Assembly (NCBI GenBank): GCA_017640615.1
Contig: JAEPQK010000004.1
Coordinates: 494,280-558,279, forward strand
Direction of reading: 5' to 3'
Source: Rhizobiaceae bacterium
GTDB lineage: Bacteria > Pseudomonadota > Alphaproteobacteria > Rhizobiales > Rhizobiaceae
Length of the DNA: 64,000 bases
Positions 1 through 64,000 of the stretch are shown piece by piece. The notes beneath the pieces are model-generated. The model did not search any database. It was not told the DNA's origin and was given only the letters and a program-made list of their open reading frames with translations. A program made the position numbers and the translations under genes. Within the stretch, counting starts at the first letter, position 1; every line of letters starts with the position of its first letter.

Positions 1-169
1 TGAAATAGGCATGTCCGGAAGAGTGCTGCCCGCGATAGCCGGAGATTTCGCCGCGAATGCGCACATTGCCGAAGGCGTCTTCCACCACGCGCTTCAGCGC
101 GCCGGAGACCTCGCTGACGGTGAATTCCGAAGCGTTGGAAGGTTGGTTGTCAGGCAGAATCGAATTCAT
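1..169 (-). CDS. xseA: Exodeoxyribonuclease VII large subunit, 5' end only
   Basis: Partial gene running off the left edge; only about 56 codons are present. Reading the minus strand from an ATG at 169 gives a short leader followed by [18 protein letters not shown] and [19 protein letters not shown], which is the N-terminal OB-fold signature of XseA. The family forms, with XseB, the cytoplasmic nuclease that degrades single-stranded DNA to oligonucleotides. The frame is absent from the ORF track because the stop lies outside the window. The upstream gene on the same strand ends about 110 bases away. Confidence 0.85.
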
Positions 170-278
170 GCCCGATTGGGCAGCGATGTGTGCGCGGCGT
201 CAAGCACCGTTGGCTATCATTGCACGGCCCATGCGCCAGCTGGTGCATTGATAGCCCGGTCGCCCTGAGTTTTCCTGC

Positions 279-782
279 TCAAGTTCGAACCCTGCACGCA
301 GAGGCAACGCCGATCGCGGTTAGCGCCAGGGCGAGCCCTGAAGCGAGTGTGCGCATCTGGTTCCAGAACTGCCAGCGGCCGGAATAGTCGCTCCAGATGG
401 TGCGCGCGGCTTCTATATCGTCCGGTACCGCCAGACTCGCGAGGGCCTCGTTCATCGGCACATTGATTGTCGCGGTCAGGATAAGTCCGAAGCAGAGATA
501 GACCGCTGCCGCTGTGACGAACCAGCCTGCCGCATGCCTGCGCCGTGCAATCCACATCGCCAGCGCAGTGCCGCCGAGCACGACCGGCGTGAGGAAGAAG
601 GCGGGGAAGAACACTGCATTGCGAACCGATGCGTTCATCGCCTGCATCGCAGCGATGGCGATGCGCGGGTCGGCCTGATCGAGCCCCCACATGGTGGAGC
701 ACACCCAAGCAAAAAAGAAGCCGAATATCGCACCGGCAAAAAGGATCGAAACTGTGGACAGCACCAACAGAATGCCGGGCAT
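279..782 (-). CDS. DUF1772 (anthrone oxygenase-like) membrane protein
   Basis: A 167-residue protein with about four hydrophobic segments (roughly residues 4-26, 56-78, 85-105 and 145-162), matching the DUF1772 family of small four-helix inner-membrane proteins. Some relatives are annotated as anthrone oxygenase-like, but the substrate here is unknown. An AAGGAG Shine-Dalgarno sequence sits about 7 bases before the ATG. Two operator-like dyads lie just upstream (see separate entry), suggesting repression by a dimeric regulator. Function is not inferred beyond a membrane protein. Confidence 0.75.
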   Translation of the reverse strand: MPGILLVLSTVSILFAGAIFGFFFAWVCSTMWGLDQADPRIAIAAMQAMNASVRNAVFFPAFFLTPVVLGGTALAMWIARRRHAAGWFVTAAAVYLCFGLILTATINVPMNEALASLAVPDDIEAARTIWSDYSGRWQFWNQMRTLASGLALALTAIGVASACRVRT

Positions 783-801
783 GGGAATCTCCTTGATCCT
801 A

Positions 802-844
802 CGTACACAAGCATACGGTTCGAGTTATCGTATAGAAGTGTACG
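802..844. promoter_or_regulatory. Pair of 16-bp operator-like dyads upstream of the DUF1772 gene
   Basis: Two similar imperfect palindromes, CGTACACAAGCATACG (802-817) and CGTATAGAAGTGTACG (829-844), agree at 12 of 16 positions and are spaced 27 bases centre to centre. They lie 20-62 bases upstream of the DUF1772 start, where a promoter is expected. CGTAC/GTACG-ended dyads of this sort are common for TetR-family repressors; no TetR gene is in the window, so the regulator is unknown. Confidence 0.5.
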
Positions 845-922
845 GATATCAAGCGGCAAATCGCGCGGCAAAAAAAGCGCGCTTCGGCTGCGTGGTTCGC
901 AGCGTCTATCGCGGAGAAGTCT

Positions 923-1879
923 TTACCAGGTCGGTTCGAGCTTTTTCTGCTTCGGCCAGCGGGCGCGGGCATAGACCGCTGTCTCTGGCTCGAAACTCGA
1001 TACCGGGTCCGTCGGCGGCACCGAGATATTGTCCAGGCTCTCGGTGATGTGCCGCGCGATCGCGTTCACTATTTCGGGCCGCATCGTGTGCCCGCGCATG
1101 ATGCCGATCTGAACGTCGGGCAGCGTAACGAAGCCTTCCGCCTCGCCAAGCACACGCATGCCCGGCCTGAGCGCGCACTCTGGAAGCACCGTGATCGCCA
1201 GCCCCGCCAGCACCGCTGCGATCACGACCTGGGCCGACCAACTCGTGAATAGGATGCGGTATTCTCGCCCCTGTTCCGTAAGGGCTTCGGTCGCCGCGCG
1301 CCGCCAGGCGCAGCTGGCACGGCCAACCGCGAGTGGCAGCGTTGCTTCCTCATGCGCCATATGGCTGGTAGACCCGACCCATAGCAGCGGCTCGCGCCGT
1401 ACCACCTCACTGGAGCGTGCTTCGTCGCATTGCGTCACAAGCGCAATGTCGAGCTGACCGCGGCGAATGAGATCTGTGAGGTTCGACGTGGGTTCGCAGA
1501 TGACGGAGAGTTCCACCCGCGGATTGGTGCGCACGAAGCGCCCCATGATTTCAGGCAGGAATCTGTCGGCGTAATCGTCGGGCATGCCGATGCGGATCTG
1601 GCCTTCGAGGCTGGAATCGTCGAAGGCTGCAAGTGTCTCATTGCTCAGCTTCACCAGCCGTCGCGCATAAGCGAGCAGCCTTTCGCCGTCTTCCGTGAGC
1701 CTGTTGACGCGCCCGTCTTTGACGAAAAGCGCCTTGCCAATCCGCTCTTCGAGCCGCCGCATCTGCATCGAAACCGCCGACTGCGTGCGATGCACTTCCT
1801 CTGCCGCGCGGGTGAAGGAGCCGGTGTCGGCGATGGCCAGAAAAGTCTTGATCTGGTCGAGATCGAGAGGAGAAGACAT
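923..1879 (-). CDS. LysR-family transcriptional regulator
   Basis: The N-terminus (LDLDQIKTFLAIADTGSFTRAAEEV, then QSAVSMQMRRLEERIGKALF) is a classic LysR winged helix-turn-helix, followed by a periplasmic-binding-like effector domain from about residue 90. I place the start at the internal ATG at 1879 (MSSPLDLDQ...), the usual distance ahead of the helix-turn-helix; the ORF can extend upstream to 1921 but there is no clear ribosome binding site. It is divergent from a DUF1127 gene, an arrangement common in rhizobia, so it may regulate that gene and itself. Ligand unknown. Confidence 0.88.
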   Translation of the reverse strand: MSSPLDLDQIKTFLAIADTGSFTRAAEEVHRTQSAVSMQMRRLEERIGKALFVKDGRVNRLTEDGERLLAYARRLVKLSNETLAAFDDSSLEGQIRIGMPDDYADRFLPEIMGRFVRTNPRVELSVICEPTSNLTDLIRRGQLDIALVTQCDEARSSEVVRREPLLWVGSTSHMAHEEATLPLAVGRASCAWRRAATEALTEQGREYRILFTSWSAQVVIAAVLAGLAITVLPECALRPGMRVLGEAEGFVTLPDVQIGIMRGHTMRPEIVNAIARHITESLDNISVPPTDPVSSFEPETAVYARARWPKQKKLEPTW

Positions 1880-2054
1880 GGCGAAACCATCATCTGATTT
1901 GATGCTAAAGATTAAAAACATTCGTTGGACTAATCAATAGCGCCAGATCATATTGGCATTGTTCAAGCGACAACCCGCTTCGAAAGTCCCGTCGGCCGCG
2001 CATCCTCCCAGTGCGGTCGCAATACGCTGTCGGCTGTTTGCAAAGGAGAAGGTC

Positions 2055-2354
2055 ATGGCAGTTTCGGAGATCAGAGTACCGTTGGCATCGGGCGCACCGT
2101 GGATTGCAGCCGCCAAGCGCGTATCCGGAATGGCCGCCGCGCTTTACCGCGATTGGAACAATCGCCGCCAGTTCCGCCGGCTCAGGGATAGGTCGGACTG
2201 GGAACTGGCCGATATCGGCCTAACCCGTGAGGATGTGCGCTTGGCGTGGCACCACCGGCTCGATGTCGAGCCGACGGCCCACCTCAATGTGGTGGTCAGC
2301 CGGCGCGACACGCTGGCAGCCACGCCGGAGGCGAAGGCGGCCGCTACCCGCTGA
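2055..2354 (+). CDS. DUF1127 small Arg-rich protein
   Basis: A 99-residue basic protein. The middle (about residues 35-68: RDWNNRRQFRRLRDRSDWEL, then DIGLTREDV) is the DUF1127 motif, a short amphipathic and basic domain abundant in alphaproteobacteria; some members act in RNA metabolism or in phosphate and stress responses, but the role here is unknown. The ATG at 2055 is preceded by AAAGGAGAA at good spacing, so the longer upstream frame is rejected. It is divergently transcribed from the LysR gene and followed by a strong terminator. Confidence 0.82.
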   Translation: MAVSEIRVPLASGAPWIAAAKRVSGMAAALYRDWNNRRQFRRLRDRSDWELADIGLTREDVRLAWHHRLDVEPTAHLNVVVSRRDTLAATPEAKAAATR

Positions 2355-2421
2355 GGTTCAACAGCTCCCGCAGGCGGTTCCCCTTCCCCTCACTTCGGTT
2401 TTGACCGAACGCCTGCGCATT

Positions 2422-2450
2422 GCCCGGTTCCGCAAGGAGCCGGGCTTTTT
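2422..2450 (+). terminator. Rho-independent terminator after DUF1127 gene
   Basis: A 10-bp stem GCCCGGTTCC / GGAGCCGGGC with one G-T pair and a GCAA tetraloop, followed by TTTTT. It sits between the DUF1127 gene and the convergent DUF937 gene. Confidence 0.9.
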
Positions 2451-2455
2451 GGTTA

Positions 2456-3295
2456 TCAATGCCGGTTCATTCCGCTGAGATACTGGTCGAAGATCGACTC
2501 CATGTTCTTCTGATACTCGTCGCGTGTGCGGCTGCCGGCCTCGAACATGTCACCGAAGAGGTCGTCATAGGGCGTACGTTCGCGGCCTGACGGATTGGTC
2601 TTCGGTTTCGACGCTGCCTGGCGCCCGCCCTTCATCATCTCTTCGAAAATCTGGCCGAGCGGATTGTTGCCATAAGGGCTGGGCTGCGCGCTGCCTTGAC
2701 CGCCCGCCGCACCGCCGCCGAACATGCCCTCAAGCACTTTGCCGAACGGGTTGTCGAACGGATTCATGCCCGGCTGCGGCGCTTCCGGACGCGGCATACG
2801 CGCTCCGCCCTGCTGCATCATCTGCTCGATGATGTCGCCGAGCGGATTGGCGCCGGATGCTTGCGCGCGCTGCGGTTCGGTCGACTGTTTGTACAGCCCG
2901 CCCATGATCATGCTGGCGAGTGCAGGCAGCATCTGCTTGAGAATGTCCTGGCCGATGCCCGTCGCCTGTTCCGCCTGCTTTGCGACTGCGCGGGAAAGCT
3001 CCTTGGAGCCAAACAAATGGCCCAGAATGCCGTTGCCCTCTTCGATGCCGGCCGGCTGGAACGCCTTTTGCATGTCCTCGAAATATCTGGCGTGCTGGCC
3101 GGTCGAAAGCGCGGAGAGGAACGACCCGACACCGTAGGGATCGGCGGCGTTGCGCTTCAGCCCCTGGCTGAAGGCGGGCATCAGCGCTTCCATGGCGGCT
3201 TGTGCCTGCTTCTGGGAGAGGCCGAACTGTCGCGCCATCTGCTCGACGGCCTGGCCGTTCTGCGCGTTGGTCAACATGTCGAACAATGGCTGCAT
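2456..3295 (-). CDS. DUF937 domain protein with repeated C-terminal motif
   Basis: A 279-residue protein without signal peptide. Residues about 1-140 are an alanine- and glutamine-rich helical domain of the DUF937 type (LFDMLTNAQNGQAVEQMARQFGLS, GVGSFLSAL, MLPALASMIMGGL). The C-terminal half is Gly/Pro/Met-rich and carries degenerate copies of a motif like NP(L/F)G-x-(I/V)(L/F)-E-x-M(M/F)-x-GG. The start at 3295 (MQPLFDML) follows GAGGATAGACC, a plausible ribosome binding site; the track's longer version adds an unconserved-looking leader. Function unknown. Confidence 0.75.
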   Translation of the reverse strand: MQPLFDMLTNAQNGQAVEQMARQFGLSQKQAQAAMEALMPAFSQGLKRNAADPYGVGSFLSALSTGQHARYFEDMQKAFQPAGIEEGNGILGHLFGSKELSRAVAKQAEQATGIGQDILKQMLPALASMIMGGLYKQSTEPQRAQASGANPLGDIIEQMMQQGGARMPRPEAPQPGMNPFDNPFGKVLEGMFGGGAAGGQGSAQPSPYGNNPLGQIFEEMMKGGRQAASKPKTNPSGRERTPYDDLFGDMFEAGSRTRDEYQKNMESIFDQYLSGMNRH

Positions 3296-3363
3296 TGGTC
3301 TATCCTCGCCTCGCTTTTCAGCAGGGTAGACCAACTGCGCCACAGCGCAAACAGATGCGCTGT

Positions 3364-4737
3364 CTAATAGGCGTATTCGGTGAAAACAGGTTCGACGGAG
3401 TGATCCCAACGTGAGCGGTAGGATTTGAGCATCTCCTGCGCGCTCGTGGTGCCGCGCGCGACGACCTCTTCCAGAGGGGCAAGGAAATCGGTCTCGTCGA
3501 AACCGTCACTGTTGAGCCGGCTGCGATTCATGAGGCCCTGACGTGCGATAGCCAGCACATCGCGGGCGATCTCGCGCAGATCGGCGTCGCGCATTTTTGT
3601 TTCCAGCCCTTCGGCCGGAACTGCGTCGCGCATGGCTTGCACCTCCGCGAAGCTCCAGTCGGCGGTAAGCGCCTCGGCGGCATCCAGCGATGCGTCGTCG
3701 TAGAGCAGCCCGACCCAGAAGGCGGGAAGGGCGCAGATGCGCCGCCAAGGCCCGCCATCCGCGCCTCGCATTTCCAGAAAGCGCTTCAGCCGAACGTCGG
3801 GGAAGAGCGTGGAGAGATGGTTCGTCCAGTCACCCATCGTCGGTTCGGGATCGGGCACGGAATTGCCAAGCGCGCCGCCCATGAACTGGCGGAAGGTGAT
3901 GTGAGTGCAGTCGTGATAGTGGCCGTCACGAAGGAGAAAATACATCGGGACGTCGAGTGCCCACTCCACATAGTCCGCGAAACCGAATTGAGGCGTGAAA
4001 AACAGTTCGTCGATGCCCGAGCGCTGATTGTCCGTGTCGCGCCAGATTTCGCCGCGCCAGCTCTGCAGCCCGTTCGGCCGTCCCTCGGTGAAGGGTGAAT
4101 TCGCAAAGAGCGCGGTCGCCAGCGGCTGCAGCTTGAGGCCGATCTGCATCTTGCGCCGCATGTCGGCTTCGGACGAGAAGTCCAGGTTCACCTGGATCGT
4201 CGACGTGCGGTGCATCATGTCGAGGCCGTGGCTGCCGACCTTGGGCATGTAGGCACGCATGATGTCGTAACGCGATTTCGGCATGCGCGGGGTTTCGGGG
4301 AGCGTCCATTTAGGGCTGCCGCCAAGGCCGAGAAAACCGATGCCGAGCGGCTGTGCGATCTCGCGAAGTTGGGCAAGGTGGGCATTGCCCTCGCGGCAGG
4401 TCTGATGGATCGTTTCCAGAGGCGCGCCCGAAAGCTCGAACTGCCCGCCGGGCTCGAGGCTGATCGCGCCCTGGCCGGTTGGCCCGCCGAGCCCGATGAT
4501 GCGCCCGTCATCCACGATCGGATCCCAGCCCAGCGTACGCTGCATGCCTTCAAGCACGGCCTTGATCCCGCGCGGGCCTTCATATGGCACAGGCGCATTG
4601 CCGTCGGTGTAGAAGGGAAACTTCTCGTGCTCGGTGCCGATGCGCCATTCTTCCCGCGGCTTGCAGCCGGCCGCAAGATAGCCAACGAGATCGTCAAGAC
4701 CGCCAATGGGGCGGCTGTCGGTGGTATCGCGGGCCAT
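3364..4737 (-). CDS. gshA: Glutamate-cysteine ligase (GCS2 type)
   Basis: A 457-residue cytoplasmic ligase joining L-glutamate and L-cysteine with ATP, the first step of glutathione synthesis. RIGTEHEKFPF near residue 32 and LEPGGQFELSGAPLETIHQ near residue 94 are hallmarks of the GCS2 family, the plant/alphaproteobacterial type, unlike the enterobacterial gshA. HRTSTIQVNLDF and the HYHDCTHITFRQFM region support it. Length is typical. It lies between the DUF937 gene and rsmE on the same strand with about 100 bases to rsmE. Confidence 0.93.
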   Translation of the reverse strand: MARDTTDSRPIGGLDDLVGYLAAGCKPREEWRIGTEHEKFPFYTDGNAPVPYEGPRGIKAVLEGMQRTLGWDPIVDDGRIIGLGGPTGQGAISLEPGGQFELSGAPLETIHQTCREGNAHLAQLREIAQPLGIGFLGLGGSPKWTLPETPRMPKSRYDIMRAYMPKVGSHGLDMMHRTSTIQVNLDFSSEADMRRKMQIGLKLQPLATALFANSPFTEGRPNGLQSWRGEIWRDTDNQRSGIDELFFTPQFGFADYVEWALDVPMYFLLRDGHYHDCTHITFRQFMGGALGNSVPDPEPTMGDWTNHLSTLFPDVRLKRFLEMRGADGGPWRRICALPAFWVGLLYDDASLDAAEALTADWSFAEVQAMRDAVPAEGLETKMRDADLREIARDVLAIARQGLMNRSRLNSDGFDETDFLAPLEEVVARGTTSAQEMLKSYRSRWDHSVEPVFTEYAY

Positions 4738-4837
4738 GATCGTTCAGTCCTTCAAGCAAGCGAGCGCCTGCTTGCGGCAATCGAAGCCGCCTATCAAGTG
4801 AAAAATCCTGACCTTTGGGTCACGCCTTGCTGATCGT

Positions 4838-5578
4838 TCAGTGCCAGTCGCCGATTGTCGCCTGAATAACTGCGAGAGCAGCCACCGCCGCCGTATCGGC
4901 ACGCAGAATGCGGGGGCCGAGCGGAATGGGTGTGACGAAGGCCAGCGCACGCAGCTGTTTACGTTCGGCGTCCGAGAAGCCGCCTTCGGGGCCCACCAGC
5001 AGACCGAGCCTCGTCTCGGTGACTTTTTCCAGAAACGGTCGCGGATTGTGGGTATTAGCGGCCTCATCGCAGAAGATCAGACGGCGGTCTGCATCCCAGC
5101 CGCCGATCAGCTCATCGAACGAAATCGCATCCTTAACCTGCGGCACCGCGAGAATGCCGCATTGTTCCGCGGCTTCCATGACATTTGCCTGAAGCCGCGC
5201 CGTGCCGACCTTGGCAAGCTGCGTGTGCTGAGTGATCACCGGCTGCAGCGTGCCAGCACCCATCTCCACTGCCTTCTGCACCAGATAATCGAGCCGGCCG
5301 ACCTTGATCGGCGCGAAGGCGAACAGGAAGTCCAGGGGCGCCGGTTGCGGTCGCGCCTGTTCGACGAGTTCCAACTCAACGGCCTTCTTTGATGTCGCGC
5401 CGCTGATCCGCGCTAGCCACTCACCGTCGCGCCCATTGAAAAGCAGCACCTCCGCGCCCTCGCGCATGCGCAGCACATTGGCGAGATAGTGGCTCTGCTG
5501 CTTGTCCAGCGTGAGCGACTGGCCGGCGCTGAGATCGGCTGTCACGAAAAGGCGTTGCAGTTTGTAATTGGCGCGCAT
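4838..5578 (-). CDS. rsmE: 16S rRNA m3U1498 methyltransferase RsmE
   Basis: A 246-residue SPOUT-class enzyme that methylates N3 of U1498 in 16S rRNA using S-adenosylmethionine. The N-terminal PUA-like part ([36 protein letters not shown]) and the C-terminal knot ([33 protein letters not shown]) are clear. I start at the ATG at 5578 ([12 protein letters not shown]), which gives family length; the 283-residue ORF adds 37 residues that overlap the promoter region of the divergent lipoprotein gene. Confidence 0.93.
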
Positions 5579-5753
5579 GTCGAGCGTGATGCGATGACAG
5601 TCCTGCGGGGTCAAGTCGCTACCTGGCCGGATCGGCGTGAAATGGCTCGCGCCGAGTGCCGCAAGAAACACATTGCGCGTTCGTCGCATATATGTTTACT
5701 ATTTGTTCACTTTATATTCTAGTCGAGTAAGTTGTTTCTGCGGGAGAGTGGAA

Positions 5754-6308
5754 ATGTGCGTGCGTTCTGTTCTGGCGCTTGTTGCGCTTGTGTTTCTCGC
5801 CGGCTGTGTATCGCAATCGGTATCCGACAAGCCGGCCTATGTGACCAGTTATGCCGCGGCGAACTACAATCAGGTTCTTGCAAAGACCAAGCTTGTCCCG
5901 GACCCGCATACCGGCTGGACGAAGGTTTATGGGCCGATCGTTCCGAATAGAACTGTTTCGAAACAGGCCTTCTACGCGGTTCACGCGCGGATCGACGGCG
6001 GCAAGACGCGATTTCGGTTGGAGATCGCCGGCCTGTTCCCGAGGCGGGTTTATCTTGGCGACGTTTATTCCAACGGGCGCCTGTTGAAATCCAAGGTGCT
6101 CGACCGTGAGCGCACGAATTGCGGCTACAATTGCACCACGGTGGAGACGGTTGCCATCGAGCTTTCACGGTCGGACATGGCGGTTTATGCAGCCGAGGGC
6201 ATCTCGGTGAAGATCGTCGGTCGGCGCGACGATCTGGTGGTCTCGGTTCCAGCTTCCTACTTCGCCGCGGTATTGGCCTTCTACAGCCGTCACCTGGAGC
6301 GGAGCTAG
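5754..6308 (+). CDS. Predicted lipoprotein of unknown function
   Basis: A 184-residue protein starting MCVRSVLALVALVFLAGC, a lipoprotein signal peptide with lipobox LAGC, so the mature protein is expected to be lipidated at Cys18. GGGAGAGTGG precedes the ATG at 5754, so the upstream extension in the ORF track is rejected. The rest is a soluble beta-rich-looking domain with a CGYNC pair near residue 124. I do not recognise a named family. The preceding 100 bases are AT-rich and separate it from divergent rsmE. Confidence 0.7.
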   Translation: MCVRSVLALVALVFLAGCVSQSVSDKPAYVTSYAAANYNQVLAKTKLVPDPHTGWTKVYGPIVPNRTVSKQAFYAVHARIDGGKTRFRLEIAGLFPRRVYLGDVYSNGRLLKSKVLDRERTNCGYNCTTVETVAIELSRSDMAVYAAEGISVKIVGRRDDLVVSVPASYFAAVLAFYSRHLERS

Positions 6309-6955
6309 TGCTGGCGGCTCTCGTGCCAGATAGGTCGATAGCCGGCGCGCAGCGCAGCGACCGTCGCAGGCGGCGTGATCAGAAACGCTGGTGCGGGCAA
6401 GCTGCGGCACAGCGATGGCGGCGCCTGATAACCATCGAAACTCCAGGGCAGCAGCTTGCCCCCTCTGATGGCGAATGGCTTGGAACCAACCGCAACCATC
6501 GCGCCGTCCGGCAGTCTGCGTACCTCCGTTTCGCTGATCGGGCGGGGAGCGGCACCGGCTGCCAGCCGCTCGTCATGCAGCCGCCTGTCGATCTCGGTCG
6601 CCTTCGCTGAGCCGAGGCAAAACGCATGTGCGAAGGCGCCGGCGTAGTGCTTCGCTGCCTCGCGCCGGCAATAGAAGCAGGGCCGATGGCCACCCGCGAG
6701 TGCGGTCACCTCGTCCAGGAAAAAGAGCTCAGTCCAGCCCGCATTGCCCGACGGCGTGTTGCGCCCGAACACCTCGCGTGTGGTGCCGCGAGGATGCACG
6801 AGATCGCAGACAATCCAGGCCTTGCTGCTCCACCGACGCTTGCGCAACGTTCTGGTCGCTGGGTCATGGATCACCCCGCGATTGCCGGTAAATTGCCCGC
6901 GCGCCGTGGTCGTACGAATCTCGCCAAACGGGTCGACGCGGTTCTGAAGCGGCAT
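6305..6955 (-). CDS. Conserved hypothetical protein with CxxCR motif
   Basis: A 216-residue soluble protein of a family I recognise as a widespread hypothetical (opening PLQNRVDPFGEI, TGNRG.IHD, WTELFFLDEVTALAGGHRPC). The central CFYCRREAAKHY resembles the Ada-type zinc-binding or HNH-like treble clef, suggesting metal and nucleic-acid binding, but no function is established to my knowledge. Its stop overlaps the convergent lipoprotein gene by 4 bases. Two palindromes lie upstream (6977-6988, 7047-7064). Confidence 0.7.
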   Translation of the reverse strand: MPLQNRVDPFGEIRTTTARGQFTGNRGVIHDPATRTLRKRRWSSKAWIVCDLVHPRGTTREVFGRNTPSGNAGWTELFFLDEVTALAGGHRPCFYCRREAAKHYAGAFAHAFCLGSAKATEIDRRLHDERLAAGAAPRPISETEVRRLPDGAMVAVGSKPFAIRGGKLLPWSFDGYQAPPSLCRSLPAPAFLITPPATVAALRAGYRPIWHESRQH

Positions 6956-6976
6956 CTCAACTCCTGCTCAAACGGA

Positions 6977-7064
6977 CGACAATTGTCGGGCTGCCGGCAG
7001 TTTGGTGCCACCCGATTGGTCAATGAGGTCATCATGCCGTTGCATTTTTGGCACGCGGGCCAAA
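6977..7064. promoter_or_regulatory. Two inverted repeats in a divergent intergenic region
   Basis: CGACAATTGTCG (6977-6988) is a perfect 12-bp palindrome, and TTTGGC-ACGCGG-GCCAAA (7047-7064) is a perfect 6-6-6 inverted repeat. Both lie between the minus-strand CxxCR gene and the plus-strand small peptide gene. They have the size of protein-binding sites, but no regulator can be assigned. The rest of 6956-7210 shows nothing else identifiable. Confidence 0.35.
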
Positions 7065-7210
7065 CAGATTAACTACGACATCCAAATGTCACTGGCTTCT
7101 GTCATTTGACCGCTCTAGGCGATTGCCTCGCATTCGACGACATGTGAGAACGGATTGGTAACCATGGCCGGTCCACAATCAAGTAGAGGGTAATCTGGGG
7201 AATGGTCAGT

Positions 7211-7342
7211 ATGAAAACTGCCGTATTGTCTTTGCTGTTGCTCGCGGCGGTTTCTATGTCGGCGATCGGTCTTTACTCAACCAAAGCCGCGGCCGACCGT
7301 TCCGTTGCTGACGGCTACGGCGTCAACCTGGCGCGCCAGTAA
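7211..7342 (+). CDS. Small secreted or membrane-anchored peptide (43 aa)
   Basis: Too short for the ORF track. Reads MKTAVLSLLLLAAVSMSAIG followed by a short polar tail ending GVNLARQ and TAA. The first 25 residues look like a signal peptide or single membrane helix (Lys, long Leu/Ala run). GGGGA lies about 8 bases before the ATG at 7211; an in-frame ATG at 7202 is the alternative. Its last 20 bases overlap the 3' end of the convergent phosphatase gene. No known family recognised. Confidence 0.5.
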   Translation: MKTAVLSLLLLAAVSMSAIGLYSTKAAADRSVADGYGVNLARQ

Positions 7343-8069
7343 CGCTCAATACTCTCTTTTCCGCACCGTCGATCACCAGCGCGCTCAAGATGCCGCTGCG
7401 ACAAGCGCCTGTATCCACACAAATACGGTTTGGCATGAACTCCGGCTCGGCACAGGGTGTGTGTCCGTGTACCACAACTTTTGCGTGGAGCTGCGGGTCG
7501 TTCAAAAACGGCGTGCGTATCCAGATCAGGTCGTCCGGCTCTTGGTCCGCCAGAGCGACGCCTGGCTTGATGCCTGCATGGCAAAAGAAGAAATCACCGA
7601 AGCTCGCCGAATAGGGCAGCTCTGAGAGAAACGACAGATGGCGTGGAGGAATGGCTGCAGCCAGTGCGTCGCGGGTGGCCGCTTGCCCAGCCTCCGTATC
7701 GAAGGCGCCGGCGACGCCGTAAGAGGCTGCCGTCTCGGCTCCGCCGTGATTGACGAACAGGCTGGCATTCTCGCCGCCGAAGATGAAATCGATGAGGCCC
7801 TGATCGTGATTGCCGCGTAGCGCGATGTTGCGCGGCTCTGCCTCGCACTGCGCAGCCAGTAGCTCGACCACCCCGCGTGTCTCCGGCCCGCGGTCGCAAT
7901 AATCGCCAAGGAAAATGATGCGCCAGTCGGCGGGCGGGTTTGCGGCGAGGTCGGCCATGATACGCTCAAATATCGCTTCAAGCAGGTCGAGCCGGCCGTG
8001 AATATCGCCGACCGCGAATATACGCATTCCGGCCGGGCCTTCGGCATCCAGTAGATGAACGCCGGTCAC
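7323..8069 (-). CDS. PPP-family metallophosphatase
   Basis: A roughly 234-248 residue calcineurin-like phosphoesterase. The canonical metal-binding motifs appear in order: GDIHGRLD, GDYCDRGPETRGVVE, GNHDQ, then FCHAGI and VVHGHTPC. This is the bacterial serine/threonine-phosphatase-like (PrpA/ApaH-related) group; the substrate could be phosphoproteins or dinucleotides. MRIFAVGDIHG (ATG at 8027) is a plausible start as most homologues begin there; the ORF start at 8069 would add 14 residues and overlap lutC by 4 bases. Confidence 0.85.
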   Translation of the reverse strand: MTGVHLLDAEGPAGMRIFAVGDIHGRLDLLEAIFERIMADLAANPPADWRIIFLGDYCDRGPETRGVVELLAAQCEAEPRNIALRGNHDQGLIDFIFGGENASLFVNHGGAETAASYGVAGAFDTEAGQAATRDALAAAIPPRHLSFLSELPYSASFGDFFFCHAGIKPGVALADQEPDDLIWIRTPFLNDPQLHAKVVVHGHTPCAEPEFMPNRICVDTGACRSGILSALVIDGAEKRVLSVTGAPG

Positions 8070-8746
8070 TTCCCGCCGACGATCACGATGTGCAGCGCGC
8101 GCGGACCATGCGCGCCCAGAAGCAGCGTCTGCTCGATGTCGGCCGAGCGCGACGGGCCTGTGATGACGTTGAGCGTGCGCGGCATCACGCCTTTGCCGAA
8201 ACGTTCGCGCAGCATGTCGAGCATCGTCTCCATGTCGCCGGTAATGTCCTTGGCGTTCACGACGACAATGTGGTGCTCGGGCAGCAGGTTGAGCGTGGTC
8301 GGGTTGTCGCGGCCGGAGGCGAGCGCCAGCGTCCCGGTTTCAGCGATGCCGGCAAGTGCGTGGCTCACGGTCACTTCGTCGGAACCGTCGGAGGGGCCGA
8401 TAGCCACTTGCAGAGCGCGCTCTTCCGCCCACGGCATGGAGCGCAGCCGCTTGTCGCTGCCCATTCTAAGTTTGGCGCCGAGATTGTGCTTGCGCAGATA
8501 GGCGGCAAGCCGCTTGGGCACTTCGCCCGGCCCGGAAACCTTCTCTACGGTCGCCGCTGCCGTTTCGGCCATCTTCTTGAACAGTTTGATGCGGCCGTCG
8601 AGGCCAAGCTGCCCGCGCGCCGGAATGACGCCGCGTGGCGGAAAATCAATGCGCGCGCTGGCCGCCACCCGGCGCGGGTCGTCCTCAGCATCCGTCGCGT
8701 TGAGCACGTTGCGGATGCGGTTCATGATCGCGTCGCGGCCGCTCAT
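8066..8746 (-). CDS. lutC: Lactate utilization protein LutC
   Basis: A 226-residue LUD-domain protein (YkgG/LutC). GIAETGTLALASG and the ITGPSRSADIEQTLLLGAHGPRALHIVIV ending are the family signature. With LutA and LutB it forms the iron-sulfur L-lactate oxidising complex feeding electrons to the respiratory chain. The ATG at 8746 overlaps the lutB stop (ATGA), indicating translational coupling; the long upstream extension in the ORF track runs inside lutB and is rejected. Confidence 0.9.
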   Translation of the reverse strand: MSGRDAIMNRIRNVLNATDAEDDPRRVAASARIDFPPRGVIPARGQLGLDGRIKLFKKMAETAAATVEKVSGPGEVPKRLAAYLRKHNLGAKLRMGSDKRLRSMPWAEERALQVAIGPSDGSDEVTVSHALAGIAETGTLALASGRDNPTTLNLLPEHHIVVVNAKDITGDMETMLDMLRERFGKGVMPRTLNVITGPSRSADIEQTLLLGAHGPRALHIVIVGGK

Positions 8747-10179
8747 CCGCGCGCATCCTGATTGATGGTCTGGCGGTCGCGCCATTGCTGCATGAAGGTG
8801 CGCCCCTCGGGCGCCGGCAGGTCGCGATATCGTACCCATCCGCCCGCAAAAGGCAGGAAGCGGAAGCGCCGCTTGTGTCCGCCGAACAAGCCCATCACCG
8901 GCATGGCGAGGTAGGTGGCGAGCCGGTAGAGGCGTGGCCGCTTGGCGAACCAGAGCCAGAATTTCAGCCCGTAGCGCGCAACTGCCGGGTTGAGCCCGCG
9001 CTCGAATTCCTTCTCGCGCCAGTGCCGCATCATCTTGGGCAGCGGGATGCGCATTGGGCAAACACTTTCGCACCGCCCGCAAAAGGTCGATGCGTTGGGT
9101 AGGTGACCGGCTTTGTCGACGCCGACAAGCGACGGCGTGACAACCGCGCCAATCGGGCCGGGATAGACCCAGCCATAAGCATGGCCGCCCACTGCATGAT
9201 AGACCGGGCAGTGATTGATGCACGCGCCGCAGCGGATACAGCGCAACGCGTCTTGAAACTCAGTGCCCAGCATCGCCGAGCGGCCATTGTCGAGCAGGAT
9301 GACGTGATATTCTTCCGGCCCGTCCGGGTCGTTGTCACGCCGGGGCCCGGTTGACAGCGTTGTGTAGACGCTAGCCTCCTGGCCGGTCGCGGAGCGGGCA
9401 AGAACGCGCAGGATCTGCGCTGCGTCGTCGAGTGTCGGCACAACTTTTTCGATAGACGCGACCACGATGTGCACGCGCGGCAGCGTCTGCGTCAGGTCGC
9501 CATTGCCTTCATTGGTGACGATGATCGACGTGCCGGTTTCGGCCACCAAAAAATTCGCGCCTGTGATGCCGACATCGGCGTCGAAATATTTCTGGCGCAG
9601 TACCTGCCGCGCTTCGGAAAGAAGCTGCTCCGGCTCGGTCAGGTCGCGGTCTTGCGCGAACTCGGTGTGGACGCGCCGGAAATCCTGCTCCACCTGGTCC
9701 TTGTTGAGATGCACCGCCGGCGCGATGATGTGGCTGGGGTGTTCGCCGCGCAGCTGGATGATGTACTCGCCGAGGTCAGTCTCAACCGGTTGAATGCCGG
9801 ACGCTTCCAGGAAATCGTTGAGCTCGATCTCCTCCGTCAGCATGGACTTGCCCTTGGTGACCGTGCGGGCATTGTTCATGCGGCAGATGTCGAGAATGAT
9901 ACCGCGTGCCTCTGCGGCCGTTTCGGCCCAATGGACCTTGCCGCCGGCATCCTCGACCTTCTTCTCGTAGGTCTCGAGATAGATGTCGAGATGTTCGAGA
10001 ACGTGGTCCTTGATCGCCTTGGCGTTGTCGCGCAGCTCTTCAAATTCAGGCAACGCGCCAACTGCCTTCGCGCGCTTGTGTATGAAGCCGGATCGCACAT
10101 TGCCCAGAGCGCGCTGCAGCTGCGCGTCATGCAGCGCCTCATGCGCATTCGCCTTGAAGGTGGGGGAGGTGATCTGCAT
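8743..10179 (-). CDS. lutB: Lactate utilization iron-sulfur protein LutB
   Basis: A 478-residue LUD-domain plus ferredoxin-like protein. VTKGKSMLTEEIELN near residue 108 and GANFLVAETGTSIIVTNEGNGDL near 210 are typical of LutB. Two 4Fe-4S cysteine clusters follow: CIRCGACINHCP at about residue 312 and CGRCESVCPM at about 365. It is the electron-transfer and structural subunit of the L-lactate dehydrogenase complex. It sits between lutA (5-base gap) and lutC (4-base overlap), so lutA-lutB-lutC is one operon. Confidence 0.93.
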   Translation of the reverse strand: MQITSPTFKANAHEALHDAQLQRALGNVRSGFIHKRAKAVGALPEFEELRDNAKAIKDHVLEHLDIYLETYEKKVEDAGGKVHWAETAAEARGIILDICRMNNARTVTKGKSMLTEEIELNDFLEASGIQPVETDLGEYIIQLRGEHPSHIIAPAVHLNKDQVEQDFRRVHTEFAQDRDLTEPEQLLSEARQVLRQKYFDADVGITGANFLVAETGTSIIVTNEGNGDLTQTLPRVHIVVASIEKVVPTLDDAAQILRVLARSATGQEASVYTTLSTGPRRDNDPDGPEEYHVILLDNGRSAMLGTEFQDALRCIRCGACINHCPVYHAVGGHAYGWVYPGPIGAVVTPSLVGVDKAGHLPNASTFCGRCESVCPMRIPLPKMMRHWREKEFERGLNPAVARYGLKFWLWFAKRPRLYRLATYLAMPVMGLFGGHKRRFRFLPFAGGWVRYRDLPAPEGRTFMQQWRDRQTINQDARG

Positions 10180-10184
10180 GCCGC

Positions 10185-10955
10185 CTATTTCCCCCCGATT
10201 GGGGGCTGATCGGTCATGTCGGCCAGCACTTCGGCCACGTGCCGCACTTCAATATCGGAGCCCTGCCGCTTCAGCTTGCCGGCCATGTTCATCAGGCAGC
10301 CGAGATCGCCAGCAAGCAGCATGTCTGCGCCTGAGGCGACAATATTCGCTGTCTTCTTCTCGACGATCGCGTTGGAGATTTCGCTGTATTTCACACAGAA
10401 CGTCCCGCCAAAACCGCAGCACACATCTGCCTCGTCCATTTCGAACAGTTTCAGCCCCTTCACGCTCCCGATCAGCTTGCGCGGCTGGTCGTGAATGCCA
10501 AGTTCGCGAAGGCCTGAGCAGGAATCGTGATAGGTCGCCTTGCCGGTGAGTTCTGCGCTGACCTTGGTGACACCCAGCGTGTCGGTCAGAAAGCTGATCA
10601 GCTCGTGAACCTTGTCGCTGAACGCCTGCGCACGCTCTTCCCAGGCACCGTCGCCTTTGAAGAGGCCCGGATAGTGCTTCTTCAGCGTACCGGCGCAGGA
10701 GCCTGAGGGCGCGACGACATAATCGTAATCCTCGAAAGCTTCGATCGTCGCTTTGGCGATCTTGCGCGTGTCGTCCCTGTCGCCTGAATTATAGGCCGGT
10801 TGGCCGCAGCAGGTTTGCGCGGCGGGCGCTTCGACGACGCAGCCGGCATCTTCCATCAGCTTGACCGCGGCGAACCCGACCGAGGGCCGAAACAAATCTA
10901 CGAGGCATGTAACGAACAATCCGACGCGGGGCGGGGCCGATGCTGCTTTATTCAA
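10185..10955 (-). CDS. lutA: Lactate utilization CCG-domain protein LutA
   Basis: A 256-residue protein with two cysteine-rich CCG domains: AAQTCCGQPAYNSG near residue 46 with SGSCAG, and DADVCCGFGGTFCVKYSEIS-like sequence near 176. These are the metal or Fe-S ligands found in LutA/GlpC/HdrB proteins. First gene of lutABC; divergent from glcD. Starts at ATG 10955. Confidence 0.92.
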   Translation of the reverse strand: MNKAASAPPRVGLFVTCLVDLFRPSVGFAAVKLMEDAGCVVEAPAAQTCCGQPAYNSGDRDDTRKIAKATIEAFEDYDYVVAPSGSCAGTLKKHYPGLFKGDGAWEERAQAFSDKVHELISFLTDTLGVTKVSAELTGKATYHDSCSGLRELGIHDQPRKLIGSVKGLKLFEMDEADVCCGFGGTFCVKYSEISNAIVEKKTANIVASGADMLLAGDLGCLMNMAGKLKRQGSDIEVRHVAEVLADMTDQPPIGGK

Positions 10956-11020
10956 TTTCTATCCCGCTTCTTCGCTCGACTATGTCAGTGGATTTTTCAC
11001 TTAACCGGCTGGCTTGCCGG

Positions 11021-11032
11021 CCGTTATAACGG
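11021..11032. promoter_or_regulatory. Palindrome CCGTTATAACGG between lutA and glcD
   Basis: A perfect 12-bp palindrome in the 129-base divergent spacer between the lactate and glycolate operons. Its location would let one regulator control both directions. It does not match the TGGT-N-ACCA FadR/LldR-type site, and no regulator gene lies nearby. The spacer also contains GC-rich CCGGCTGGCTTGCCGG just upstream. Confidence 0.4.
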
Positions 11033-11084
11033 GACGGTTCGCGCGGCGAAAGCACCTTGGCCGCCGAGACTGGAGGAATTGCAG

Positions 11085-12581
11085 ATGTCCGGACTCGTAA
11101 TGCCGAAAGCAGACGCCGCTACGCTCAAAAACCGCTCCGACATCGTGGCCGATATGCGCCAGATCGTGCCGGGCGAAGGTGTCGTGGACGCCGAGCGCGA
11201 GATGCGCGCATTCGAGACGGACGGTTTGACGGCCTACAAGCAATTGCCGCTGGTGGTGGTGTTGCCTGAAACCACCGCGCAGGTGGCGCGCATCCTGAAA
11301 TACTGCAACGAACGCAATATCAGGGTCGTGCCCCGTGGCTCCGGCACCTCGCTGTCGGGCGGCGCACTGCCATTGGAAGATGCGGTGCTGCTCGTGATGA
11401 GCCGCTTCAACCGCATCCTCGAAATCGACTTTCCGAACCGCGTTGTCGTCGCCCAGCCGGGCGTCACCAATCTCGGCATCACCCACGCCGTTCAGGCGGA
11501 TGGCTTCTATTATGCGCCCGACCCTTCCTCACAGATTGCGTGTTCGATCGGCGGCAATGTCGCCGAAAACTCGGGCGGCGTGCACTGCCTGAAATACGGC
11601 CTCACGGCCAACAATGTGCTCGGCATCGAAATGGTGCTGATGAACGGCGAGGTGATCCGGCTCGGCGGCAAGCATCTCGATGCCGAAGGTTACGATCTTC
11701 TGGGCATCATGAACGGTTCCGAGGGGCTGCTTGGGGTGGTGACGGAGGTAACGGTGCGCATTTTGCAGAAGCCGGAAACCGCGCGCGCCATGCTGGTCGG
11801 TTTTCCTTCAAGCGAGGCGGCAGGCCAGTGCGTTGCCGACATCATTGGTGCCGGCATCATTCCGGGTGGCATGGAGATGATGGACCGCCCGGCGATCCGC
11901 GCGGCAGAGGATTTCGTCCATGCCGGCTACCCGCTCGATGTCGAGGCCCTGCTGATCGTGGAGCTCGACGGTCCCCGTGCCGAGGTCGACTGGCTGATTG
12001 AGCGCGTATCGGAAATTGCAGCCGGCAATGGCTGCACAACGAGCCGGATTTCCAATTCGGAGGAGGAGAGGGCGACCTTCTGGGCTGGGCGCAAAGCAGC
12101 CTTCCCGGCGGTAGGGCGCATCTCGCCCGACTACTACTGCATGGATGGCACCATTCCGCGCAAGGAGCTGCCGCGCGTTCTGGCGGGCATGCGCGACTTG
12201 TCAGAGAAATACGGACTGCGTGTCGCCAACGTGTTCCACGCAGGCGACGGAAATCTGCACCCGCTCATCCTCTACGACGCCAACACGCCCGGCGAGTTGG
12301 AAAAGGCGGAGGATTTCGGCTCCGACATTTTGCGGTTGTGCGTGGAGGTTGGCGGCGTGCTGACGGGCGAGCACGGCGTTGGCGTGGAAAAGCGCGACCT
12401 GATGCCGGAAATGTTCACCGAGGCCGATCTCGACCAGCAGATGAGGGTGAAATGCGCCTTCGACCCGAACCATTTGCTCAATCCGGGCAAGGTGTTCCCG
12501 CAGCTGCGCCGCTGTGCCGAACTCGGACGTATGCATATCAGCCGCGGGCAAATCCCGTTTCCAGACATTCCGAGGTTCTGA
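11085..12581 (+). CDS. glcD: Glycolate oxidase FAD-linked subunit GlcD
   Basis: A 498-residue FAD-dependent 2-hydroxyacid dehydrogenase subunit oxidising glycolate to glyoxylate with GlcE and GlcF. PRGSGTSLSGGALP near residue 87 and IGGNVAENSGGVHCLKYG near 150 form the PCMH-type FAD-binding domain; NVFHAGDGNLHP and GEHGVGVEK are the C-terminal family signatures. TGGAGGAATTGCAG precedes the ATG at 11085; the ORF-track start at 10800 lies inside lutA and is rejected. First gene of a glc operon interrupted by a toxin-antitoxin pair. Confidence 0.95.
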   Translation: MSGLVMPKADAATLKNRSDIVADMRQIVPGEGVVDAEREMRAFETDGLTAYKQLPLVVVLPETTAQVARILKYCNERNIRVVPRGSGTSLSGGALPLEDAVLLVMSRFNRILEIDFPNRVVVAQPGVTNLGITHAVQADGFYYAPDPSSQIACSIGGNVAENSGGVHCLKYGLTANNVLGIEMVLMNGEVIRLGGKHLDAEGYDLLGIMNGSEGLLGVVTEVTVRILQKPETARAMLVGFPSSEAAGQCVADIIGAGIIPGGMEMMDRPAIRAAEDFVHAGYPLDVEALLIVELDGPRAEVDWLIERVSEIAAGNGCTTSRISNSEEERATFWAGRKAAFPAVGRISPDYYCMDGTIPRKELPRVLAGMRDLSEKYGLRVANVFHAGDGNLHPLILYDANTPGELEKAEDFGSDILRLCVEVGGVLTGEHGVGVEKRDLMPEMFTEADLDQQMRVKCAFDPNHLLNPGKVFPQLRRCAELGRMHISRGQIPFPDIPRF

Positions 12582-12587
12582 GATTGA

Positions 12588-12611
12588 AAGTAAGGCAATT
12601 TTGCCTTACTT
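12588..12611. promoter_or_regulatory. 24-bp perfect palindrome ahead of the antitoxin gene
   Basis: AAGTAAGGCAA-TT-TTGCCTTACTT starts 6 bases after the glcD stop and ends 26 bases before the antitoxin ATG. The arms are exact over 11 bp and AT-rich compared with the surroundings. AbrB-type antitoxins normally autoregulate by binding such dyads, so it is the likely operator; as RNA it would also form a hairpin that could attenuate readthrough from glcD. No T-run follows on the plus strand. Confidence 0.55.
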
Positions 12612-12637
12612 AATGTGCTGAAAGCACCGAGTTTGAA

Positions 12638-12892
12638 ATGACCACTCTGACAGTAACGGCCAAGGGCCAGATCACGCTAAAAAAGGAGCTTCTGAAGCAC
12701 CTTGGAGTTCAGCCTGGGCAGAAGGTGGAAGTTGACGCCCTTCCGGGCGGGCAGTTGGCGATGCGCGCGGCCAAGCCAGGAGGCGGCTGGAAAGACGTAT
12801 ACGGAATGCTGGCAGGTGAGACCGACAAGGTTGCCACCATTGAGGAGATGAACGAGGCGACCCGCAAGGGCTGGGCCGGCCTCATCAAATGA
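12638..12892 (+). CDS. AbrB/SpoVT-type antitoxin
   Basis: An 84-residue protein whose N-terminus TLTVTAKGQITLKKELLKHLGVQPGQKVEV is the swapped-hairpin AbrB DNA-binding fold used by VapB/MazE antitoxins. The C-terminal half (TIEEMNEATRKGWAGL) would wrap the toxin. Its stop overlaps the toxin start by 4 bases (ATGA), the usual layout of these pairs. It lies between glcD and glcE in the same direction. Confidence 0.85.
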   Translation: MTTLTVTAKGQITLKKELLKHLGVQPGQKVEVDALPGGQLAMRAAKPGGGWKDVYGMLAGETDKVATIEEMNEATRKGWAGLIK

Positions 12893-13296
12893 AGGTTACG
12901 GTGGACACGAATGTCCTCGTGCGTGTCATCGTGCGCGACGATATCGAGCAGGCTGAGGCGGCACTTGATTTGCTCGAAGCAGCAGACACAGTCTTTCTCC
13001 CGCTGCCTGCGCTCTGCGAGTTCGTCTGGGTGCTCGGTGGCACGTTCGGGCTCCCTCGCGAGCGGATAGCGGTGTCAATCCGAGGTATGATCAGCAGAGC
13101 AACCGTCATCGTGGACAGGGTCGCAGTGGAAGCCGGCCTGCGCGTGCTCGACGCCGGCGGCGATTTCGCCGATGGGGTAATTGCCGCTGCAGGCGCGGGG
13201 ATGGGCGCCGAGACATTTGTGTCGTTCGACCGCAAGGCTGTCGCGCGCGTGAGGGAGATCGGGATACCGGCCAAACACCCGGGCGAATTCGCATGA
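12889..13296 (+). CDS. PIN-domain toxin (VapC-like)
   Basis: A 135-residue PIN-domain ribonuclease. The acidic metal-binding set is present: D6 in VDTNVLVR, E44 in ALCEFVW, D95 in GGDFADGVIAA and D114 in VSFDRKA, so it is probably catalytically intact. Family members cleave tRNA or rRNA; the target here is unknown. The stop codon overlaps the glcE start (ATGA at 13293-13296), so translation of glcE may be coupled to the toxin. A lateral insertion is inferred from location. Confidence 0.88.
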   Translation: MKVTVDTNVLVRVIVRDDIEQAEAALDLLEAADTVFLPLPALCEFVWVLGGTFGLPRERIAVSIRGMISRATVIVDRVAVEAGLRVLDAGGDFADGVIAAAGAGMGAETFVSFDRKAVARVREIGIPAKHPGEFA

Positions 13297-14519
13297 CCGC
13301 ATTCACACCATCAAGCGCGACGGAAGTGCTCGATACCGTCAAATGGGCGGTGGCGGAGGAAACCACGCTCGAGATTGCCGGTACCGGCACCAAGCGCGGC
13401 ATTGGTCAACCGGTCGAGGCCGAGCACCAGCTCGACCTGTCGAAGCTGACGGGCGTCACGCTCTATGAGCCTGAGGAACTGGTCTTGTCGGCGCGCGCCG
13501 GCACGCCGTTGGCCGAGATCGAAACGCTTCTCGAAAAACATGGCCAGCAGCTCGCTTTCGAGCCGATGGATTGTTCGGTGCTTTTCGGCACCAATAATGG
13601 GAGCGGTACGCTGGGCGGCACGCTTTGCGCCAACCTTGCCGGCCCGCGACGGCTGAAGGCCGGATCGGCGCGCGACCATGTGCTGGGCATCGCTGCGGTG
13701 TCCGGCCGGGGCGATGCCTTCAAGTCAGGTGGGCGCGTTGTGAAAAATGTCACCGGCTACGATCTCTCCAAGGCGATGGCCGGTTCCTGGGGTACGCTTG
13801 CAGCCGTAACCGATGTTACGTTCAAGGTGCTGCCGGCGGCTGAGGAGGAAACGACGCTCGCCCTGCGCGGGTTGACCGACGAGCAGGCGTCGATTGTCAT
13901 GTCGGCGGCAATGAGTTCGAGCGCGGAGGTTTCGTCCGCGGCACATCTTCCCGAAGGCGTTGCGGGATCGGTCGCAACGCTCGGGTCCGACGCAGCGACG
14001 CTGCTGCGCGTCGAGGGTTTCGGCCCCTCCGTCAAAAGCCGGGTGGAGCTACTAAAGAAGCTGCTCGCCGATGCGCGCGAAATCGAACTTCATCCGGGCG
14101 CGGCCTCACGCACTATCTGGCGCGGCATTCGCGACTGCGCGCCATTTGCCGATGAAACGGACAAGCCGGTCTGGCGCATCTCGGTTGCGCCGGCCGCCGG
14201 TCATGAGGTGGCTCTGGCGATCCGCCAGCATGCCCCAGCGACGGTCTATTACGATTGGCAGGGCGGCCTCGTTTGGCTGCGTATGGAAGGGGATGCAGAG
14301 GTGCCACTGGTGCGTGAAGCAGTTGCGAAATTCGGCGGCGGCCACGCGACATTGCTGCGCGCGCCCGCAAAAGTTCGTGCAACTGTGCCTGTTTTTCAGC
14401 CGCAGCCAGCCGCACTTGCGTCTCTTTCGTCGCGTCTGCGTGACGAGTTCGACCCGCGCATGATTCTCAACCCCGGCCGCATGTACGTGTCGGCGCGATC
14501 GGCTAAGATACCCGCTTAA
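13293..14519 (+). CDS. glcE: Glycolate oxidase FAD-binding subunit GlcE
   Basis: A 408-residue FAD-binding (PCMH) protein, the second subunit of glycolate oxidase. LEIAGTGTKRGIG, LSARAGTPLAEIE, FGTNNGSGTLGGTLCANLAGPRR and KSGGRVVKNVTGYDLSK are all typical, as is the C-terminal FDPRMILNPGRMY. Start ATG overlaps the toxin stop; no independent ribosome binding site is evident, which supports coupling. Followed closely by a DUF4870-type gene and glcF. Confidence 0.93.
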   Translation: MTAFTPSSATEVLDTVKWAVAEETTLEIAGTGTKRGIGQPVEAEHQLDLSKLTGVTLYEPEELVLSARAGTPLAEIETLLEKHGQQLAFEPMDCSVLFGTNNGSGTLGGTLCANLAGPRRLKAGSARDHVLGIAAVSGRGDAFKSGGRVVKNVTGYDLSKAMAGSWGTLAAVTDVTFKVLPAAEEETTLALRGLTDEQASIVMSAAMSSSAEVSSAAHLPEGVAGSVATLGSDAATLLRVEGFGPSVKSRVELLKKLLADAREIELHPGAASRTIWRGIRDCAPFADETDKPVWRISVAPAAGHEVALAIRQHAPATVYYDWQGGLVWLRMEGDAEVPLVREAVAKFGGGHATLLRAPAKVRATVPVFQPQPAALASLSSRLRDEFDPRMILNPGRMYVSARSAKIPA

Positions 14520-14534
14520 CGAGAGGAGGCCGCG

Positions 14535-14912
14535 ATGGCTGAGACCGAGACACCGCAACCTGAGCGCCAGTCCGACAGATGGCTTGAGCCGGGCAAGACC
14601 AATGTTCAGGTCATTTACATACTGTATCTCGCCGGCTTCGTGATCGGCATTACGCCGCTCATCGGCGTTGTGCTCGCTTATGTGAATCGCGGCCGCTCCG
14701 CAGCCTGGATCGAAACACATTACACCTGGGCAATCCGCACTTTCTGGATCGGTCTGCTTTATGCGCTCATCAGCTTCATTCTGGCTTTCGTTCTCGTCGG
14801 CTTCCTGCTGATGCTGGCCACAGCCGTGTGGTTCATCCTGCGGTGCATCTTCGGCCTTCAGGCGCTGACGCGCGACGAGCCGATGAAAAACCCGCAGAGC
14901 TGGGTTCTTTAG
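14535..14912 (+). CDS. DUF4870-like membrane protein
   Basis: A 125-residue protein with a polar N-terminus and three hydrophobic segments (about residues 27-52, 69-95 and 95-115). IYILYLAGF..GITPLIGVVLAYVNR is characteristic of DUF4870/TIM44-like small membrane proteins. It lies 15 bases after glcE and 15 bases before glcF in the same direction, after GAGAGGAGG at good spacing, so it is cotranscribed with the glycolate oxidase; whether it anchors or assembles the complex is speculation. Confidence 0.75.
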   Translation: MAETETPQPERQSDRWLEPGKTNVQVIYILYLAGFVIGITPLIGVVLAYVNRGRSAAWIETHYTWAIRTFWIGLLYALISFILAFVLVGFLLMLATAVWFILRCIFGLQALTRDEPMKNPQSWVL

Positions 14913-14927
14913 AGCGGCAATTACAGC

Positions 14928-16241
14928 GTGCAGACATCGTTCACCGCCGAGCAGCTTGCCGATCCGCACATCGCGGAGGCGGACGGCATTCTGCGAAAAT
15001 GCGTTCATTGCGGTTTCTGCACCGCGACTTGCCCGACCTATGTGACGCTGGGCAACGAACTCGACAGTCCGCGCGGCCGCATCTACCTGATCAAGGATAT
15101 GCTGGAGAACGGCAGGCCGGCTGATGAGCAGATTGTCACCCATATCGACCGCTGTCTGTCGTGCCTGGCCTGCATGACCACATGCCCTTCGGGCGTGAAT
15201 TACATGCACCTCGTCGATCACGCCCGCGCACACATCGAAAAGACCTACCGTCGGCCGTTCTTCGAGCGGCTGATCCGATCGACACTGGCGATGGTGCTGC
15301 CACACCGGGCACGCTTCCGCGCCGCGCTTAAGCTGGCAAAACTCGGGCGTCCATTCGCCGGCCTGTTCGAGGCGGCAAAGCCGCTGAGACCGCTCGGCGC
15401 AATGCTGAGGCTTGCGCCCGCAACCGTGCCGCCGGATTCGCCTTCGTCAAGGCCCTCTGTTCATGCCGAACGAGGTGAAAAGCGGGGGCGGGTTGTTCTG
15501 CTCAACGGGTGCGCGCAGCCGGTGCTTGAGCCCTCGATCAATGACGCGACGATCCGGCTATTGACCCGTCTCGGCGTCGAGGTTGTCGTCGCCGATGGCG
15601 AGGGATGTTGCGGCGCTCTGGTGCATCATATGGGCCGCGAGGAAGCCGCGCTCGAAAACGCGCGCCGCAACGTTGATGTCTGGATCGCTGCTGCCGACAA
15701 GGGCGGGCTCGACGCGATCGTCATAACCGCTTCGGGCTGCGGTACGACCATCAAGGATTATGGCCACATGCTGCGGCTCGATCCCGCATATGCCGAAAAG
15801 GCGGCGCGGGTTTCCAGCTTGGCCAAGGATGTGACGGAATACCTGGAGTCGCTCGACCTGCCCGAGCCGACCATCGAAATAGGAATGACCGTCGCCTATC
15901 ACTCCGCATGCTCCATGCAGCATGGCCAGAAGATCACCCGGGCGCCGAAACTACTGTTGCAAAAGGCTGGCTTCGAGGTTGTCGAGCCGCGCGAGGGACA
16001 TCTGTGCTGCGGCTCGGCCGGCACTTACAACATCATGCAGCCGGAAATTTCAGCCCGTCTGCGCGACCGCAAGGTGAAGAACCTGGCGGCGACCAAGGCC
16101 GATCTGGTCGCCACCGGCAACATTGGCTGCATTACGCAAATCGCCGACCGCGCCGGCATGCCGATCGTCCACACTGTAGAACTGCTCGACTGGGCTTGGG
16201 GCGGGCCGAAACCGGCCTCACTGGGCGACGGGACTGGCTAG
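14928..16241 (+). CDS. glcF: Glycolate oxidase iron-sulfur subunit GlcF
   Basis: A 437-residue protein carrying two 4Fe-4S motifs, CVHCGFCTATCPTY (about residue 25) and CLSCLACMTTCPSG (about 74), then two CCG domains (GEGCCGALVHH, HLCCGSAGTYNIMQPE). It passes electrons from GlcDE to the quinone pool. The start is GTG at 14928 (QTSFTAEQLADPHI...), the only sensible one ahead of the first cluster. Ends 3 bases from the convergent transporter stop. Confidence 0.94.
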   Translation: MQTSFTAEQLADPHIAEADGILRKCVHCGFCTATCPTYVTLGNELDSPRGRIYLIKDMLENGRPADEQIVTHIDRCLSCLACMTTCPSGVNYMHLVDHARAHIEKTYRRPFFERLIRSTLAMVLPHRARFRAALKLAKLGRPFAGLFEAAKPLRPLGAMLRLAPATVPPDSPSSRPSVHAERGEKRGRVVLLNGCAQPVLEPSINDATIRLLTRLGVEVVVADGEGCCGALVHHMGREEAALENARRNVDVWIAAADKGGLDAIVITASGCGTTIKDYGHMLRLDPAYAEKAARVSSLAKDVTEYLESLDLPEPTIEIGMTVAYHSACSMQHGQKITRAPKLLLQKAGFEVVEPREGHLCCGSAGTYNIMQPEISARLRDRKVKNLAATKADLVATGNIGCITQIADRAGMPIVHTVELLDWAWGGPKPASLGDGTG

Positions 16242-16244
16242 ATT

Positions 16245-17108
16245 TCAGTCAACCAACCCTCGCCGCCAGAAGACGAATGGCAGGCTGACGACATACATGG
16301 TGATGCCGTAGACGCCCGATGGCAGGCTGAATGGCGGCAGTGCCGAGGCTTGTTCGACGATCAGCGAGCCAACAGTGATGCCGAGCGTCGCGTTCTGGAT
16401 GCCGGTCTCGATGGAAATCGCCGTGGCTTGCCGCCCGTCGAGCGCGAACAGTCGGGCAATGCCTAGACCTATCGAAAGCAGGACTGCGTTGAGGACCACG
16501 ACCGCTGGGCCGAGCACAGCCAGGTTCTCCACGAACAGCGTCCAGTTGGCGGCTAGCGCGCCGACGACAACGATCACGAATAGCGCGACCGCAAGCCGCT
16601 CGACAAAACGTTCGATCGTCGCTGTCAGGCCGGGCGCGAAATGGCGCACAGCCATACCGAGCGCGACTGGTAGAGCGGTAATCACAAACATCGCAATTGC
16701 GAGCGAAGTGACGTTTACCGGCGGCGCATCGACGCCCATGAAGTGATCCGCTGTGAACGCGACCAGAAGCGGCACGGTGACCACCGACACGAGGCTGACG
16801 ATACCGGTCAGCGAAATCGACAGGGCTAGATCGCCGCGCGCGAATTTTGTGAGGATGTTCGACGTCACGCCGCCGGGGCAGAATGAGAGGATCATCAGCC
16901 CGACCGCCAGTTCTGCCGGCAGCCGAAAAAGAATGACGACGGCATATGCGACGATGGGCAGGATTACGACCTGCGAGAGCGCGCCGATGCCGAATGCCTT
17001 CGGCGACAGGAAAACGCGGCGAAAATCATCCAATGTCAGCCCGAGACCGAGCGAAAACATGATGATCGCGAGTGCCAGTGGCAGAAAAACGGTGATCAGA
17101 AGGTCCAT
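16245..17108 (-). CDS. Bile acid:sodium symporter (BASS) family transporter
   Basis: A 287-residue integral membrane protein with about nine to ten helices. MIMFSLGLGLTLDDFRRV near residue 17, SFCPGGVTSNILTKFARGDLALSISLT near 75 and TGIQNATLGI near 235 are BASS/SBF family landmarks (sodium-coupled organic anion uptake). The ATG at 17108 follows GGAGGAGTTGCAC, so the longer ORF is rejected. Substrate unknown; bacterial relatives carry 2-oxoacids, pantoate and similar acids. Confidence 0.88.
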   Translation of the reverse strand: MDLLITVFLPLALAIIMFSLGLGLTLDDFRRVFLSPKAFGIGALSQVVILPIVAYAVVILFRLPAELAVGLMILSFCPGGVTSNILTKFARGDLALSISLTGIVSLVSVVTVPLLVAFTADHFMGVDAPPVNVTSLAIAMFVITALPVALGMAVRHFAPGLTATIERFVERLAVALFVIVVVGALAANWTLFVENLAVLGPAVVVLNAVLLSIGLGIARLFALDGRQATAISIETGIQNATLGITVGSLIVEQASALPPFSLPSGVYGITMYVVSLPFVFWRRGLVD

Positions 17109-17200
17109 GTGCAACTCCTCCAGCCCCAAGATGAACCTTGGATATCGTGGCACGATAGTGCCAGCGCCGATGAATGCTATCTCGGGCCAGCCCGGTCCAC

Positions 17201-17245
17201 AGAATAAGAAAAGGGCGACGAGAGCCTAAGCCCGCGTCGCCCCTT
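17201..17245 (-). terminator. Terminator downstream of the L,D-transpeptidase gene
   Basis: On the minus strand AAGGGGCGACG...CGTCGCCCTT forms a 10-bp stem with one bulge, followed by TTCTTATTCT. A second GC-rich hairpin (ACGGGCCGGCCA / GGGCCGGGCCGT region, 17249-17280) lies just before it. Together they separate the L,D-transpeptidase from the BASS gene. Confidence 0.6.
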
Positions 17246-17294
17246 CATGACGGCCCGGCCCCCCTCGTGGCCGGCCCGTCCCCCGCAACTGAAA

Positions 17295-18113
17295 TTAGAT
17301 AACGACGACCTTGGTGCCGACCTTCACGCGCTCGTACAGGTCCATCACGTCCTCGTTGCGCATGCGGATGCAACCTGAGGACACATTGCCGCCGATCGTC
17401 CACGGCGCGTTGGTGCCGTGAATGCGGTAGAGTGTGGAGCCGAGATAGAGCGCCCGTGCGCCGAGCGGGTTGGCCGGGCCGCCCGGCATATGCGCGGGCA
17501 GGATGCGCCCTTTCTTCTTTTCACGCGCGATCATCTCCGCCGGCGGGCGCCAGTCGGGCCAATGCCGTTTTCGTGAAATCGTCTCGGTTCCTGTCCACTG
17601 GAAGCCTTCCTTGCCAACGCCGACGCCGTAGCGCCGCGCCTGGCCGCCAGCTTCCACAAGATAGAGGAACTTGGTCGATGTCTCGATGACGATGGTGCCC
17701 GGCTTGTGCGAGCCGGCATAGTCGACAGTCTGTGGCAGGAACTTCGGATCGATCTGAACACCGCCATTGCGCGCGGCCGAACCGGCCACCGCGGCTGTCT
17801 GAACCTGACCCTCGACCCGCGGGGAAACGCGCTGCACCTGCACACGCTGCTGCATCCGTGCCTGCTGCTGCGCGCGGCGAATGTCGCGGCGCTCGCGCCG
17901 GATCACAGTGCGTGTCGCCGGGGCAACGCGCACACCGCGCATGCCGCCGACGCGGCTGCCGCGCGGATCGCGCTGCAGCTGCAGCACCCAAGGTGCGCTG
18001 AGATCGGGGCTCACGACAAGCGGCGGCCGCGCGCCGTAACGGTCATTGGCCCCGGCGGCGAGTGTGCCGGCGGCCAGAATGGCGGCGGCAAGAAGCGGCA
18101 GGAGACGTTTCAT
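17295..18113 (-). CDS. L,D-transpeptidase (YkuD family)
   Basis: A 272-residue secreted protein. MKRLLPLLAAAILAAGTLAAGAN is a signal peptide; residues about 60-115 are an Arg/Gln-rich linker; the YkuD domain follows with IVIETSTKFLYLVE, YGVGVGKEGFQWTG and the catalytic IHGTNAPWTIGG...SSGCIRMRNEDV with its Cys. Such periplasmic enzymes form 3-3 peptidoglycan crosslinks or attach proteins to peptidoglycan. The start at 18113 is chosen because it begins the signal peptide. Confidence 0.92.
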   Translation of the reverse strand: MKRLLPLLAAAILAAGTLAAGANDRYGARPPLVVSPDLSAPWVLQLQRDPRGSRVGGMRGVRVAPATRTVIRRERRDIRRAQQQARMQQRVQVQRVSPRVEGQVQTAAVAGSAARNGGVQIDPKFLPQTVDYAGSHKPGTIVIETSTKFLYLVEAGGQARRYGVGVGKEGFQWTGTETISRKRHWPDWRPPAEMIAREKKKGRILPAHMPGGPANPLGARALYLGSTLYRIHGTNAPWTIGGNVSSGCIRMRNEDVMDLYERVKVGTKVVVI

Positions 18114-18328
18114 GATGAATACTCTTTGGCTACGCAAACTCGAAACTCGCGATGCAACGGGACAGGCCCGCCGCATCGATCGCCAGATTGTCGGGCCGCG
18201 CGGCAACTGAAATATGAATCGGATTGTCTAAAATGCCGGATTTCGCGGAAACCCTTTCGTGTGGTTACCGCTGCGTTGAAATGTCTGGTAAACCGCTAGT
18301 GAATCGATTGCGTGTTTGGAGTATGTCG

Positions 18329-18964
18329 ATGGGTGAGCAGAGTATGGGTCTAATCCAGGGAGCTGACGGCGCTGCGCGATGCTTCTGGTCCGGCACCGAT
18401 CCCGACTATGTTCTCTACCACGACCACGAATGGGGCCGCCCCGTAACCGACGACAGACGGTTGTTCGAAAAGATCTGCCTGGAAGGCTTCCAGTCGGGGC
18501 TTTCCTGGATCACCATTCTGCGTAAGCGCGAGAATTTTCGCGAAGCCTTTGCGGATTTCGATTTTGAGGCTCTGGCGTCCCATGGCGACGCAGAAGTGGA
18601 GCGCCATCTGCAGAATGCCGGCATTATCCGGCATCGCGGCAAAATCGCTTCCGTATTCAACAATGCCCGTTGTGCGGTGGAGTTGTGCGAAAAGCATGGC
18701 AACCTGGCCAAGTGGTTCTGGTCATTCGAACCGGGCGAGGGTGAGAGGCCCGATATCGTGGACCATGCTTGGGTGAGGGCGAATCCCACCAGCGAGGTCT
18801 CGACACGGATATCGAAAGAACTGAAAGCACTCGGCTGGACATTTGTCGGGCCGACCACCATCTACGCTTTCATGCAGGCCATGGGCATGGTGAACGACCA
18901 TCTCGAGGGCTGCGTGTGCCGAGAACTCGTTGAGCTTGAGCGCAGCCAGTTCAAGCGGCCTTAG
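18329..18964 (+). CDS. tag: DNA-3-methyladenine glycosylase I
   Basis: About 211 residues of the Tag family, which excises 3-methyladenine from alkylated DNA. ARCFWSG.DPDYVLYHDHEWGRP, LEGFQSGLSWITILRKRE, IIRHRGKI and VGPTTIYAFMQAMGMVNDH are all signature segments, including the Tyr/Trp base-stacking residues and the Cys/His zinc ligands. ATG at 18329 has GGAG about 8 bases upstream; ATGs at 18323 and 18344 are alternatives. The ORF-track start at 18224 is less likely. Confidence 0.92.
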   Translation: MGEQSMGLIQGADGAARCFWSGTDPDYVLYHDHEWGRPVTDDRRLFEKICLEGFQSGLSWITILRKRENFREAFADFDFEALASHGDAEVERHLQNAGIIRHRGKIASVFNNARCAVELCEKHGNLAKWFWSFEPGEGERPDIVDHAWVRANPTSEVSTRISKELKALGWTFVGPTTIYAFMQAMGMVNDHLEGCVCRELVELERSQFKRP

Positions 18965-19035
18965 CACCGCGGACCCTCGGACCGGGTTCAAATGGGCGCA
19001 GGCCCGGATGCAGACCGCGATCTTTTTCCGCGCTT

Positions 19036-19064
19036 CTTGACTCTCTCCTCGACAGACCATATCT
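19036..19064 (+). promoter_or_regulatory. Putative heat-shock (sigma-32 type) promoter of groESL
   Basis: CTTGACT then 14 bases then CCATATCT resembles the RpoH consensus (CTTGAAA, spacer, CCCCATNT). It lies directly upstream of the CIRCE operator and groES, as expected for dual control. Confidence 0.5.
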
Positions 19065-19073
19065 CACCGCGCG

Positions 19074-19100
19074 TTAGCACTCATCATTGGTGAGTGCCAA
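19074..19100. promoter_or_regulatory. CIRCE element (HrcA operator)
   Basis: TTAGCACTC-N9-GAGTGCCAA matches the CIRCE consensus TTAGCACTC-N9-GAGTGCTAA with a single mismatch. It is located 57 bases before the groES start, so groESL is expected to be repressed by HrcA in unstressed cells. Confidence 0.93.
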
Positions 19101-19156
19101 CAAATCCGGCGAGCCCGGAAAACGGTATTTCATATTCCGCTTCGAGGATCATACAA

Positions 19157-19453
19157 ATGGCAAAAACGAAGTTCCGCCCGCTTCACGACCGCGTCGTCGT
19201 TCGTCGGGTCGAATCCGAAGAGAAAACGTCCGGCGGCATCATCATCCCCGACACCGCGAAAGAAAAGCCCTCCGAGGGCGAAGTCATCGCAGTCGGCTCC
19301 GGTGCCCGCGACGAGACCGGCAAGGTCGTTGCACTCGACGTCAAGGCCGGCGACCGCGTTCTGTTCGGCAAGTGGTCGGGCACGGAAGTGAAGCTCAACG
19401 GTGAGGATCTCCTGATCATGAAGGAATCCGACATCATGGGCATCATCGGCTGA
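19157..19453 (+). CDS. groES: Co-chaperonin GroES
   Basis: A 98-residue Hsp10 subunit that caps the GroEL ring. [29 protein letters not shown] (mobile loop region) and [30 protein letters not shown] are canonical. The ATG at 19157 gives the family length; the ORF-track start inside the CIRCE region is rejected. First gene of groESL. Confidence 0.98.
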
Positions 19454-19511
19454 TCGCCGAACTCCGAACAGAATCCACAACCAGATATTCGGGCTTCGGC
19501 CCAGGAGCTGA

Positions 19512-21158
<1,647 letters not shown>

Positions 21159-21191
21159 GAAGCCCATAAAGCACGCCCATCACTTTAGATG

Positions 21192-21216
21192 CTCAAGCCC
21201 GTCAAGCGGGCTTGAG
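21192..21216 (+). terminator. Hairpin downstream of groEL
   Basis: Perfect 10-bp stem CTCAAGCCCG / CGGGCTTGAG with a 5-base loop. There is no T-run after it, so it may protect the mRNA 3' end or act together with the next hairpin. Confidence 0.55.
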
Positions 21217-21260
21217 TGGCGGCATGGGCCTCTAAGACGCCTCAACGTTTCAGACATTGC

Positions 21261-21290
21261 GAAAGGGCGGCCATCGGGCCGCCCTTTCTC
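21261..21290 (+). terminator. Rho-independent terminator of groESL
   Basis: Perfect 12-bp stem GAAAGGGCGGCC / GGCCGCCCTTTC with an ATCG loop; the 3' arm itself ends in CTTTCTCGTT. Confidence 0.75.
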
Positions 21291-21465
21291 GTTAGATTTG
21301 ACACTTCGCAGCGCGGGGCATAAAAGCCTCGCCGGCCAGAGGCGCCGGCCGCCCGCAGCGCAAGCAAGGTGAAGCCTCTCCCGATTTTTCGTCACTCCGA
21401 CGCATCGGACAAATGGAAATGCGGGCTCCATTCGGTCTCCGTTTGATGCGATACGGGAGACGAAA

Positions 21466-22872
21466 ATGACCACCCCAAACTTTGCTGGCGGGAATACGTT
21501 CCTGACCGGCCCAATGCCGTCGCTTTATCTCGGAACGGCCGCCCCGATCATCCTGGTGATGTCGATGAACGGCCTCCTGACCGTGATCGACGCTTATTTC
21601 ATCGGCGCCTATGTGGGCGCCGAAGCGCTTGCAGCCGTGACGCTGATGTTCCCGGTCTTCATGCTGCTCAATGCGATGGCGACGCTTGTCGCCTCTGGTC
21701 TCGCAAGCGTAATGGCGCGGCTTCTGGGTGCCGGCGACCATGCCCGCGCGGGTCGCGTCCTCGTCGGCGCGCATGGCCTGTCATTGCTGATCAGTCTTGG
21801 GCTCATACTGGCCTTTGTGGCTGGCGGCGGCGCGCTGATCGGCTGGATGGCAAACGGCTCCGCCGGACTGTCGCGTATGGGCTACGACTACATCTCCATC
21901 CTCGTCTGGTTCTCGCAGCTGCTTTTCGTGCTGTCGGTGAATGGCGATGCGTTTCGCAGCGAGGGCAAACTGGCGCTTATGGCCGGCACGACGGTGTTGG
22001 TTTCGCTTGCCAATATCGTCTTCAACTACGTGCTGATCGTTGTGCTGCAGTGGGGCGTCGCCGGCTCTGCCTGGGGCACCGTGATGGCGCAGGCGGTGGC
22101 GTTGGGAGTTGTGGTTGTCTACCGCTGGCGCGGCGCGACGGCGCTGCGGCTCGACGCGCTACCCTATCACGCCTGGCGATCGTCGTGGGGCGAGATGCTG
22201 GCACTCGGTGCCCCGCAGAGCCTCAACTTCATCGGCATCGCGCTTGGCTCCGCGGCGGTTATCGCTGCGCTACAGCTGTGGAATGTCGATGGCTACGCCG
22301 AGACAATCGCGGCATACGGCATCATCACCCGCATCATGACTTTTGCCTACCTGCCGATGCTGGGCCTCAGCATGGCTATGCAGACCATCGTGGGTAACAA
22401 TTTCGGCGCGGCGCTGTGGAAGCGATCGGATGCCGGGCTGTTGTTCGGCCTTTGGTCGTCGCTCGTCTACTGCACGGTGCTCCAGGCACTTCTCGTTTTG
22501 GGGCGTGGTGAACTCGGCGCGTTCTTCGTCGACGATCCAGCGACCATCGAGGAGCTGAAGCACATTCTGCCGCTGGTTACGCTGGTCTATTTTGCGATGG
22601 GTCCGATGATGATGGTGTCGGCCTATTTTCAGGCCATCGGCGATGCGAAGCGGGCGCTGATCATCAGCGTTGCACGCACTTATGCGTTCAACATCCCCGC
22701 TGTCTTCCTGTTGCCGCTGGTTTTTGGAATCGACGGCATCTGGCTGGCCGGAGCATTTGCCCAGATGCTGGTGGCGGTCGTTATCGCGGTCATGCTGATC
22801 AACATGCGGCGGCGCAACGGCTTCCGCTGGGGCCTGCTGCGCGGCGATGCAAGCATGGCCATGGCAGGCTGA
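21466..22872 (+). CDS. MATE family efflux transporter
   Basis: A 468-residue membrane protein with about 12 helices in two repeats (APIILVMSMNGLLTVIDAYFIG..., then APQSLNFIGIALGSAAVIAALQ...). The family exports cationic drugs or metabolites in exchange for sodium or protons. GGGAGACGAAA precedes the ATG. A second, unrelated-looking MATE gene lies at 53963-55390. Substrate cannot be predicted. Confidence 0.9.
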   Translation: MTTPNFAGGNTFLTGPMPSLYLGTAAPIILVMSMNGLLTVIDAYFIGAYVGAEALAAVTLMFPVFMLLNAMATLVASGLASVMARLLGAGDHARAGRVLVGAHGLSLLISLGLILAFVAGGGALIGWMANGSAGLSRMGYDYISILVWFSQLLFVLSVNGDAFRSEGKLALMAGTTVLVSLANIVFNYVLIVVLQWGVAGSAWGTVMAQAVALGVVVVYRWRGATALRLDALPYHAWRSSWGEMLALGAPQSLNFIGIALGSAAVIAALQLWNVDGYAETIAAYGIITRIMTFAYLPMLGLSMAMQTIVGNNFGAALWKRSDAGLLFGLWSSLVYCTVLQALLVLGRGELGAFFVDDPATIEELKHILPLVTLVYFAMGPMMMVSAYFQAIGDAKRALIISVARTYAFNIPAVFLLPLVFGIDGIWLAGAFAQMLVAVVIAVMLINMRRRNGFRWGLLRGDASMAMAG

Positions 22873-22902
22873 ATGAAGCAGGGGCGGCTTAGTCCGTCCC
22901 TG

Positions 22903-24204
22903 TTAGTTCGTCCGCTCCGGTATGAGCCCGCGCGGTGAGAAGCGCAGCACCAGAAGCAGGATCAGCCCCATCAGGAAGAGCCGCATATGGGGTGCCGCGT
23001 CGAGCAGGTGTTCGCGCACAACATTGCCCTCGGCAAGGCCGGCGGTCAGCGTGTTCATCAGCAGGATGCCGGCGGGCTCTGCCTCCACCCACAGAAACCA
23101 GATCAGAAATCCGCCGAGCACAGCGCCCCAATTGTTGCCCGAACCGCCGACGATCACCATCACCCAGATCAGGAATGTGAAACGCAGTGGATTGTACTGA
23201 CCGGGCGTGAACTGGCCCTCCAGCGTGGTCAGCATCGCGCCGGCGACGCCAACGACCGCCGAGCCCAGAATGAAGGTTTGCAGATGGCGTGCCGTCACGT
23301 TCTTGCCCATCGCCTCGGCTGCGTCGCGGTTGTCGCGGATCGCCCGCATCATGCGGCCCCAGGGTGCGTTCAGAGCCCGCTCGGCAAACCACATGAGAAT
23401 GACCAGGACGATGGAGAAGAGGATCGCGTAGCACAGCTTTACGAAGATCGACGAGAAGGTGATCGGGTCCGCGCCGAACCGCTGCGCGAGGTCTAGAAAC
23501 CACTCGGTTTGCTGCAACTCAATCTCAATCGGCACCGGCCTCCGCAAGCCGGACACGTTTTTGACGCCGCGCGTCAGCCAGTCCTCGTTCTTCATGATGG
23601 CGAGTATGATCTCGGAAATTCCGAGTGTCGCGATCGCCAGATAGTCGGCCCTGAGGCCGAGCGCCACTTTGCCGACCAGCCACGCGGCTGAAGCTGCGAA
23701 CACGCCGCCGACAATCCACGCCAGCAATATCGGCAGTCCGAGCCCACCGAGATAGCCGGTGCGCGCAGGGTCGAAGTCCTCGATGGCATCCACCGCGGGA
23801 TCGAAGACCGAGCGGATGACGAAAAACCCGACAATGGCGACGGCAAAGGCCGAGATATTGCGCAGCCGGCCAGTCACCTGCCTGCGAACGATAATCACCG
23901 CTGCCACCGTCGCGACCAGCGCGAGGAATGTCAGCCCGATACCGACGCCGCCAACCGACCATGCGCCGATCACGGGTGGCTCCGACACGAGCACGGCCGC
24001 AACGCCGCCGAGCGCCGCAAACCCCATAATGCCGACATTGAATAGGCCGGCGTAACCCCACTGGATGTTCACGCCCAGCGCCATCACAGCCGAAATCAGG
24101 CACAGGTTGAGAATGGTGAGCGAGACGTTCCAGCTCTGGCCGAAGCCGACCAGCACCAGAAGTGCCGCCATGCAAAGATAAAGGATGACGCCGCGCTGGC
24201 TCAT
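22903..24204 (-). CDS. livM: Branched-chain amino acid type ABC transporter permease LivM
   Basis: A 433-residue inner-membrane permease with about ten helices; NIQWGYAGLFNVGIMGFAALGG near residue 48, GLRADYLAIATLGISEII near 180 and the EAA-like GRMMRAIRDNRDAAEAMGKNV near 280 are LivM signatures. It has a longer central part than short LivM proteins (extra helices around residues 90-165). Last gene of livKGFHM; its start overlaps the livH stop (4 bases). Probable substrates are branched-chain or other hydrophobic amino acids, or amides. Confidence 0.9.
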   Translation of the reverse strand: MSQRGVILYLCMAALLVLVGFGQSWNVSLTILNLCLISAVMALGVNIQWGYAGLFNVGIMGFAALGGVAAVLVSEPPVIGAWSVGGVGIGLTFLALVATVAAVIIVRRQVTGRLRNISAFAVAIVGFFVIRSVFDPAVDAIEDFDPARTGYLGGLGLPILLAWIVGGVFAASAAWLVGKVALGLRADYLAIATLGISEIILAIMKNEDWLTRGVKNVSGLRRPVPIEIELQQTEWFLDLAQRFGADPITFSSIFVKLCYAILFSIVLVILMWFAERALNAPWGRMMRAIRDNRDAAEAMGKNVTARHLQTFILGSAVVGVAGAMLTTLEGQFTPGQYNPLRFTFLIWVMVIVGGSGNNWGAVLGGFLIWFLWVEAEPAGILLMNTLTAGLAEGNVVREHLLDAAPHMRLFLMGLILLLVLRFSPRGLIPERTN

Positions 24205-25208
24205 TGCAGCACCCTCCCTTTGAAGATGCCGGTAGGTCGAATGAGGAGAACGATAACGAGGATCACGAAGGAGACCGCGAACTTGTACTCGGTCGACAGA
24301 AGCTGAACGAGGCCGCTCGGCTCGAAGCTCAGATATTCAAGCACGCGCTTATAGGCATATGTCACCATCACTTCGGAGAACGCGATGACGAAACCGCCGA
24401 CGATCGCGCCCACAGGCTGGCCGATGCCACCAACGATTGCGGCGGCGAAGATCGGCAGCAGCAGCTGGAAATAGGTGAAAGGCTTGAAGCTCTTGTCGAG
24501 GCCGTAGAGCACACCGGCTATGGTGGCGAGGCTCGCCGCGATGATCCAGGTGACGGCAACTACGCGCTCCGGGCTGATACCGGAAAGCAGCGCCAGATCC
24601 TCGTTGTCGGAATAGGCGCGCATGGCCTTGCCGGTGCGCGTCTTCTGCAGGAACCAGAAGAGTGCGGCAACCACCACCACCGCCACGATCACCGTGATCA
24701 AAACCGGCAGACGAATGGTCAGCCCTTCGTCGAGCCCGGTCATTGTCTTGAAATCGCGGGCGCTAATGATGAAGCGGGCGCCATCCGCAAAGCGCTGGTC
24801 GTCCGGTCCGATAACGAAGCGCACAATGCCGTTCAGCATGAACATGACGCCGATGGAGGCCATTACGACGACAATCGCGGCGGAACGTCGCTTTCGGTAG
24901 AAGGCGAAAACCGCCCGATCGAAGAAAAGCGATATGAGGATCGCCGCTGCGATACCGAATGGCAATGCAAGCAAGGCCGTGGGCAGCGGATCGATGCCGA
25001 TCCCCGCCGCCTGCAGCCACCAGGTGACGAGGATCGTCATCATGGTGCCGAAGGCCATCAGGTCGCCATGAGCGAAGTTGGCGAAGCGCAATATGCCGAA
25101 GACGAGCGTTACGCCCAGCGCGCCCAGCGCCAGCTGCGATCCATAGGCGAGCGCGGGAACAAGCACGAAGTTCGAAAACAGCACCAGCGCGTTGAGAAAT
25201 TCGATCAT
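24201..25208 (-). CDS. livH: Branched-chain amino acid type ABC transporter permease LivH
   Basis: A 335-residue permease. GALGVTLVFGILRFANFAHGDLMAFG near residue 28 is diagnostic of LivH, as is the KAMRAYSDNEDLALLSGI coupling-helix region. About eight helices. Start at ATG 25208 (MIEFLNALVLFSN); the ORF-track extension runs into livF and is rejected. Four bases after the livF stop, overlapping livM by four. Confidence 0.92.
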   Translation of the reverse strand: MIEFLNALVLFSNFVLVPALAYGSQLALGALGVTLVFGILRFANFAHGDLMAFGTMMTILVTWWLQAAGIGIDPLPTALLALPFGIAAAILISLFFDRAVFAFYRKRRSAAIVVVMASIGVMFMLNGIVRFVIGPDDQRFADGARFIISARDFKTMTGLDEGLTIRLPVLITVIVAVVVVAALFWFLQKTRTGKAMRAYSDNEDLALLSGISPERVVAVTWIIAASLATIAGVLYGLDKSFKPFTYFQLLLPIFAAAIVGGIGQPVGAIVGGFVIAFSEVMVTYAYKRVLEYLSFEPSGLVQLLSTEYKFAVSFVILVIVLLIRPTGIFKGRVLQ

Positions 25209-25212
25209 CGCC

Positions 25213-25917
25213 TCAGCCCCCCAGAAACGAAGCGCGAACTTCGGCATTTGCCAACAGTGCTTCGCCTGTGTCGGTAAAGCGGTTGCGGCCCTGCACAAGC
25301 ACATAACCGCGGTCGGCAATGCTGAGCGCCTGACGAGCGTTCTGCTCCACCATGAGAATCGCAATGCCGGTGGCCGCGACTTCGAGAATGCGGTCGAACA
25401 ACTCGTCCATGACGATGGGGGAAACGCCAGCGGTCGGTTCGTCCAGCATCAATACGCCTGGGTTGGTCATCAGCGCACGCCCCACGGCAACTTGCTGGCG
25501 CTGTCCGCCCGAAAGCTCCCCCGCTGGCTGGCGGCGCTTTTCCTTCAGCACCGGAAACAGATCGAACACCTGGTCCATCGTGCCGGTGAAATCATCGTCG
25601 CGAATGAACGCGCCCATCTCCAGGTTTTCCTGCACCGACATGGTGGTGAACACATTGCCGGTCTGCGGTACAAAGCCCATGCCCGCCTTCACACGGTCCT
25701 GCGGGGAAAGCGCGGTGATGTCCCGGTCGCCCAGCGTGACCTTGCCCTCGCGCAGGCCGAGCATTCCGAAGATCGCCTTCATGGCGGTCGATTTGCCGGC
25801 GCCGTTGGGGCCAACGATCACAGCTATCTCGCCCTTTTCGACAGCGATGTCGCATTCGTGCAGAATGTCGGCGCCGCCATAGCCGCCAGTCATGCCGAGG
25901 CCGGCCAGATAACTCAT
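25213..25917 (-). CDS. livF: ABC transporter ATP-binding protein LivF
   Basis: A 234-residue ATPase: Walker A GPNGAGKST, Q-loop FVPQTGNVF, signature LSGGQRQQVAVGRAL, Walker B GVLMLDEPTAG, then the LivF-specific ILMVEQNARQALSIADRGYVL. The ATG at 25917 overlaps the livG stop (ATGA). It partners LivG to energise LivHM at the inner membrane. Confidence 0.94.
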   Translation of the reverse strand: MSYLAGLGMTGGYGGADILHECDIAVEKGEIAVIVGPNGAGKSTAMKAIFGMLGLREGKVTLGDRDITALSPQDRVKAGMGFVPQTGNVFTTMSVQENLEMGAFIRDDDFTGTMDQVFDLFPVLKEKRRQPAGELSGGQRQQVAVGRALMTNPGVLMLDEPTAGVSPIVMDELFDRILEVAATGIAILMVEQNARQALSIADRGYVLVQGRNRFTDTGEALLANAEVRASFLGG

Positions 25918-26711
25918 GAGCCTGCCTCCGCCTGCTTGCGTGCGGGGCGGTTCTTGATGCCGGTGCCGAGATAGGCCTCGATCACCTGTTCGTTGGTTTT
26001 CACCTCGTCCACTGTGCCTTCGAAGAGCACATGGCCCTCTGCCATCACGATCACCGGGTCGCACAGCGAAGCGATGAAATCCATGTCGTGCTCGATGACG
26101 CAGAAGGTGTAGCCGCGTTCCTTGTTGAGCCGCAGGATTGCGTCGGCAATCGTGTTCAGCAGCGTGCGGTTCACGCCGGCGCCGACCTCGTCGAGGAACA
26201 CGATCTTGGCGTCCACCATCATCGTGCGGCCGAGTTCGAGAAGCTTTTTCTGGCCGCCCGAGAGATTGCCCGCGCGTTCCTCCGCCACGTGGCCGAGTTG
26301 CAGAAAATCAATCACCTCATCGGCACGCCGGCGTATTTCGGCTTCGCGGGCGCGTACCTTAGAAGCGCGCAGCCATACATCGAGCAGCGTCTCACCGGGT
26401 TGCTCCGGCGGAACCATCATCAGGTTGTCGCGCACCGTGAGTGTCGAAAATTCATGCGCGATCTGAAATGTGCGCAAGAGCCCTTTGGCGAAAAGCTCGT
26501 AGGGTTCCAGCCCCGTAATGTCCTCGCCGTCGAGCAGCACCTTGCCCGAGGTCGGCTTGTACCGCCCGGCAATGACGTTGAACAACGTCGTCTTGCCGGC
26601 CCCGTTCGGACCGATGAGCCCGGTGATCGAGCCCTCGGCGATATCTATGCTTGCCCCGTCGACGGCACGAATGCCGCCGAAATGCATGTGGAGGTCTTCC
26701 ACCCGGATCAT
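25914..26711 (-). CDS. livG: ABC transporter ATP-binding protein LivG
   Basis: A 265-residue ATPase: GPNGAGKTTLFNVIAGRYKPTSG, RTFQIAHEFSTLTVRDNLM, LSGGQKKLLELGRTMM (signature), VFLDEVGAGVN (Walker B; the usual DEP is DEV) and VIEHDMDFIASLCDPVIVMAEG. LivG-type C-terminal extension is present. Second gene of the cluster, about 90 bases behind livK with a hairpin between. Confidence 0.93.
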   Translation of the reverse strand: MIRVEDLHMHFGGIRAVDGASIDIAEGSITGLIGPNGAGKTTLFNVIAGRYKPTSGKVLLDGEDITGLEPYELFAKGLLRTFQIAHEFSTLTVRDNLMMVPPEQPGETLLDVWLRASKVRAREAEIRRRADEVIDFLQLGHVAEERAGNLSGGQKKLLELGRTMMVDAKIVFLDEVGAGVNRTLLNTIADAILRLNKERGYTFCVIEHDMDFIASLCDPVIVMAEGHVLFEGTVDEVKTNEQVIEAYLGTGIKNRPARKQAEAGS

Positions 26712-26746
26712 GTTTTACACCAGATCTTGCGTGTCCAGCTTAGCAA

Positions 26747-26773
26747 ACAGCCCGGCCGCAAGGACCGGGCTGT
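26747..26773 (-). terminator. Hairpin between livK and livG
   Basis: Nine-bp perfect stem ACAGCCCGG / CCGGGCTGT with a 9-base loop, lying right after the livK stop on the minus strand. No U-run follows (TTTGCT only), so partial termination or mRNA stabilisation is likely, raising binding-protein output over the membrane components. Confidence 0.5.
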
Positions 26774-26797
26774 GTGCAATCGCGTGTCAGATACCGC

Positions 26798-28003
26798 CTA
26801 GCGGAACTGGACGGTCTTGTATTCGCCGCCTTCCACCACGTATTCGCGGTAGGTACCGGCGGCTTCGCCGGGGCCGATGAGCTCGACATTGGTCGCGCCG
26901 ACATAGTCGACGTCCTGACCGGCCTTGATCAGCTCAAGCGCCTTGCCAAGCTGGCCCGGGAGGATTTTCTCGCCAGGTGCATTGGCAACGTTCAGCACGT
27001 GATCCTTGATGGCCGCGCGGTCGGTAGAGCCCGCAGCCTGCATGGCCAGCGCGATCAGCGCTGCCGCGTCGTAGCTTTCGCGGCGGAACGAACCGTCGGG
27101 ATCGACGCCGCCTGCTTCAGCGGTGGCCACGAATGCGTCGGCGCCTTCGCCTTCCGACCATGGAACCGAGCCGACTGTGCCGTTGAGATCGTCGCCGATC
27201 GCTTCGATCAGGGTTTCGGCGAACATGCCGTCACCCAGCGCGAACTTGTCGAACGCACCGGACTCGACCGACGAACGGATGATGCCCACACCGCCCTGAT
27301 CGGCATAGCCGAACACGACGAGAAGGTCGCCGCCGGCAGCTGCCAGCGCGCCGACTTCAGCCGAATAATCGCCTTTGCCGTCTTCATGCGGAGCGTTGAT
27401 GGAGATCGAACCGCCAGCCGCTTCGAAGGCGCCGGCAAACGAATCCGACAGGCCCTTGCCGTAGTCGTTATTGGTGTAGGTGACCGCGACGTTCTTGATG
27501 TCCTGCGAAATCAGAATGTCGGTCAGCACCTGGCCCTGACGGGCATCCGACGGAGCCGTGCGGAAGAACAGGCCATTGTCTTCGATCGTCGACAGGGCAG
27601 GCGAAGTTGCCGAAGGCGAAATCATCACAACGCCGTTCGGGATCGCAACATTGTTGGCGACCGCGGTGGTCACGCCCGAGCAGTCGGCGCCCATAATGGC
27701 TACGACGCTGTCGGAATTGATCAGTCGCTCCCCGGCCGCCGTCGCAGCCGCACTGTCGATGCAGGTGGAGTCTGCGCGCACGCCAACCAGCGTTTCGCCG
27801 TTGAGGAACATGCCGCTGTCGTTGACTTCCTTGAGCGCGAGTTCGGCGCTGTCGGCCATCGCGGGCGTCAGCGACTCGATCGGGCCGGTATAGCCGAGCA
27901 GGATGCCGACTTTGACTTCCTGAGCCTGTACCGCGGTTGCAGCGGCCAGAAGCGCGGCTGCGCCGGCGCTGCCGATCAGCGCTTTACGAATGGTGGAACG
28001 CAT
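26798..28003 (-). CDS. livK: Branched-chain amino acid type ABC transporter substrate-binding protein
   Basis: A 401-residue periplasmic protein: signal peptide [28 protein letters not shown], then [33 protein letters not shown], the type-I periplasmic-binding (Leu/Ile/Val-binding) fold. [13 protein letters not shown] and [12 protein letters not shown] are the ligand-loop segments. ATG at 28003 follows GGGAGAGAGTAAAT. Promoter-proximal gene of the operon and divergent from fumC. Confidence 0.92.
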
Positions 28004-28149
28004 ATTTACTCTCTCCCATATGGTATTCTTTTTGTTCGTTAAGCACATGCCGGTTCTGGCATGGCGGCGATGGGCGATACTTGCCCTGTGCCGGGCGCGT
28101 TGTAAAGCGCCGTAAGCTACCCAGGATTGCCGATGAAGGAGACTGGCGC

Positions 28150-29544
<1,395 letters not shown>

Positions 29545-29630
29545 ACGCTGCGTTCAGCATTACTGGCCTATCGCAATTCGCCCGAAACCTTATGTGACTG
29601 CCACTCAACTTAATTGAAACGGTAGTCATC

Positions 29631-30017
29631 ATGTCGAACAACGTCGTACTTCTGATCGCCCGCATTCTGCTATCCGTCATGTTCATCATGTCGGGTCTGC
29701 AGAAGCTCACCGATATTGCGGGCACTGCCGGCTATATCAGCTCCGTCGGCCTGCCGGCTGCAACGCTTGGCGCCTGGGTCGCAGGTATCGGCGAAACGCT
29801 GGCTGGTATCGCGGTGCTGATCGGCTTCCAGACCCGCATTGGCGCTGCCTTCCTGGCGCTCTTCTGCGTATTCACTGCGATCTTTTTCCATGCCGACTTC
29901 GGCAACCAGATGCAAATGATCATGTTCATGAAGAACTTCACCATCGCAGGCGGCCTGCTTGCGCTTTACGCGTCCGGCCCGGGTGCACTTTCCGTCGATG
30001 GACGCCGCGGCGCCTGA
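29631..30017 (+). CDS. DoxX family membrane protein (copy 1)
   Basis: A 128-residue four-helix protein: LLIARILLSVMFIMSGLQKLTDIAGTAGYI, GLPAATLGAWVAGIGETLAGIAVLIGF and KNFTIAGGLLALYASGPGALSVD are DoxX-family landmarks. Relatives are linked to redox or thiol stress; its role here is unknown. It is followed by a strong terminator and, beyond a palindromic repeat, by a second DoxX gene. Confidence 0.88.
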   Translation: MSNNVVLLIARILLSVMFIMSGLQKLTDIAGTAGYISSVGLPAATLGAWVAGIGETLAGIAVLIGFQTRIGAAFLALFCVFTAIFFHADFGNQMQMIMFMKNFTIAGGLLALYASGPGALSVDGRRGA

Positions 30018-30040
30018 CCGGACTTATCCGCACCCCCGCG

Positions 30041-30072
30041 AAAAGCCCGGAGTTCCGCTCCGGGCTTTTTTC
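30041..30072 (+). terminator. Rho-independent terminator after DoxX copy 1
   Basis: AAAAGCCCGGAG / CTCCGGGCTTTT stem with a short TTCCG loop, running into TTTTTTC. Confidence 0.92.
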
Positions 30073-30085
30073 TTTGAGCCTGTGG

Positions 30086-30238
30086 GTCCTTCGAGGCTCG
30101 CCCCTCAGGAATGAGGGAGGCAGGTGCGCTGCTTCTCCCCAAGGCGCATCGGCCCGAATCCAGCCTCCGCAGCCCGCAGGGGTATGGCACAACCGTCCTC
30201 ATCCTGAGGTGCTTCGCAATCGAGAAGCCTCGAAGGAC
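30086..30238. repeat. Long inverted repeat (rhizobial extragenic palindrome type)
   Basis: Left arm 30086-30117 (GTCCTTCGAGGCTCG..CCTCAGGAATGAGG) is mirrored by right arm 30197-30238 (CCTCATCCTGAGG...AGCCTCGAAGGAC). The TCCTTCGAGGCT / CCTCAGGATGAGG pair resembles dispersed extragenic palindromes I know from rhizobial genomes. The 80-base centre shows no gene. Confidence 0.65.
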
Positions 30239-30293
30239 GCACATCGTTTTTGCCGCTATAGTCGCGCCAAGGCCAATCATGCCGGAGGAGGCG

Positions 30294-30701
30294 ATGGTGC
30301 GCGCAACGATGCTGCTTCTGGCGCGGCTCATGCTGGCTGCAATGTTTGCCCAAAGTGGCTATGTCGCACTCTCGGATCCTTTGGGAACGGCGGCCTACTT
30401 CGCGGGCCTTGGCCTGCCATTCGCCGATCTGTTGCCTTGGGCGGTTGGCCTGTTCGAACTCGCCGCGGCACTCTCCATAGCGGCCGGTTTGGCGGCACGG
30501 CCAGCTGCGGCGGTGCTGGCCGTATTCGCCGTCGCCGCCAGCTTTCTGGGCCATTACGGGCAGGGCGATACGGCCCAACTCGCATTCTTCCACCAGCAAA
30601 TGCTGCTCAAAGACATCGCGGTCGCTGGCGGCCTCATCCTGCTTGCAGTTAATGGGCCGGGAACACTTTCGATAGATGCCCGGCTTTTCCCTCCCCCTTG
30701 A
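30294..30701 (+). CDS. DoxX family membrane protein (copy 2)
   Basis: About 135 residues with four hydrophobic segments: LLLARLMLAAMFAQSGYVALSDPLGTAAYF and KDIAVAGGLILLAVNGPGTLSID align with copy 1. ATG at 30294 follows GGAGGAGGCG, an ideal ribosome binding site, so the longer upstream frame (through the palindromic repeat) is rejected. The last codons, LFPPP-stop, lie inside a dispersed repeat (30684-30716), so the natural C-terminus has been replaced or extended by the repeat. Confidence 0.85.
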   Translation: MVRATMLLLARLMLAAMFAQSGYVALSDPLGTAAYFAGLGLPFADLLPWAVGLFELAAALSIAAGLAARPAAAVLAVFAVAASFLGHYGQGDTAQLAFFHQQMLLKDIAVAGGLILLAVNGPGTLSIDARLFPPP

Positions 30702-30716
30702 GGGCAGGGTGGACAA
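30684..30716 (-). repeat. Dispersed repeat, copy B, overlapping the DoxX stop
   Basis: CTTTTCCCTCCCCCTTGAGGGCAGGGTGGACAAT here is, apart from about three changes, the reverse complement of the right arm of the repeat at 32673-32702. The TGA of the DoxX gene is part of it. Confidence 0.7.
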
Positions 30717-30769
30717 TTGCAAGGGACATGCAATGGGGTTGGTAGAGTGGGCGCGAAGCGCTCAAGCCA

Positions 30770-31462
30770 TCAATGACTCAGCGCCGCTGCTAGCTCCGCG
30801 ATAGTCTTCGCGTCGTCCGCGCCGCGTTCTTTCCGGGAGGCGGCGAGGCAGGCTTCGGAGCGCAGTATCACACCGTCTTCCAGTACTTTGAGATGATTGG
30901 CGCGCAGTGTGGACCCGGTGGTGGTGATGTCGACGATCACATCGGCGGAGCCGGCTGCCGGCGCGCCTTCCGTGGCACCCAGGCTTTCCGCAATGCGGTA
31001 AACCTGAATGCCGTGCTTCTGCGAAAAGAACTGCTGGGTAAGGCGCCAGTATTTCGTGGCGATCCTGAGACGCCGCCCGTGCCGGTGCCGGAAGTCGGCG
31101 GCGACATCGTCGAGGTCCGCCATCGTGTCGACGTCGAGCCACATATCGGGGACGGCCACCACAACATCGGCGCGCCCGAAGCCGAGCCGGGCTGCAATCT
31201 CGACGCGCATGTCGAACTCGCCGATGGTCTCTCGCAACAGGTCCTCGCCGGTGACGCCGAGATCAATATTGCCTTGTCCGAGCTCGCTGGCGATCTCGGA
31301 TGCCGACAGGAAGACAAGCTCTATGTCTGGCCGGTTGACCAGCGTCGCGCGGTAGCGGCGGTCATCTTCCGGCAGCTCGACCGACAGGCCTGCCTCCGAC
31401 ATGTGCTTGAGCGCCTGTTCTTTCAGCCGGCCCTTGGAAGGAAGCGCTAGCGTTATGCTCAT
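30770..31462 (-). CDS. hisG: ATP phosphoribosyltransferase, short form
   Basis: A 230-residue HisG catalytic subunit (first step of histidine biosynthesis; PRPP + ATP). [39 protein letters not shown] and [21 protein letters not shown] are signatures. The C-terminal regulatory domain of long HisG is absent, as expected when HisZ is present. Start overlaps the hisZ stop by 4 bases (ATGA). Confidence 0.96.
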
Positions 31463-32565
31463 GACCTGGCCTCCGCGATGCGGTCGATCCAGGCCGAGAA
31501 GCCGACGCAGGGGATCGGCGTCTTGGCGCCGAGCAGGGTCAGCAGCCGGTCATAGCGGCCACCGCCGGCCAGAGGGCGCGTGTCGCCCGGCAGGCCGATC
31601 TCGAAGACCAGCCCGGTGTAATAGTCCAGCGGGCGGCCGAATGCGGCGTCATATTCAAACTTGCCCTCGAGCCTGTGCGCTGCGATCGCCTCCGCGCGCG
31701 CGCCGAACCTTGCCAGCGCCCCGCCGAGCGCAAGCTTCGCCGCACCGGCAAATGCCTCAAGCGCGGCATGTGCCTCGGCAAGCGGAACGCGGATGTCCAG
31801 AAACGCCTTGAGCGCGGCCAGCGCTTCGTCGGAAAGGCGCACGCTGCGCAGCTCCGACTTTTCGATCAGTCGTTTGGCGATTTCCTGCGGGGTACGGCCT
31901 GCGCCCAGCGAGTGGCCGGCGGCTTCCATTCGCTCTGCGATGTGGGCCGCAAGTGGCTCAGGCTCGCCGGCCAGCAAAAGTGATGCAGCGGGTTCATCGA
32001 GCGCGCCCGCGCGGGATGGATTGGCGAGGTCGGCGAGCGCGGCTTCAAGCGCGCCCGCAGAGCCGAACGCGCGTGCCAGCCGCTTTTGCCAGCCGCGCGG
32101 CAGGCCAAGTGCGGCAAGCACTGCTTCGAACACCGACTGATCGCCTATCGTGACCGCCAGCGCCTTGCCCGGCAGCAACTTCGCGATCAGCGCATGCGCA
32201 TCAGCCACTGAGCGTGCGTCGGCTGCGGCAATGTCGGTCTCGCCAAGGTCCTCGATGCCGGCCTGAAAGAACTCGGCTCCGCCCTCGCGCCGCTGGCGGA
32301 AAACCTCACCGAGATAGCCGTAGCGCCGTGGCGTGGCCGCGCGCCGCGCAATGTGGTCGAGGCAGACGGGAATTGTGAACTCCGGCCGCAGACAGAGTGC
32401 CGCGCCGGTTTCGCTTTCTGTGAGGAATATTCGGCGGCGCAAATCCTCGCCCGCCATGTCGAGAAACGGGTCCGCCGGCTGCAGGATCGCGACGTCGGTC
32501 GCCGGCGCGCCGCAGGCGTCCAGCTGGGCGATGATGTCACCGGCGAAGTCGGGCAGCGCGGTCAT
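31459..32565 (-). CDS. hisZ: ATP phosphoribosyltransferase regulatory subunit HisZ
   Basis: A 368-residue paralogue of histidyl-tRNA synthetase lacking the anticodon-binding domain; it forms the octameric allosteric enzyme with short His[45 protein letters not shown] and [21 protein letters not shown] are present. Start at ATG 32565 ([11 protein letters not shown]); GGGGGAGAAAAGCGC before it comes from the dispersed repeat, which therefore supplies the ribosome binding site. Confidence 0.94.
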
Positions 32566-32570
32566 GCGCT

Positions 32571-32702
32571 TTTCTCCCCCCTTGCGGGGGAGATGTCCGG
32601 CAGGACAGAGGGGGGTGTTGCGGCCGAGCTCGGCTTGAACCGACCCCACCCGTCCAATCGCCATTGGCGATTGTCCACCCTCCCCTCAAGGGGGAGGGAA
32701 AG
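32571..32702. repeat. Dispersed repeat, copy A, between hisS and hisZ
   Basis: A composite palindrome: TTCTCCCCCCTTGCGGGGGAG at one end, an inner CAATCGCCA-T-TGGCGATTG palindrome (32655-32673) and GTCCACCCTCCCCTCAAGGGGGAGGGAAAG at the other end. Shortened relatives occur at 30684-30716 and 34390-34415. It resembles dispersed intergenic repeats of Mesorhizobium-type genomes and fills nearly all of the hisS-hisZ spacer. Confidence 0.75.
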
Positions 32703-32713
32703 CGCAACGCTCG

Positions 32714-34294
32714 TCATGTTTTGTCCGCTGCTTGCCCGGCAAGCACGCCCTGTACCGCCGCGACCAACTCGTCCTCCTTCACCGAAAACTGCGCCGGCCG
32801 GCTTTCGCGCCATTCGGTGTTGTCGGTGATTTCCTGCGCCGCCTTGGCGCCGGCGATCAGGTCCTTGATCTGAACCTCGCCCTTTTCGCGCTCGTCGCCG
32901 CCCTGAATGATCACGCAGGGCGCGCCGCGCCGGTCGGCATATTTCATCTGCGCCTTCATGCCCGACCCGCCGAGATACATCTCGGCGCGGATGTTCGCCT
33001 CGCGCAGCGCGGTCACCATCTTCTGATAGCGGCCGAGGCTCTCAGTGTCGCGGTCCATGACAAGCACGACCACCGGCGCGATAACGTCAGACGTGTCGAG
33101 TTTGCCAAGGTTTTTGAGCGCTGTGGTAAGGCGCGAAACGCCGATGGAAAAGCCCGTCGCGGGCACCGGCTCGCCGCGGAAGCGCGAGACGAGGCCGTCA
33201 TAGCGCCCGCCGCCGGCCACGGAGCCGAAGCGGACAATCTCGCCCTTCTCGTTAGGCACCTCGAACAGAAGCTCCGCCTCGTAGACCGGGCCCGTGTAAT
33301 ATTCGAGACCGCGGACGACCGCCGGAGTAATGTCAATTCGGTCTGCATATCTGGCTGTGTTGCAGATTTGGGCTATTGTTCGAAGCTCTCCGATCCCCTC
33401 GGCCAGCTCTGGTGCAGAACCAAGTTCTCTCTCCCAAATATCCAGTATCGCTTCGTAGTGGGGTACTAAGTAGCCATTGGGGCCAGACATCCAACTGGCG
33501 CCGTTGTAGCCTTCATCAATTGCAACTCTGAACGTCTGCGGGTTCCCAACGGCAAGCGTCAAAAACTTCGAGACGAGTTCGATTTGTGCTGGTCTCAACC
33601 CAGCACCCTTCGTGAAATCCCCACTCTCGTCCTTGCGGCCTTCGCCTAACAGAAGCTTCACACCCTCCGGCCCAAACTTGTCCAGCTTGTCGATAGCGCG
33701 CAGCACGGTTAGCCGGCGGCCGGCATTTTCCTCGCCGCCGAGGCCAATCGCCTCCAGCACGCCGTCCAGCACCTTGCGGTTGTTGACGCGGATCACATAA
33801 TCGCCGCGCGCGATGCCGACGGCTTCCAGCGTGTCGGCCATCATCATCGCCATCTCGGCGTCGGCGGCGACGCCCGGCGTGCCGACGATGTCGGCGTCGA
33901 ACTGCATGAACTGGCGGAAGCGGCCCGGCCCCGGCTTCTCGTTGCGGAACACCCAGCCCGACCGATAGCTGCGATAGGGCTTGGGCAGCGTCTCGAAATT
34001 TTCCGCCACGTAGCGCGCCAGCGGTGCCGTCAGGTCGTAGCGCAGCGAGAGCCACTGCTCGTCATCGTCCTGAAAGGAAAACACACCCTCATTCGGCCGG
34101 TCCTGATCGGGCAGGAATTTCCCCAGCGCGTCGGTGTATTCGACGAAGGGCTGCTCTACCGGCTCGAAGCCGTAGAGTTCGAACTTCTCGCGGATCGCAC
34201 GCATCATGGCGTCGACCGCGCGAATATCGTCGGCGGTGCGGTCGACAAAGCCGCGCGGCAGCCGCGCTTTCATTTTTTCCGCCTTGTCAGCCAT
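32714..34294 (-). CDS. hisS: Histidyl-tRNA synthetase
   Basis: A 526-residue class II synthetase charging tRNA-His. Motif 2 ([24 protein letters not shown]) and the histidine-binding [14 protein letters not shown] and motif 3 [13 protein letters not shown] are intact, followed by the anticodon-binding domain. Start placed at ATG 34294 ([16 protein letters not shown]). Residues about 205-320 form a tract with lower GC and a sequence I do not expect in rhizobial HisS, making the protein some 20-25 residues long for the family (see finding). Confidence 0.93.
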
Positions 34295-34389
34295 CGCGTC
34301 GAAGTCCGTAGGATTGTGAGAGAAATTGTCGATCGACAAATGTCGCGGCTCTCGTAAACGACGATGCGGGAACGGGCAAGGGCGCGTCG

Positions 34390-34415
34390 TCCCTCCTTAG
34401 GGGGAAGGGAAAGCG
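34390..34415. repeat. Dispersed repeat, copy C, overlapping a gene end
   Basis: CCCTCCTTAGGGGGAAGGGAAAGCGC resembles the right arm of copy A (CCCTCCCCTCAAGGGGGAGGGAAAGCGC). It contains the stop codon (TAA on minus strand) and final codons of the neighbouring hypothetical gene. Confidence 0.55.
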
Positions 34416-34948
34416 CTCGCCAAATAGTCCTTCCAGAAGGCGCGCCAGCGCGCAGCCTCTGTGTCGCTGGCGAGCTTCCTGTGAGTGGCGGCGACCAGAA
34501 CTTTGGCACCCGACTTCTGCTCCAGCGCAAAGGCGACGCCCGTGCCATCGGCAAGGTCGCAGCGCCAGTAGCTCCGCTTCGGAGTCACGCTGGTCCGGGG
34601 TTCGCCAGCAAGCGCAACGCCGTCAAAGGCGGAAACGCTGCAGAATTGTTGGCGCAGCTTCTCGAAATGCTCGGCGACGTCGCCCTCGATAGTGCGGGTT
34701 GCCGCTACTTCAAAACTGCCGTCGCTGCGCTGGCCAGGCTTGCGCCTGCCGATATGCTGCTCGTATGCGACCGTGATCGTCTGCGCCCACCAGCTGTTGG
34801 CATCGCCGGTCTCTTCAACGCGCCGCGCGATCTCTGGATGCGGCATGTCGCGTGCGCCGATCGCTTCCAGAAACGATTGCCACTCATTCCAGCTGCGACC
34901 GGTTCCGCTGCCGATGGCGTCGGTGTCGGTGGGTTTGGTCGATGCCAT
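34397..34948 (-). CDS. Conserved hypothetical protein, possibly SRPBCC-related
   Basis: A 183-residue soluble protein. The N-terminal part (GRSWNEWQSFLEAIGA..MPHPEIARRV, SWWAQTITVAYEQHIGRR) is a Trp-rich helical segment seen in hypothetical proteins; the C-terminal half ending RWRAFWKDYLASA has the look of an AHSA1/SRPBCC closing helix. That assignment is tentative. The last residues FPSP and the stop are encoded by the dispersed repeat copy C. Confidence 0.6.
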   Translation of the reverse strand: MASTKPTDTDAIGSGTGRSWNEWQSFLEAIGARDMPHPEIARRVEETGDANSWWAQTITVAYEQHIGRRKPGQRSDGSFEVAATRTIEGDVAEHFEKLRQQFCSVSAFDGVALAGEPRTSVTPKRSYWRCDLADGTGVAFALEQKSGAKVLVAATHRKLASDTEAARWRAFWKDYLASAFPSP

Positions 34949-35007
34949 GCTCCAGCCTCCGTCTATGTGGGGACGGTAAGTGGAGCGTGGTCGTTGTCAA
35001 CACACCG

Positions 35008-36987
35008 TCAGCTCACGATCCTCAGGTTGGAAAGCTCGTTTCCGATTTCCCTGAACGTGTCGGCGAGGCTTCCGCCGGTCGCATTCCAGTATAGCTTGGC
35101 AGGAAGGTCGGGATTGTTCGGATCCTTGCGGAAGCGGGAATCCGAAGCGCAGGCTTTCAGCGCCTCGATAGCCTGGTTTTCGCCGGAGTCGCCGGTCGAA
35201 AGGTCGAGCGACACAGTCATCACGATCACGCCGGCGGCTTTGGCGCCCGCGCAAACCGAGGTGAGCTGCTGGTTGAGTGCGGCAGTGTAGTTGCTGTTCG
35301 AATAGTCGTAGAGGCCGAGACCGCTGGTGCCCATCATCAGGCGCGAGGTGCTGCCGCCGTCGTAGCCGACGCCGGCATAGCCATAGGCTGAGTATGTCGA
35401 CTTGTTGGACGCGGAATCGGAATAGCCCAGGGAGCCTGGTGTGTAATAGGTGTTCACGCCGTCGGTGAGCACGATAACGATCTTGTCGTTGCCCTTCTCG
35501 CTGTCGTCGCGGCCCTCGGTGAATGGCGCACCGCTTGACACCACCCGCCACCCCCATGCCAGCCCTTCGGGCACGTTGGTCGCGCCGCTAGGCTGCATGG
35601 CGTCGATCGCATCCTTCACAGCGGTAATTCCGGTTTCCGTGGACACATCGGTCAGCGGCGTGATCGGGTTGGTTGTGCAGCTGTAGTTCGGCCCTGTGCC
35701 GTAGGAGCTCGTTGCGCCGTAGGGGCGAACCTCGAAATACTTGGCCATATTGGCCTGGCGTGTCGCCGCGGAGGCAGCCTCGGTCCCGTCGTTCCACCAG
35801 TTGTTTGGCGCGGAGTAGTTGTCTGGCGACGAATCTTCCTCGGTCGCCCAGCGATCGCCGGCTTCGTCGGGCGCAAACATCGGCACAAACAAGGTGGCCG
35901 CATCGCCGTACACGGACCCTAGTTCTGAAAGTCCTGCATCAGGCACTGTGTCGGTGACGTTGTAGGGGTAGGGTCGAGATTCCACACAACCCTGCCAGCT
36001 TGCGAAGCTGCCGATTGTTTCGTCCCAGTAGCCGGTCTCTTTCCAGTAGCCGGAGCGGCAGGTGCCGTTCCCGCGATAGCGCGTACATATCCACTCCGAG
36101 CCGGTGGCCACCCATTCGCGCGAATCGACCTGCTGCATATCCTTGAAAAGAGAAAAGCGGCTGAGAATGGTGTCGGCGTCCGCGCCCCAGCCTTCGCCAC
36201 GCTTGTACCAGACACCTCCGGCTTTTTGCGCATAGCGGGTGGGGTCGGTCAGCGTCGACCAGTCGAAATTTTCATGGTGCACCGGCGAGATGCCGGCGGT
36301 GTCGATCCATGCTTCGCCGCTCATTTCCGGGCCGACATTGACCGAAGCTGCGAAGGGTACCAGTCCGAACTGCACCGGCTTCTCGACCTGTTTGATCTGA
36401 GCAGCCTGAAGCGCGAGTGTGTCGATCAGCTGCTTTGCCGCAACCTTCAAGAGATTGATGCGCTTTTCGCCGGAACCGGAGCCGGTGAAATCCATCGAAC
36501 CGGAATTGTCGAGAACGAGCGCAACTTCGAGTGTGTTTTTCAGTCTGATTTCGGTCTCCGCGCCCGACCTGATGGACGTCGCGGATTCGCGGTTCATGAG
36601 ATTCTGGAAGACAGGGAAGAAGTAAGGCTTGTAGTCGAGCGTGGCCGACAGCTTCAGTGTGCCGCCGCCGGCCTCGTTGCTTGGCAGATCGACCGACAGA
36701 ACGGTGTCGCCCGGATCGACCGGCCCGAGGTTGGCTTCGAAAAAGTCTTTAGCGTAGGCGAGCACCGCTTCTTCGCTCGCTCCGGTGACGATGTGGCGCG
36801 CGGTTGCAATGCCTGCCGCGTCGAGCGCGTTGAGCACCGCCTGACGCTCACGGTTGAGCCCCGCATAATCGACCGCCATCGCCATGCCGCCCATCAGCGG
36901 CACCAGCGCCGTCACAACAGCGATAGCGTAATTGCCGGCTTTATCCCGACAGAAATCGAGCAAAAGCATTCGACCAAGCCCCAGCAT
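35008..36987 (-). CDS. TadG-like von Willebrand factor A protein (paralogue 1)
   Basis: A 659-residue envelope protein. Residues about 1-60 (FCRDKAGNYAIAVVTALVPLMGGMAMAVDYAGLNRERQ) are a TadG-type anchored N-terminus. A vWA domain begins near residue 155 with an intact MIDAS, LVLDNSGSMD, and later NVPEGLAWGWRVVS and KIVIVLTDGVNTYYT. Between them is a long Trp/Tyr- and Cys-containing insert (WICTRYRGNGTCRSGYWKE, FASWQGCVESR). TadG proteins act in Flp pilus assembly or as adhesins; no tad cluster is nearby. Tandem paralogue of 37151-39046. Confidence 0.85.
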   Translation of the reverse strand: MLGLGRMLLLDFCRDKAGNYAIAVVTALVPLMGGMAMAVDYAGLNRERQAVLNALDAAGIATARHIVTGASEEAVLAYAKDFFEANLGPVDPGDTVLSVDLPSNEAGGGTLKLSATLDYKPYFFPVFQNLMNRESATSIRSGAETEIRLKNTLEVALVLDNSGSMDFTGSGSGEKRINLLKVAAKQLIDTLALQAAQIKQVEKPVQFGLVPFAASVNVGPEMSGEAWIDTAGISPVHHENFDWSTLTDPTRYAQKAGGVWYKRGEGWGADADTILSRFSLFKDMQQVDSREWVATGSEWICTRYRGNGTCRSGYWKETGYWDETIGSFASWQGCVESRPYPYNVTDTVPDAGLSELGSVYGDAATLFVPMFAPDEAGDRWATEEDSSPDNYSAPNNWWNDGTEAASAATRQANMAKYFEVRPYGATSSYGTGPNYSCTTNPITPLTDVSTETGITAVKDAIDAMQPSGATNVPEGLAWGWRVVSSGAPFTEGRDDSEKGNDKIVIVLTDGVNTYYTPGSLGYSDSASNKSTYSAYGYAGVGYDGGSTSRLMMGTSGLGLYDYSNSNYTAALNQQLTSVCAGAKAAGVIVMTVSLDLSTGDSGENQAIEALKACASDSRFRKDPNNPDLPAKLYWNATGGSLADTFREIGNELSNLRIVS

Positions 36988-37094
36988 AACAGCGGGCTAT
37001 TTGACCGATATCGCGCTAACCCTGGGTTTAGATTCGTGCAGAAAATGTAAACACGCTGTTAGGCGGTCATTCACCATTCGGCGGCGGGTGGCCC

Positions 37095-37127
37095 AAGAAA
37101 AAAGCCCCGCCAGCGAGGGCGGGGCTT
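37095..37127 (-). terminator. Rho-independent terminator between the two vWA genes
   Basis: On the minus strand AAAGCCCCGCC / GGCGGGGCTTT forms an 11-bp stem around a CTCGCT-type loop, followed by TTTTTCTTGG. It ends transcription of paralogue 2, so paralogue 1 probably has its own promoter in 36988-37094. Confidence 0.85.
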
Positions 37128-37150
37128 TGGAAGCATCGCTGCGACAGCCG

Positions 37151-39046
37151 TTAGCCGACGATACGCAGGTTGGAGAGTTCGTCGGCGATCTCCTTGAACA
37201 CGTCGTCGAGGTCGCCGCTGGTCGCATTCCAGAACAGCTTGGCCGGATCGCCGTTGGAACCGCGGCGGAAGCGCGAATTCGATGAGCAGTCCTTGAGCGC
37301 GGCTATCTGCGCCGCCTGGCTGGTGTTCGAGGACGACAGATCCAGCGCTACGGTCATCACGATCACGCCGGCCGACTTTGCATTGCCGCAGGTGCCGAGC
37401 ATGTGCTCGTTCAGTGCGTCGGAATAATTGTCGTTCGCGTAGTTGGTCGAGTTCACCGTGGTGTTCATGAACAGACGCGACTTGGACTCACCGGGCTGAT
37501 TACGGCCTGCATAACCATAGGCCGAGTAGATCGACTTGTTGTCCGCAAGGTCGTTGTGACCCAATGAACTCGGCGTGTAGTAAGTGTTCGCACCGTCCGT
37601 CAGCACGATCACGACCTTGTCGTTGCCCTTTTCGGCATCCGGACGCCCCTCGTTGAAAGGCAGACCGCCGGAGACCACACGCCATCCCCAGGCAATGCCC
37701 TCGGGAACATTGGTTCCGCCACTCGCCGCCATGCTGTCGATGGCGTTCTTGACTGCGGTAAGACCGGCCGATGCCGTAACGTCTGTCAGCGGAGTTATCG
37801 CATTGGTCGTGCACCCATCGTTCGGCCCCTGGCCGAGCAGTGCGGCAACAGTGCCATACGGCGCCGGTTCGAAATATTTCGGTCCGTATTTTTGGCGGTT
37901 GTAGTTGTTGCTGCTACTCGTCAGGTCGTCCCAGTAATTGCTACGGGCGCGGCGAGCCCACGAATCCCAGTTGTCCGTTTCGTCAGGTGCAAACAGCGGC
38001 ACATAAAGCGTTGCGGGATTGCTGCTGGACGGCGGTGTGTCGGTCCTATTGTAAGGTGCGGGGCGCGCCTCGACACAGCCCTGCCAGCTCGCAAAGGATC
38101 CATGAACCTCTTCCCAAGTGCCCGAGGTCACCCACTTCCACTTCTTGCAGGCACCCTTTTTCCACTTTTTGCAGACTTTTTCGGTCGTTGTGACATAGGT
38201 GTGGCCAGTGACCCGCTGCATATCTTCAAACAGTGAGAAGCGAGTAACGATTTCGCCCTCTTCGTCGTCCCAGGCGCTTCCCTTCTTCACATAGACACCG
38301 CCCGACAGTTCGATCTTCTTGTTCGAATTGGGAAACGCCGACCAGTCAAAATTCTCGTGATGGATCGGCGAAATACCGTTGGTGTCCATCCAGGATGCTG
38401 AGGCGTACTGCGAGCCAACATTGACAGAGGAGGCAAACGGAACGAGGCCGAACTGTACCGGCTTCGAAACCTGCTTCATCTGCCCGGCCTGCGAGGCGAG
38501 CTTGTCGACGAGGTCCTTTGCGGCGTCCTTGAGCAGCACCAACCGCTTCTTGCCGGAACCGGAGCCGACATAGTCCATCGAACCGGAGTTATCGAGCACC
38601 AACGCTACTTCGAGCGTGTTCTTGAGCCTGATCTCCGAGGTTGCGTTGAAGTCGATCTCGGCTGTGGGGTTCTCACCGCCCATCAGCGACGAGAATGCCG
38701 GCAGGAAGTAGGGCCTATATTTGAGGTCCGCGGTCAGCTTGAGCGTGCCGCCACCGGCATTGTTTTTCGGCAGCACGACCGTCAGCGACGCGCCTTCGAT
38801 GTCGCCGAGGTTCGCCTTGAAGAAGTCTTGCGCATAGGCGTGGAGCTGCTCGTCCGTTGCGCCTTCCACAACGCGCCGCGCCGTTGCGATGCCGGCCGCA
38901 TCCAGCGCGTTCAGCGTCAGCTGGCGCTGCCGGGACATTTCTGTGTAGTCGACGGCGAGCGCCATACCACCCAGGATCGGCACCAGTGCCGCCGCGGTCA
39001 TCAGCATGTAATTGCCGCGGGTATCGGAAAGAAAACGACGCAACAT
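37151..39046 (-). CDS. TadG-like von Willebrand factor A protein (paralogue 2)
   Basis: A 631-residue close paralogue of the neighbouring gene: RRFLSDTRGNYMLMTAAALVPILGGMALAVDY membrane anchor, MIDAS LVLDNSGSMDYVG near residue 150, NVPEGIAWGWRVVSGG, VVIVLTDGANTYYTPSSLG, and the same terminal DELSNLRIVG. The insert differs (CKKWKKGACKKWKWV is Lys/Trp-rich where paralogue 1 has an Arg/Tyr-rich stretch). Start at ATG 39046; the extension to 39097 lies upstream of the anchor. Likely a divalent-cation-dependent surface or secreted-matrix adhesin. Confidence 0.85.
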   Translation of the reverse strand: MLRRFLSDTRGNYMLMTAAALVPILGGMALAVDYTEMSRQRQLTLNALDAAGIATARRVVEGATDEQLHAYAQDFFKANLGDIEGASLTVVLPKNNAGGGTLKLTADLKYRPYFLPAFSSLMGGENPTAEIDFNATSEIRLKNTLEVALVLDNSGSMDYVGSGSGKKRLVLLKDAAKDLVDKLASQAGQMKQVSKPVQFGLVPFASSVNVGSQYASASWMDTNGISPIHHENFDWSAFPNSNKKIELSGGVYVKKGSAWDDEEGEIVTRFSLFEDMQRVTGHTYVTTTEKVCKKWKKGACKKWKWVTSGTWEEVHGSFASWQGCVEARPAPYNRTDTPPSSSNPATLYVPLFAPDETDNWDSWARRARSNYWDDLTSSSNNYNRQKYGPKYFEPAPYGTVAALLGQGPNDGCTTNAITPLTDVTASAGLTAVKNAIDSMAASGGTNVPEGIAWGWRVVSGGLPFNEGRPDAEKGNDKVVIVLTDGANTYYTPSSLGHNDLADNKSIYSAYGYAGRNQPGESKSRLFMNTTVNSTNYANDNYSDALNEHMLGTCGNAKSAGVIVMTVALDLSSSNTSQAAQIAALKDCSSNSRFRRGSNGDPAKLFWNATSGDLDDVFKEIADELSNLRIVG

Positions 39047-39156
39047 TGCTCGGTTACCCCACCATGGCTCGATTTTCGGCGGGTACAATGCGCACAAACC
39101 CCTTAAGGTGAGGTTTTCAAGCGCTCCGATTTCGATGTGTCGGCTTTAGCTTTTGT

Positions 39157-40359
39157 TTACGTTTCAGCCATGGCCGCACGGCGCTTTGCTGGCGCTTTCA
39201 GGACCTTGGGTCCGGAGAAGCGGTCGCCCTCCATCAGGTCGACGCCGAGGTCGATTAGCCCAACCGCGTCCTCGTCGCGTTCCACCCCGGTGGCAATCAC
39301 TTGAATGCCGGCCTCCTGCAATGCAACGACCAGCTCGGCGCCTGTCGGGTCGCTGGCGCGCTTGCTCTCGCGGTCGAAAAGCCGATCGACCGAGACTTTT
39401 GCATAAATAACGCCGCGGGAGGCTGCTGTTGCGGCGTCTTCAGCGCTTCCAGCCCAGTCTTCGAGCGCGATGCGGAAGCCCTCGGCGGTCAGCTTGTCGA
39501 GATTGTCACGCACCTTGCCCTTGCGCTCCAGCACTGGGGGCACCATCGACAGCACAACGGATTTCGCAAGCGCGCGATGTTGCGACGCTAGCTGTGCGAG
39601 ATTTTGCATCTCGCCTTCATTGCCGAGAAGCGCATCCGAAATCGCGATGTGGAAGGGCATCTTTTCGCTGTCGGATCCCAGCTGCCGGCGGCCGGCCTCG
39701 ATCGCGTTTTTCAGCAATCCCTGTTCGAAGGCAGCCTGATTGAGTCCCGAAACGGGACTGGCAAGGCGCCTGACGTCGTGCGCATGCAGCCCGTCTTCAT
39801 CGCTCACATGGGCATGAACCTCGAAACCCGCCGCAGTGCTGCGCGAGACGGAAATAATGGGCGCAAGGCTGACGACAAGTTCGTCGTCACGCACCGCGGC
39901 GGCCAGAGCCTCGCCGATATCGGCATCTGCTTCGCTGACGGCGGGCAACTCGCGCGGCACGTTCGGCGCGGGCCGAGGCCGGCGCGGTTCGCTCACCGGA
40001 GCTGATGGGTTTGCTTGCTCAGAAGCGTTCTTGCGCGTCGCCATGCTGCGAATTTCATCGGCGACCATCCTGTTCAGCTCGCCGATCGAGGCGGAATCCC
40101 GCGTGCTGCGCGAGGCCAGATCGTTGAGAGTTACTTCAACGGAATGCGAAAAGCGGCGGAATTCGTCACGCATCGCCGTCATGCGGTTCAGCGCAAAGAT
40201 GGCAACGCCGATGGCAGCCATCGCGACGATCAAAGCGGCGAGCGCGAAGATTTGACCTGTGACCGGCGGCAATGTGGCTTCGGCTCCATTCGAGACCGAA
40301 TAAAGTCCTATGGCCGCGATGGCCAAGGTGGTAAAAAACAATCCCCGTCGTGCAAACAT
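39157..40359 (-). CDS. Membrane-anchored degenerate EAL-domain protein
   Basis: A 400-residue protein: two N-terminal hydrophobic segments (about residues 7-25 and 36-58), a helical linker (60-110), a Pro-rich stretch (120-140) and an EAL-like domain to the end. The catalytic E-A-L position reads FEVHAHV, the usual K-x-D segment is KVSVDRLF, AEGVE is ATGVE, and QGxxF is MEGDRFSGP. It is therefore probably not a c-di-GMP phosphodiesterase but could bind the nucleotide or a partner. It lies just upstream of the vWA pair, same strand. Confidence 0.78.
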   Translation of the reverse strand: MFARRGLFFTTLAIAAIGLYSVSNGAEATLPPVTGQIFALAALIVAMAAIGVAIFALNRMTAMRDEFRRFSHSVEVTLNDLASRSTRDSASIGELNRMVADEIRSMATRKNASEQANPSAPVSEPRRPRPAPNVPRELPAVSEADADIGEALAAAVRDDELVVSLAPIISVSRSTAAGFEVHAHVSDEDGLHAHDVRRLASPVSGLNQAAFEQGLLKNAIEAGRRQLGSDSEKMPFHIAISDALLGNEGEMQNLAQLASQHRALAKSVVLSMVPPVLERKGKVRDNLDKLTAEGFRIALEDWAGSAEDAATAASRGVIYAKVSVDRLFDRESKRASDPTGAELVVALQEAGIQVIATGVERDEDAVGLIDLGVDLMEGDRFSGPKVLKAPAKRRAAMAET

Positions 40360-40536
40360 CTACAACTACACCGCTTTTGCCTGCGGCCATGATGGCCCGG
40401 CCAAGCCCCCTCAGCATCGTTCTGCCACCTGCTTAGGCGTCTGTTAAGTAAAAGCTCGTGACAGGGTGAATGGCTTCGGTTAATTGCAGCCGCTCACCAG
40501 CCCAAACCTCCGCCCGACGGAACGGACTTTCCTGCG

Positions 40537-41397
40537 ATGACGGCAACACTGCCGAAGAAAATCGATGCGCTGGCCGCGATTTCCGGCGATTACGATGTGA
40601 TCCTGTGCGATGTGTGGGGCGTACTGCACAATGGCGTAGAGGCGGCACTGCCGGCAGTCGAGGCGCTGCAAAAGGCCCGCGGCGAAGGCAAGATCGTGGT
40701 GCTCATCACCAACGCGCCGCGCCCGCGCGAGCCGGTTTCGGCGGCGATGGGCAGGATCGGCGTGCCGCGCGACGCCTGGGACCGAATGGTCACCTCGGGC
40801 GACGTTACACGCGACTTGATCGCCGAGAACGCGCGCCGTATCTACCATCTCGGCCCCGATAGCGACGCCTCGCTGCTTGAAGGTTTGGACATCGAGCTCG
40901 TTGAGGAGTTCGAGGCGCAGACCGTGGTTTGCACCGGCCTTTTCGAGGACGAGGTGGAGACCCCGGAAGATTACGCCGAAACGCTGATGCGGTTGCGTGC
41001 CCGCGATTTGCCTTTCATCTGCGCCAACCCGGATATTGTTGTGGAGCGCGGCGACCGCATGATCTGGTGCGCCGGCGCGCTGGCGCGTGACTATGCGCAG
41101 CTCGGCGGCCGCACCTTGATCGCCGGAAAGCCACACAGGCCGATCTACGATGCTGCGCTGGACGCAGCTAAGGAGCTGCTTGGTCGCGATGTGCCGGCAG
41201 CGCGTGTGCTCGCCATTGGCGATGGCGTACTGACCGACATCAAGGGCGCGGCCGCTTTTGGCATTGATGCTCTGTTTATCACCGCCGGTATCCACGCAGG
41301 CGAATATGGCGGCGCCGACCCCGAACCGGCGCAACTTGCGGCATTCCTCGAACGGCATGGCTTTCAGCCGCGCGCCGTGATGCCGCGCCTGCGCTGA
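40537..41397 (+). CDS. HAD-superfamily IIA hydrolase (TIGR01459 type)
   Basis: A 286-residue phosphatase-like protein: DVILCDVWGVLHNGVEA (motif I, residues about 20-36), VLITNAPRPREPV (motif II), ERGDRMIWCAGALA, AGKPHRPIYDAAL (motif III Lys) and AIGDGVLTDIKGA (motif IV). This alphaproteobacterial subgroup resembles NagD/PGP phosphatases; substrate unknown. It lies 14 bases ahead of ribF and commonly neighbours it in rhizobia. Confidence 0.88.
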   Translation: MTATLPKKIDALAAISGDYDVILCDVWGVLHNGVEAALPAVEALQKARGEGKIVVLITNAPRPREPVSAAMGRIGVPRDAWDRMVTSGDVTRDLIAENARRIYHLGPDSDASLLEGLDIELVEEFEAQTVVCTGLFEDEVETPEDYAETLMRLRARDLPFICANPDIVVERGDRMIWCAGALARDYAQLGGRTLIAGKPHRPIYDAALDAAKELLGRDVPAARVLAIGDGVLTDIKGAAAFGIDALFITAGIHAGEYGGADPEPAQLAAFLERHGFQPRAVMPRLR

Positions 41398-41411
41398 GCG
41401 GGTTCGACGCG

Positions 41412-42404
41412 ATGGCCGCCACCTTCATTAGACATCAGGGGTCGAAAGACCTCCCGCCAAGCCTGCACGGCGCCGTTGTGGCGATCGGCAATTTTGATGG
41501 CGTGCATCGTGGCCATCAGGCTGTGCTGGAATGCGCGCTGGAGGCCGGTCGCGCCCGCAACGAGCCCGCGGTCGCGCTGACTTTCGAGCCGCACCCGCGC
41601 GCTTTCTTCAATCCGGACAGCAAGCCTTTCCGGCTGACGCCGGCGCCGATGCGTGCTCGCATTCTCGCAGCGCTCGGCCTCGATGGCGTGCTCGAAATAC
41701 CGTTCACGCGCGATTTTGCCCAAACCGAAGCCGCGGACTTCGTGCGCGATGTGCTGGTGGGCGATCTCGACGCCTGCCACGTTGTGACAGGGCACAATTT
41801 TCACTTTGGCCGTGGCCGCAGCGGTAATCCCGACTTCCTGAGAGAAGCCGGCCACGCGTTGGGTTTCGAGGTTTCGACCGTAGAGCCTTTTGGTGACGAG
41901 GGCGGCGCAGTGGTCTCGTCGACCCGCATTCGCGAGCTGCTGGCAGAAGGCGATGTCGCGGCGGCGGCCGGCCTGCTCGGCTACCGCTACACGGTGGGCG
42001 CGGAGATTTCGGCAGGGAAACAGCTCGGGCGCACGCTCGGCTTCCCGACGGCCAACATGCGGCTCACAGAAACCAACGATCTGCGCCACGGCATCTACGC
42101 GGTCCGCTTTCGCCGTGCCGATGGCACGCTGCACGACGGCGTTGCGAGTTATGGCCGCCGCCCTACCGTCGAGGCCGAAGGCACCGTTCTTCTGGAAACC
42201 TTTCTGTTCGACTTCGAAGGCGACCTCTACGGCGAGGCCTGCGAAGTGTCGTTTTTCGGTTTCCTGCGCCCGGAACTGAAATTCGACGGGCTCGACCCGC
42301 TGGTGGCGCAGATGCGCAAGGACGAGGCGGAGGCGCGCGCTCTGCTCTCCGGCGTCAAGCCGCTATCCGAACTCGATGCGCGGCTGTGCTTCGCGACATC
42401 GTGA
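41412..42404 (+). CDS. ribF: Bifunctional riboflavin kinase / FAD synthetase
   Basis: A 330-residue enzyme converting riboflavin to FMN and FAD. N-terminal nucleotidyltransferase: VVAIGNFDGVHRGHQAVL, FEPHPRAFF, GHNFHFGRGRSGN and VSSTRIRELLAEGD. C-terminal kinase: GRTLGFPTANM and HDGVASYGRRPTV, LLETFLFDFEGDLYGE. Length is typical. Confidence 0.96.
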   Translation: MAATFIRHQGSKDLPPSLHGAVVAIGNFDGVHRGHQAVLECALEAGRARNEPAVALTFEPHPRAFFNPDSKPFRLTPAPMRARILAALGLDGVLEIPFTRDFAQTEAADFVRDVLVGDLDACHVVTGHNFHFGRGRSGNPDFLREAGHALGFEVSTVEPFGDEGGAVVSSTRIRELLAEGDVAAAAGLLGYRYTVGAEISAGKQLGRTLGFPTANMRLTETNDLRHGIYAVRFRRADGTLHDGVASYGRRPTVEAEGTVLLETFLFDFEGDLYGEACEVSFFGFLRPELKFDGLDPLVAQMRKDEAEARALLSGVKPLSELDARLCFATS

Positions 42405-42450
42405 AGCCCGTTGGCTCGACGCGGTGCGCCCCATTGCCTAACGAGTTTCG

Positions 42451-43149
42451 ATGAAGTCGAGAATGCTGATCACCGGAGCGACCTCCGGTATTGGAGCCGC
42501 GCTCGCCGCGCGCTACGCGGGCAGGGCGGACCTGCTGCTCGCCGGCCGCAGACCGTACGAAGAGGTCGCCGCGACGCTGCCCGCTGATGCGCACTACGTC
42601 GTTGCCGATCAATCGGAACCGGAACGAGCGGCGGCGCAGATAGGCAAGGCACTAGCAGATCTCGGCTGGGAAACCTTGGACGTCGTGGTTCTCAATGCCG
42701 GAACAGGGTGGTCCGGCGACCCGGCGACGGAGCCAGCAGCCTCCATTCGTAACACGCTTGATGCAAACCTGTTTGCCGCCGTCACGTTGGCTCATGCACT
42801 CGCGGCACTGCTCGAAGGCGGGCAGCTTGTCTTGGTCGGCTCCACGGCGCGGCGCGGCGCGCCACGTTTCGCAAGCTACGCGGCCGCAAAGGCGGGTCTC
42901 GACGGGCTTGCGCGGGCGCTGAGCGAGGAGTGGCGCGGCAAGGTGCGTGTGAAAATCGTCCACCCGGGCCCGACCGCGACAGGAATGCACGCCAAGGCGG
43001 GCTTCCATACAGGTCGTGCGCGGGCACTCTTTGCGCCTCCCGAGATGATGGCGCGGCTTATCGAGCGCGCAATCGCCCGGCGCCGTATCCGCCGAACCAT
43101 CAGCTTTCCGCAATACCTCGCCGCAGCGGTGACGCCGTGGCGCAGATAG
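42451..43149 (+). CDS. Short-chain dehydrogenase/reductase (SDR 1)
   Basis: A 232-residue NAD(P)-dependent Rossmann oxidoreductase: ITGATSGIGAALA (cofactor loop), VLNAGTGW, and the catalytic SYAAAKAG with preceding VGSTARRG. Substrate unknown. It overlaps the following SDR by 13 bases, suggesting cotranslation. Confidence 0.87.
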   Translation: MKSRMLITGATSGIGAALAARYAGRADLLLAGRRPYEEVAATLPADAHYVVADQSEPERAAAQIGKALADLGWETLDVVVLNAGTGWSGDPATEPAASIRNTLDANLFAAVTLAHALAALLEGGQLVLVGSTARRGAPRFASYAAAKAGLDGLARALSEEWRGKVRVKIVHPGPTATGMHAKAGFHTGRARALFAPPEMMARLIERAIARRRIRRTISFPQYLAAAVTPWRR

Positions 43150-43901
43150 AACCAGCGCCGCGGCCCCGCGGATTGGTAACCGGCGGAAGCGCCGGTCTCG
43201 GCAGGGCGTTTGTGGACCTGCTGCTGGCGCGTGGTTATGACGTTGTGTCGATCGACCTGAACCCGCCCCACACTGAGTGCACAGCCGTGGGCATTGTCTG
43301 CGATCTCGCCGACCGCGAAGCGCTCGATCGCAATATGGCGGCAATTTTTGCCGGCGGTCCCTACGCCGTAGTCATCCTGAACGCCGGCATCAGCGCTACG
43401 GGGCGGTTCGAGAAAATGCCGGTCGAAGCCTACCGGAAGCTCATGAAGGTAAACGCCGAAGCGCCGATGGTTCTTGCTTCGGCGCTGGCCAATGCCGGTG
43501 CGTTGAAAGGGCATCTATGCTTTGTTTCGTCGCTCTCGCATTTCACCGGCTATCCGGGTGCCGCGGTCTACGCTGCCTCGAAGGATGCGCTTGCAGTCTA
43601 TGCAAAGAGCATTCGCAAACCCTTCGCGAAACGCGGCATCGCCGTCACTGTGGCCTATCCCGGCCCGCTGCGCACCGAACACGCCGCCCGCCACGCACCG
43701 CCGGGTGCCGATGCCGCCCGCCGCCGCGATCCCGCTCTCGCAGCGCGCACGATGCTCGACGCGGTTCTTGCCGGCAAACGCGTGGCGTTTTCCGACCCGC
43801 GCGCACGAACGGTCGCGGTGGCCGGAGGGTTGCTGCCGGGCGTGATGGCCCGCGCCATGCGCCGCGTGATTTTCGAGAAGCTGGACCGTGATGTCTGGTG
43901 A
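43137..43901 (+). CDS. Short-chain dehydrogenase/reductase (SDR 2)
   Basis: A 254-residue SDR: GLVTGGSAGLGRAFVDLLLARGYDVVSIDL, VILNAGISATGRF, FVSSLSHFTGYPGAAVYAASKDAL (Ser-Tyr-Lys) and VAYPGPLRTEHA. I place the start at GTG 43137 because the Rossmann strand begins 12 residues later; the ORF-track start at 42930 lies inside SDR 1. It is distinct in sequence from SDR 1, so the two are not a recent duplication. Function unknown. Confidence 0.83.
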   Translation: MAQIEPAPRPRGLVTGGSAGLGRAFVDLLLARGYDVVSIDLNPPHTECTAVGIVCDLADREALDRNMAAIFAGGPYAVVILNAGISATGRFEKMPVEAYRKLMKVNAEAPMVLASALANAGALKGHLCFVSSLSHFTGYPGAAVYAASKDALAVYAKSIRKPFAKRGIAVTVAYPGPLRTEHAARHAPPGADAARRRDPALAARTMLDAVLAGKRVAFSDPRARTVAVAGGLLPGVMARAMRRVIFEKLDRDVW

Positions 43902-44151
43902 TGGCGCGGCACTTGGCCGCCTTCTGCGATTCCGCCTCTTTTCTCGCTCTCCGGTCTCGGTTAAAAGCGCGGCAATGAAAGCGCGCGTTCTCGCCCTTGG
44001 GGCCACCATACGAATTATTGGCCAGTCCTTCCGCTGACTGCCGGAGGGGCTGGGTTTTGCGCAACGCAGCGCCTGATCGAATTTCTGAGATTACAGGTGA
44101 ACACCTATCCGCCCGACCTGCCGCGCGGCGGGCAACAGACATGACGAGACG

Positions 44152-47106
44152 ATGACCGTATCAGCCGAAAAGATCGACTATTCGAAGACGCTTTACCTGC
44201 CGCAGACGGAGTTTCCCATGCGCGCCGGGCTTCCCAAGAAGGAGCCCGAGATCGTTGCGCGATGGCAGAAGATGGACCTCTATACTCGCTTGCGCGAGGA
44301 CGCATCGGGCCGGCCGAAATATGTGCTCCATGACGGTCCGCCCTACGCCAACGGCAACATCCATATCGGCCACGCGCTGAACAAGGTGCTGAAGGACGTG
44401 ATCACGCGCTCGTTCCAGATGCGCGGTTACGATTCGAACTACGTGCCTGGGTGGGATTGCCACGGCCTACCGATCGAATGGAAGATCGAGGAGCAGTACC
44501 GCGCCAAGGGCCGCGACAAGGATCAGGTGCCGGTCAACGAGTTCCGGAAGGAATGCCGCGAATTCGCGCAGCACTGGATCGGCGTGCAGACCGAGGAGTT
44601 CCAGCGCCTCGGCATCGTTGGCGACTTCAAGAACCCCTATACGACGATGAATTTCCACGCCGAGGCGCGCATTGCCGGCGAGTTGTTGAAATTCGCAATG
44701 TCGGGTCAGCTCTATCGCGGCTCCAAACCGGTGATGTGGTCGGTCGTCGAACGCACCGCGCTGGCCGAAGCCGAGGTCGAATATCACGACTATGAATCGG
44801 ACACCGTGTGGGTGAAGTTTCCGGTAGCGATAAAGGGTGGCGAGGCCTTTGCAGGCTGGACGGAGGACGAGCGCCTCGCAACCGACATCAAAAAAGCGTA
44901 TGTCGTCATCTGGACGACGACCCCCTGGACGATTCCAGGCAATCGCGCGATCTCATTTTCGCCGCGCATCAGCTACGGCGTCTATGAAGTCAAAAGCGCC
45001 GAGAACGACTTTGGCCCCCAGCCAGGCGAGAAACTGATTTTTGCGGATGCTCTGGCACATGAGAGCTTCGTAAAGGCCAAGCTGAGCTATGAGAGGCTGG
45101 GCGATATTTCCCCGCGATTGCTCAGGAAATTGGTCTGCGCACACCCGCTCAAGGGCCTCGGCGGCGGGTACGAATTCGCCGTGCCGCTCATCGCAGGCGA
45201 TCACGTAACCGACGACGCGGGCACGGGCTTCGTGCACACCGCGCCCGGCCATGGCCGTGAGGACTTTGACGCCTGGATGGACGGCGCTGCGGAACTGCGC
45301 GCGCGCGGCATCGACACGGCGATCCCGTTCACCGTCGGCGATGACGGTTTCTTTACCAAGGACGCGCCGGGCTTCGGACCTGATCGCGAGGGCGGGGCTG
45401 CCCGCGTCATCGACGACAACGGCAAGAAAGGCGACGCCAACAAGGCGGTCATCGAGGCGCTGATCGCGAAGGACATGCTGTTCGCGCGCGGCCGCCTGAA
45501 GCACTCCTATCCGCATTCCTGGCGCTCCAAGAAGCCGGTCATCTTCCGCAACACGCCGCAATGGTTTGTCCATATGGACATCGACCTGGGCGACGGCTCG
45601 ACGCTCCGCACCCGCGCGCTGAAGGCGATCGACGACACCCGTTTCGTGCCCAAAGCCGGTCAGACGCGCCTGCGCGCCATGATCGAGGAGCGGCCCGACT
45701 GGGTGCTGTCGCGCCAGCGCGCCTGGGGCGTGCCGATCTGCGTTTTCGTCAGTGAGGATGGCGCGGTGCTGCAAGATGAGGCCGTCAACGCCCGCATCCT
45801 CGAAGCATTCGAGGCCGAGGGCGCAGACGCCTGGTTTGCCGAAGACGCGCGCGAGCGCTTCCTCGGCAGCCGCGCCAACGAGCCATGGAAGATGGTGACG
45901 GACATTCTGGACGTCTGGTTCGATTCCGGCTCCACGCACACTTTCACGCTGGAAGACCGCCCGGATCTGAAATGGCCGGCAGATGTCTATCTTGAAGGCT
46001 CGGACCAGCACCGCGGCTGGTTCCACTCATCGCTGCTGGAGAGCTGCGGCACGCGCGGCCGCGCGCCCTACGACACCGTCATCACGCATGGCTTCACCAT
46101 GGCCGAGGACGGCCGCAAAATGTCGAAGTCGCTCGGCAATCAGGTGTTTCCGCAGGATGTGATGTCGAAGTCCGGCGCGGATATCCTGCGCCTTTGGGTC
46201 ATGACCACCGACTATTGGGAGGATCAGCGGCTTGGGCAGAACGTCATCCAGACCAATGTCGATGCCTACCGCAAGCTCCGCAACACCATCCGCTGGATGC
46301 TGGGCACACTGGCGCATGACGAGGGCGAGGAGGTCGCTCTTGCCGACATGCCGGAGCTGGAGCGGCTTATGCTCCACCGTCTGGCCGAACTCAGCGAGCT
46401 GGTGAACAAGGGCTACGACAATTTCGACTTCAAGCGCATTGTGCGCTCGCTGCTCGATTTCATGGTCGTGGAGCTTTCGGCCTTCTATTTCGATATCCGC
46501 AAGGACGCGCTTTACTGCGATGCGCCGTCAAGCACGCGCCGCAAGGCCGCGCTGGTCGTGGTGCGGCACTTGTTCGACAATCTGGTCACCTGGCTTTCGC
46601 CCATGCTGCCCTTCACCATGGAAGAGGCGTGGCTGGAGCGTTATCCCGACGCGCGCTCGGTTCACCTGGAACAGTTCCGCTCGGTGCCGACCGAATGGCG
46701 TGATGACGCGCTGGCGGCCAAATGGCGCAAGATCAGGCAGGTCCGCCGTGTCGTCACCGGCGCGCTCGAGATCGAGCGCAAGGAAAAGACAATCGGGTCC
46801 TCGCTTGAAGCGGCCCCGGTGGTTCACGTGGCCGATGCCGATTTGCGCGCTGCGATTGCCGACCGCGACATGGCTGAAATCTGCATCACCAGCGGCATCA
46901 CGATCGAGCCGAGCGCAGCACCAGAAGACGCTTACCGGCTGGATGACGTTGCCGATGTCGGCGTCGTGTTCGCCCGCGCATCAGGCACAAAATGTGCGCG
47001 CTCCTGGCGCTACACCGACGATGTCGGCTCCGATGCCGAATACCCGGATGTATCGGCACGCGATGCGGCTGCGCTGCGCGAGCTTAAGGCTGTTGGCAGG
47101 CTTTGA
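44152..47106 (+). CDS. ileS: Isoleucyl-tRNA synthetase
   Basis: A 984-residue class I synthetase. HIGH motif in [18 protein letters not shown] (about residue 63), [16 protein letters not shown], the editing-domain [10 protein letters not shown] and [14 protein letters not shown], and KMSKSLGN at about residue 655. The C-terminus ([25 protein letters not shown]) is the abbreviated zinc-site form typical of alphaproteobacteria. The 250-base region upstream shows no riboswitch or other gene that I can support. Confidence 0.98.
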
Positions 47107-47142
47107 TTGCCCAAGGGTGCCGCGTCGTCTAAAAAGGCCGCC

Positions 47143-47171
47143 AAATCCGGCGTCATCTTGTCGCCGGATTT
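47143..47171 (+). terminator. Hairpin downstream of ileS
   Basis: Perfect 10-bp stem AAATCCGGCG / CGCCGGATTT with a 9-base loop; a weak T-containing tail (GTAAGATTTGGGTTT) follows. Confidence 0.5.
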
Positions 47172-47235
47172 GTAAGATTTGGGTTTGGGTGGATGAGTAA
47201 CCGGCAGCAATGCCGGTGATGTGAGAGGCGACTCA

Positions 47236-47880
47236 GTGAACAATTCCGATCAGATGCGTCCGATGCGCTTTGCGCTCGTTGCCGGCATGGTTTCGGCGGC
47301 GGCGATTGCCGTGTCCGGCTGCGTTGCGTCGCCGACCTACGGAACGGACAAGACCGCCGGCCAGCAGCTGGTGGAAGATGTCTCCGGCATTCTGGCGATC
47401 GGTTCGACCCGCAAGAAGGGCGAGCAGATCGCCTACAAGCCGCGTCCTGATCTGGTGACGCCCGAAACCACTGCAGTGCTGCCCGAACCGCAGGACGATG
47501 TGACCACCGCGTCTAACCCCGCCTGGCCGGAATCGCCCGAACAGCGTCTGGCGCGCATCCGCGCCGAGGCGGACGAAAACCGCGACAGCCCGTTCTATCG
47601 CCCGACGGTTGTGAACGACGTCGCACAGCGCAGCGGGCAGGTCACCTACGACGATCCGGTGCTTGCAAATATGAGCGACCGGGAACGGTTCGAGGAAATT
47701 CGCCGTCGCCGCATCGAAGCAAAGCGCGGCAGCGCCACCGGCCGCAAATATCTCAGCGAACCGCCGGTTGTTTACAGGCAGCCGGCTGCGACCGCTCCCA
47801 CCGACGATCTCGGCGAATCGGAGTGGAAGAAAGAGCGCAAGGCGCGCCGCGAAGCCGGCGGAGGACGTTCGCTCTTCTAA
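47236..47880 (+). CDS. Predicted lipoprotein of unknown function
   Basis: About 214 residues. RPMRFALVAGMVSAAAIAVSGC is a lipoprotein signal with lipobox VSGC. The mature part is charged and low in hydrophobics, ending in a basic tail (EWKKERKARREAGG). GTG at 47236 has GAGAGG upstream; ATG at 47254 is an alternative. I recognise it only as a rhizobial hypothetical lipoprotein. Convergent with tadA (12-base gap). Confidence 0.72.
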   Translation: MNNSDQMRPMRFALVAGMVSAAAIAVSGCVASPTYGTDKTAGQQLVEDVSGILAIGSTRKKGEQIAYKPRPDLVTPETTAVLPEPQDDVTTASNPAWPESPEQRLARIRAEADENRDSPFYRPTVVNDVAQRSGQVTYDDPVLANMSDRERFEEIRRRRIEAKRGSATGRKYLSEPPVVYRQPAATAPTDDLGESEWKKERKARREAGGGRSLF

Positions 47881-47892
47881 GTTTCAAGGGCT

Positions 47893-48345
47893 TCAGTCCC
47901 TTCGCTGCCTGAAGAAATCGATCAGCAGCGACTTGGAGGCGCTTTCCTGAAAGCCCGAATAGACCTCAGGCGCATGATGGCATGTGGGTGAGGAAAAGAA
48001 CCTTCCGCCGTGTATGACTGCTCCGCCTTTTTCGTCCGACGCGCCGAAATAGAGTCGCCGTATGCGGGCGAACGAAATCGCCGCCGCGCACATGGCGCAG
48101 GGTTCCAGTGTTACATGGAGATCGGCATCTGGCAGCCGCTCCGTTCCGAGTATTTCGCAGGCCTGCCTGATTGCGAGGATTTCGGCATGAGCGGTCGGGT
48201 CGTTGAGTTCGCGGGTGCGGTTTCCGGCGGCGGCAATGATATCGCCGTTTCGTACAACCACCGCGCCGACAGGTACCTCACCGCGTTTTGCAGCATCATG
48301 AGCCTGTTCCAGCGCGGCTCCCATGTAGTCGTTCCGTAAGGTCAC
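47893..48345 (-). CDS. tadA: tRNA-specific adenosine-34 deaminase
   Basis: A 150-residue cytidine-deaminase-fold enzyme making inosine at the wobble position of tRNA-Arg. Zinc and catalytic residues are in TAHAEI (H53, E55) and EPCAMCAAAI (C83, C86); the ARIRRLYFGASDEKGGAV and CHHAPEV regions are typical. Start is GTG 48345, which matches the leader length I recall in rhizobial homologues; ATG 48324 is the alternative. Confidence 0.94.
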   Translation of the reverse strand: MTLRNDYMGAALEQAHDAAKRGEVPVGAVVVRNGDIIAAAGNRTRELNDPTAHAEILAIRQACEILGTERLPDADLHVTLEPCAMCAAAISFARIRRLYFGASDEKGGAVIHGGRFFSSPTCHHAPEVYSGFQESASKSLLIDFFRQRRD

Positions 48346-48420
48346 TCTGTGGCGTACCCGATTTCCCTCGCGCCCGCTGCGGGCGTTTGTTAGTTAGCGG
48401 TCCCGGACAACGAAAGCCAT

Positions 48421-49752
48421 ATGACACAGGATCGGCAGAAATTTCAGCGGCGGCCGGATACCGGCGGCAAGGGCAAGCGCCCAGGGCCGGCGAAGAAGTC
48501 GCATGCGGCCGCGAGCGGCGAGGCAGAGCGTATCGCCAAGCGCTTGGCACGCGCCGGCGTTGCGTCGCGTCGCGAGGCCGAGGCGATGATCGCCGCCGGG
48601 CGCATTTCGGTGAATGGCAAGGTGATCGACAGCCCGGCGCTCAATGTCGGCGGCTCCGATAAGATCGAAGTGGATGGCGCGCCGATACCGGAAATCGAGC
48701 GCACCCGGCTTTTCCTCTACCACAAGCCTGCCGGGCTGGTGACGACGAACCGCGACCCTGAGGGCCGCAAGACGGTTTTCGAATCGCTGCCGTCCGATCT
48801 GCCGCGCGTGGTCACGGTCGGCCGTCTCGACATCAATACCGAAGGCCTGCTGCTTCTCACCAATGATGGCGGCCTTTCGCGTGTACTCGAACTGCCGTCT
48901 ACCGGCTGGCTGCGCCGCTACCGCGTGCGTGTGCACGGCAAGGTCGATGAAAAGGCGCTGGCCGATCTGAAGGACGGCATCGCAGTCGATGGCGTTTTCT
49001 ACGGAGCGGTCGAGGCCTCGCTGGACCGGGTGCAGGGCTCCAACGCCTGGCTGACACTCGGTCTGCGCGAAGGCAAGAACCGTGAGGTCCGCAATATCCT
49101 CTCCGCGCTCGGGCTGGAAGTCACGCGGCTGATCCGCGTGTCCTACGGGCCGTTCCAGCTTGGCGAGATGGCGGAAGGCGAAGTGCGCGAACTTCGCGGC
49201 CGCACGCTGCGCGATCAGCTGGGCGAGCGGTTGATAGCCGAGGCCGGAGCGAATTTCGAGGCGCCCGTCATCAATCCGCGCAGCCCGGAAAAGGCCGGAG
49301 GGGCGTCTGCGCCGCGCGGCCGCGACGCAAAGGGCTTTGGCGGCAAGGACGATAGGCGCGAGGCAACGCTGGCACGCTGGTCGACCAAGGAACCACGTCG
49401 CGACGATGCCGCCGGTAAGGATGGCGAGAAACGCCCGGCGACGGAACGTCGTTCGCGCGCGTCCAATGTCTGGATGGCACCAGGCGCGCGCCCGAGCGGC
49501 CCGAAAGCAGCATCCGCGAAGGCAGCCAAGTCACCGGTCGCGGATCCAAACCGTCGCTTCGCGAAAAAGCCTGAAAAGGGCGAGAGTGAAGCTCGCAGAA
49601 GAGACGGCAAACCGTCCGCAAAATCCAGCGCAGGAACGTCAGGCAAACATGCCGCAAAGCCGGCAGGCAAGACGTTCAGCAAGCCCGGGCCGAAGGGGCC
49701 GCGTCCGGGTGGCAAGCAGGGAGGTCGCCCCGATGCGGGTCGTCGGAGGTAG
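48421..49752 (+). CDS. RsuA/RluB-family pseudouridine synthase with long basic tail
   Basis: A 443-residue protein. S4 RNA-binding domain at about residues 37-83 (RIAKRLARAGVASRREAEAMI), catalytic domain with GRLDINTEGLLLLTNDG (Asp nucleophile) and GLREGKNREVRNIL. From about residue 285 to the end it is a disordered Lys/Arg/Ala/Gly/Pro-rich tail of some 155 residues. This resembles RluB (23S rRNA U2605), but RluB, RluE, RluF and RsuA cannot be separated with certainty here. Its 3' end overlaps rsmD by 20 bases. Confidence 0.9.
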   Translation: MTQDRQKFQRRPDTGGKGKRPGPAKKSHAAASGEAERIAKRLARAGVASRREAEAMIAAGRISVNGKVIDSPALNVGGSDKIEVDGAPIPEIERTRLFLYHKPAGLVTTNRDPEGRKTVFESLPSDLPRVVTVGRLDINTEGLLLLTNDGGLSRVLELPSTGWLRRYRVRVHGKVDEKALADLKDGIAVDGVFYGAVEASLDRVQGSNAWLTLGLREGKNREVRNILSALGLEVTRLIRVSYGPFQLGEMAEGEVRELRGRTLRDQLGERLIAEAGANFEAPVINPRSPEKAGGASAPRGRDAKGFGGKDDRREATLARWSTKEPRRDDAAGKDGEKRPATERRSRASNVWMAPGARPSGPKAASAKAAKSPVADPNRRFAKKPEKGESEARRRDGKPSAKSSAGTSGKHAAKPAGKTFSKPGPKGPRPGGKQGGRPDAGRRR

Positions 49753-50287
49753 TTTGCGCGGGCGCACGCTCGTAACGCCGAGCTCGCCCGCAATCCGCCC
49801 GACCAGTGACCGGACCCGCGAAGCGGTGTTCAACGTTTTGGCGCATGCGCGCGAAGGCGGGCTAAGCGGCCTGCGCGTGCTCGACCTGTTTGCCGGAACG
49901 GGCGCACAGGGCATCGAGGCGTTGTCGCGCGGCGCATCTGCGTGCCTTTTCGTGGAAGACGCGGCTGAGGCGCGGGGCATCATTCGCGACAATATCGAGG
50001 CATTCGGGCTGACTGGCGTCGCCAAGATTTTCCGGCGCGATGCTACGAGCCTCGGCGCCGTCGGCACGATCCAACCCTTCGATCTCGTTTTCGCTGACCC
50101 GCCTTATGGAAAAGGGCTTGGCGAGAAAGCGCTTTCGGCCGCGCTCGACGGCGGCTGGCTGAACCCTGGCGCACGCGTTGTGCTGGAAGAAGCGGCAAGC
50201 GCGCGGTTTGAACTGCCGGCCGGCTTTGTGCTCGCCGACGAGCGCGAATATGGCGACACGATCATTCGTTTCCTCGACCTCGCCTGA
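49733..50287 (+). CDS. rsmD: 16S rRNA m2G966 methyltransferase RsmD
   Basis: A 184-residue SAM-dependent methyltransferase: MRVVGGSLRGRTLVTP opening, RPTSDRTREAVFNVL, LDLFAGTGAQGIEALSRGA (SAM loop) and FADPPYGKGL (catalytic DPPY). The start at ATG 49733 gives family length and overlaps the pseudouridine synthase end; the longer ORF is the +1 shadow of that gene's tail. Confidence 0.93.
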   Translation: MRVVGGSLRGRTLVTPSSPAIRPTSDRTREAVFNVLAHAREGGLSGLRVLDLFAGTGAQGIEALSRGASACLFVEDAAEARGIIRDNIEAFGLTGVAKIFRRDATSLGAVGTIQPFDLVFADPPYGKGLGEKALSAALDGGWLNPGARVVLEEAASARFELPAGFVLADEREYGDTIIRFLDLA

Positions 50288-50302
50288 CTTTGCGCTAAAT
50301 TC

Positions 50303-50339
50303 GGTGGCCTGATTCCGGTGGCATAAGCCTCCGGCCACC
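50303..50339 (+). terminator. Possible terminator after rsmD
   Basis: GGTGGCC ... GGCCACC with an internal secondary hairpin, followed by TCTCGTTTCC. Weak T-run. Confidence 0.4.
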
Positions 50340-50365
50340 TCTCGTTTCCTATCCGGGAATATCGA

Positions 50366-51724
50366 ATGCACTTCCGAGATATCGCTCAGCGTCTCCGCCT
50401 CGTGCTGATTATGTCAGTGCTGGCACTGTTCACCGCTCAGGCCGGTGCCGACAACGGTGCTACCAGCTTCACGCTCGACAACGGGCTGCAAGTGGTTGTC
50501 ATTCCTGATCGCCGCGCACCTGTGGTCACGCATATGGTCTGGTACAAGGTTGGCAGCGCTGATGAGGAGGCTGGCCGCTCCGGCATTGCGCATTTTCTCG
50601 AACATTTGATGTTCAAGGGCACCGAAAAATACGCCGCCGGCGAGTTTTCCGCTGCGATTTCGGCCATCGGCGGCAATGAAAACGCCTTCACGTCGCGCGA
50701 TTTCACCGCATATTACCAGCAGGTCGGCACCGACGCGCTGCCTGAGATGATGGAGTTCGAGGCCGACCGTATGCGCGGTCTGGTGCTCACCGAAGACGTG
50801 ATCGCGCCCGAGCGCGACGTGGTGCTTGAAGAGCGGCGCTCACGTGTCGAGAACAGCCCCGGCTCGCTGCTTTCGGAAGAGGTGGAAGCGACGCTTTTCC
50901 AGAACCACCCTTACCGCATCCCCGTCATTGGATGGATGCACGAGATCGTCGAGCTTGACCGCGAACAGGCGCTGGAGTTCTACGATCTGCATTACGCTCC
51001 CAACAATGCGATCCTGGTCATAACCGGCGACGTCGCGCCCGAAGAGGTGAAGTCATTGGCCGAGGCGACCTACGGAAGGGTGCCGCGCGGCCCGGACCTG
51101 CCGCCGCGCGTGCGCCCTCAGGAGCCGCGTCAGGATACTGCCCGCACGGTCTCGCTGTCAGACCCACGCGTCGGCGTTCCGAGCATGCAGCGCAGTTGGG
51201 TGGTGCCGTCCTATACGAGCGCCGAACCCGGCGAGGCCGAAGCGCTTGACCTTCTGGCCGAGATACTGGGCGGTGGCGTGCGCAGTCGGCTCTATCAGGA
51301 GTTGGTGGTGAAAAACGGCATCGCGGCTTCGGCCGGCGCCGGCTACCGTGCCACCGCACTCGACGACACGAGCTTCAGCGTCTACGCCGCACCGCGCGGC
51401 GGAAACGACCTCGCCGCCGCGGAAGAAGCTGTTGAGGCAGAGATCGCAAGGCTGATCAAAGAGGGTGTTAGCGACGATGAGCTGCGCCGCGCCAAGAACC
51501 GCTTCCTGCGCGGCATGATTTTCGCCCGAGATAACCAGACCGGTATGGCGCGGATATATGGTTCGCTGCTCGCCACTGGCCTCAGCATTGAAGATATCGA
51601 AGCCTGGCCCGACCGCGTGCGCGCGGTGACAGCTGACGACGTGCGGGACGCCGCCCGCCGCTACCTGACAACCGACGCACATGTGACCGGCTATCTTCTC
51701 CCGCAGGAAGGGGGCAACCAGTGA
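50366..51724 (+). CDS. M16 family zinc peptidase, catalytically intact
   Basis: A 452-residue periplasmic protein with a signal peptide ([18 protein letters not shown]). The inverted zinc motif is intact: HFLEH at residues 76-80 ([15 protein letters not shown]), with the distal Glu region [10 protein letters not shown]. Processing-peptidase (PqqL/YmxG) fold. Its stop overlaps the ATG of the next gene by one base (TGATG), consistent with a coupled heterodimer partner. Confidence 0.92.
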
Positions 51725-53079
51725 TGGTCAACCAACCAGCCCGCCACCCACTCGCCATGCGCGCCGAGAACACTCTTGCGACATTCATGCTGGCGTTTTT
51801 TTTCGTGACGTTTCCTGCGCTCGGGCCCGCCCATTCGGCCGTCGAAATCCAGGAAGTGCGCTCCGAAGGAGGCATCACGGCCTGGCTGGTCGAGGACTAC
51901 ACAGTGCCCATCGTGGCGATGAAGTTCATCTTCGAAGGTGGCTCCACGCAGGATCCAGAGGGCAAGGAAGGTCTCGCCAATCTGATGACCGGCCTCTTCG
52001 ACGAGGGCGCAGGCGAACTCGACGCGGACACGTTCCAGCTCGAACTGGACGACGCGGGTGCCGAAATGGGCTTCAACGCCGGTCGCGACGCAATCACTGG
52101 CGGCATGCGCACACTGGCAGAGACCAGAGAAGGAGCTTTTGGGCTACTCAAGCTTGCCTTGACGCAGCCGCGCTTTGACCAGGCGCCGATCGACCGTATC
52201 CGCGCACAGATCGTGGCCGGCATTCAGGCGCGGGCACGAGACCCCGAAACGGCTGCGCGCATTGCTTTTGCCGAGGCCGTCTATGGCGACCACCCTTACG
52301 CGAGACGCAGCGAAGGCACGCCCGAAACGCTGGCGGCGATCACGAGCGACGATCTGCGCAGGCTGCATACACGCCTGTTTGCCCGCGACAATCTCATTGT
52401 CGGCGTGGTCGGCGCTATCGATGCCGAAACGCTGAAAACCGAGCTCGACCGCGTCTTCGGCGATCTGCCGGCGAAGGCGGATCTGATGCCGGTCGCCGAT
52501 GTGGAGCCGAAGCTCGGCCAAAATGTCAGCGTTGATTACCCGCTGGCGCAGACATCGTTGCAGCTGGCTTATCGCGGCATCTCGCGTGACGATCCCCAGT
52601 TCTTCCCGGCACTTCTGATGAACCATGTGCTCGGCGGCGGTGCATTCAGTTCACGCCTGTTCGACGAGGTGCGCGAAAAGCGGGGCCTCGCTTATGGCGT
52701 TGGCTCCTCGCTCATCAACTCGCGCCACTCGGATGCGCTGCTGATCGGGACGGCGACCGATCCCGGCCGTGCGGACGAGGTATTGAGCGTGATCCAGGAA
52801 GCGGTCGCGAAGATGGCAGCCGAAGGTCCGACCGAAGCGGAACTGGAAGAAGCGAAGCGCTATCTGCTCGGCTCATATGCGATCAACAATCTCGATTCCT
52901 CCAACGCAATTGCCAATACGCTCGTCGGATTGCAGTTCGAAGAGCTCGGGATAGACTATATTCAGCGCCGCCCGGCCTTGATCGAAGCGGTGACGCGCGA
53001 ACAGGCCGCGGCACAGGCACGCCGTCTGTTGAGTGATGCACCGGCGGTGCTGACGATTGGCCCTGGAGAGAGCGACTAG
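51724..53079 (+). CDS. M16 family peptidase homologue, inactive subunit
   Basis: About 451 residues with an N-terminal hydrophobic segment ([20 protein letters not shown]). The fold is M16 ([67 protein letters not shown]), but the HxxEH zinc site is absent: the aligned position reads [12 protein letters not shown]. Known M16 pairs combine one active and one such substrate-binding subunit. ATG at 51724 is preferred to the GTG at 51721. Confidence 0.9.
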
Positions 53080-53961
53080 TTGAACCTTCCCGGCAAAACA
53101 CCGAAGACGAGCTCATCGCCGAGCGTTGCGATTGCGCTTGGGGCTGGCGGCGCACGGGGTCTGGCGCACATTCATATCGTTGAAGTGCTGGACGAACTCG
53201 GCATCAGGCCGGTCGCTATTGCGGGTTCCTCGATCGGCTCGATCATTGGTGCTGGCATGGCAGCGGGTATGACGGGCCGGGAGATACGTGAATATGCCAG
53301 TGGCAATCTCGGCAATCGCGGCGAGGTGATGGCGCGCATCTGGCGCTCGCGGCCTGCAAGCCTCTCGGAAATGATGTCGGGCGGATTGCGGGCGCAGCTC
53401 AACATCGAGCGCATCCTCAAGGCGTTTTTGCCGGAGGGCATACCGGGCAGGTTCGAAGACCTGTCGATCCCGCTGCAGGTGACCGCGACCGACTATTTCG
53501 GGCATGAGCTGATCGTGTTCGACAAAGGCGAATTGCTGCCGGCCGTCGCTGCGTCGGCCGCGATTCCGGCTTTGTTCAAGCCGGTTCAGAGCGAGGGGCG
53601 TCTGCTGGTCGATGGCGGCCTTTTCAATCCGGTCCCCTTCGATCTCCTGCAGGGCAAGGCAGATATTGTGATCGCGGTCGATGTTGCGGGCGGGCCGACA
53701 ACGGTGCGGCGATCGGCGCCGAGCGCACTGGATCTCATGTTTGGTACGAGCCAGCTGATGATGCAGGCTAACACGGCTCTCAAGCTCAGGATGATGCAGC
53801 CTGACATCCTTTTGCGCCCACCTGTTTCGCGCTTCCGGGTGCTCGATTTTCTTAAGGTCGATGCTGTGATGGCGGAGACAGCCTCAATCAAGGATGAGCT
53901 GAAGCGCCAGCTGGAGCGGGCTTTCTCGGGCGAAAAGACGCTTGTGCCGGATATTCGCTAG
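53080..53961 (+). CDS. Patatin-like phospholipase (RssA type)
   Basis: A 293-residue lipid acyl hydrolase: ALGAGGARGLAHI oxyanion loop, GSSIG with nucleophile Ser51, and LLVDGGLFNPVPF containing the catalytic Asp. Starts at TTG 53080 immediately after the TAG stop of the M16 gene, using GGAGAGAG inside that gene as ribosome binding site, so it is the third member of the operon. No signal peptide is evident. Confidence 0.88.
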   Translation: MNLPGKTPKTSSSPSVAIALGAGGARGLAHIHIVEVLDELGIRPVAIAGSSIGSIIGAGMAAGMTGREIREYASGNLGNRGEVMARIWRSRPASLSEMMSGGLRAQLNIERILKAFLPEGIPGRFEDLSIPLQVTATDYFGHELIVFDKGELLPAVAASAAIPALFKPVQSEGRLLVDGGLFNPVPFDLLQGKADIVIAVDVAGGPTTVRRSAPSALDLMFGTSQLMMQANTALKLRMMQPDILLRPPVSRFRVLDFLKVDAVMAETASIKDELKRQLERAFSGEKTLVPDIR

Positions 53962-53962
53962 G

Positions 53963-55390
53963 TCAGTGAAACGTCGCTGCCTTCGCCGTTGAGAAAGGCG
54001 AATGCGACGATGGCGGAGGCCCGGGCAGCACGTCGTCCGGGCCGGTGCCCTCACGGGCGAGCTTCGCAACAACCCTGAACGCGACGATGATTGCGGCGAT
54101 GCCGAAGGGCACGGCGCCCAGCGCCCAGCCGGCGATGACGCCTATCGCACCGTAATATTGCGCGCCAACCCACACGAAGGGGATAACGCCAAGCGTCGAG
54201 CGGCCCCAGCTGAATACGGTGGAATAGGTCGCGTAGCCCAGATTGTTGAATGCCGCGTTGGCGACGAAGAGCACGCCGTAGAGCACGAAGGATGCCGCAG
54301 CGATGCGGCAGAAAAACACGACGATCTCGCGCGCTTCGCCCTCGGCGTTGAAAAGGCCGGCCAGAGGCTCTGCGGCCAACGCCATCAGCCCCCACACGAT
54401 CAGCACGTAGACGATGATGAAGATCATGGCATCACGAAGTGCGTCGCGAGCGCGGTCATAATACTGCGCACCGATATTCTGCCCGATGATTGGCCCGACA
54501 GCACCAGAGAGGGCGAACACGCCGGCAAAGGCGACCGGCAGAATGCGCCCCACAATTGCCCAGCCGGCCACCGCCTGATCTCCGAACTCGGCGATCTCGA
54601 CCGTCACATAGGTGTTGCCGACAGGAGTGGCGACTTGCGTCATGATCGCCGGTACGCCGACGGCGAAGAAGGGCCTGAACGCGGCGGCCAACTCGATGCG
54701 GCTCGGGATTTTCATCAGCCGATGGACGTAGTGCACGCCATAGATGCCGACCGCGAGCAGCACGAAGCGCGAAATGACGGTAGCTATTGCCGCGCCGTCC
54801 AGACCGAGATCGAAGCCGAAGATCAGGATCGGATCGAGCACCGCCGTGGCCATTCCGCTGATCAGCGTGACATACATGGCACGCCGCGCATCTCCCGCTG
54901 CGCGCAATATGCCGGTCGCGCCCATGCCGATGGCGACGATTGGCGTTGAGGGCAGCACGATCTGCATGAAGCGGGTGGCAAGTTCGAGAGTGCGGTCCCG
55001 TGCGCCGACCCAATAAAGCAGGTTCTCCAGGAATGGCCAGGCGACAAGCGCCACCGCCAGCATCACGACACCAAGAAAGATCATCGACGCGCCGCCAAGC
55101 CGCGCTGCGGTCTCGCGATCGCCCCGACCAAGCGCCCGCGAAACCACGGCCGAGGTTGCGATTGTCAGACCAAGTGCGGTCGAAATGGTGAAGAACATCA
55201 ATGCGCTGGCAAAACCGATAGCCGCAGCGAGTTCCTCCACACCAAGCATTGCGATGTAGAAGAGGTTGAGCGCGTCGACGATGAAGATCGCAAGCAGGCC
55301 AATCGAGCCCGTGGCCGTCATGACCACCACATGCCGCATCGTTGAACCGGTCGTGAACTTGCCGGCTTCTTGGGCTTTTGCCCCGCTCAT
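53963..55390 (-). CDS. MATE family efflux transporter (second)
   Basis: About 475 residues with 12 helices; STMRHVVVMTATGSIGLLAIFIVDALNLFYIAMLG and IIGQNIGAQYYDRARDAL are MATE landmarks. I choose ATG 55390 (MSGAKAQEAGKFTTGSTMRH...), as homologues begin shortly before this helix; ORF-track start at 55579 would overlap the pmbA start region. Unlike the MATE at 21466 in sequence. Convergent, 1 base from the patatin gene stop. Confidence 0.87.
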   Translation of the reverse strand: MSGAKAQEAGKFTTGSTMRHVVVMTATGSIGLLAIFIVDALNLFYIAMLGVEELAAAIGFASALMFFTISTALGLTIATSAVVSRALGRGDRETAARLGGASMIFLGVVMLAVALVAWPFLENLLYWVGARDRTLELATRFMQIVLPSTPIVAIGMGATGILRAAGDARRAMYVTLISGMATAVLDPILIFGFDLGLDGAAIATVISRFVLLAVGIYGVHYVHRLMKIPSRIELAAAFRPFFAVGVPAIMTQVATPVGNTYVTVEIAEFGDQAVAGWAIVGRILPVAFAGVFALSGAVGPIIGQNIGAQYYDRARDALRDAMIFIIVYVLIVWGLMALAAEPLAGLFNAEGEAREIVVFFCRIAAASFVLYGVLFVANAAFNNLGYATYSTVFSWGRSTLGVIPFVWVGAQYYGAIGVIAGWALGAVPFGIAAIIVAFRVVAKLAREGTGPDDVLPGPPPSSHSPFSTAKAATFH

Positions 55391-55552
55391 GCCAGCCGCC
55401 ATATGGCGAAACCGGCCGCGCATTGCTGCTTCAACTGCCTGCCCCTTACCGAAACTCCCAGCCAACAACACCGCAGCCATTGCGCCGGGCGGTTGAGGGC
55501 CATAGATGATCTGTTTGAGCCCTAAAGCAAGATGATACCCGGAAAGCCGAAC

Positions 55553-56896
55553 ATGCAAGCCGATAGCGACGCACGCCATCTCGTCGATCTTGTCTCAGCT
55601 CTCGTAGAGGCGGCAAAGAAAGCGGGCGCCGAGGCCGCAGACGCGGTTGCAGTGCGCGCCCGCTCTAGCTCCGTTTCGGTGCGCATGGGCAAGGTGGAAG
55701 CCACCGAGGCTTCCGAGGGCGATGACATTGCTCTGCGGGTTTTCCTCGGCAAACGCGCCGCAAGCGTTTCGGGGAACGCAGCGTCCGACCCCAAGGCTCT
55801 TGCCGAGCGTGCGGTCGCCATGGCGCGGGTTTCGCCTGAAGACCCGCATCAGGGCCTGGCGTATGCCGCGCGGCTGGTGCGTGAACCAAAAGAACTCGAA
55901 CTTCTCGACCAGACCGAACTCGGTGCGGACGAACTGCGCGAGGCAGCACTTGCCATGGAAGAGGTGGCGCTCTCGGTTCCAGGCGTCACCAATTCAGGCG
56001 GCAGCAGCGCCTCATCCGGTCTTGGCGGGCTGGTGCTCGCAACGTCCGAGGGCTTCGTTGGCCAGTATGCGGGGTCGCGCTTTTCGCGCGGCATCAGCGT
56101 GGTGGCGGGCGAGGGCACTGCGATGGAGCGCGACTATGATTTCTCGTCTCAGTCGCATTTCGCGGATTTGAGAAATGCGGAGGAAATCGGCCGCAAAGCC
56201 GCCGAACGCGCTGTGCGCAGGCTGGGTGCCCGCAAGGCCCGTACCGGTCCGGTGACCGTGGTGCTCGACCCGCGCGTCGCGCGCGGCTTCGCCGGCCATT
56301 TCGCGTCGGCGATCAATGGCGCTTCCGTCGCCCGCAAAACGAGCTTTCTCCGCGAGATGATGGGCAAACAGGTAGCAAGTGCTGCGATCACCGTCACCGA
56401 CAATCCTCTGAAGGTGAGGGGTCAGGCATCGCGGCCATTCGACGGCGAGGGCGTGGAGGGCCAGCCGCTGACCGTGATCGAAAGCGGCGTGCTGCAGCAC
56501 TGGTTGCTTTCCACATCGGCTGCCAGCGAATTGGGGCTCGAAACCAACGGTCGTGGCATGCGCTCCGGAACGTCGGTCAATCCGGGCTCCACCAACTTCG
56601 CAATCGAGCCGGGTTCGGCCGCGCCGGAAGCGCTGATGAAAGACCTCAAGGAAGGCTTTTACGTTACCGAGGTATTCGGCCATGGCGTGAACATGGTGAC
56701 CGGCGATTACAGCCGTGGTGCATCCGGCTTCTGGATCGAGAATGGCGAACTCACTTATCCCGTTTCGGAAGTAACGATTGCCGGCAATCTGAAGGACATG
56801 TTCCTGCACGCAACGCCGGCCAATGATCTCGACCGCAATTTCGGAACCGCTGCACCCACGATCGTCATCGAAGGCATGACCCTTGCCGGTGCCTGA
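55553..56896 (+). CDS. pmbA: TldD/PmbA family metalloprotease homologue PmbA
   Basis: About 447 residues. PmbA/TldE is the non-zinc partner of the TldD peptidase acting in maturation of small peptides and CcdA-type antitoxins. SVRMGKVEATEASEGDDIALRVFLGKRAASVSGN, PVTVVLDPRVARGFAGHF, and NGRGMRSGTSVNPGSTNFAIEPG are characteristic. ATG 55553 has GGAAAG upstream; ATG 55532 is an alternative. Overlaps the next gene by up to 14 bases. Confidence 0.92.
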   Translation: MQADSDARHLVDLVSALVEAAKKAGAEAADAVAVRARSSSVSVRMGKVEATEASEGDDIALRVFLGKRAASVSGNAASDPKALAERAVAMARVSPEDPHQGLAYAARLVREPKELELLDQTELGADELREAALAMEEVALSVPGVTNSGGSSASSGLGGLVLATSEGFVGQYAGSRFSRGISVVAGEGTAMERDYDFSSQSHFADLRNAEEIGRKAAERAVRRLGARKARTGPVTVVLDPRVARGFAGHFASAINGASVARKTSFLREMMGKQVASAAITVTDNPLKVRGQASRPFDGEGVEGQPLTVIESGVLQHWLLSTSAASELGLETNGRGMRSGTSVNPGSTNFAIEPGSAAPEALMKDLKEGFYVTEVFGHGVNMVTGDYSRGASGFWIENGELTYPVSEVTIAGNLKDMFLHATPANDLDRNFGTAAPTIVIEGMTLAGA

Positions 56897-57686
56897 CGGT
56901 GCTGAGACAAGCGCAGCGGACGACCTCGCGCTGATCCGGGCAGCGGCGGCGGAGGCCGGGCGCATCGCACTGCGCTATTTCCGCAAAGACCCCGAAGTCT
57001 GGATGAAGGGCGGCACCTCGCCGGTGAGCGAGGCGGACATCGCCGTCGATCGCTTCCTCCGCGAAACGCTGGGTGAAGCGCGACCCGCCTACGGCTGGCT
57101 GTCGGAAGAAACCGTGGACACTGCCGACCGGCTTTCGGCGCTCCGCACATTTGTCGTGGATCCTATCGACGGCACGCGCGCCTTCGTGGACGGCCGCGAT
57201 GTCTGGTGCGTGAGTGTCGCCGTAGTCGAGAACGGGCGGCCGCTATGCGGGGTTCTAGACTGCCCGGCCCGTGACGAGGTCTATGAGGCGTCCAAAGACG
57301 GCGCAGCGCTCAAGAACGGCAATGCGATTGCAGTCAGAAAGCCGTCCGGTTCGCCTGTGGTCGCAGGGCCGCGTCCGCTGATCCGGGAGCTGGAACGTGC
57401 GTTCCCCGCGCCGCTTAAGCACCACCCATATGTGCCCTCGCTCGCCTACCGTATCGCGATGCTTGCCGAAGGACTGATCGACGGCAGCTTCGTGAAGGCC
57501 AATTCGCATGATTGGGATCTGGCCGCGGCGGACCTGATCCTCGAACAGGCGGGTGGCCGCATATGCGATGTGCAAGGCCATGACATCGTTTACGCTTCGG
57601 CCAACCCCAAGCTGGGCATCCTTGCGGCGGGAAGCGGAGCGCTTCTGGATCGAATGGTGAAATCGATCGCGGAATACGACGGCTGA
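56883..57686 (+). CDS. Inositol monophosphatase / 3'(2')-bisphosphate nucleotidase family
   Basis: A 267-residue Mg-dependent phosphatase: GGTSPVSEADIAVDRFL, WLSEET, VVDPIDGTRAFVDGRD (metal site) and SHDWDLAAADLILEQAGG. CysQ/SuhB group; the exact substrate (3'-phosphoadenosine phosphate, inositol phosphate or histidinol phosphate) cannot be fixed. Start is TTG 56883 or GTG 56889, inside the pmbA end, implying coupling. Confidence 0.88.
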   Translation: MPVPDGAETSAADDLALIRAAAAEAGRIALRYFRKDPEVWMKGGTSPVSEADIAVDRFLRETLGEARPAYGWLSEETVDTADRLSALRTFVVDPIDGTRAFVDGRDVWCVSVAVVENGRPLCGVLDCPARDEVYEASKDGAALKNGNAIAVRKPSGSPVVAGPRPLIRELERAFPAPLKHHPYVPSLAYRIAMLAEGLIDGSFVKANSHDWDLAAADLILEQAGGRICDVQGHDIVYASANPKLGILAAGSGALLDRMVKSIAEYDG

Positions 57687-57789
57687 GCCCCCAAAGCGGT
57701 TTCATTGCGGCCTGATTTGGTCTAGTGACTCCGGCACCATTGGGGCGGGCGGCGCCACGAATGTGTCGCACAATTTCAGGGTCGTACTC

Positions 57790-58047
57790 ATGTCCAATTC
57801 GGAAGCTACCGAACAAAAGCAGTTGCTCCATCTCGTATTTGGCGGCGAACTTTCTTCGCTCAAAGGCGTACAGTTCCGTGACCTTGAATCGCTGGACGTG
57901 GTCGGCGTCTTTCCCGATTACAAATCGGCCGAAACGGCATGGCGCGCCAAGGCGCAGGCCACAGTCGACAACGCCCATATGCGTTATTTCATCGTACATC
58001 TTCACCGCCTTCTCGACCCCGACGCGGACGCTGGTTCGGCGGATTAG
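57790..58047 (+). CDS. DUF4170 family protein
   Basis: An 85-residue soluble protein: LHLVFGGELSSLKGVQFRDLESLDVVGVFPDYKSAETAWRAKAQATVDNAHMRYFIVHLHRLLDPD is the whole DUF4170 domain. In rhizobia it regularly precedes waaA, but its role is unknown. ATG 57790 (MSNSEATEQ) is chosen over the upstream frame extension. Confidence 0.88.
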   Translation: MSNSEATEQKQLLHLVFGGELSSLKGVQFRDLESLDVVGVFPDYKSAETAWRAKAQATVDNAHMRYFIVHLHRLLDPDADAGSAD

Positions 58048-58116
58048 CGTCATGTTGGAGGCCGGTCTGGCCGTATCGGGTATCGAGCGGCTTCATCTCG
58101 ACGCGGGAGCGCAGGG

Positions 58117-59436
58117 ATGAGCGATCGCTGGGCGCGCACATTGATGGGTGGCTACCGGTGGGCGGGCGCGGCTGCCTACCCGTTTGTCGGCGGCTATATG
58201 GCCTGGCGGGCCGGGCGCGGCATCGAAGATAGCGGCCGCCGCCGCGAGCGTTATGGCCGCAGCGACAAACCACGCCCGGTCGGTCCGCTGGTCTGGGTTC
58301 ATGCCGTCAATGAAAGCGAGACGCTGGCCGTAACAGGTCTGATCGGGCGTATCCTCGCGCTCGGTCTCGATGTTGTTTTGACCACGGGCACGCTCGGCTC
58401 AGCCCGCGTGGCGCGTGAGCGGCTGGGCGACCGGGTGATCCACCAATATGCGCCGCTCGACCTCAAACCCGCGGTAAGCCGCTTTCTCGATCACTGGCGG
58501 CCCGACCTCGCCATTATTGCGGAATCCGAAATCTGGCCGATGACCATTCTGGAACTCGGCGCCCGGCGCGTTCCCATGGTGCTTGTTAATGGCCGTATGT
58601 CGGAGCGCGCCTACGAGGGCTGGCGCAAATGGCCCTCGCTGGCCGAGGCGCTGCTTGAAAACCTGTCGCTTGTCTCGGCCCAGTCCGAGCAGGATGCAGA
58701 GAGGTTCACAGCACTCGGCGCAAGGCCGGTCGCGATCTCCGGCAGTCTCAAGACCGATATCGACCCGCCTCCAGTGGATGAGCTCGAAATGCGGCGCGTC
58801 TTTGCGCAGATCGGCAAACGAAAGTGCTGGGCCGCCCTTTGCACGCATCCGGGCGAAGAGCTTGCGGCAGGTGAGGCACACAAAAAGCTGAAAACGCGTT
58901 TCGCCGACGTGCTGACCGTGATCATGCCGCGCGATGCGGCGCGGTCGGATGCAATCGAGACGGAATTGGTAGGGCTTGGGCTGACGGTCGCGCGGCGCAG
59001 CCGTGGCGACAAGGTGACTGACAAAATCGACGTGCTGCTCGGCGACAAGGAAGAGCGCGGTCTTTACGTGCGCCTCGTCGACATCGCTTTCTACGGCGGA
59101 TCGATGTTTGGCGGCGGTGGCGAAAATCCGATCGAGGCGGTGGTGCTGGGCTCCGCCGTACTTTGCGGGCCGGACTATGCGCGCTGTGCCGACATCTACG
59201 ATCCGCTGATCGCCAAGGGCGGCGTGCGGTTGGTCAAGGAGAGGGAGCTTCTGGCCGGTGCATTGAACCATCTGATGCGCAATGACGACGCGCGCCATCG
59301 CATGATCGACGCCGGCACCAAGGCGCTCGAGCAGATGCGGGGCGCGCTCGACAACACGATGCGCGGGCTGGAGCCCTTCATTCACCCGCTGGTGGTGAAG
59401 GCCAAGCTCGGGAGCGCAACACCCACCCGTCGCTAG
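58117..59436 (+). CDS. waaA: 3-deoxy-D-manno-octulosonic acid (Kdo) transferase, atypical motifs
   Basis: A 439-residue GT30 glycosyltransferase adding Kdo to lipid A precursor at the inner membrane. N-terminal hydrophobic segment, IIAESEIWPMTILELG, LVNGRMSERAYEGWRKWP, and ISGSLKTDIDPPP are recognisable. Several family motifs are altered: HAASVGE appears as HAVNESE, PRHPER as PRDAAR, GDTMGE as GDKEER, and GGHNPIE as GGENPIE; the catalytic Glu, the PR pair and N-P-x-E are still present. Possibly active with changed specificity. Precedes lpxK. Confidence 0.85.
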   Translation: MSDRWARTLMGGYRWAGAAAYPFVGGYMAWRAGRGIEDSGRRRERYGRSDKPRPVGPLVWVHAVNESETLAVTGLIGRILALGLDVVLTTGTLGSARVARERLGDRVIHQYAPLDLKPAVSRFLDHWRPDLAIIAESEIWPMTILELGARRVPMVLVNGRMSERAYEGWRKWPSLAEALLENLSLVSAQSEQDAERFTALGARPVAISGSLKTDIDPPPVDELEMRRVFAQIGKRKCWAALCTHPGEELAAGEAHKKLKTRFADVLTVIMPRDAARSDAIETELVGLGLTVARRSRGDKVTDKIDVLLGDKEERGLYVRLVDIAFYGGSMFGGGGENPIEAVVLGSAVLCGPDYARCADIYDPLIAKGGVRLVKERELLAGALNHLMRNDDARHRMIDAGTKALEQMRGALDNTMRGLEPFIHPLVVKAKLGSATPTRR

Positions 59437-59487
59437 GCGCGGTGGGCCGCAGGAGGGAAGCGATGCCGGGCAGGGGATGCCGGTAGA

Positions 59488-60516
59488 ATGGGAACCAGCG
59501 AAACGCCGCCTTTCTGGTGGCAAAAGCCCGACTGGAGATCGCTGGCGCTGGCGCCGGCAGCTGCGATCTATGCCAACGCGACGCGCATAAGGCTCGCACG
59601 CCCGGCGCGCGTGACGGTCGATCTGCCGATTTTGCGCGTTGGCGACTTCGCAGTTGCGGTTCCGGGGAAAACACAGGCCGCGATGGCCTTCGCACGGGCG
59701 GCCATCGCTTTCGGGCATCGACCGGGTCTGGTGTGCCAGGGGCCATCCGGTTTCGGCAATCAGCCGCATCGGGTCGATCCAGTGCATGACAGCGCCCGCC
59801 ATGTAGGCGAAGCAGCACTTGAGATGGCGCAGGTCGCGCCCACTATCGTCTGTTCCGATCGCGCCGCCGCTGCCCGCCTGCTGGCCGCCGAGGGTTGCGA
59901 TTTTCTGATCGTGGTGGACGGCCTGTCGGCCTGGCCATTGAAGACCCACTATTCCGTGCTGGTGGTGGATGCAGCACGCGGACTTGGCAATGAGCGGGTC
60001 GTGCCTGCCGGGCCACTGCGCGGCAGCCTCACCGACCACGCCCGCGCCGCCGACGCGGTGCTGCGCATTGGCAGCGCCGCCGGTGGCAACTCGGCTGTGC
60101 GCGCAGCGGCCCGCGCGGCCCGTCCGGTTTATGAATCGCGGGTGGTTTTCCGCAATGGTTGCGACCTGGCAGGCAAGAAGGTCATCGCGTTTTCCTCGAT
60201 CAAGCATCCGCAGAGCTTCTTCGAAGGCCTGCGCGAAATCGGCGCCGAGCTGTTGTCAGCGGACCATCTGGCCGAAGGCCATCTGCCGCCGGCCGATCGT
60301 CTTTCCGAGATGCTCGCCGAGGCGGTACACAAGAAGGCGCTGATCGTCACCACCCGACGCGACATGATACGGCTACAGGCAAGCGACACAGAGCTCGACG
60401 TGCTGAAAAACCGGCTGGTGCCGCTCGACATTGCTGTTGAATTCGAGGTCGAGGCCAATGCCCGCACCATGATCGACGAGACGATCGCGGAGTGGCGACG
60501 TTCGCGGGTTGGCTGA
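59488..60516 (+). CDS. lpxK: LpxK (lipid A 4'-kinase) homologue with degenerate catalytic motifs
   Basis: A 342-residue protein in the lpxK position. The opening PPFWWQKPDWRSLALAPAAAIYANA and VVDAARGLGNERVVPAGPLR identify LpxK. Signature motifs are eroded: Walker A GNxTVGGxGKT reads GDFAVAVPGKT, SRGYGG reads CQGPSG, GDEPLL reads GEAALE, DDGFQ reads VDGLS, the DHH segment reads EGH, and TxKD reads TRRD. Reading frame, length and synteny are intact. Loss of kinase activity or a new role is likely; family name is certain, function is not. Confidence 0.8.
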   Translation: MGTSETPPFWWQKPDWRSLALAPAAAIYANATRIRLARPARVTVDLPILRVGDFAVAVPGKTQAAMAFARAAIAFGHRPGLVCQGPSGFGNQPHRVDPVHDSARHVGEAALEMAQVAPTIVCSDRAAAARLLAAEGCDFLIVVDGLSAWPLKTHYSVLVVDAARGLGNERVVPAGPLRGSLTDHARAADAVLRIGSAAGGNSAVRAAARAARPVYESRVVFRNGCDLAGKKVIAFSSIKHPQSFFEGLREIGAELLSADHLAEGHLPPADRLSEMLAEAVHKKALIVTTRRDMIRLQASDTELDVLKNRLVPLDIAVEFEVEANARTMIDETIAEWRRSRVG

Positions 60517-60562
60517 CGCGCGTTGCTGGACGATACTCTGCCAATGACGGGAGGAGGTTCGC

Positions 60563-61015
60563 ATGAGTGTTGAAACGGAAAATGCGGCAGCGCGCACACC
60601 CTGGCATCTTTGGGTAGTCGGCGGCGTATCGCTGCTTTGGAATGCAGTTGGCGCGTTCGACTATCTGATGACTCAATCGCGCGCCGAATGGTACATGGCC
60701 GAGTTCACGCCGGAGCAGCTCGAATATTTCTATGCTTTCCCGGCCTGGGCCGATGCGGGCTGGGCTTTTGGGGTGTGGGGCGCGTTTTTCGGCTCGGTCG
60801 CGCTGCTCTTGCGCCGCAGTTGGGCGGTCTGGCTGTTCGGCCTGTCGATCCTCGGCCTGATCGTCACGTCTATCTACAATTTCGTGCTGACAAATGGCGC
60901 GGAGCTGATGGGCGGCGGCATCGGGGTTTGGATTTTCAGCGGACTGATCTGGCTGATCACGATCGCACTGTTTTTCTACGCGAGGCGTATGGCTGCAAAG
61001 GGCGTGCTGCGCTGA
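60563..61015 (+). CDS. Small four-helix membrane protein
   Basis: A 150-residue protein with four hydrophobic segments (about residues 14-35, 66-84, 90-113 and 118-142). GGGAGGAGGTTCGC precedes the ATG. WHLWVVGGVSLLWNAVGAFDYLMTQ is shared by hypothetical proteins of proteobacteria, some called sugar transporter-like without evidence. No function assigned. Confidence 0.75.
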   Translation: MSVETENAAARTPWHLWVVGGVSLLWNAVGAFDYLMTQSRAEWYMAEFTPEQLEYFYAFPAWADAGWAFGVWGAFFGSVALLLRRSWAVWLFGLSILGLIVTSIYNFVLTNGAELMGGGIGVWIFSGLIWLITIALFFYARRMAAKGVLR

Positions 61016-61021
61016 GAACGC

Positions 61022-61255
61022 CTATTTGCTGCGCTTGCGCAGTTCCGGGTCGTGCTGCATCTCGGCTTTGAGCGAAGCCTCCGCGTCAAGATAGGCCTCT
61101 TGGCGTGCAACGCTCCAATAGCGCAGCTCATCGAGCGGAATGCTCTCCGCCGTTACTGCGCAACGCACGAACGCGCCCGGCGAAATGACCTGAAAGTCAC
61201 CGTCGAGATATCGGATCCGCGCCTCGCGGGCGCCGGGGCCTTCAAAGCGGTTCAT
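61022..61255 (-). CDS. DUF2093 family protein
   Basis: A 77-residue protein; IRYLDGDFQVISPGAFVRCAVTAESIPLDELRYWSVARQEAYLDAEAS is the DUF2093 domain, found next to mutL in rhizobia. ATG 61255 (MNRFEGPG) is chosen over 61297. Function unknown. Confidence 0.88.
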   Translation of the reverse strand: MNRFEGPGAREARIRYLDGDFQVISPGAFVRCAVTAESIPLDELRYWSVARQEAYLDAEASLKAEMQHDPELRKRSK

Positions 61256-61359
61256 GGCCTGTCCATACAAGTTCGCGCCGGCGTGCGACTTCCCCAACTG
61301 AGCGGCGTTCAGCCGCCACCCGCCTTACGGCCACAGATCGCACCTTAGGTCAAGCGCGG

Positions 61360-63132
61360 CTACCTACGGCCAAACAAGCGTTCAATGTCGCCGAGCTTAA
61401 GTTCGATATAGGTCGGGCGGCCGTGATTGCACGTCCCTGAGCCGGGTGTGGCTTCCATTTCCCGCAGTAGCGCGTTCATTTCGTCGGGCTTGAGGCGGCG
61501 ACCTGAACGCACCGAACCGTGGCAGGCCATGGTGGCCGCCACCTTGTTGAGCCGCTCTCGCAGCGTCTCGGCTGTGTCGTGTTCGGCAATTTCGTCCGCG
61601 AGGTCGCGCACGAGGCCCGCAACGTCGGTGTCGCCGAGCATCGCCGGTGTTTCACGCACGGCGATCGCACCGGGTCCAAAGCGCTCCAGCCCCAGCCCTA
61701 GTCTGCCAAACAGTTCCGAGTGCGTGGCGAGACGTTCGGCATCTTCTTCCGGCATGTCGATCACTTCCGGGATGAGAAGCATCTGCGCCGCCACCGGTCG
61801 GCTTTCGAGCCCGCGCTTCAGCGCCTCATAGACAAGCCGCTCATGCGCGGCATGCTGGTCGACGATCACGAGTGAATCCGCTGTCTGCGCAACGATGTAG
61901 TTCTCGTGGATTTGTGCGCGCGCAGCACCCAACGGCGCATCTTTGAGCGATGTGTCGTCGCTTGCCTCGGCGACTGGCGCGCTGATCACAGGCCCGGCCT
62001 CGAACAGGGCCTGTCCCGCTTCCGCGAAGCCGCCTGGGGGCGGCGAATAGGGTTGACGCCAGGCGGCAGGCGCTTGCGGAGCCGCACCTTCGGGCCGGAA
62101 TGCGTCCATCATCGCGCTGGCCGCCGAGGTGGAGGCGCGAATGCCGGCGCCAGCCAGCGTCTCGCGCACCGCGCCGATGATCAGCCCGCGCACGCGGCCC
62201 GGATCGCGGAAGCGCACATCGGCTTTCGCAGGATGCACATTCACGTCGACATCGGCGGGATCGAGCCAGAAAAACAGTGCCGTCACCGCATGCCGGTCGC
62301 GCGGAAGAATATCGGCAAATGCGCCGCGCATGGCTCCTGCGACCAGCTTGTCGCGGATCAGCCGCCCGTTGACGAATGCATATTGCTGCTGCGCGGTCGC
62401 TCGCGAATAGGACGGGATCGAAATATAGCCGGTGAGGCGAACGCCCTCGCGCATCGCATCGACCGGCAATGCGTTGTCGATAAATTCGTCGCCAAGCACC
62501 TGTGCAATGCGTTTGCGCGCCGCCTCGTCGCCAATGGCCGGCGAAAGCTCAAGCGTGGAGCGATCGCTGCCTGAAAGCGTGAAGCGCACCGACGGGAACG
62601 CCATTGCGATGCGCTTCACCACATCGGTGACAGCTGCTGCTTCCGCACGCGGGCCCTTCATGAATTTCAGCCGCGCAGGTGTGGCGTAGAAGAGGTCGCG
62701 CACTTCCACCGTGGTGCCGCGGTTGGTTGCGGCGGGTTTGACCGGCGAAGCCACGCCGCCCTCGACGCGGATTTCGGAGCCGGTATCGGCGTCCGCCGTG
62801 CGGCTGCGGATCGAAAGCCGTGCAACGGAACCAATCGAGGGCAAGGCCTCGCCGCGAAAGCCGAGCGTGTGAATGTCGTTGATGTCGGCGTCGAGCTTCG
62901 ACGTGCAGTGGCGGCCGACTGCCAGCGCCATCTCGTCCGGCGCAATGCCAGCCCCGTCGTCGATGACGCGGATCAGCCCGAGCCCGCCGCCTGCCGTCGC
63001 GACCTCGATACGCGTCGCGCCTGCGTCGAGCGCGTTTTCGACGAGCTCTTTCACCACGCTCGCAGGCCGCTCGACCACCTCGCCGGCGGCGATCTGGTTT
63101 ATCATCGTGTCGGGAAGTTGGCGGATCGGCAT
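61360..63132 (-). CDS. mutL: DNA mismatch repair protein MutL
   Basis: A 590-residue GHKL ATPase: [44 protein letters not shown] and the [19 protein letters not shown] segment. The C-terminal domain carries [12 protein letters not shown], fitting the DQHA-x2-E-x4-E nuclease motif, plus [12 protein letters not shown] and [11 protein letters not shown], so this MutL is predicted to nick DNA itself (no MutH needed). Length is typical. Confidence 0.97.
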
Positions 63133-63301
63133 GATGAGGCGGACTCTATGCGGATTCGATGCGCATTGCAGCGCCTTAAGCGCTGCTGTCCACGATCCGG
63201 CGTGGAAAGGCGCGAGAAATTTTAAGCTTGAAACAATTTCGCGCTTCGGGCTGAATGCGCTATGCTGACGGCCAGCAAGGCATCACATCAGGAAGGCGCA
63301 C

Positions 63302-64000
63302 ATGAACGTGGAATCACCCGACATCCGGCAGATGAAAGCTCCCTTTACGTGGGATGATCCGTTTTTGCTTGAGGATCAGCTTGGTGAGGAGGAGCGGATG
63401 ATCCGCGATGCGGCTGCGGGGTTTGCGTCGGAGCAGCTGCTGCCGCGGGTCGAGAAGGCCTATCTGGAGGAGACGACGGAGCCGGAGATCTTTGCCGAGA
63501 TGGGGGCTGCCGGGCTTCTGGGCGTGACGGTGCCTGAGGAATATGGCGGCGCGGGTGCGGGCTATGTGTCTTACGGGCTGGTGGCGCGTGAGGTGGAGCG
63601 GGTGGATTCGGGCTACCGCTCCATGATGAGTGTGCAGTCGTCGCTGGTGATGTACCCGATCCAGGCCTATGGCTCGGAGGAGCAGCGCAAGAAATATTTG
63701 CCCAAGCTGGCGAGCGGTGAATGGATCGGCTGCTTCGGGCTGACGGAGCCGGATGCGGGCTCCGATCCGGGCGGCATGAAGACGCGGGCCGACAAGACCG
63801 ACGGCGGTTACCGCCTCAACGGCTCCAAGATGTGGATATCGAATTCGCCGATCGCGGATGTGTTCGTGGTGTGGGCGAAGTCGGCCGCACATGACAACCA
63901 GATCAGGGGTTTTGTGCTTGAGAAGGGCATGAAAGGCCTGTCGGCCCCGAAGATCGACGGCAAGCTGTCGCTGCGCGCTTCGATCACCGGCGAGATCGTG
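63302..64000 (+). CDS. gcdH: Glutaryl-CoA dehydrogenase, 5' part
   Basis: The first 233 codons of an acyl-CoA dehydrogenase, cut by the window end and therefore absent from the ORF track. [49 protein letters not shown] and [20 protein letters not shown] match the glutaryl-CoA branch, which decarboxylates glutaryl-CoA to crotonyl-CoA in lysine and tryptophan breakdown. AGGAAGGCGCAC precedes the ATG. Codon use is unusually G-ending (GGG, GCG, TTT frequent). Confidence 0.88.

Follow-up and report, generated by a model that had tools for sequence, protein, structure and literature searches.

An LpxK homologue with a stripped catalytic site in a Rhizobiaceae genus with an incomplete lipid A pathway

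The waaA-lpxK locus

LpxK is the tetraacyldisaccharide-1-phosphate 4'-kinase of outer-membrane lipid A synthesis and is normally essential. The stretch of DNA analyzed here, a window of 64,000 nucleotides from a bacterium of the Rhizobiaceae, carries a homologue of its gene adjoining waaA, which encodes the Kdo transferase of the GT30 family (Table 1). The lpxK open reading frame starts with ATG and contains 342 codons and no internal stops. It is matched by the Pfam LpxK profile (PF02606) at 162 bits (E 2e-47; cut-off 27) over profile positions 3-326 of 328, bearing out the sequence-only reading of the gene as an lpxK homologue with an open frame. Its score against the NCBIfam LpxK equivalog TIGR00682, 83.8 bits, lies below the cut-off of 91.95. 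A single-protein phmmer search of the PDB recovered no match, unlike a profile derived from the alignment, which matched the LpxK of Aquifex. The AF2 model has a pLDDT of 90.6, and its top six PDB matches in the Foldseek ranking were all Aquifex LpxKs (best 4lkv and 4ehx, E ~1e-15), followed by cyclic 2,3-diphosphoglycerate synthetase; because canonical LpxKs are in the input alignment of the model, recovery of their fold is to be expected in part. These matches indicate that the protein is a true member of the LpxK family.

The order of the DUF4170 gene, waaA, lpxK, the DUF2093 gene and mutL is conserved, as had been proposed from the window, and the waaA-lpxK adjacency is shared with known LpxK. 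In most relatives a gene for a DUF374 protein, a family that is LpxJ-like (PMC6148475), intervenes between the DUF4170 gene and waaA (e.g. L043:7885-8667). It is absent in all six members of the genus considered below, and Notoacmeibacter also lacks it at this place, so this loss alone is not unique. A predicted membrane protein of 150 aa with no Pfam match is encoded between lpxK and the DUF2093 gene (60563-61015, +); four of the six genus members have a gene for it at the same place, and no outgroup locus does. Elsewhere in the window two adjacent genes on the reverse strand (35011-36987 and 37154-39097) encode long proteins, each with matches to a TadE/G-like N-terminus and a von Willebrand A domain.

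Table 1. Features of the waaA-lpxK region, in positions of the window
Feature	Position	Strand	Basis or remark
DUF4170 gene	57763..58047	+	conserved synteny, normal rate
DUF4170/waaA junction without DUF374 (LpxJ-like) acyltransferase gene	58048..58116	+	synteny
waaA (Kdo transferase, GT30), adjoining lpxK	58117..59436	+	Pfam, NCBIfam, alignment
lpxK homologue, stripped catalytic site	59488..60516	+	342 aa; Pfam, NCBIfam, AF2, Foldseek
P-loop segment GDFAVAVPGKTQ (canonical GNFTVGGAGKTP), residues 52-62 GDFAVAVPGKT	59641..59676	+	alignment
CQGPSG (canonical SRGYGG), residues 83-88	59734..59751	+	alignment
GEAALE (canonical GDEPLL), residues 107-112	59806..59823	+	alignment
VDGLS (canonical DDGFQ), residues 143-147	59914..59928	+	alignment
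EGH (canonical DHH), residues 263-265	60274..60282	+	alignment
TTRRD (canonical TTAKD), residues 288-292	60349..60363	+	alignment
DUF2093 gene	61022..61297	-	conserved synteny, normal rate
mutL, control gene	61360..63132	-	conserved synteny, normal rate

Catalytic residues and selection in the genus

The genus was sampled through six genomes (G000-G005), most of which look like MAGs. Completeness reaches 99% in two of them, 93% in the window genome and 85% in G005; G004 is the public MAG 'Rhizobiaceae bacterium isolate HCUG1432-7'. Each contains one LpxK, scoring 145-165 bits, as against 235-314 bits for the other full-length LpxKs listed in the family, where the few lower values are partial matches (151 genomes, 109 genera). 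A second, canonical LpxK, which had been offered as one explanation of the eroded motifs, was thus rejected: the profile search found a single copy in the window genome, as in the other five, including the two most complete. The closest named LpxKs outside the genus, from Mesorhizobium and its allies, are about 40% identical. Identity within the genus ranges from 38 to 90%, the deepest members (G002, G005) standing at about 40%. The genus is monophyletic in both the LpxK tree (100/99) and the WaaA tree (100/100), and the LpxK substitutions are graded, tracking the tree. Hence, as judged from these genomes, the motif erosion is a genus-wide property of an uncultured genus related to Mesorhizobium.

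The alignment confirmed every motif as it had been read from the window (Table 1). With correspondences to Aquifex LpxK read off the profile alignment by eye, the following changes were observed: 1) In the P-loop segment no member retains the N, T, second G or P, and GKT is kept in four. The Walker A lysine (K51) persists in the window protein and three others, and its loss falls in the deepest members, as D in G002 and R in G005. 2) The equivalent of R72 in SRGxGG, which binds the 1-phosphate of the lipid in Aquifex (PMC6286764), is lost throughout (Q, P, P, A, L, T). 3) The P and L of GDEPLL are likewise lost in all six; the equivalents of D99 and E100 are E and A in the window and are altered in most members, E100 being lost in four. 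4) DDGFQ has lost D138, F and Q142 in every member, with V, A or L at the position of D138, an Mg ligand whose mutation cuts kcat 4700-fold (PMC6286764). D139 is kept in five and is E in G001. 5) The first His of DHH, corresponding to H261, the proposed catalytic base, whose mutation cuts kcat 850-fold (PMC6286764), is Gly in all six, and the second, non-invariant His is kept. 6) The equivalent of K280 is R in all six. The earlier statement that all signature motifs are eroded holds in that all six are altered, with the correction that GKT, D139 and the second His of DHH are kept in the window protein.

The residues that are kept include PPFWW, G60, T62, GLGN, PAGPxR (its R178 being the equivalent of the lipid-affinity residue R171 of Aquifex) and R209, the equivalent of R206, which contacts adenine. 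The T52 and R206 equivalents persist in all six members, and the membrane-facing N-terminal helix, with its aromatic/amphipathic segment, is also retained. Losses were counted over two sets of conserved columns. The first consists of 59 columns that do not vary among 79 named relatives and E. coli; every genus member has lost 13 of them, all in catalytic motifs, and has kept 22. The second comprises 80 columns with at least 97% invariance across 38 canonical relatives; here 16 positions are gone from every member, and 14 of these 16 lie inside the six named motifs (Fisher p = 1.2e-5). Because the losses are so concentrated, the erosion is judged not to be a matter of chance.

Pairwise NG86 dN/dS for lpxK within the genus spans 0.08-0.27. 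The pair with the least saturation (dS 0.63) gives 0.084 and the remaining pairs 0.15-0.27; dS exceeds 1 for most pairs, only one being comfortably unsaturated. The corresponding values are 0.07-0.20 for the neighboring waaA and 0.01-0.08 for lpxC. Ratios of this size indicate that lpxK is maintained in the genus by purifying selection and is not drifting freely; they support the earlier remark that the gene is under some constraint and, being similar to those of waaA, contradict the suggestion that it is free to drift. Alignment with relatives, previously proposed as a means of finding whether these residues are normal for a functional sub-family, reveals that they are normal for the genus and that this sub-family is under selection, an outcome that goes half of the way towards refuting the earlier reading.

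When divergence between genus and outgroup is compared with that between outgroups, LpxK, LpxA, LpxD and WaaA are accelerated in the genus (LpxA and LpxD by reference to two outgroups), and PmbA, DUF4170, DUF2093, MutL and GltA are not. The acceleration of LpxA is strong (G000-G005; L151 lpxA), at about 45% identity to outgroups that are 62% identical among themselves, and suggests a changed acyl or sugar specificity.

WaaA has also lost conserved residues, whose acceptor- and donor-site roles we take from PMC6286764. In the SVGE acceptor motif, S and V are missing from every member and G from five. None of the six has the His of PRH or the Asn that lies near the CMP site, the TIGEM donor loop is changed, and further acceptor- or donor-site positions, CMP-binding residues among them, are altered. 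The catalytic Glu (A. aeolicus E31) is kept, and for this reason the Kdo step may be unchanged in kind.

The remainder of the lipid A pathway

Our survey of the pathway covered LpxA, LpxC, LpxD, LpxI, LpxB, LpxK, LpxL and WaaA. LpxA, LpxD and WaaA are retained in the genus, LpxD in all six genomes with lpxD-fabZ-lpxA in synteny, and LpxC is present in five at about 330 bits, with no match in G005, the 85% complete genome. The canonical Raetz pathway, in which LpxA, LpxC and LpxD are followed by LpxI or LpxH, LpxB, LpxK, WaaA and LpxL, is nevertheless incomplete. Profile searches found no LpxB (PF02684) in any of the six genomes, as against seven of seven family relatives, and no LpxI in any of the six. 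Between lpxA and gltA, where relatives have about 2.1 kb with lpxI-lpxB, five genomes of the genus have about 70-100 bp and G002 has 469 bp, indicating that this gene pair has been excised in the genus. With LpxI and LpxB lost, the substrate of LpxK, tetraacyl-disaccharide-1-phosphate, should not exist. LpxL acts on the disaccharide, so its loss was predicted before any search was made; the LpxL family (PF03279) then proved absent from all six genus genomes and present in all 12 other family genomes. The earlier suggestion that a 4'-phosphate might not be needed pointed in the right direction, but it missed the larger cause, the genus-wide loss of LpxI, LpxB and LpxL.

A metallophosphoesterase encoded in the window (7329-8069, -) was considered as LpxH and rejected, resembling PPP/ApaH-type phosphatases. 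E. coli kdsA, kdsB, kdsD and lptA gave no tblastn match in the approximately 0.5-0.6 Mb that was searched, a minor part of the genome and too little for the negative to be informative.

Candidate functions, rival explanations and comparison with known systems

Loss of catalytic residues throughout a clade and maintenance of the gene by purifying selection, the features that mark pseudokinases and repurposed enzymes, are found together in this protein, in agreement with the earlier notion of a repurposed pseudo-kinase, which the catalytic losses in all six members and the dN/dS values support. We accordingly favor, with a probability of roughly 0.6, the reading that the LpxK of this genus no longer acts as a lipid A 4'-kinase and is selected for another, genus-specific role. 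Its core, namely that the protein does not act as the lipid A 4'-kinase, that the pathway is truncated and that the gene is retained by selection, appears distinctly likely. At the level of sequence the pathway is cut after LpxD, with LpxA, LpxD and LpxC (the last in five of six genomes) left, which should make UDP-2,3-diacylglucosamine, the presumed last common intermediate; LpxK has lost its Mg-binding Asp, catalytic His and 1-phosphate-binding Arg, with its fold, N-terminal helix and P-loop G and T staying in place, and WaaA has changed in parallel. The genus thus probably builds an unusual, shortened lipid A or puts the precursor to other use. UDP-diacylglucosamine could then pass into a monosaccharide-type anchor capped by Kdo or another sugar, or into another glycolipid. 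As to the new role itself, we tentatively propose that the altered LpxK is a lipid-binding partner of WaaA or a new enzyme working beside the altered WaaA. More tentative by a shade is the proposal that a neofunctionalized pair of LpxK and WaaA turns UDP-2,3-diacylglucosamine directly into a monosaccharide lipid anchor, in place of the normal disaccharide steps and with no part played by LpxI, LpxB, 4'-phosphorylation or LpxL acylation.

Several other explanations were weighed. LpxK might remain a kinase or other nucleotide-dependent enzyme, with a rebuilt site that accepts another substrate, for example a diacylglucosamine monosaccharide. The retention of GKT in four members and of the T52 and R206 equivalents in all six, the presence of D or E at the D139 position and the conservative change of K280 to R would fit this, and the related cyclic 2,3-diphosphoglycerate synthetase illustrates that the LpxK fold can switch chemistry. 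However, the P-loop lysine is gone in G002 (D) and G005 (R), E100 is lost in four members, and both the Mg ligand D138 and the base H261 are lost in all six, and we regard such an enzyme as unlikely. Slightly less probable again is a normal disaccharide lipid A made through unrelated replacements for LpxI, LpxB, LpxK and LpxL. Non-orthologous swaps are known, of LpxH by LpxI and of LpxM by LpxJ (PMC3087551, PMC6148475), and LpxA, LpxC, LpxD and WaaA are kept; but several swaps would be needed simultaneously, and the genus has lost LpxK R72 and the S28 and G30 region of WaaA, which contact or adjoin the 1-phosphate of the normal disaccharide. That lpxK is a relic, decaying but still unbroken after loss of its substrate pathway, accords with the absence of LpxB, LpxI and LpxL and with its faster evolution than its neighbors. 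This is strongly disfavored, and we consider it improbable, given that none of the six genomes has a broken frame even though identity falls to about 40% in the deepest members, that dN/dS is 0.08-0.27 and that non-catalytic invariant residues are kept throughout. Finally, assembly or binning artefacts, conceivable for genomes that are mostly MAG-like and a window genome 93% complete, are a very remote explanation of identical losses in six assemblies, of which two reach 99% completeness, of unbroken intergenic sequence where the genes were excised and of substitutions graded along the tree.

The preferred reading, of a former kinase retained for another role, can be set beside several characterized systems. 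The LpxK of Aquifex aeolicus (PF02606; 4ehx, 4itl, 4lkv) shares with the genus protein the full-length profile, fold, N-terminal segment, P-loop G and T and the R171 and R206 equivalents, and differs in having R72, D138, Q142, H261 and K280, lost in all six members, K51, lost in two, and D99/E100, mostly lost; the substrate synthase LpxB is, in addition, absent from the genus. WaaA/KdtA (GT30) is likewise syntenic in the genus, with the catalytic Glu kept, and differs in the SVGE, PRH and TIGEM regions. The four-enzyme pathway of Cyanobacteria and Dictyoglomi (LpxA, LpxC, LpxD, LpxB; PMC3087551) is similarly shortened, with LpxK and LpxL functions missing, but the situation is reversed: LpxB is present there and lpxK and waaA are missing, whereas the genus lacks LpxB and keeps homologues of both genes. 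For Rhodopseudomonas viridis, R. sulfoviridis and others, work cited within PMC9470727 described a lipid A with a diamino-monosaccharide backbone. These alphaproteobacteria, which are related to the order of the genus, provide a precedent for monosaccharide lipid A known by its chemistry, whereas the evidence in the genus comes from genes. A literature search of partial coverage turned up neither an LpxK described as having eroded catalytic motifs nor an LpxA/C/D pathway that lacks LpxB.

An LpxC, the first committed enzyme, under strong selection across a whole genus, with the disaccharide synthase discarded and the kinase stripped, would imply that the oldest part of the pathway leads here to another end product. 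The minimal chemistry of the outer-membrane lipid anchor thereby becomes directly testable, and the case is relevant to how related bacteria make monosaccharide lipid A, the genetics of which is unexplained. It also supplies a natural set of mutations for separating the catalytic from the non-catalytic roles of LpxK.

Of 348 sampled genomes of the order, 52 gave no LpxB and 58 no LpxK, and the follow-up drew on 20 of the negatives in each list. Loss of LpxB with LpxC kept was rejected as a common trait, since the other LpxB-less clades checked (f5, f15, f23, f36-f38, f47, f51 and G218) also lack LpxC. Three incomplete LpxB-less assemblies (G159, G162, G169) keep LpxC and a canonical LpxK. Weak LpxK matches in clade f51 (E ~1e-4) were considered as a parallel eroded LpxK and rejected, being confined to the P-loop (profile positions 33-71) and likely due to chance. 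Among the genomes checked, only the present genus combines LpxA, LpxC, LpxD and WaaA with a stripped LpxK and no LpxI, LpxB or LpxL.

LpxC, LpxB, LpxI and an above-chance LpxK are all missing from at least G157, G207 and G243 (f5), G167 and G214 (f15), G175 and G220 (f23), and G188 and G229 (f36), and likewise from G189 (f37), G190 and G230 (f38), G199 (f47), five f51 genomes and G218. Several of these are 95-100% complete, and G157 also has no LpxD above cut-off; such clades apparently have no lipid A pathway at all. A different pattern was observed in family f6 (G158, G208, G244; L223), which has LpxC and a diverged LpxB and no LpxK, with LpxL absent in the two genomes tested (G158, G208) and LpxI absent in G158. 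In this family too, lipid A is apparently made without the 4'-kinase, a second instance in nature.
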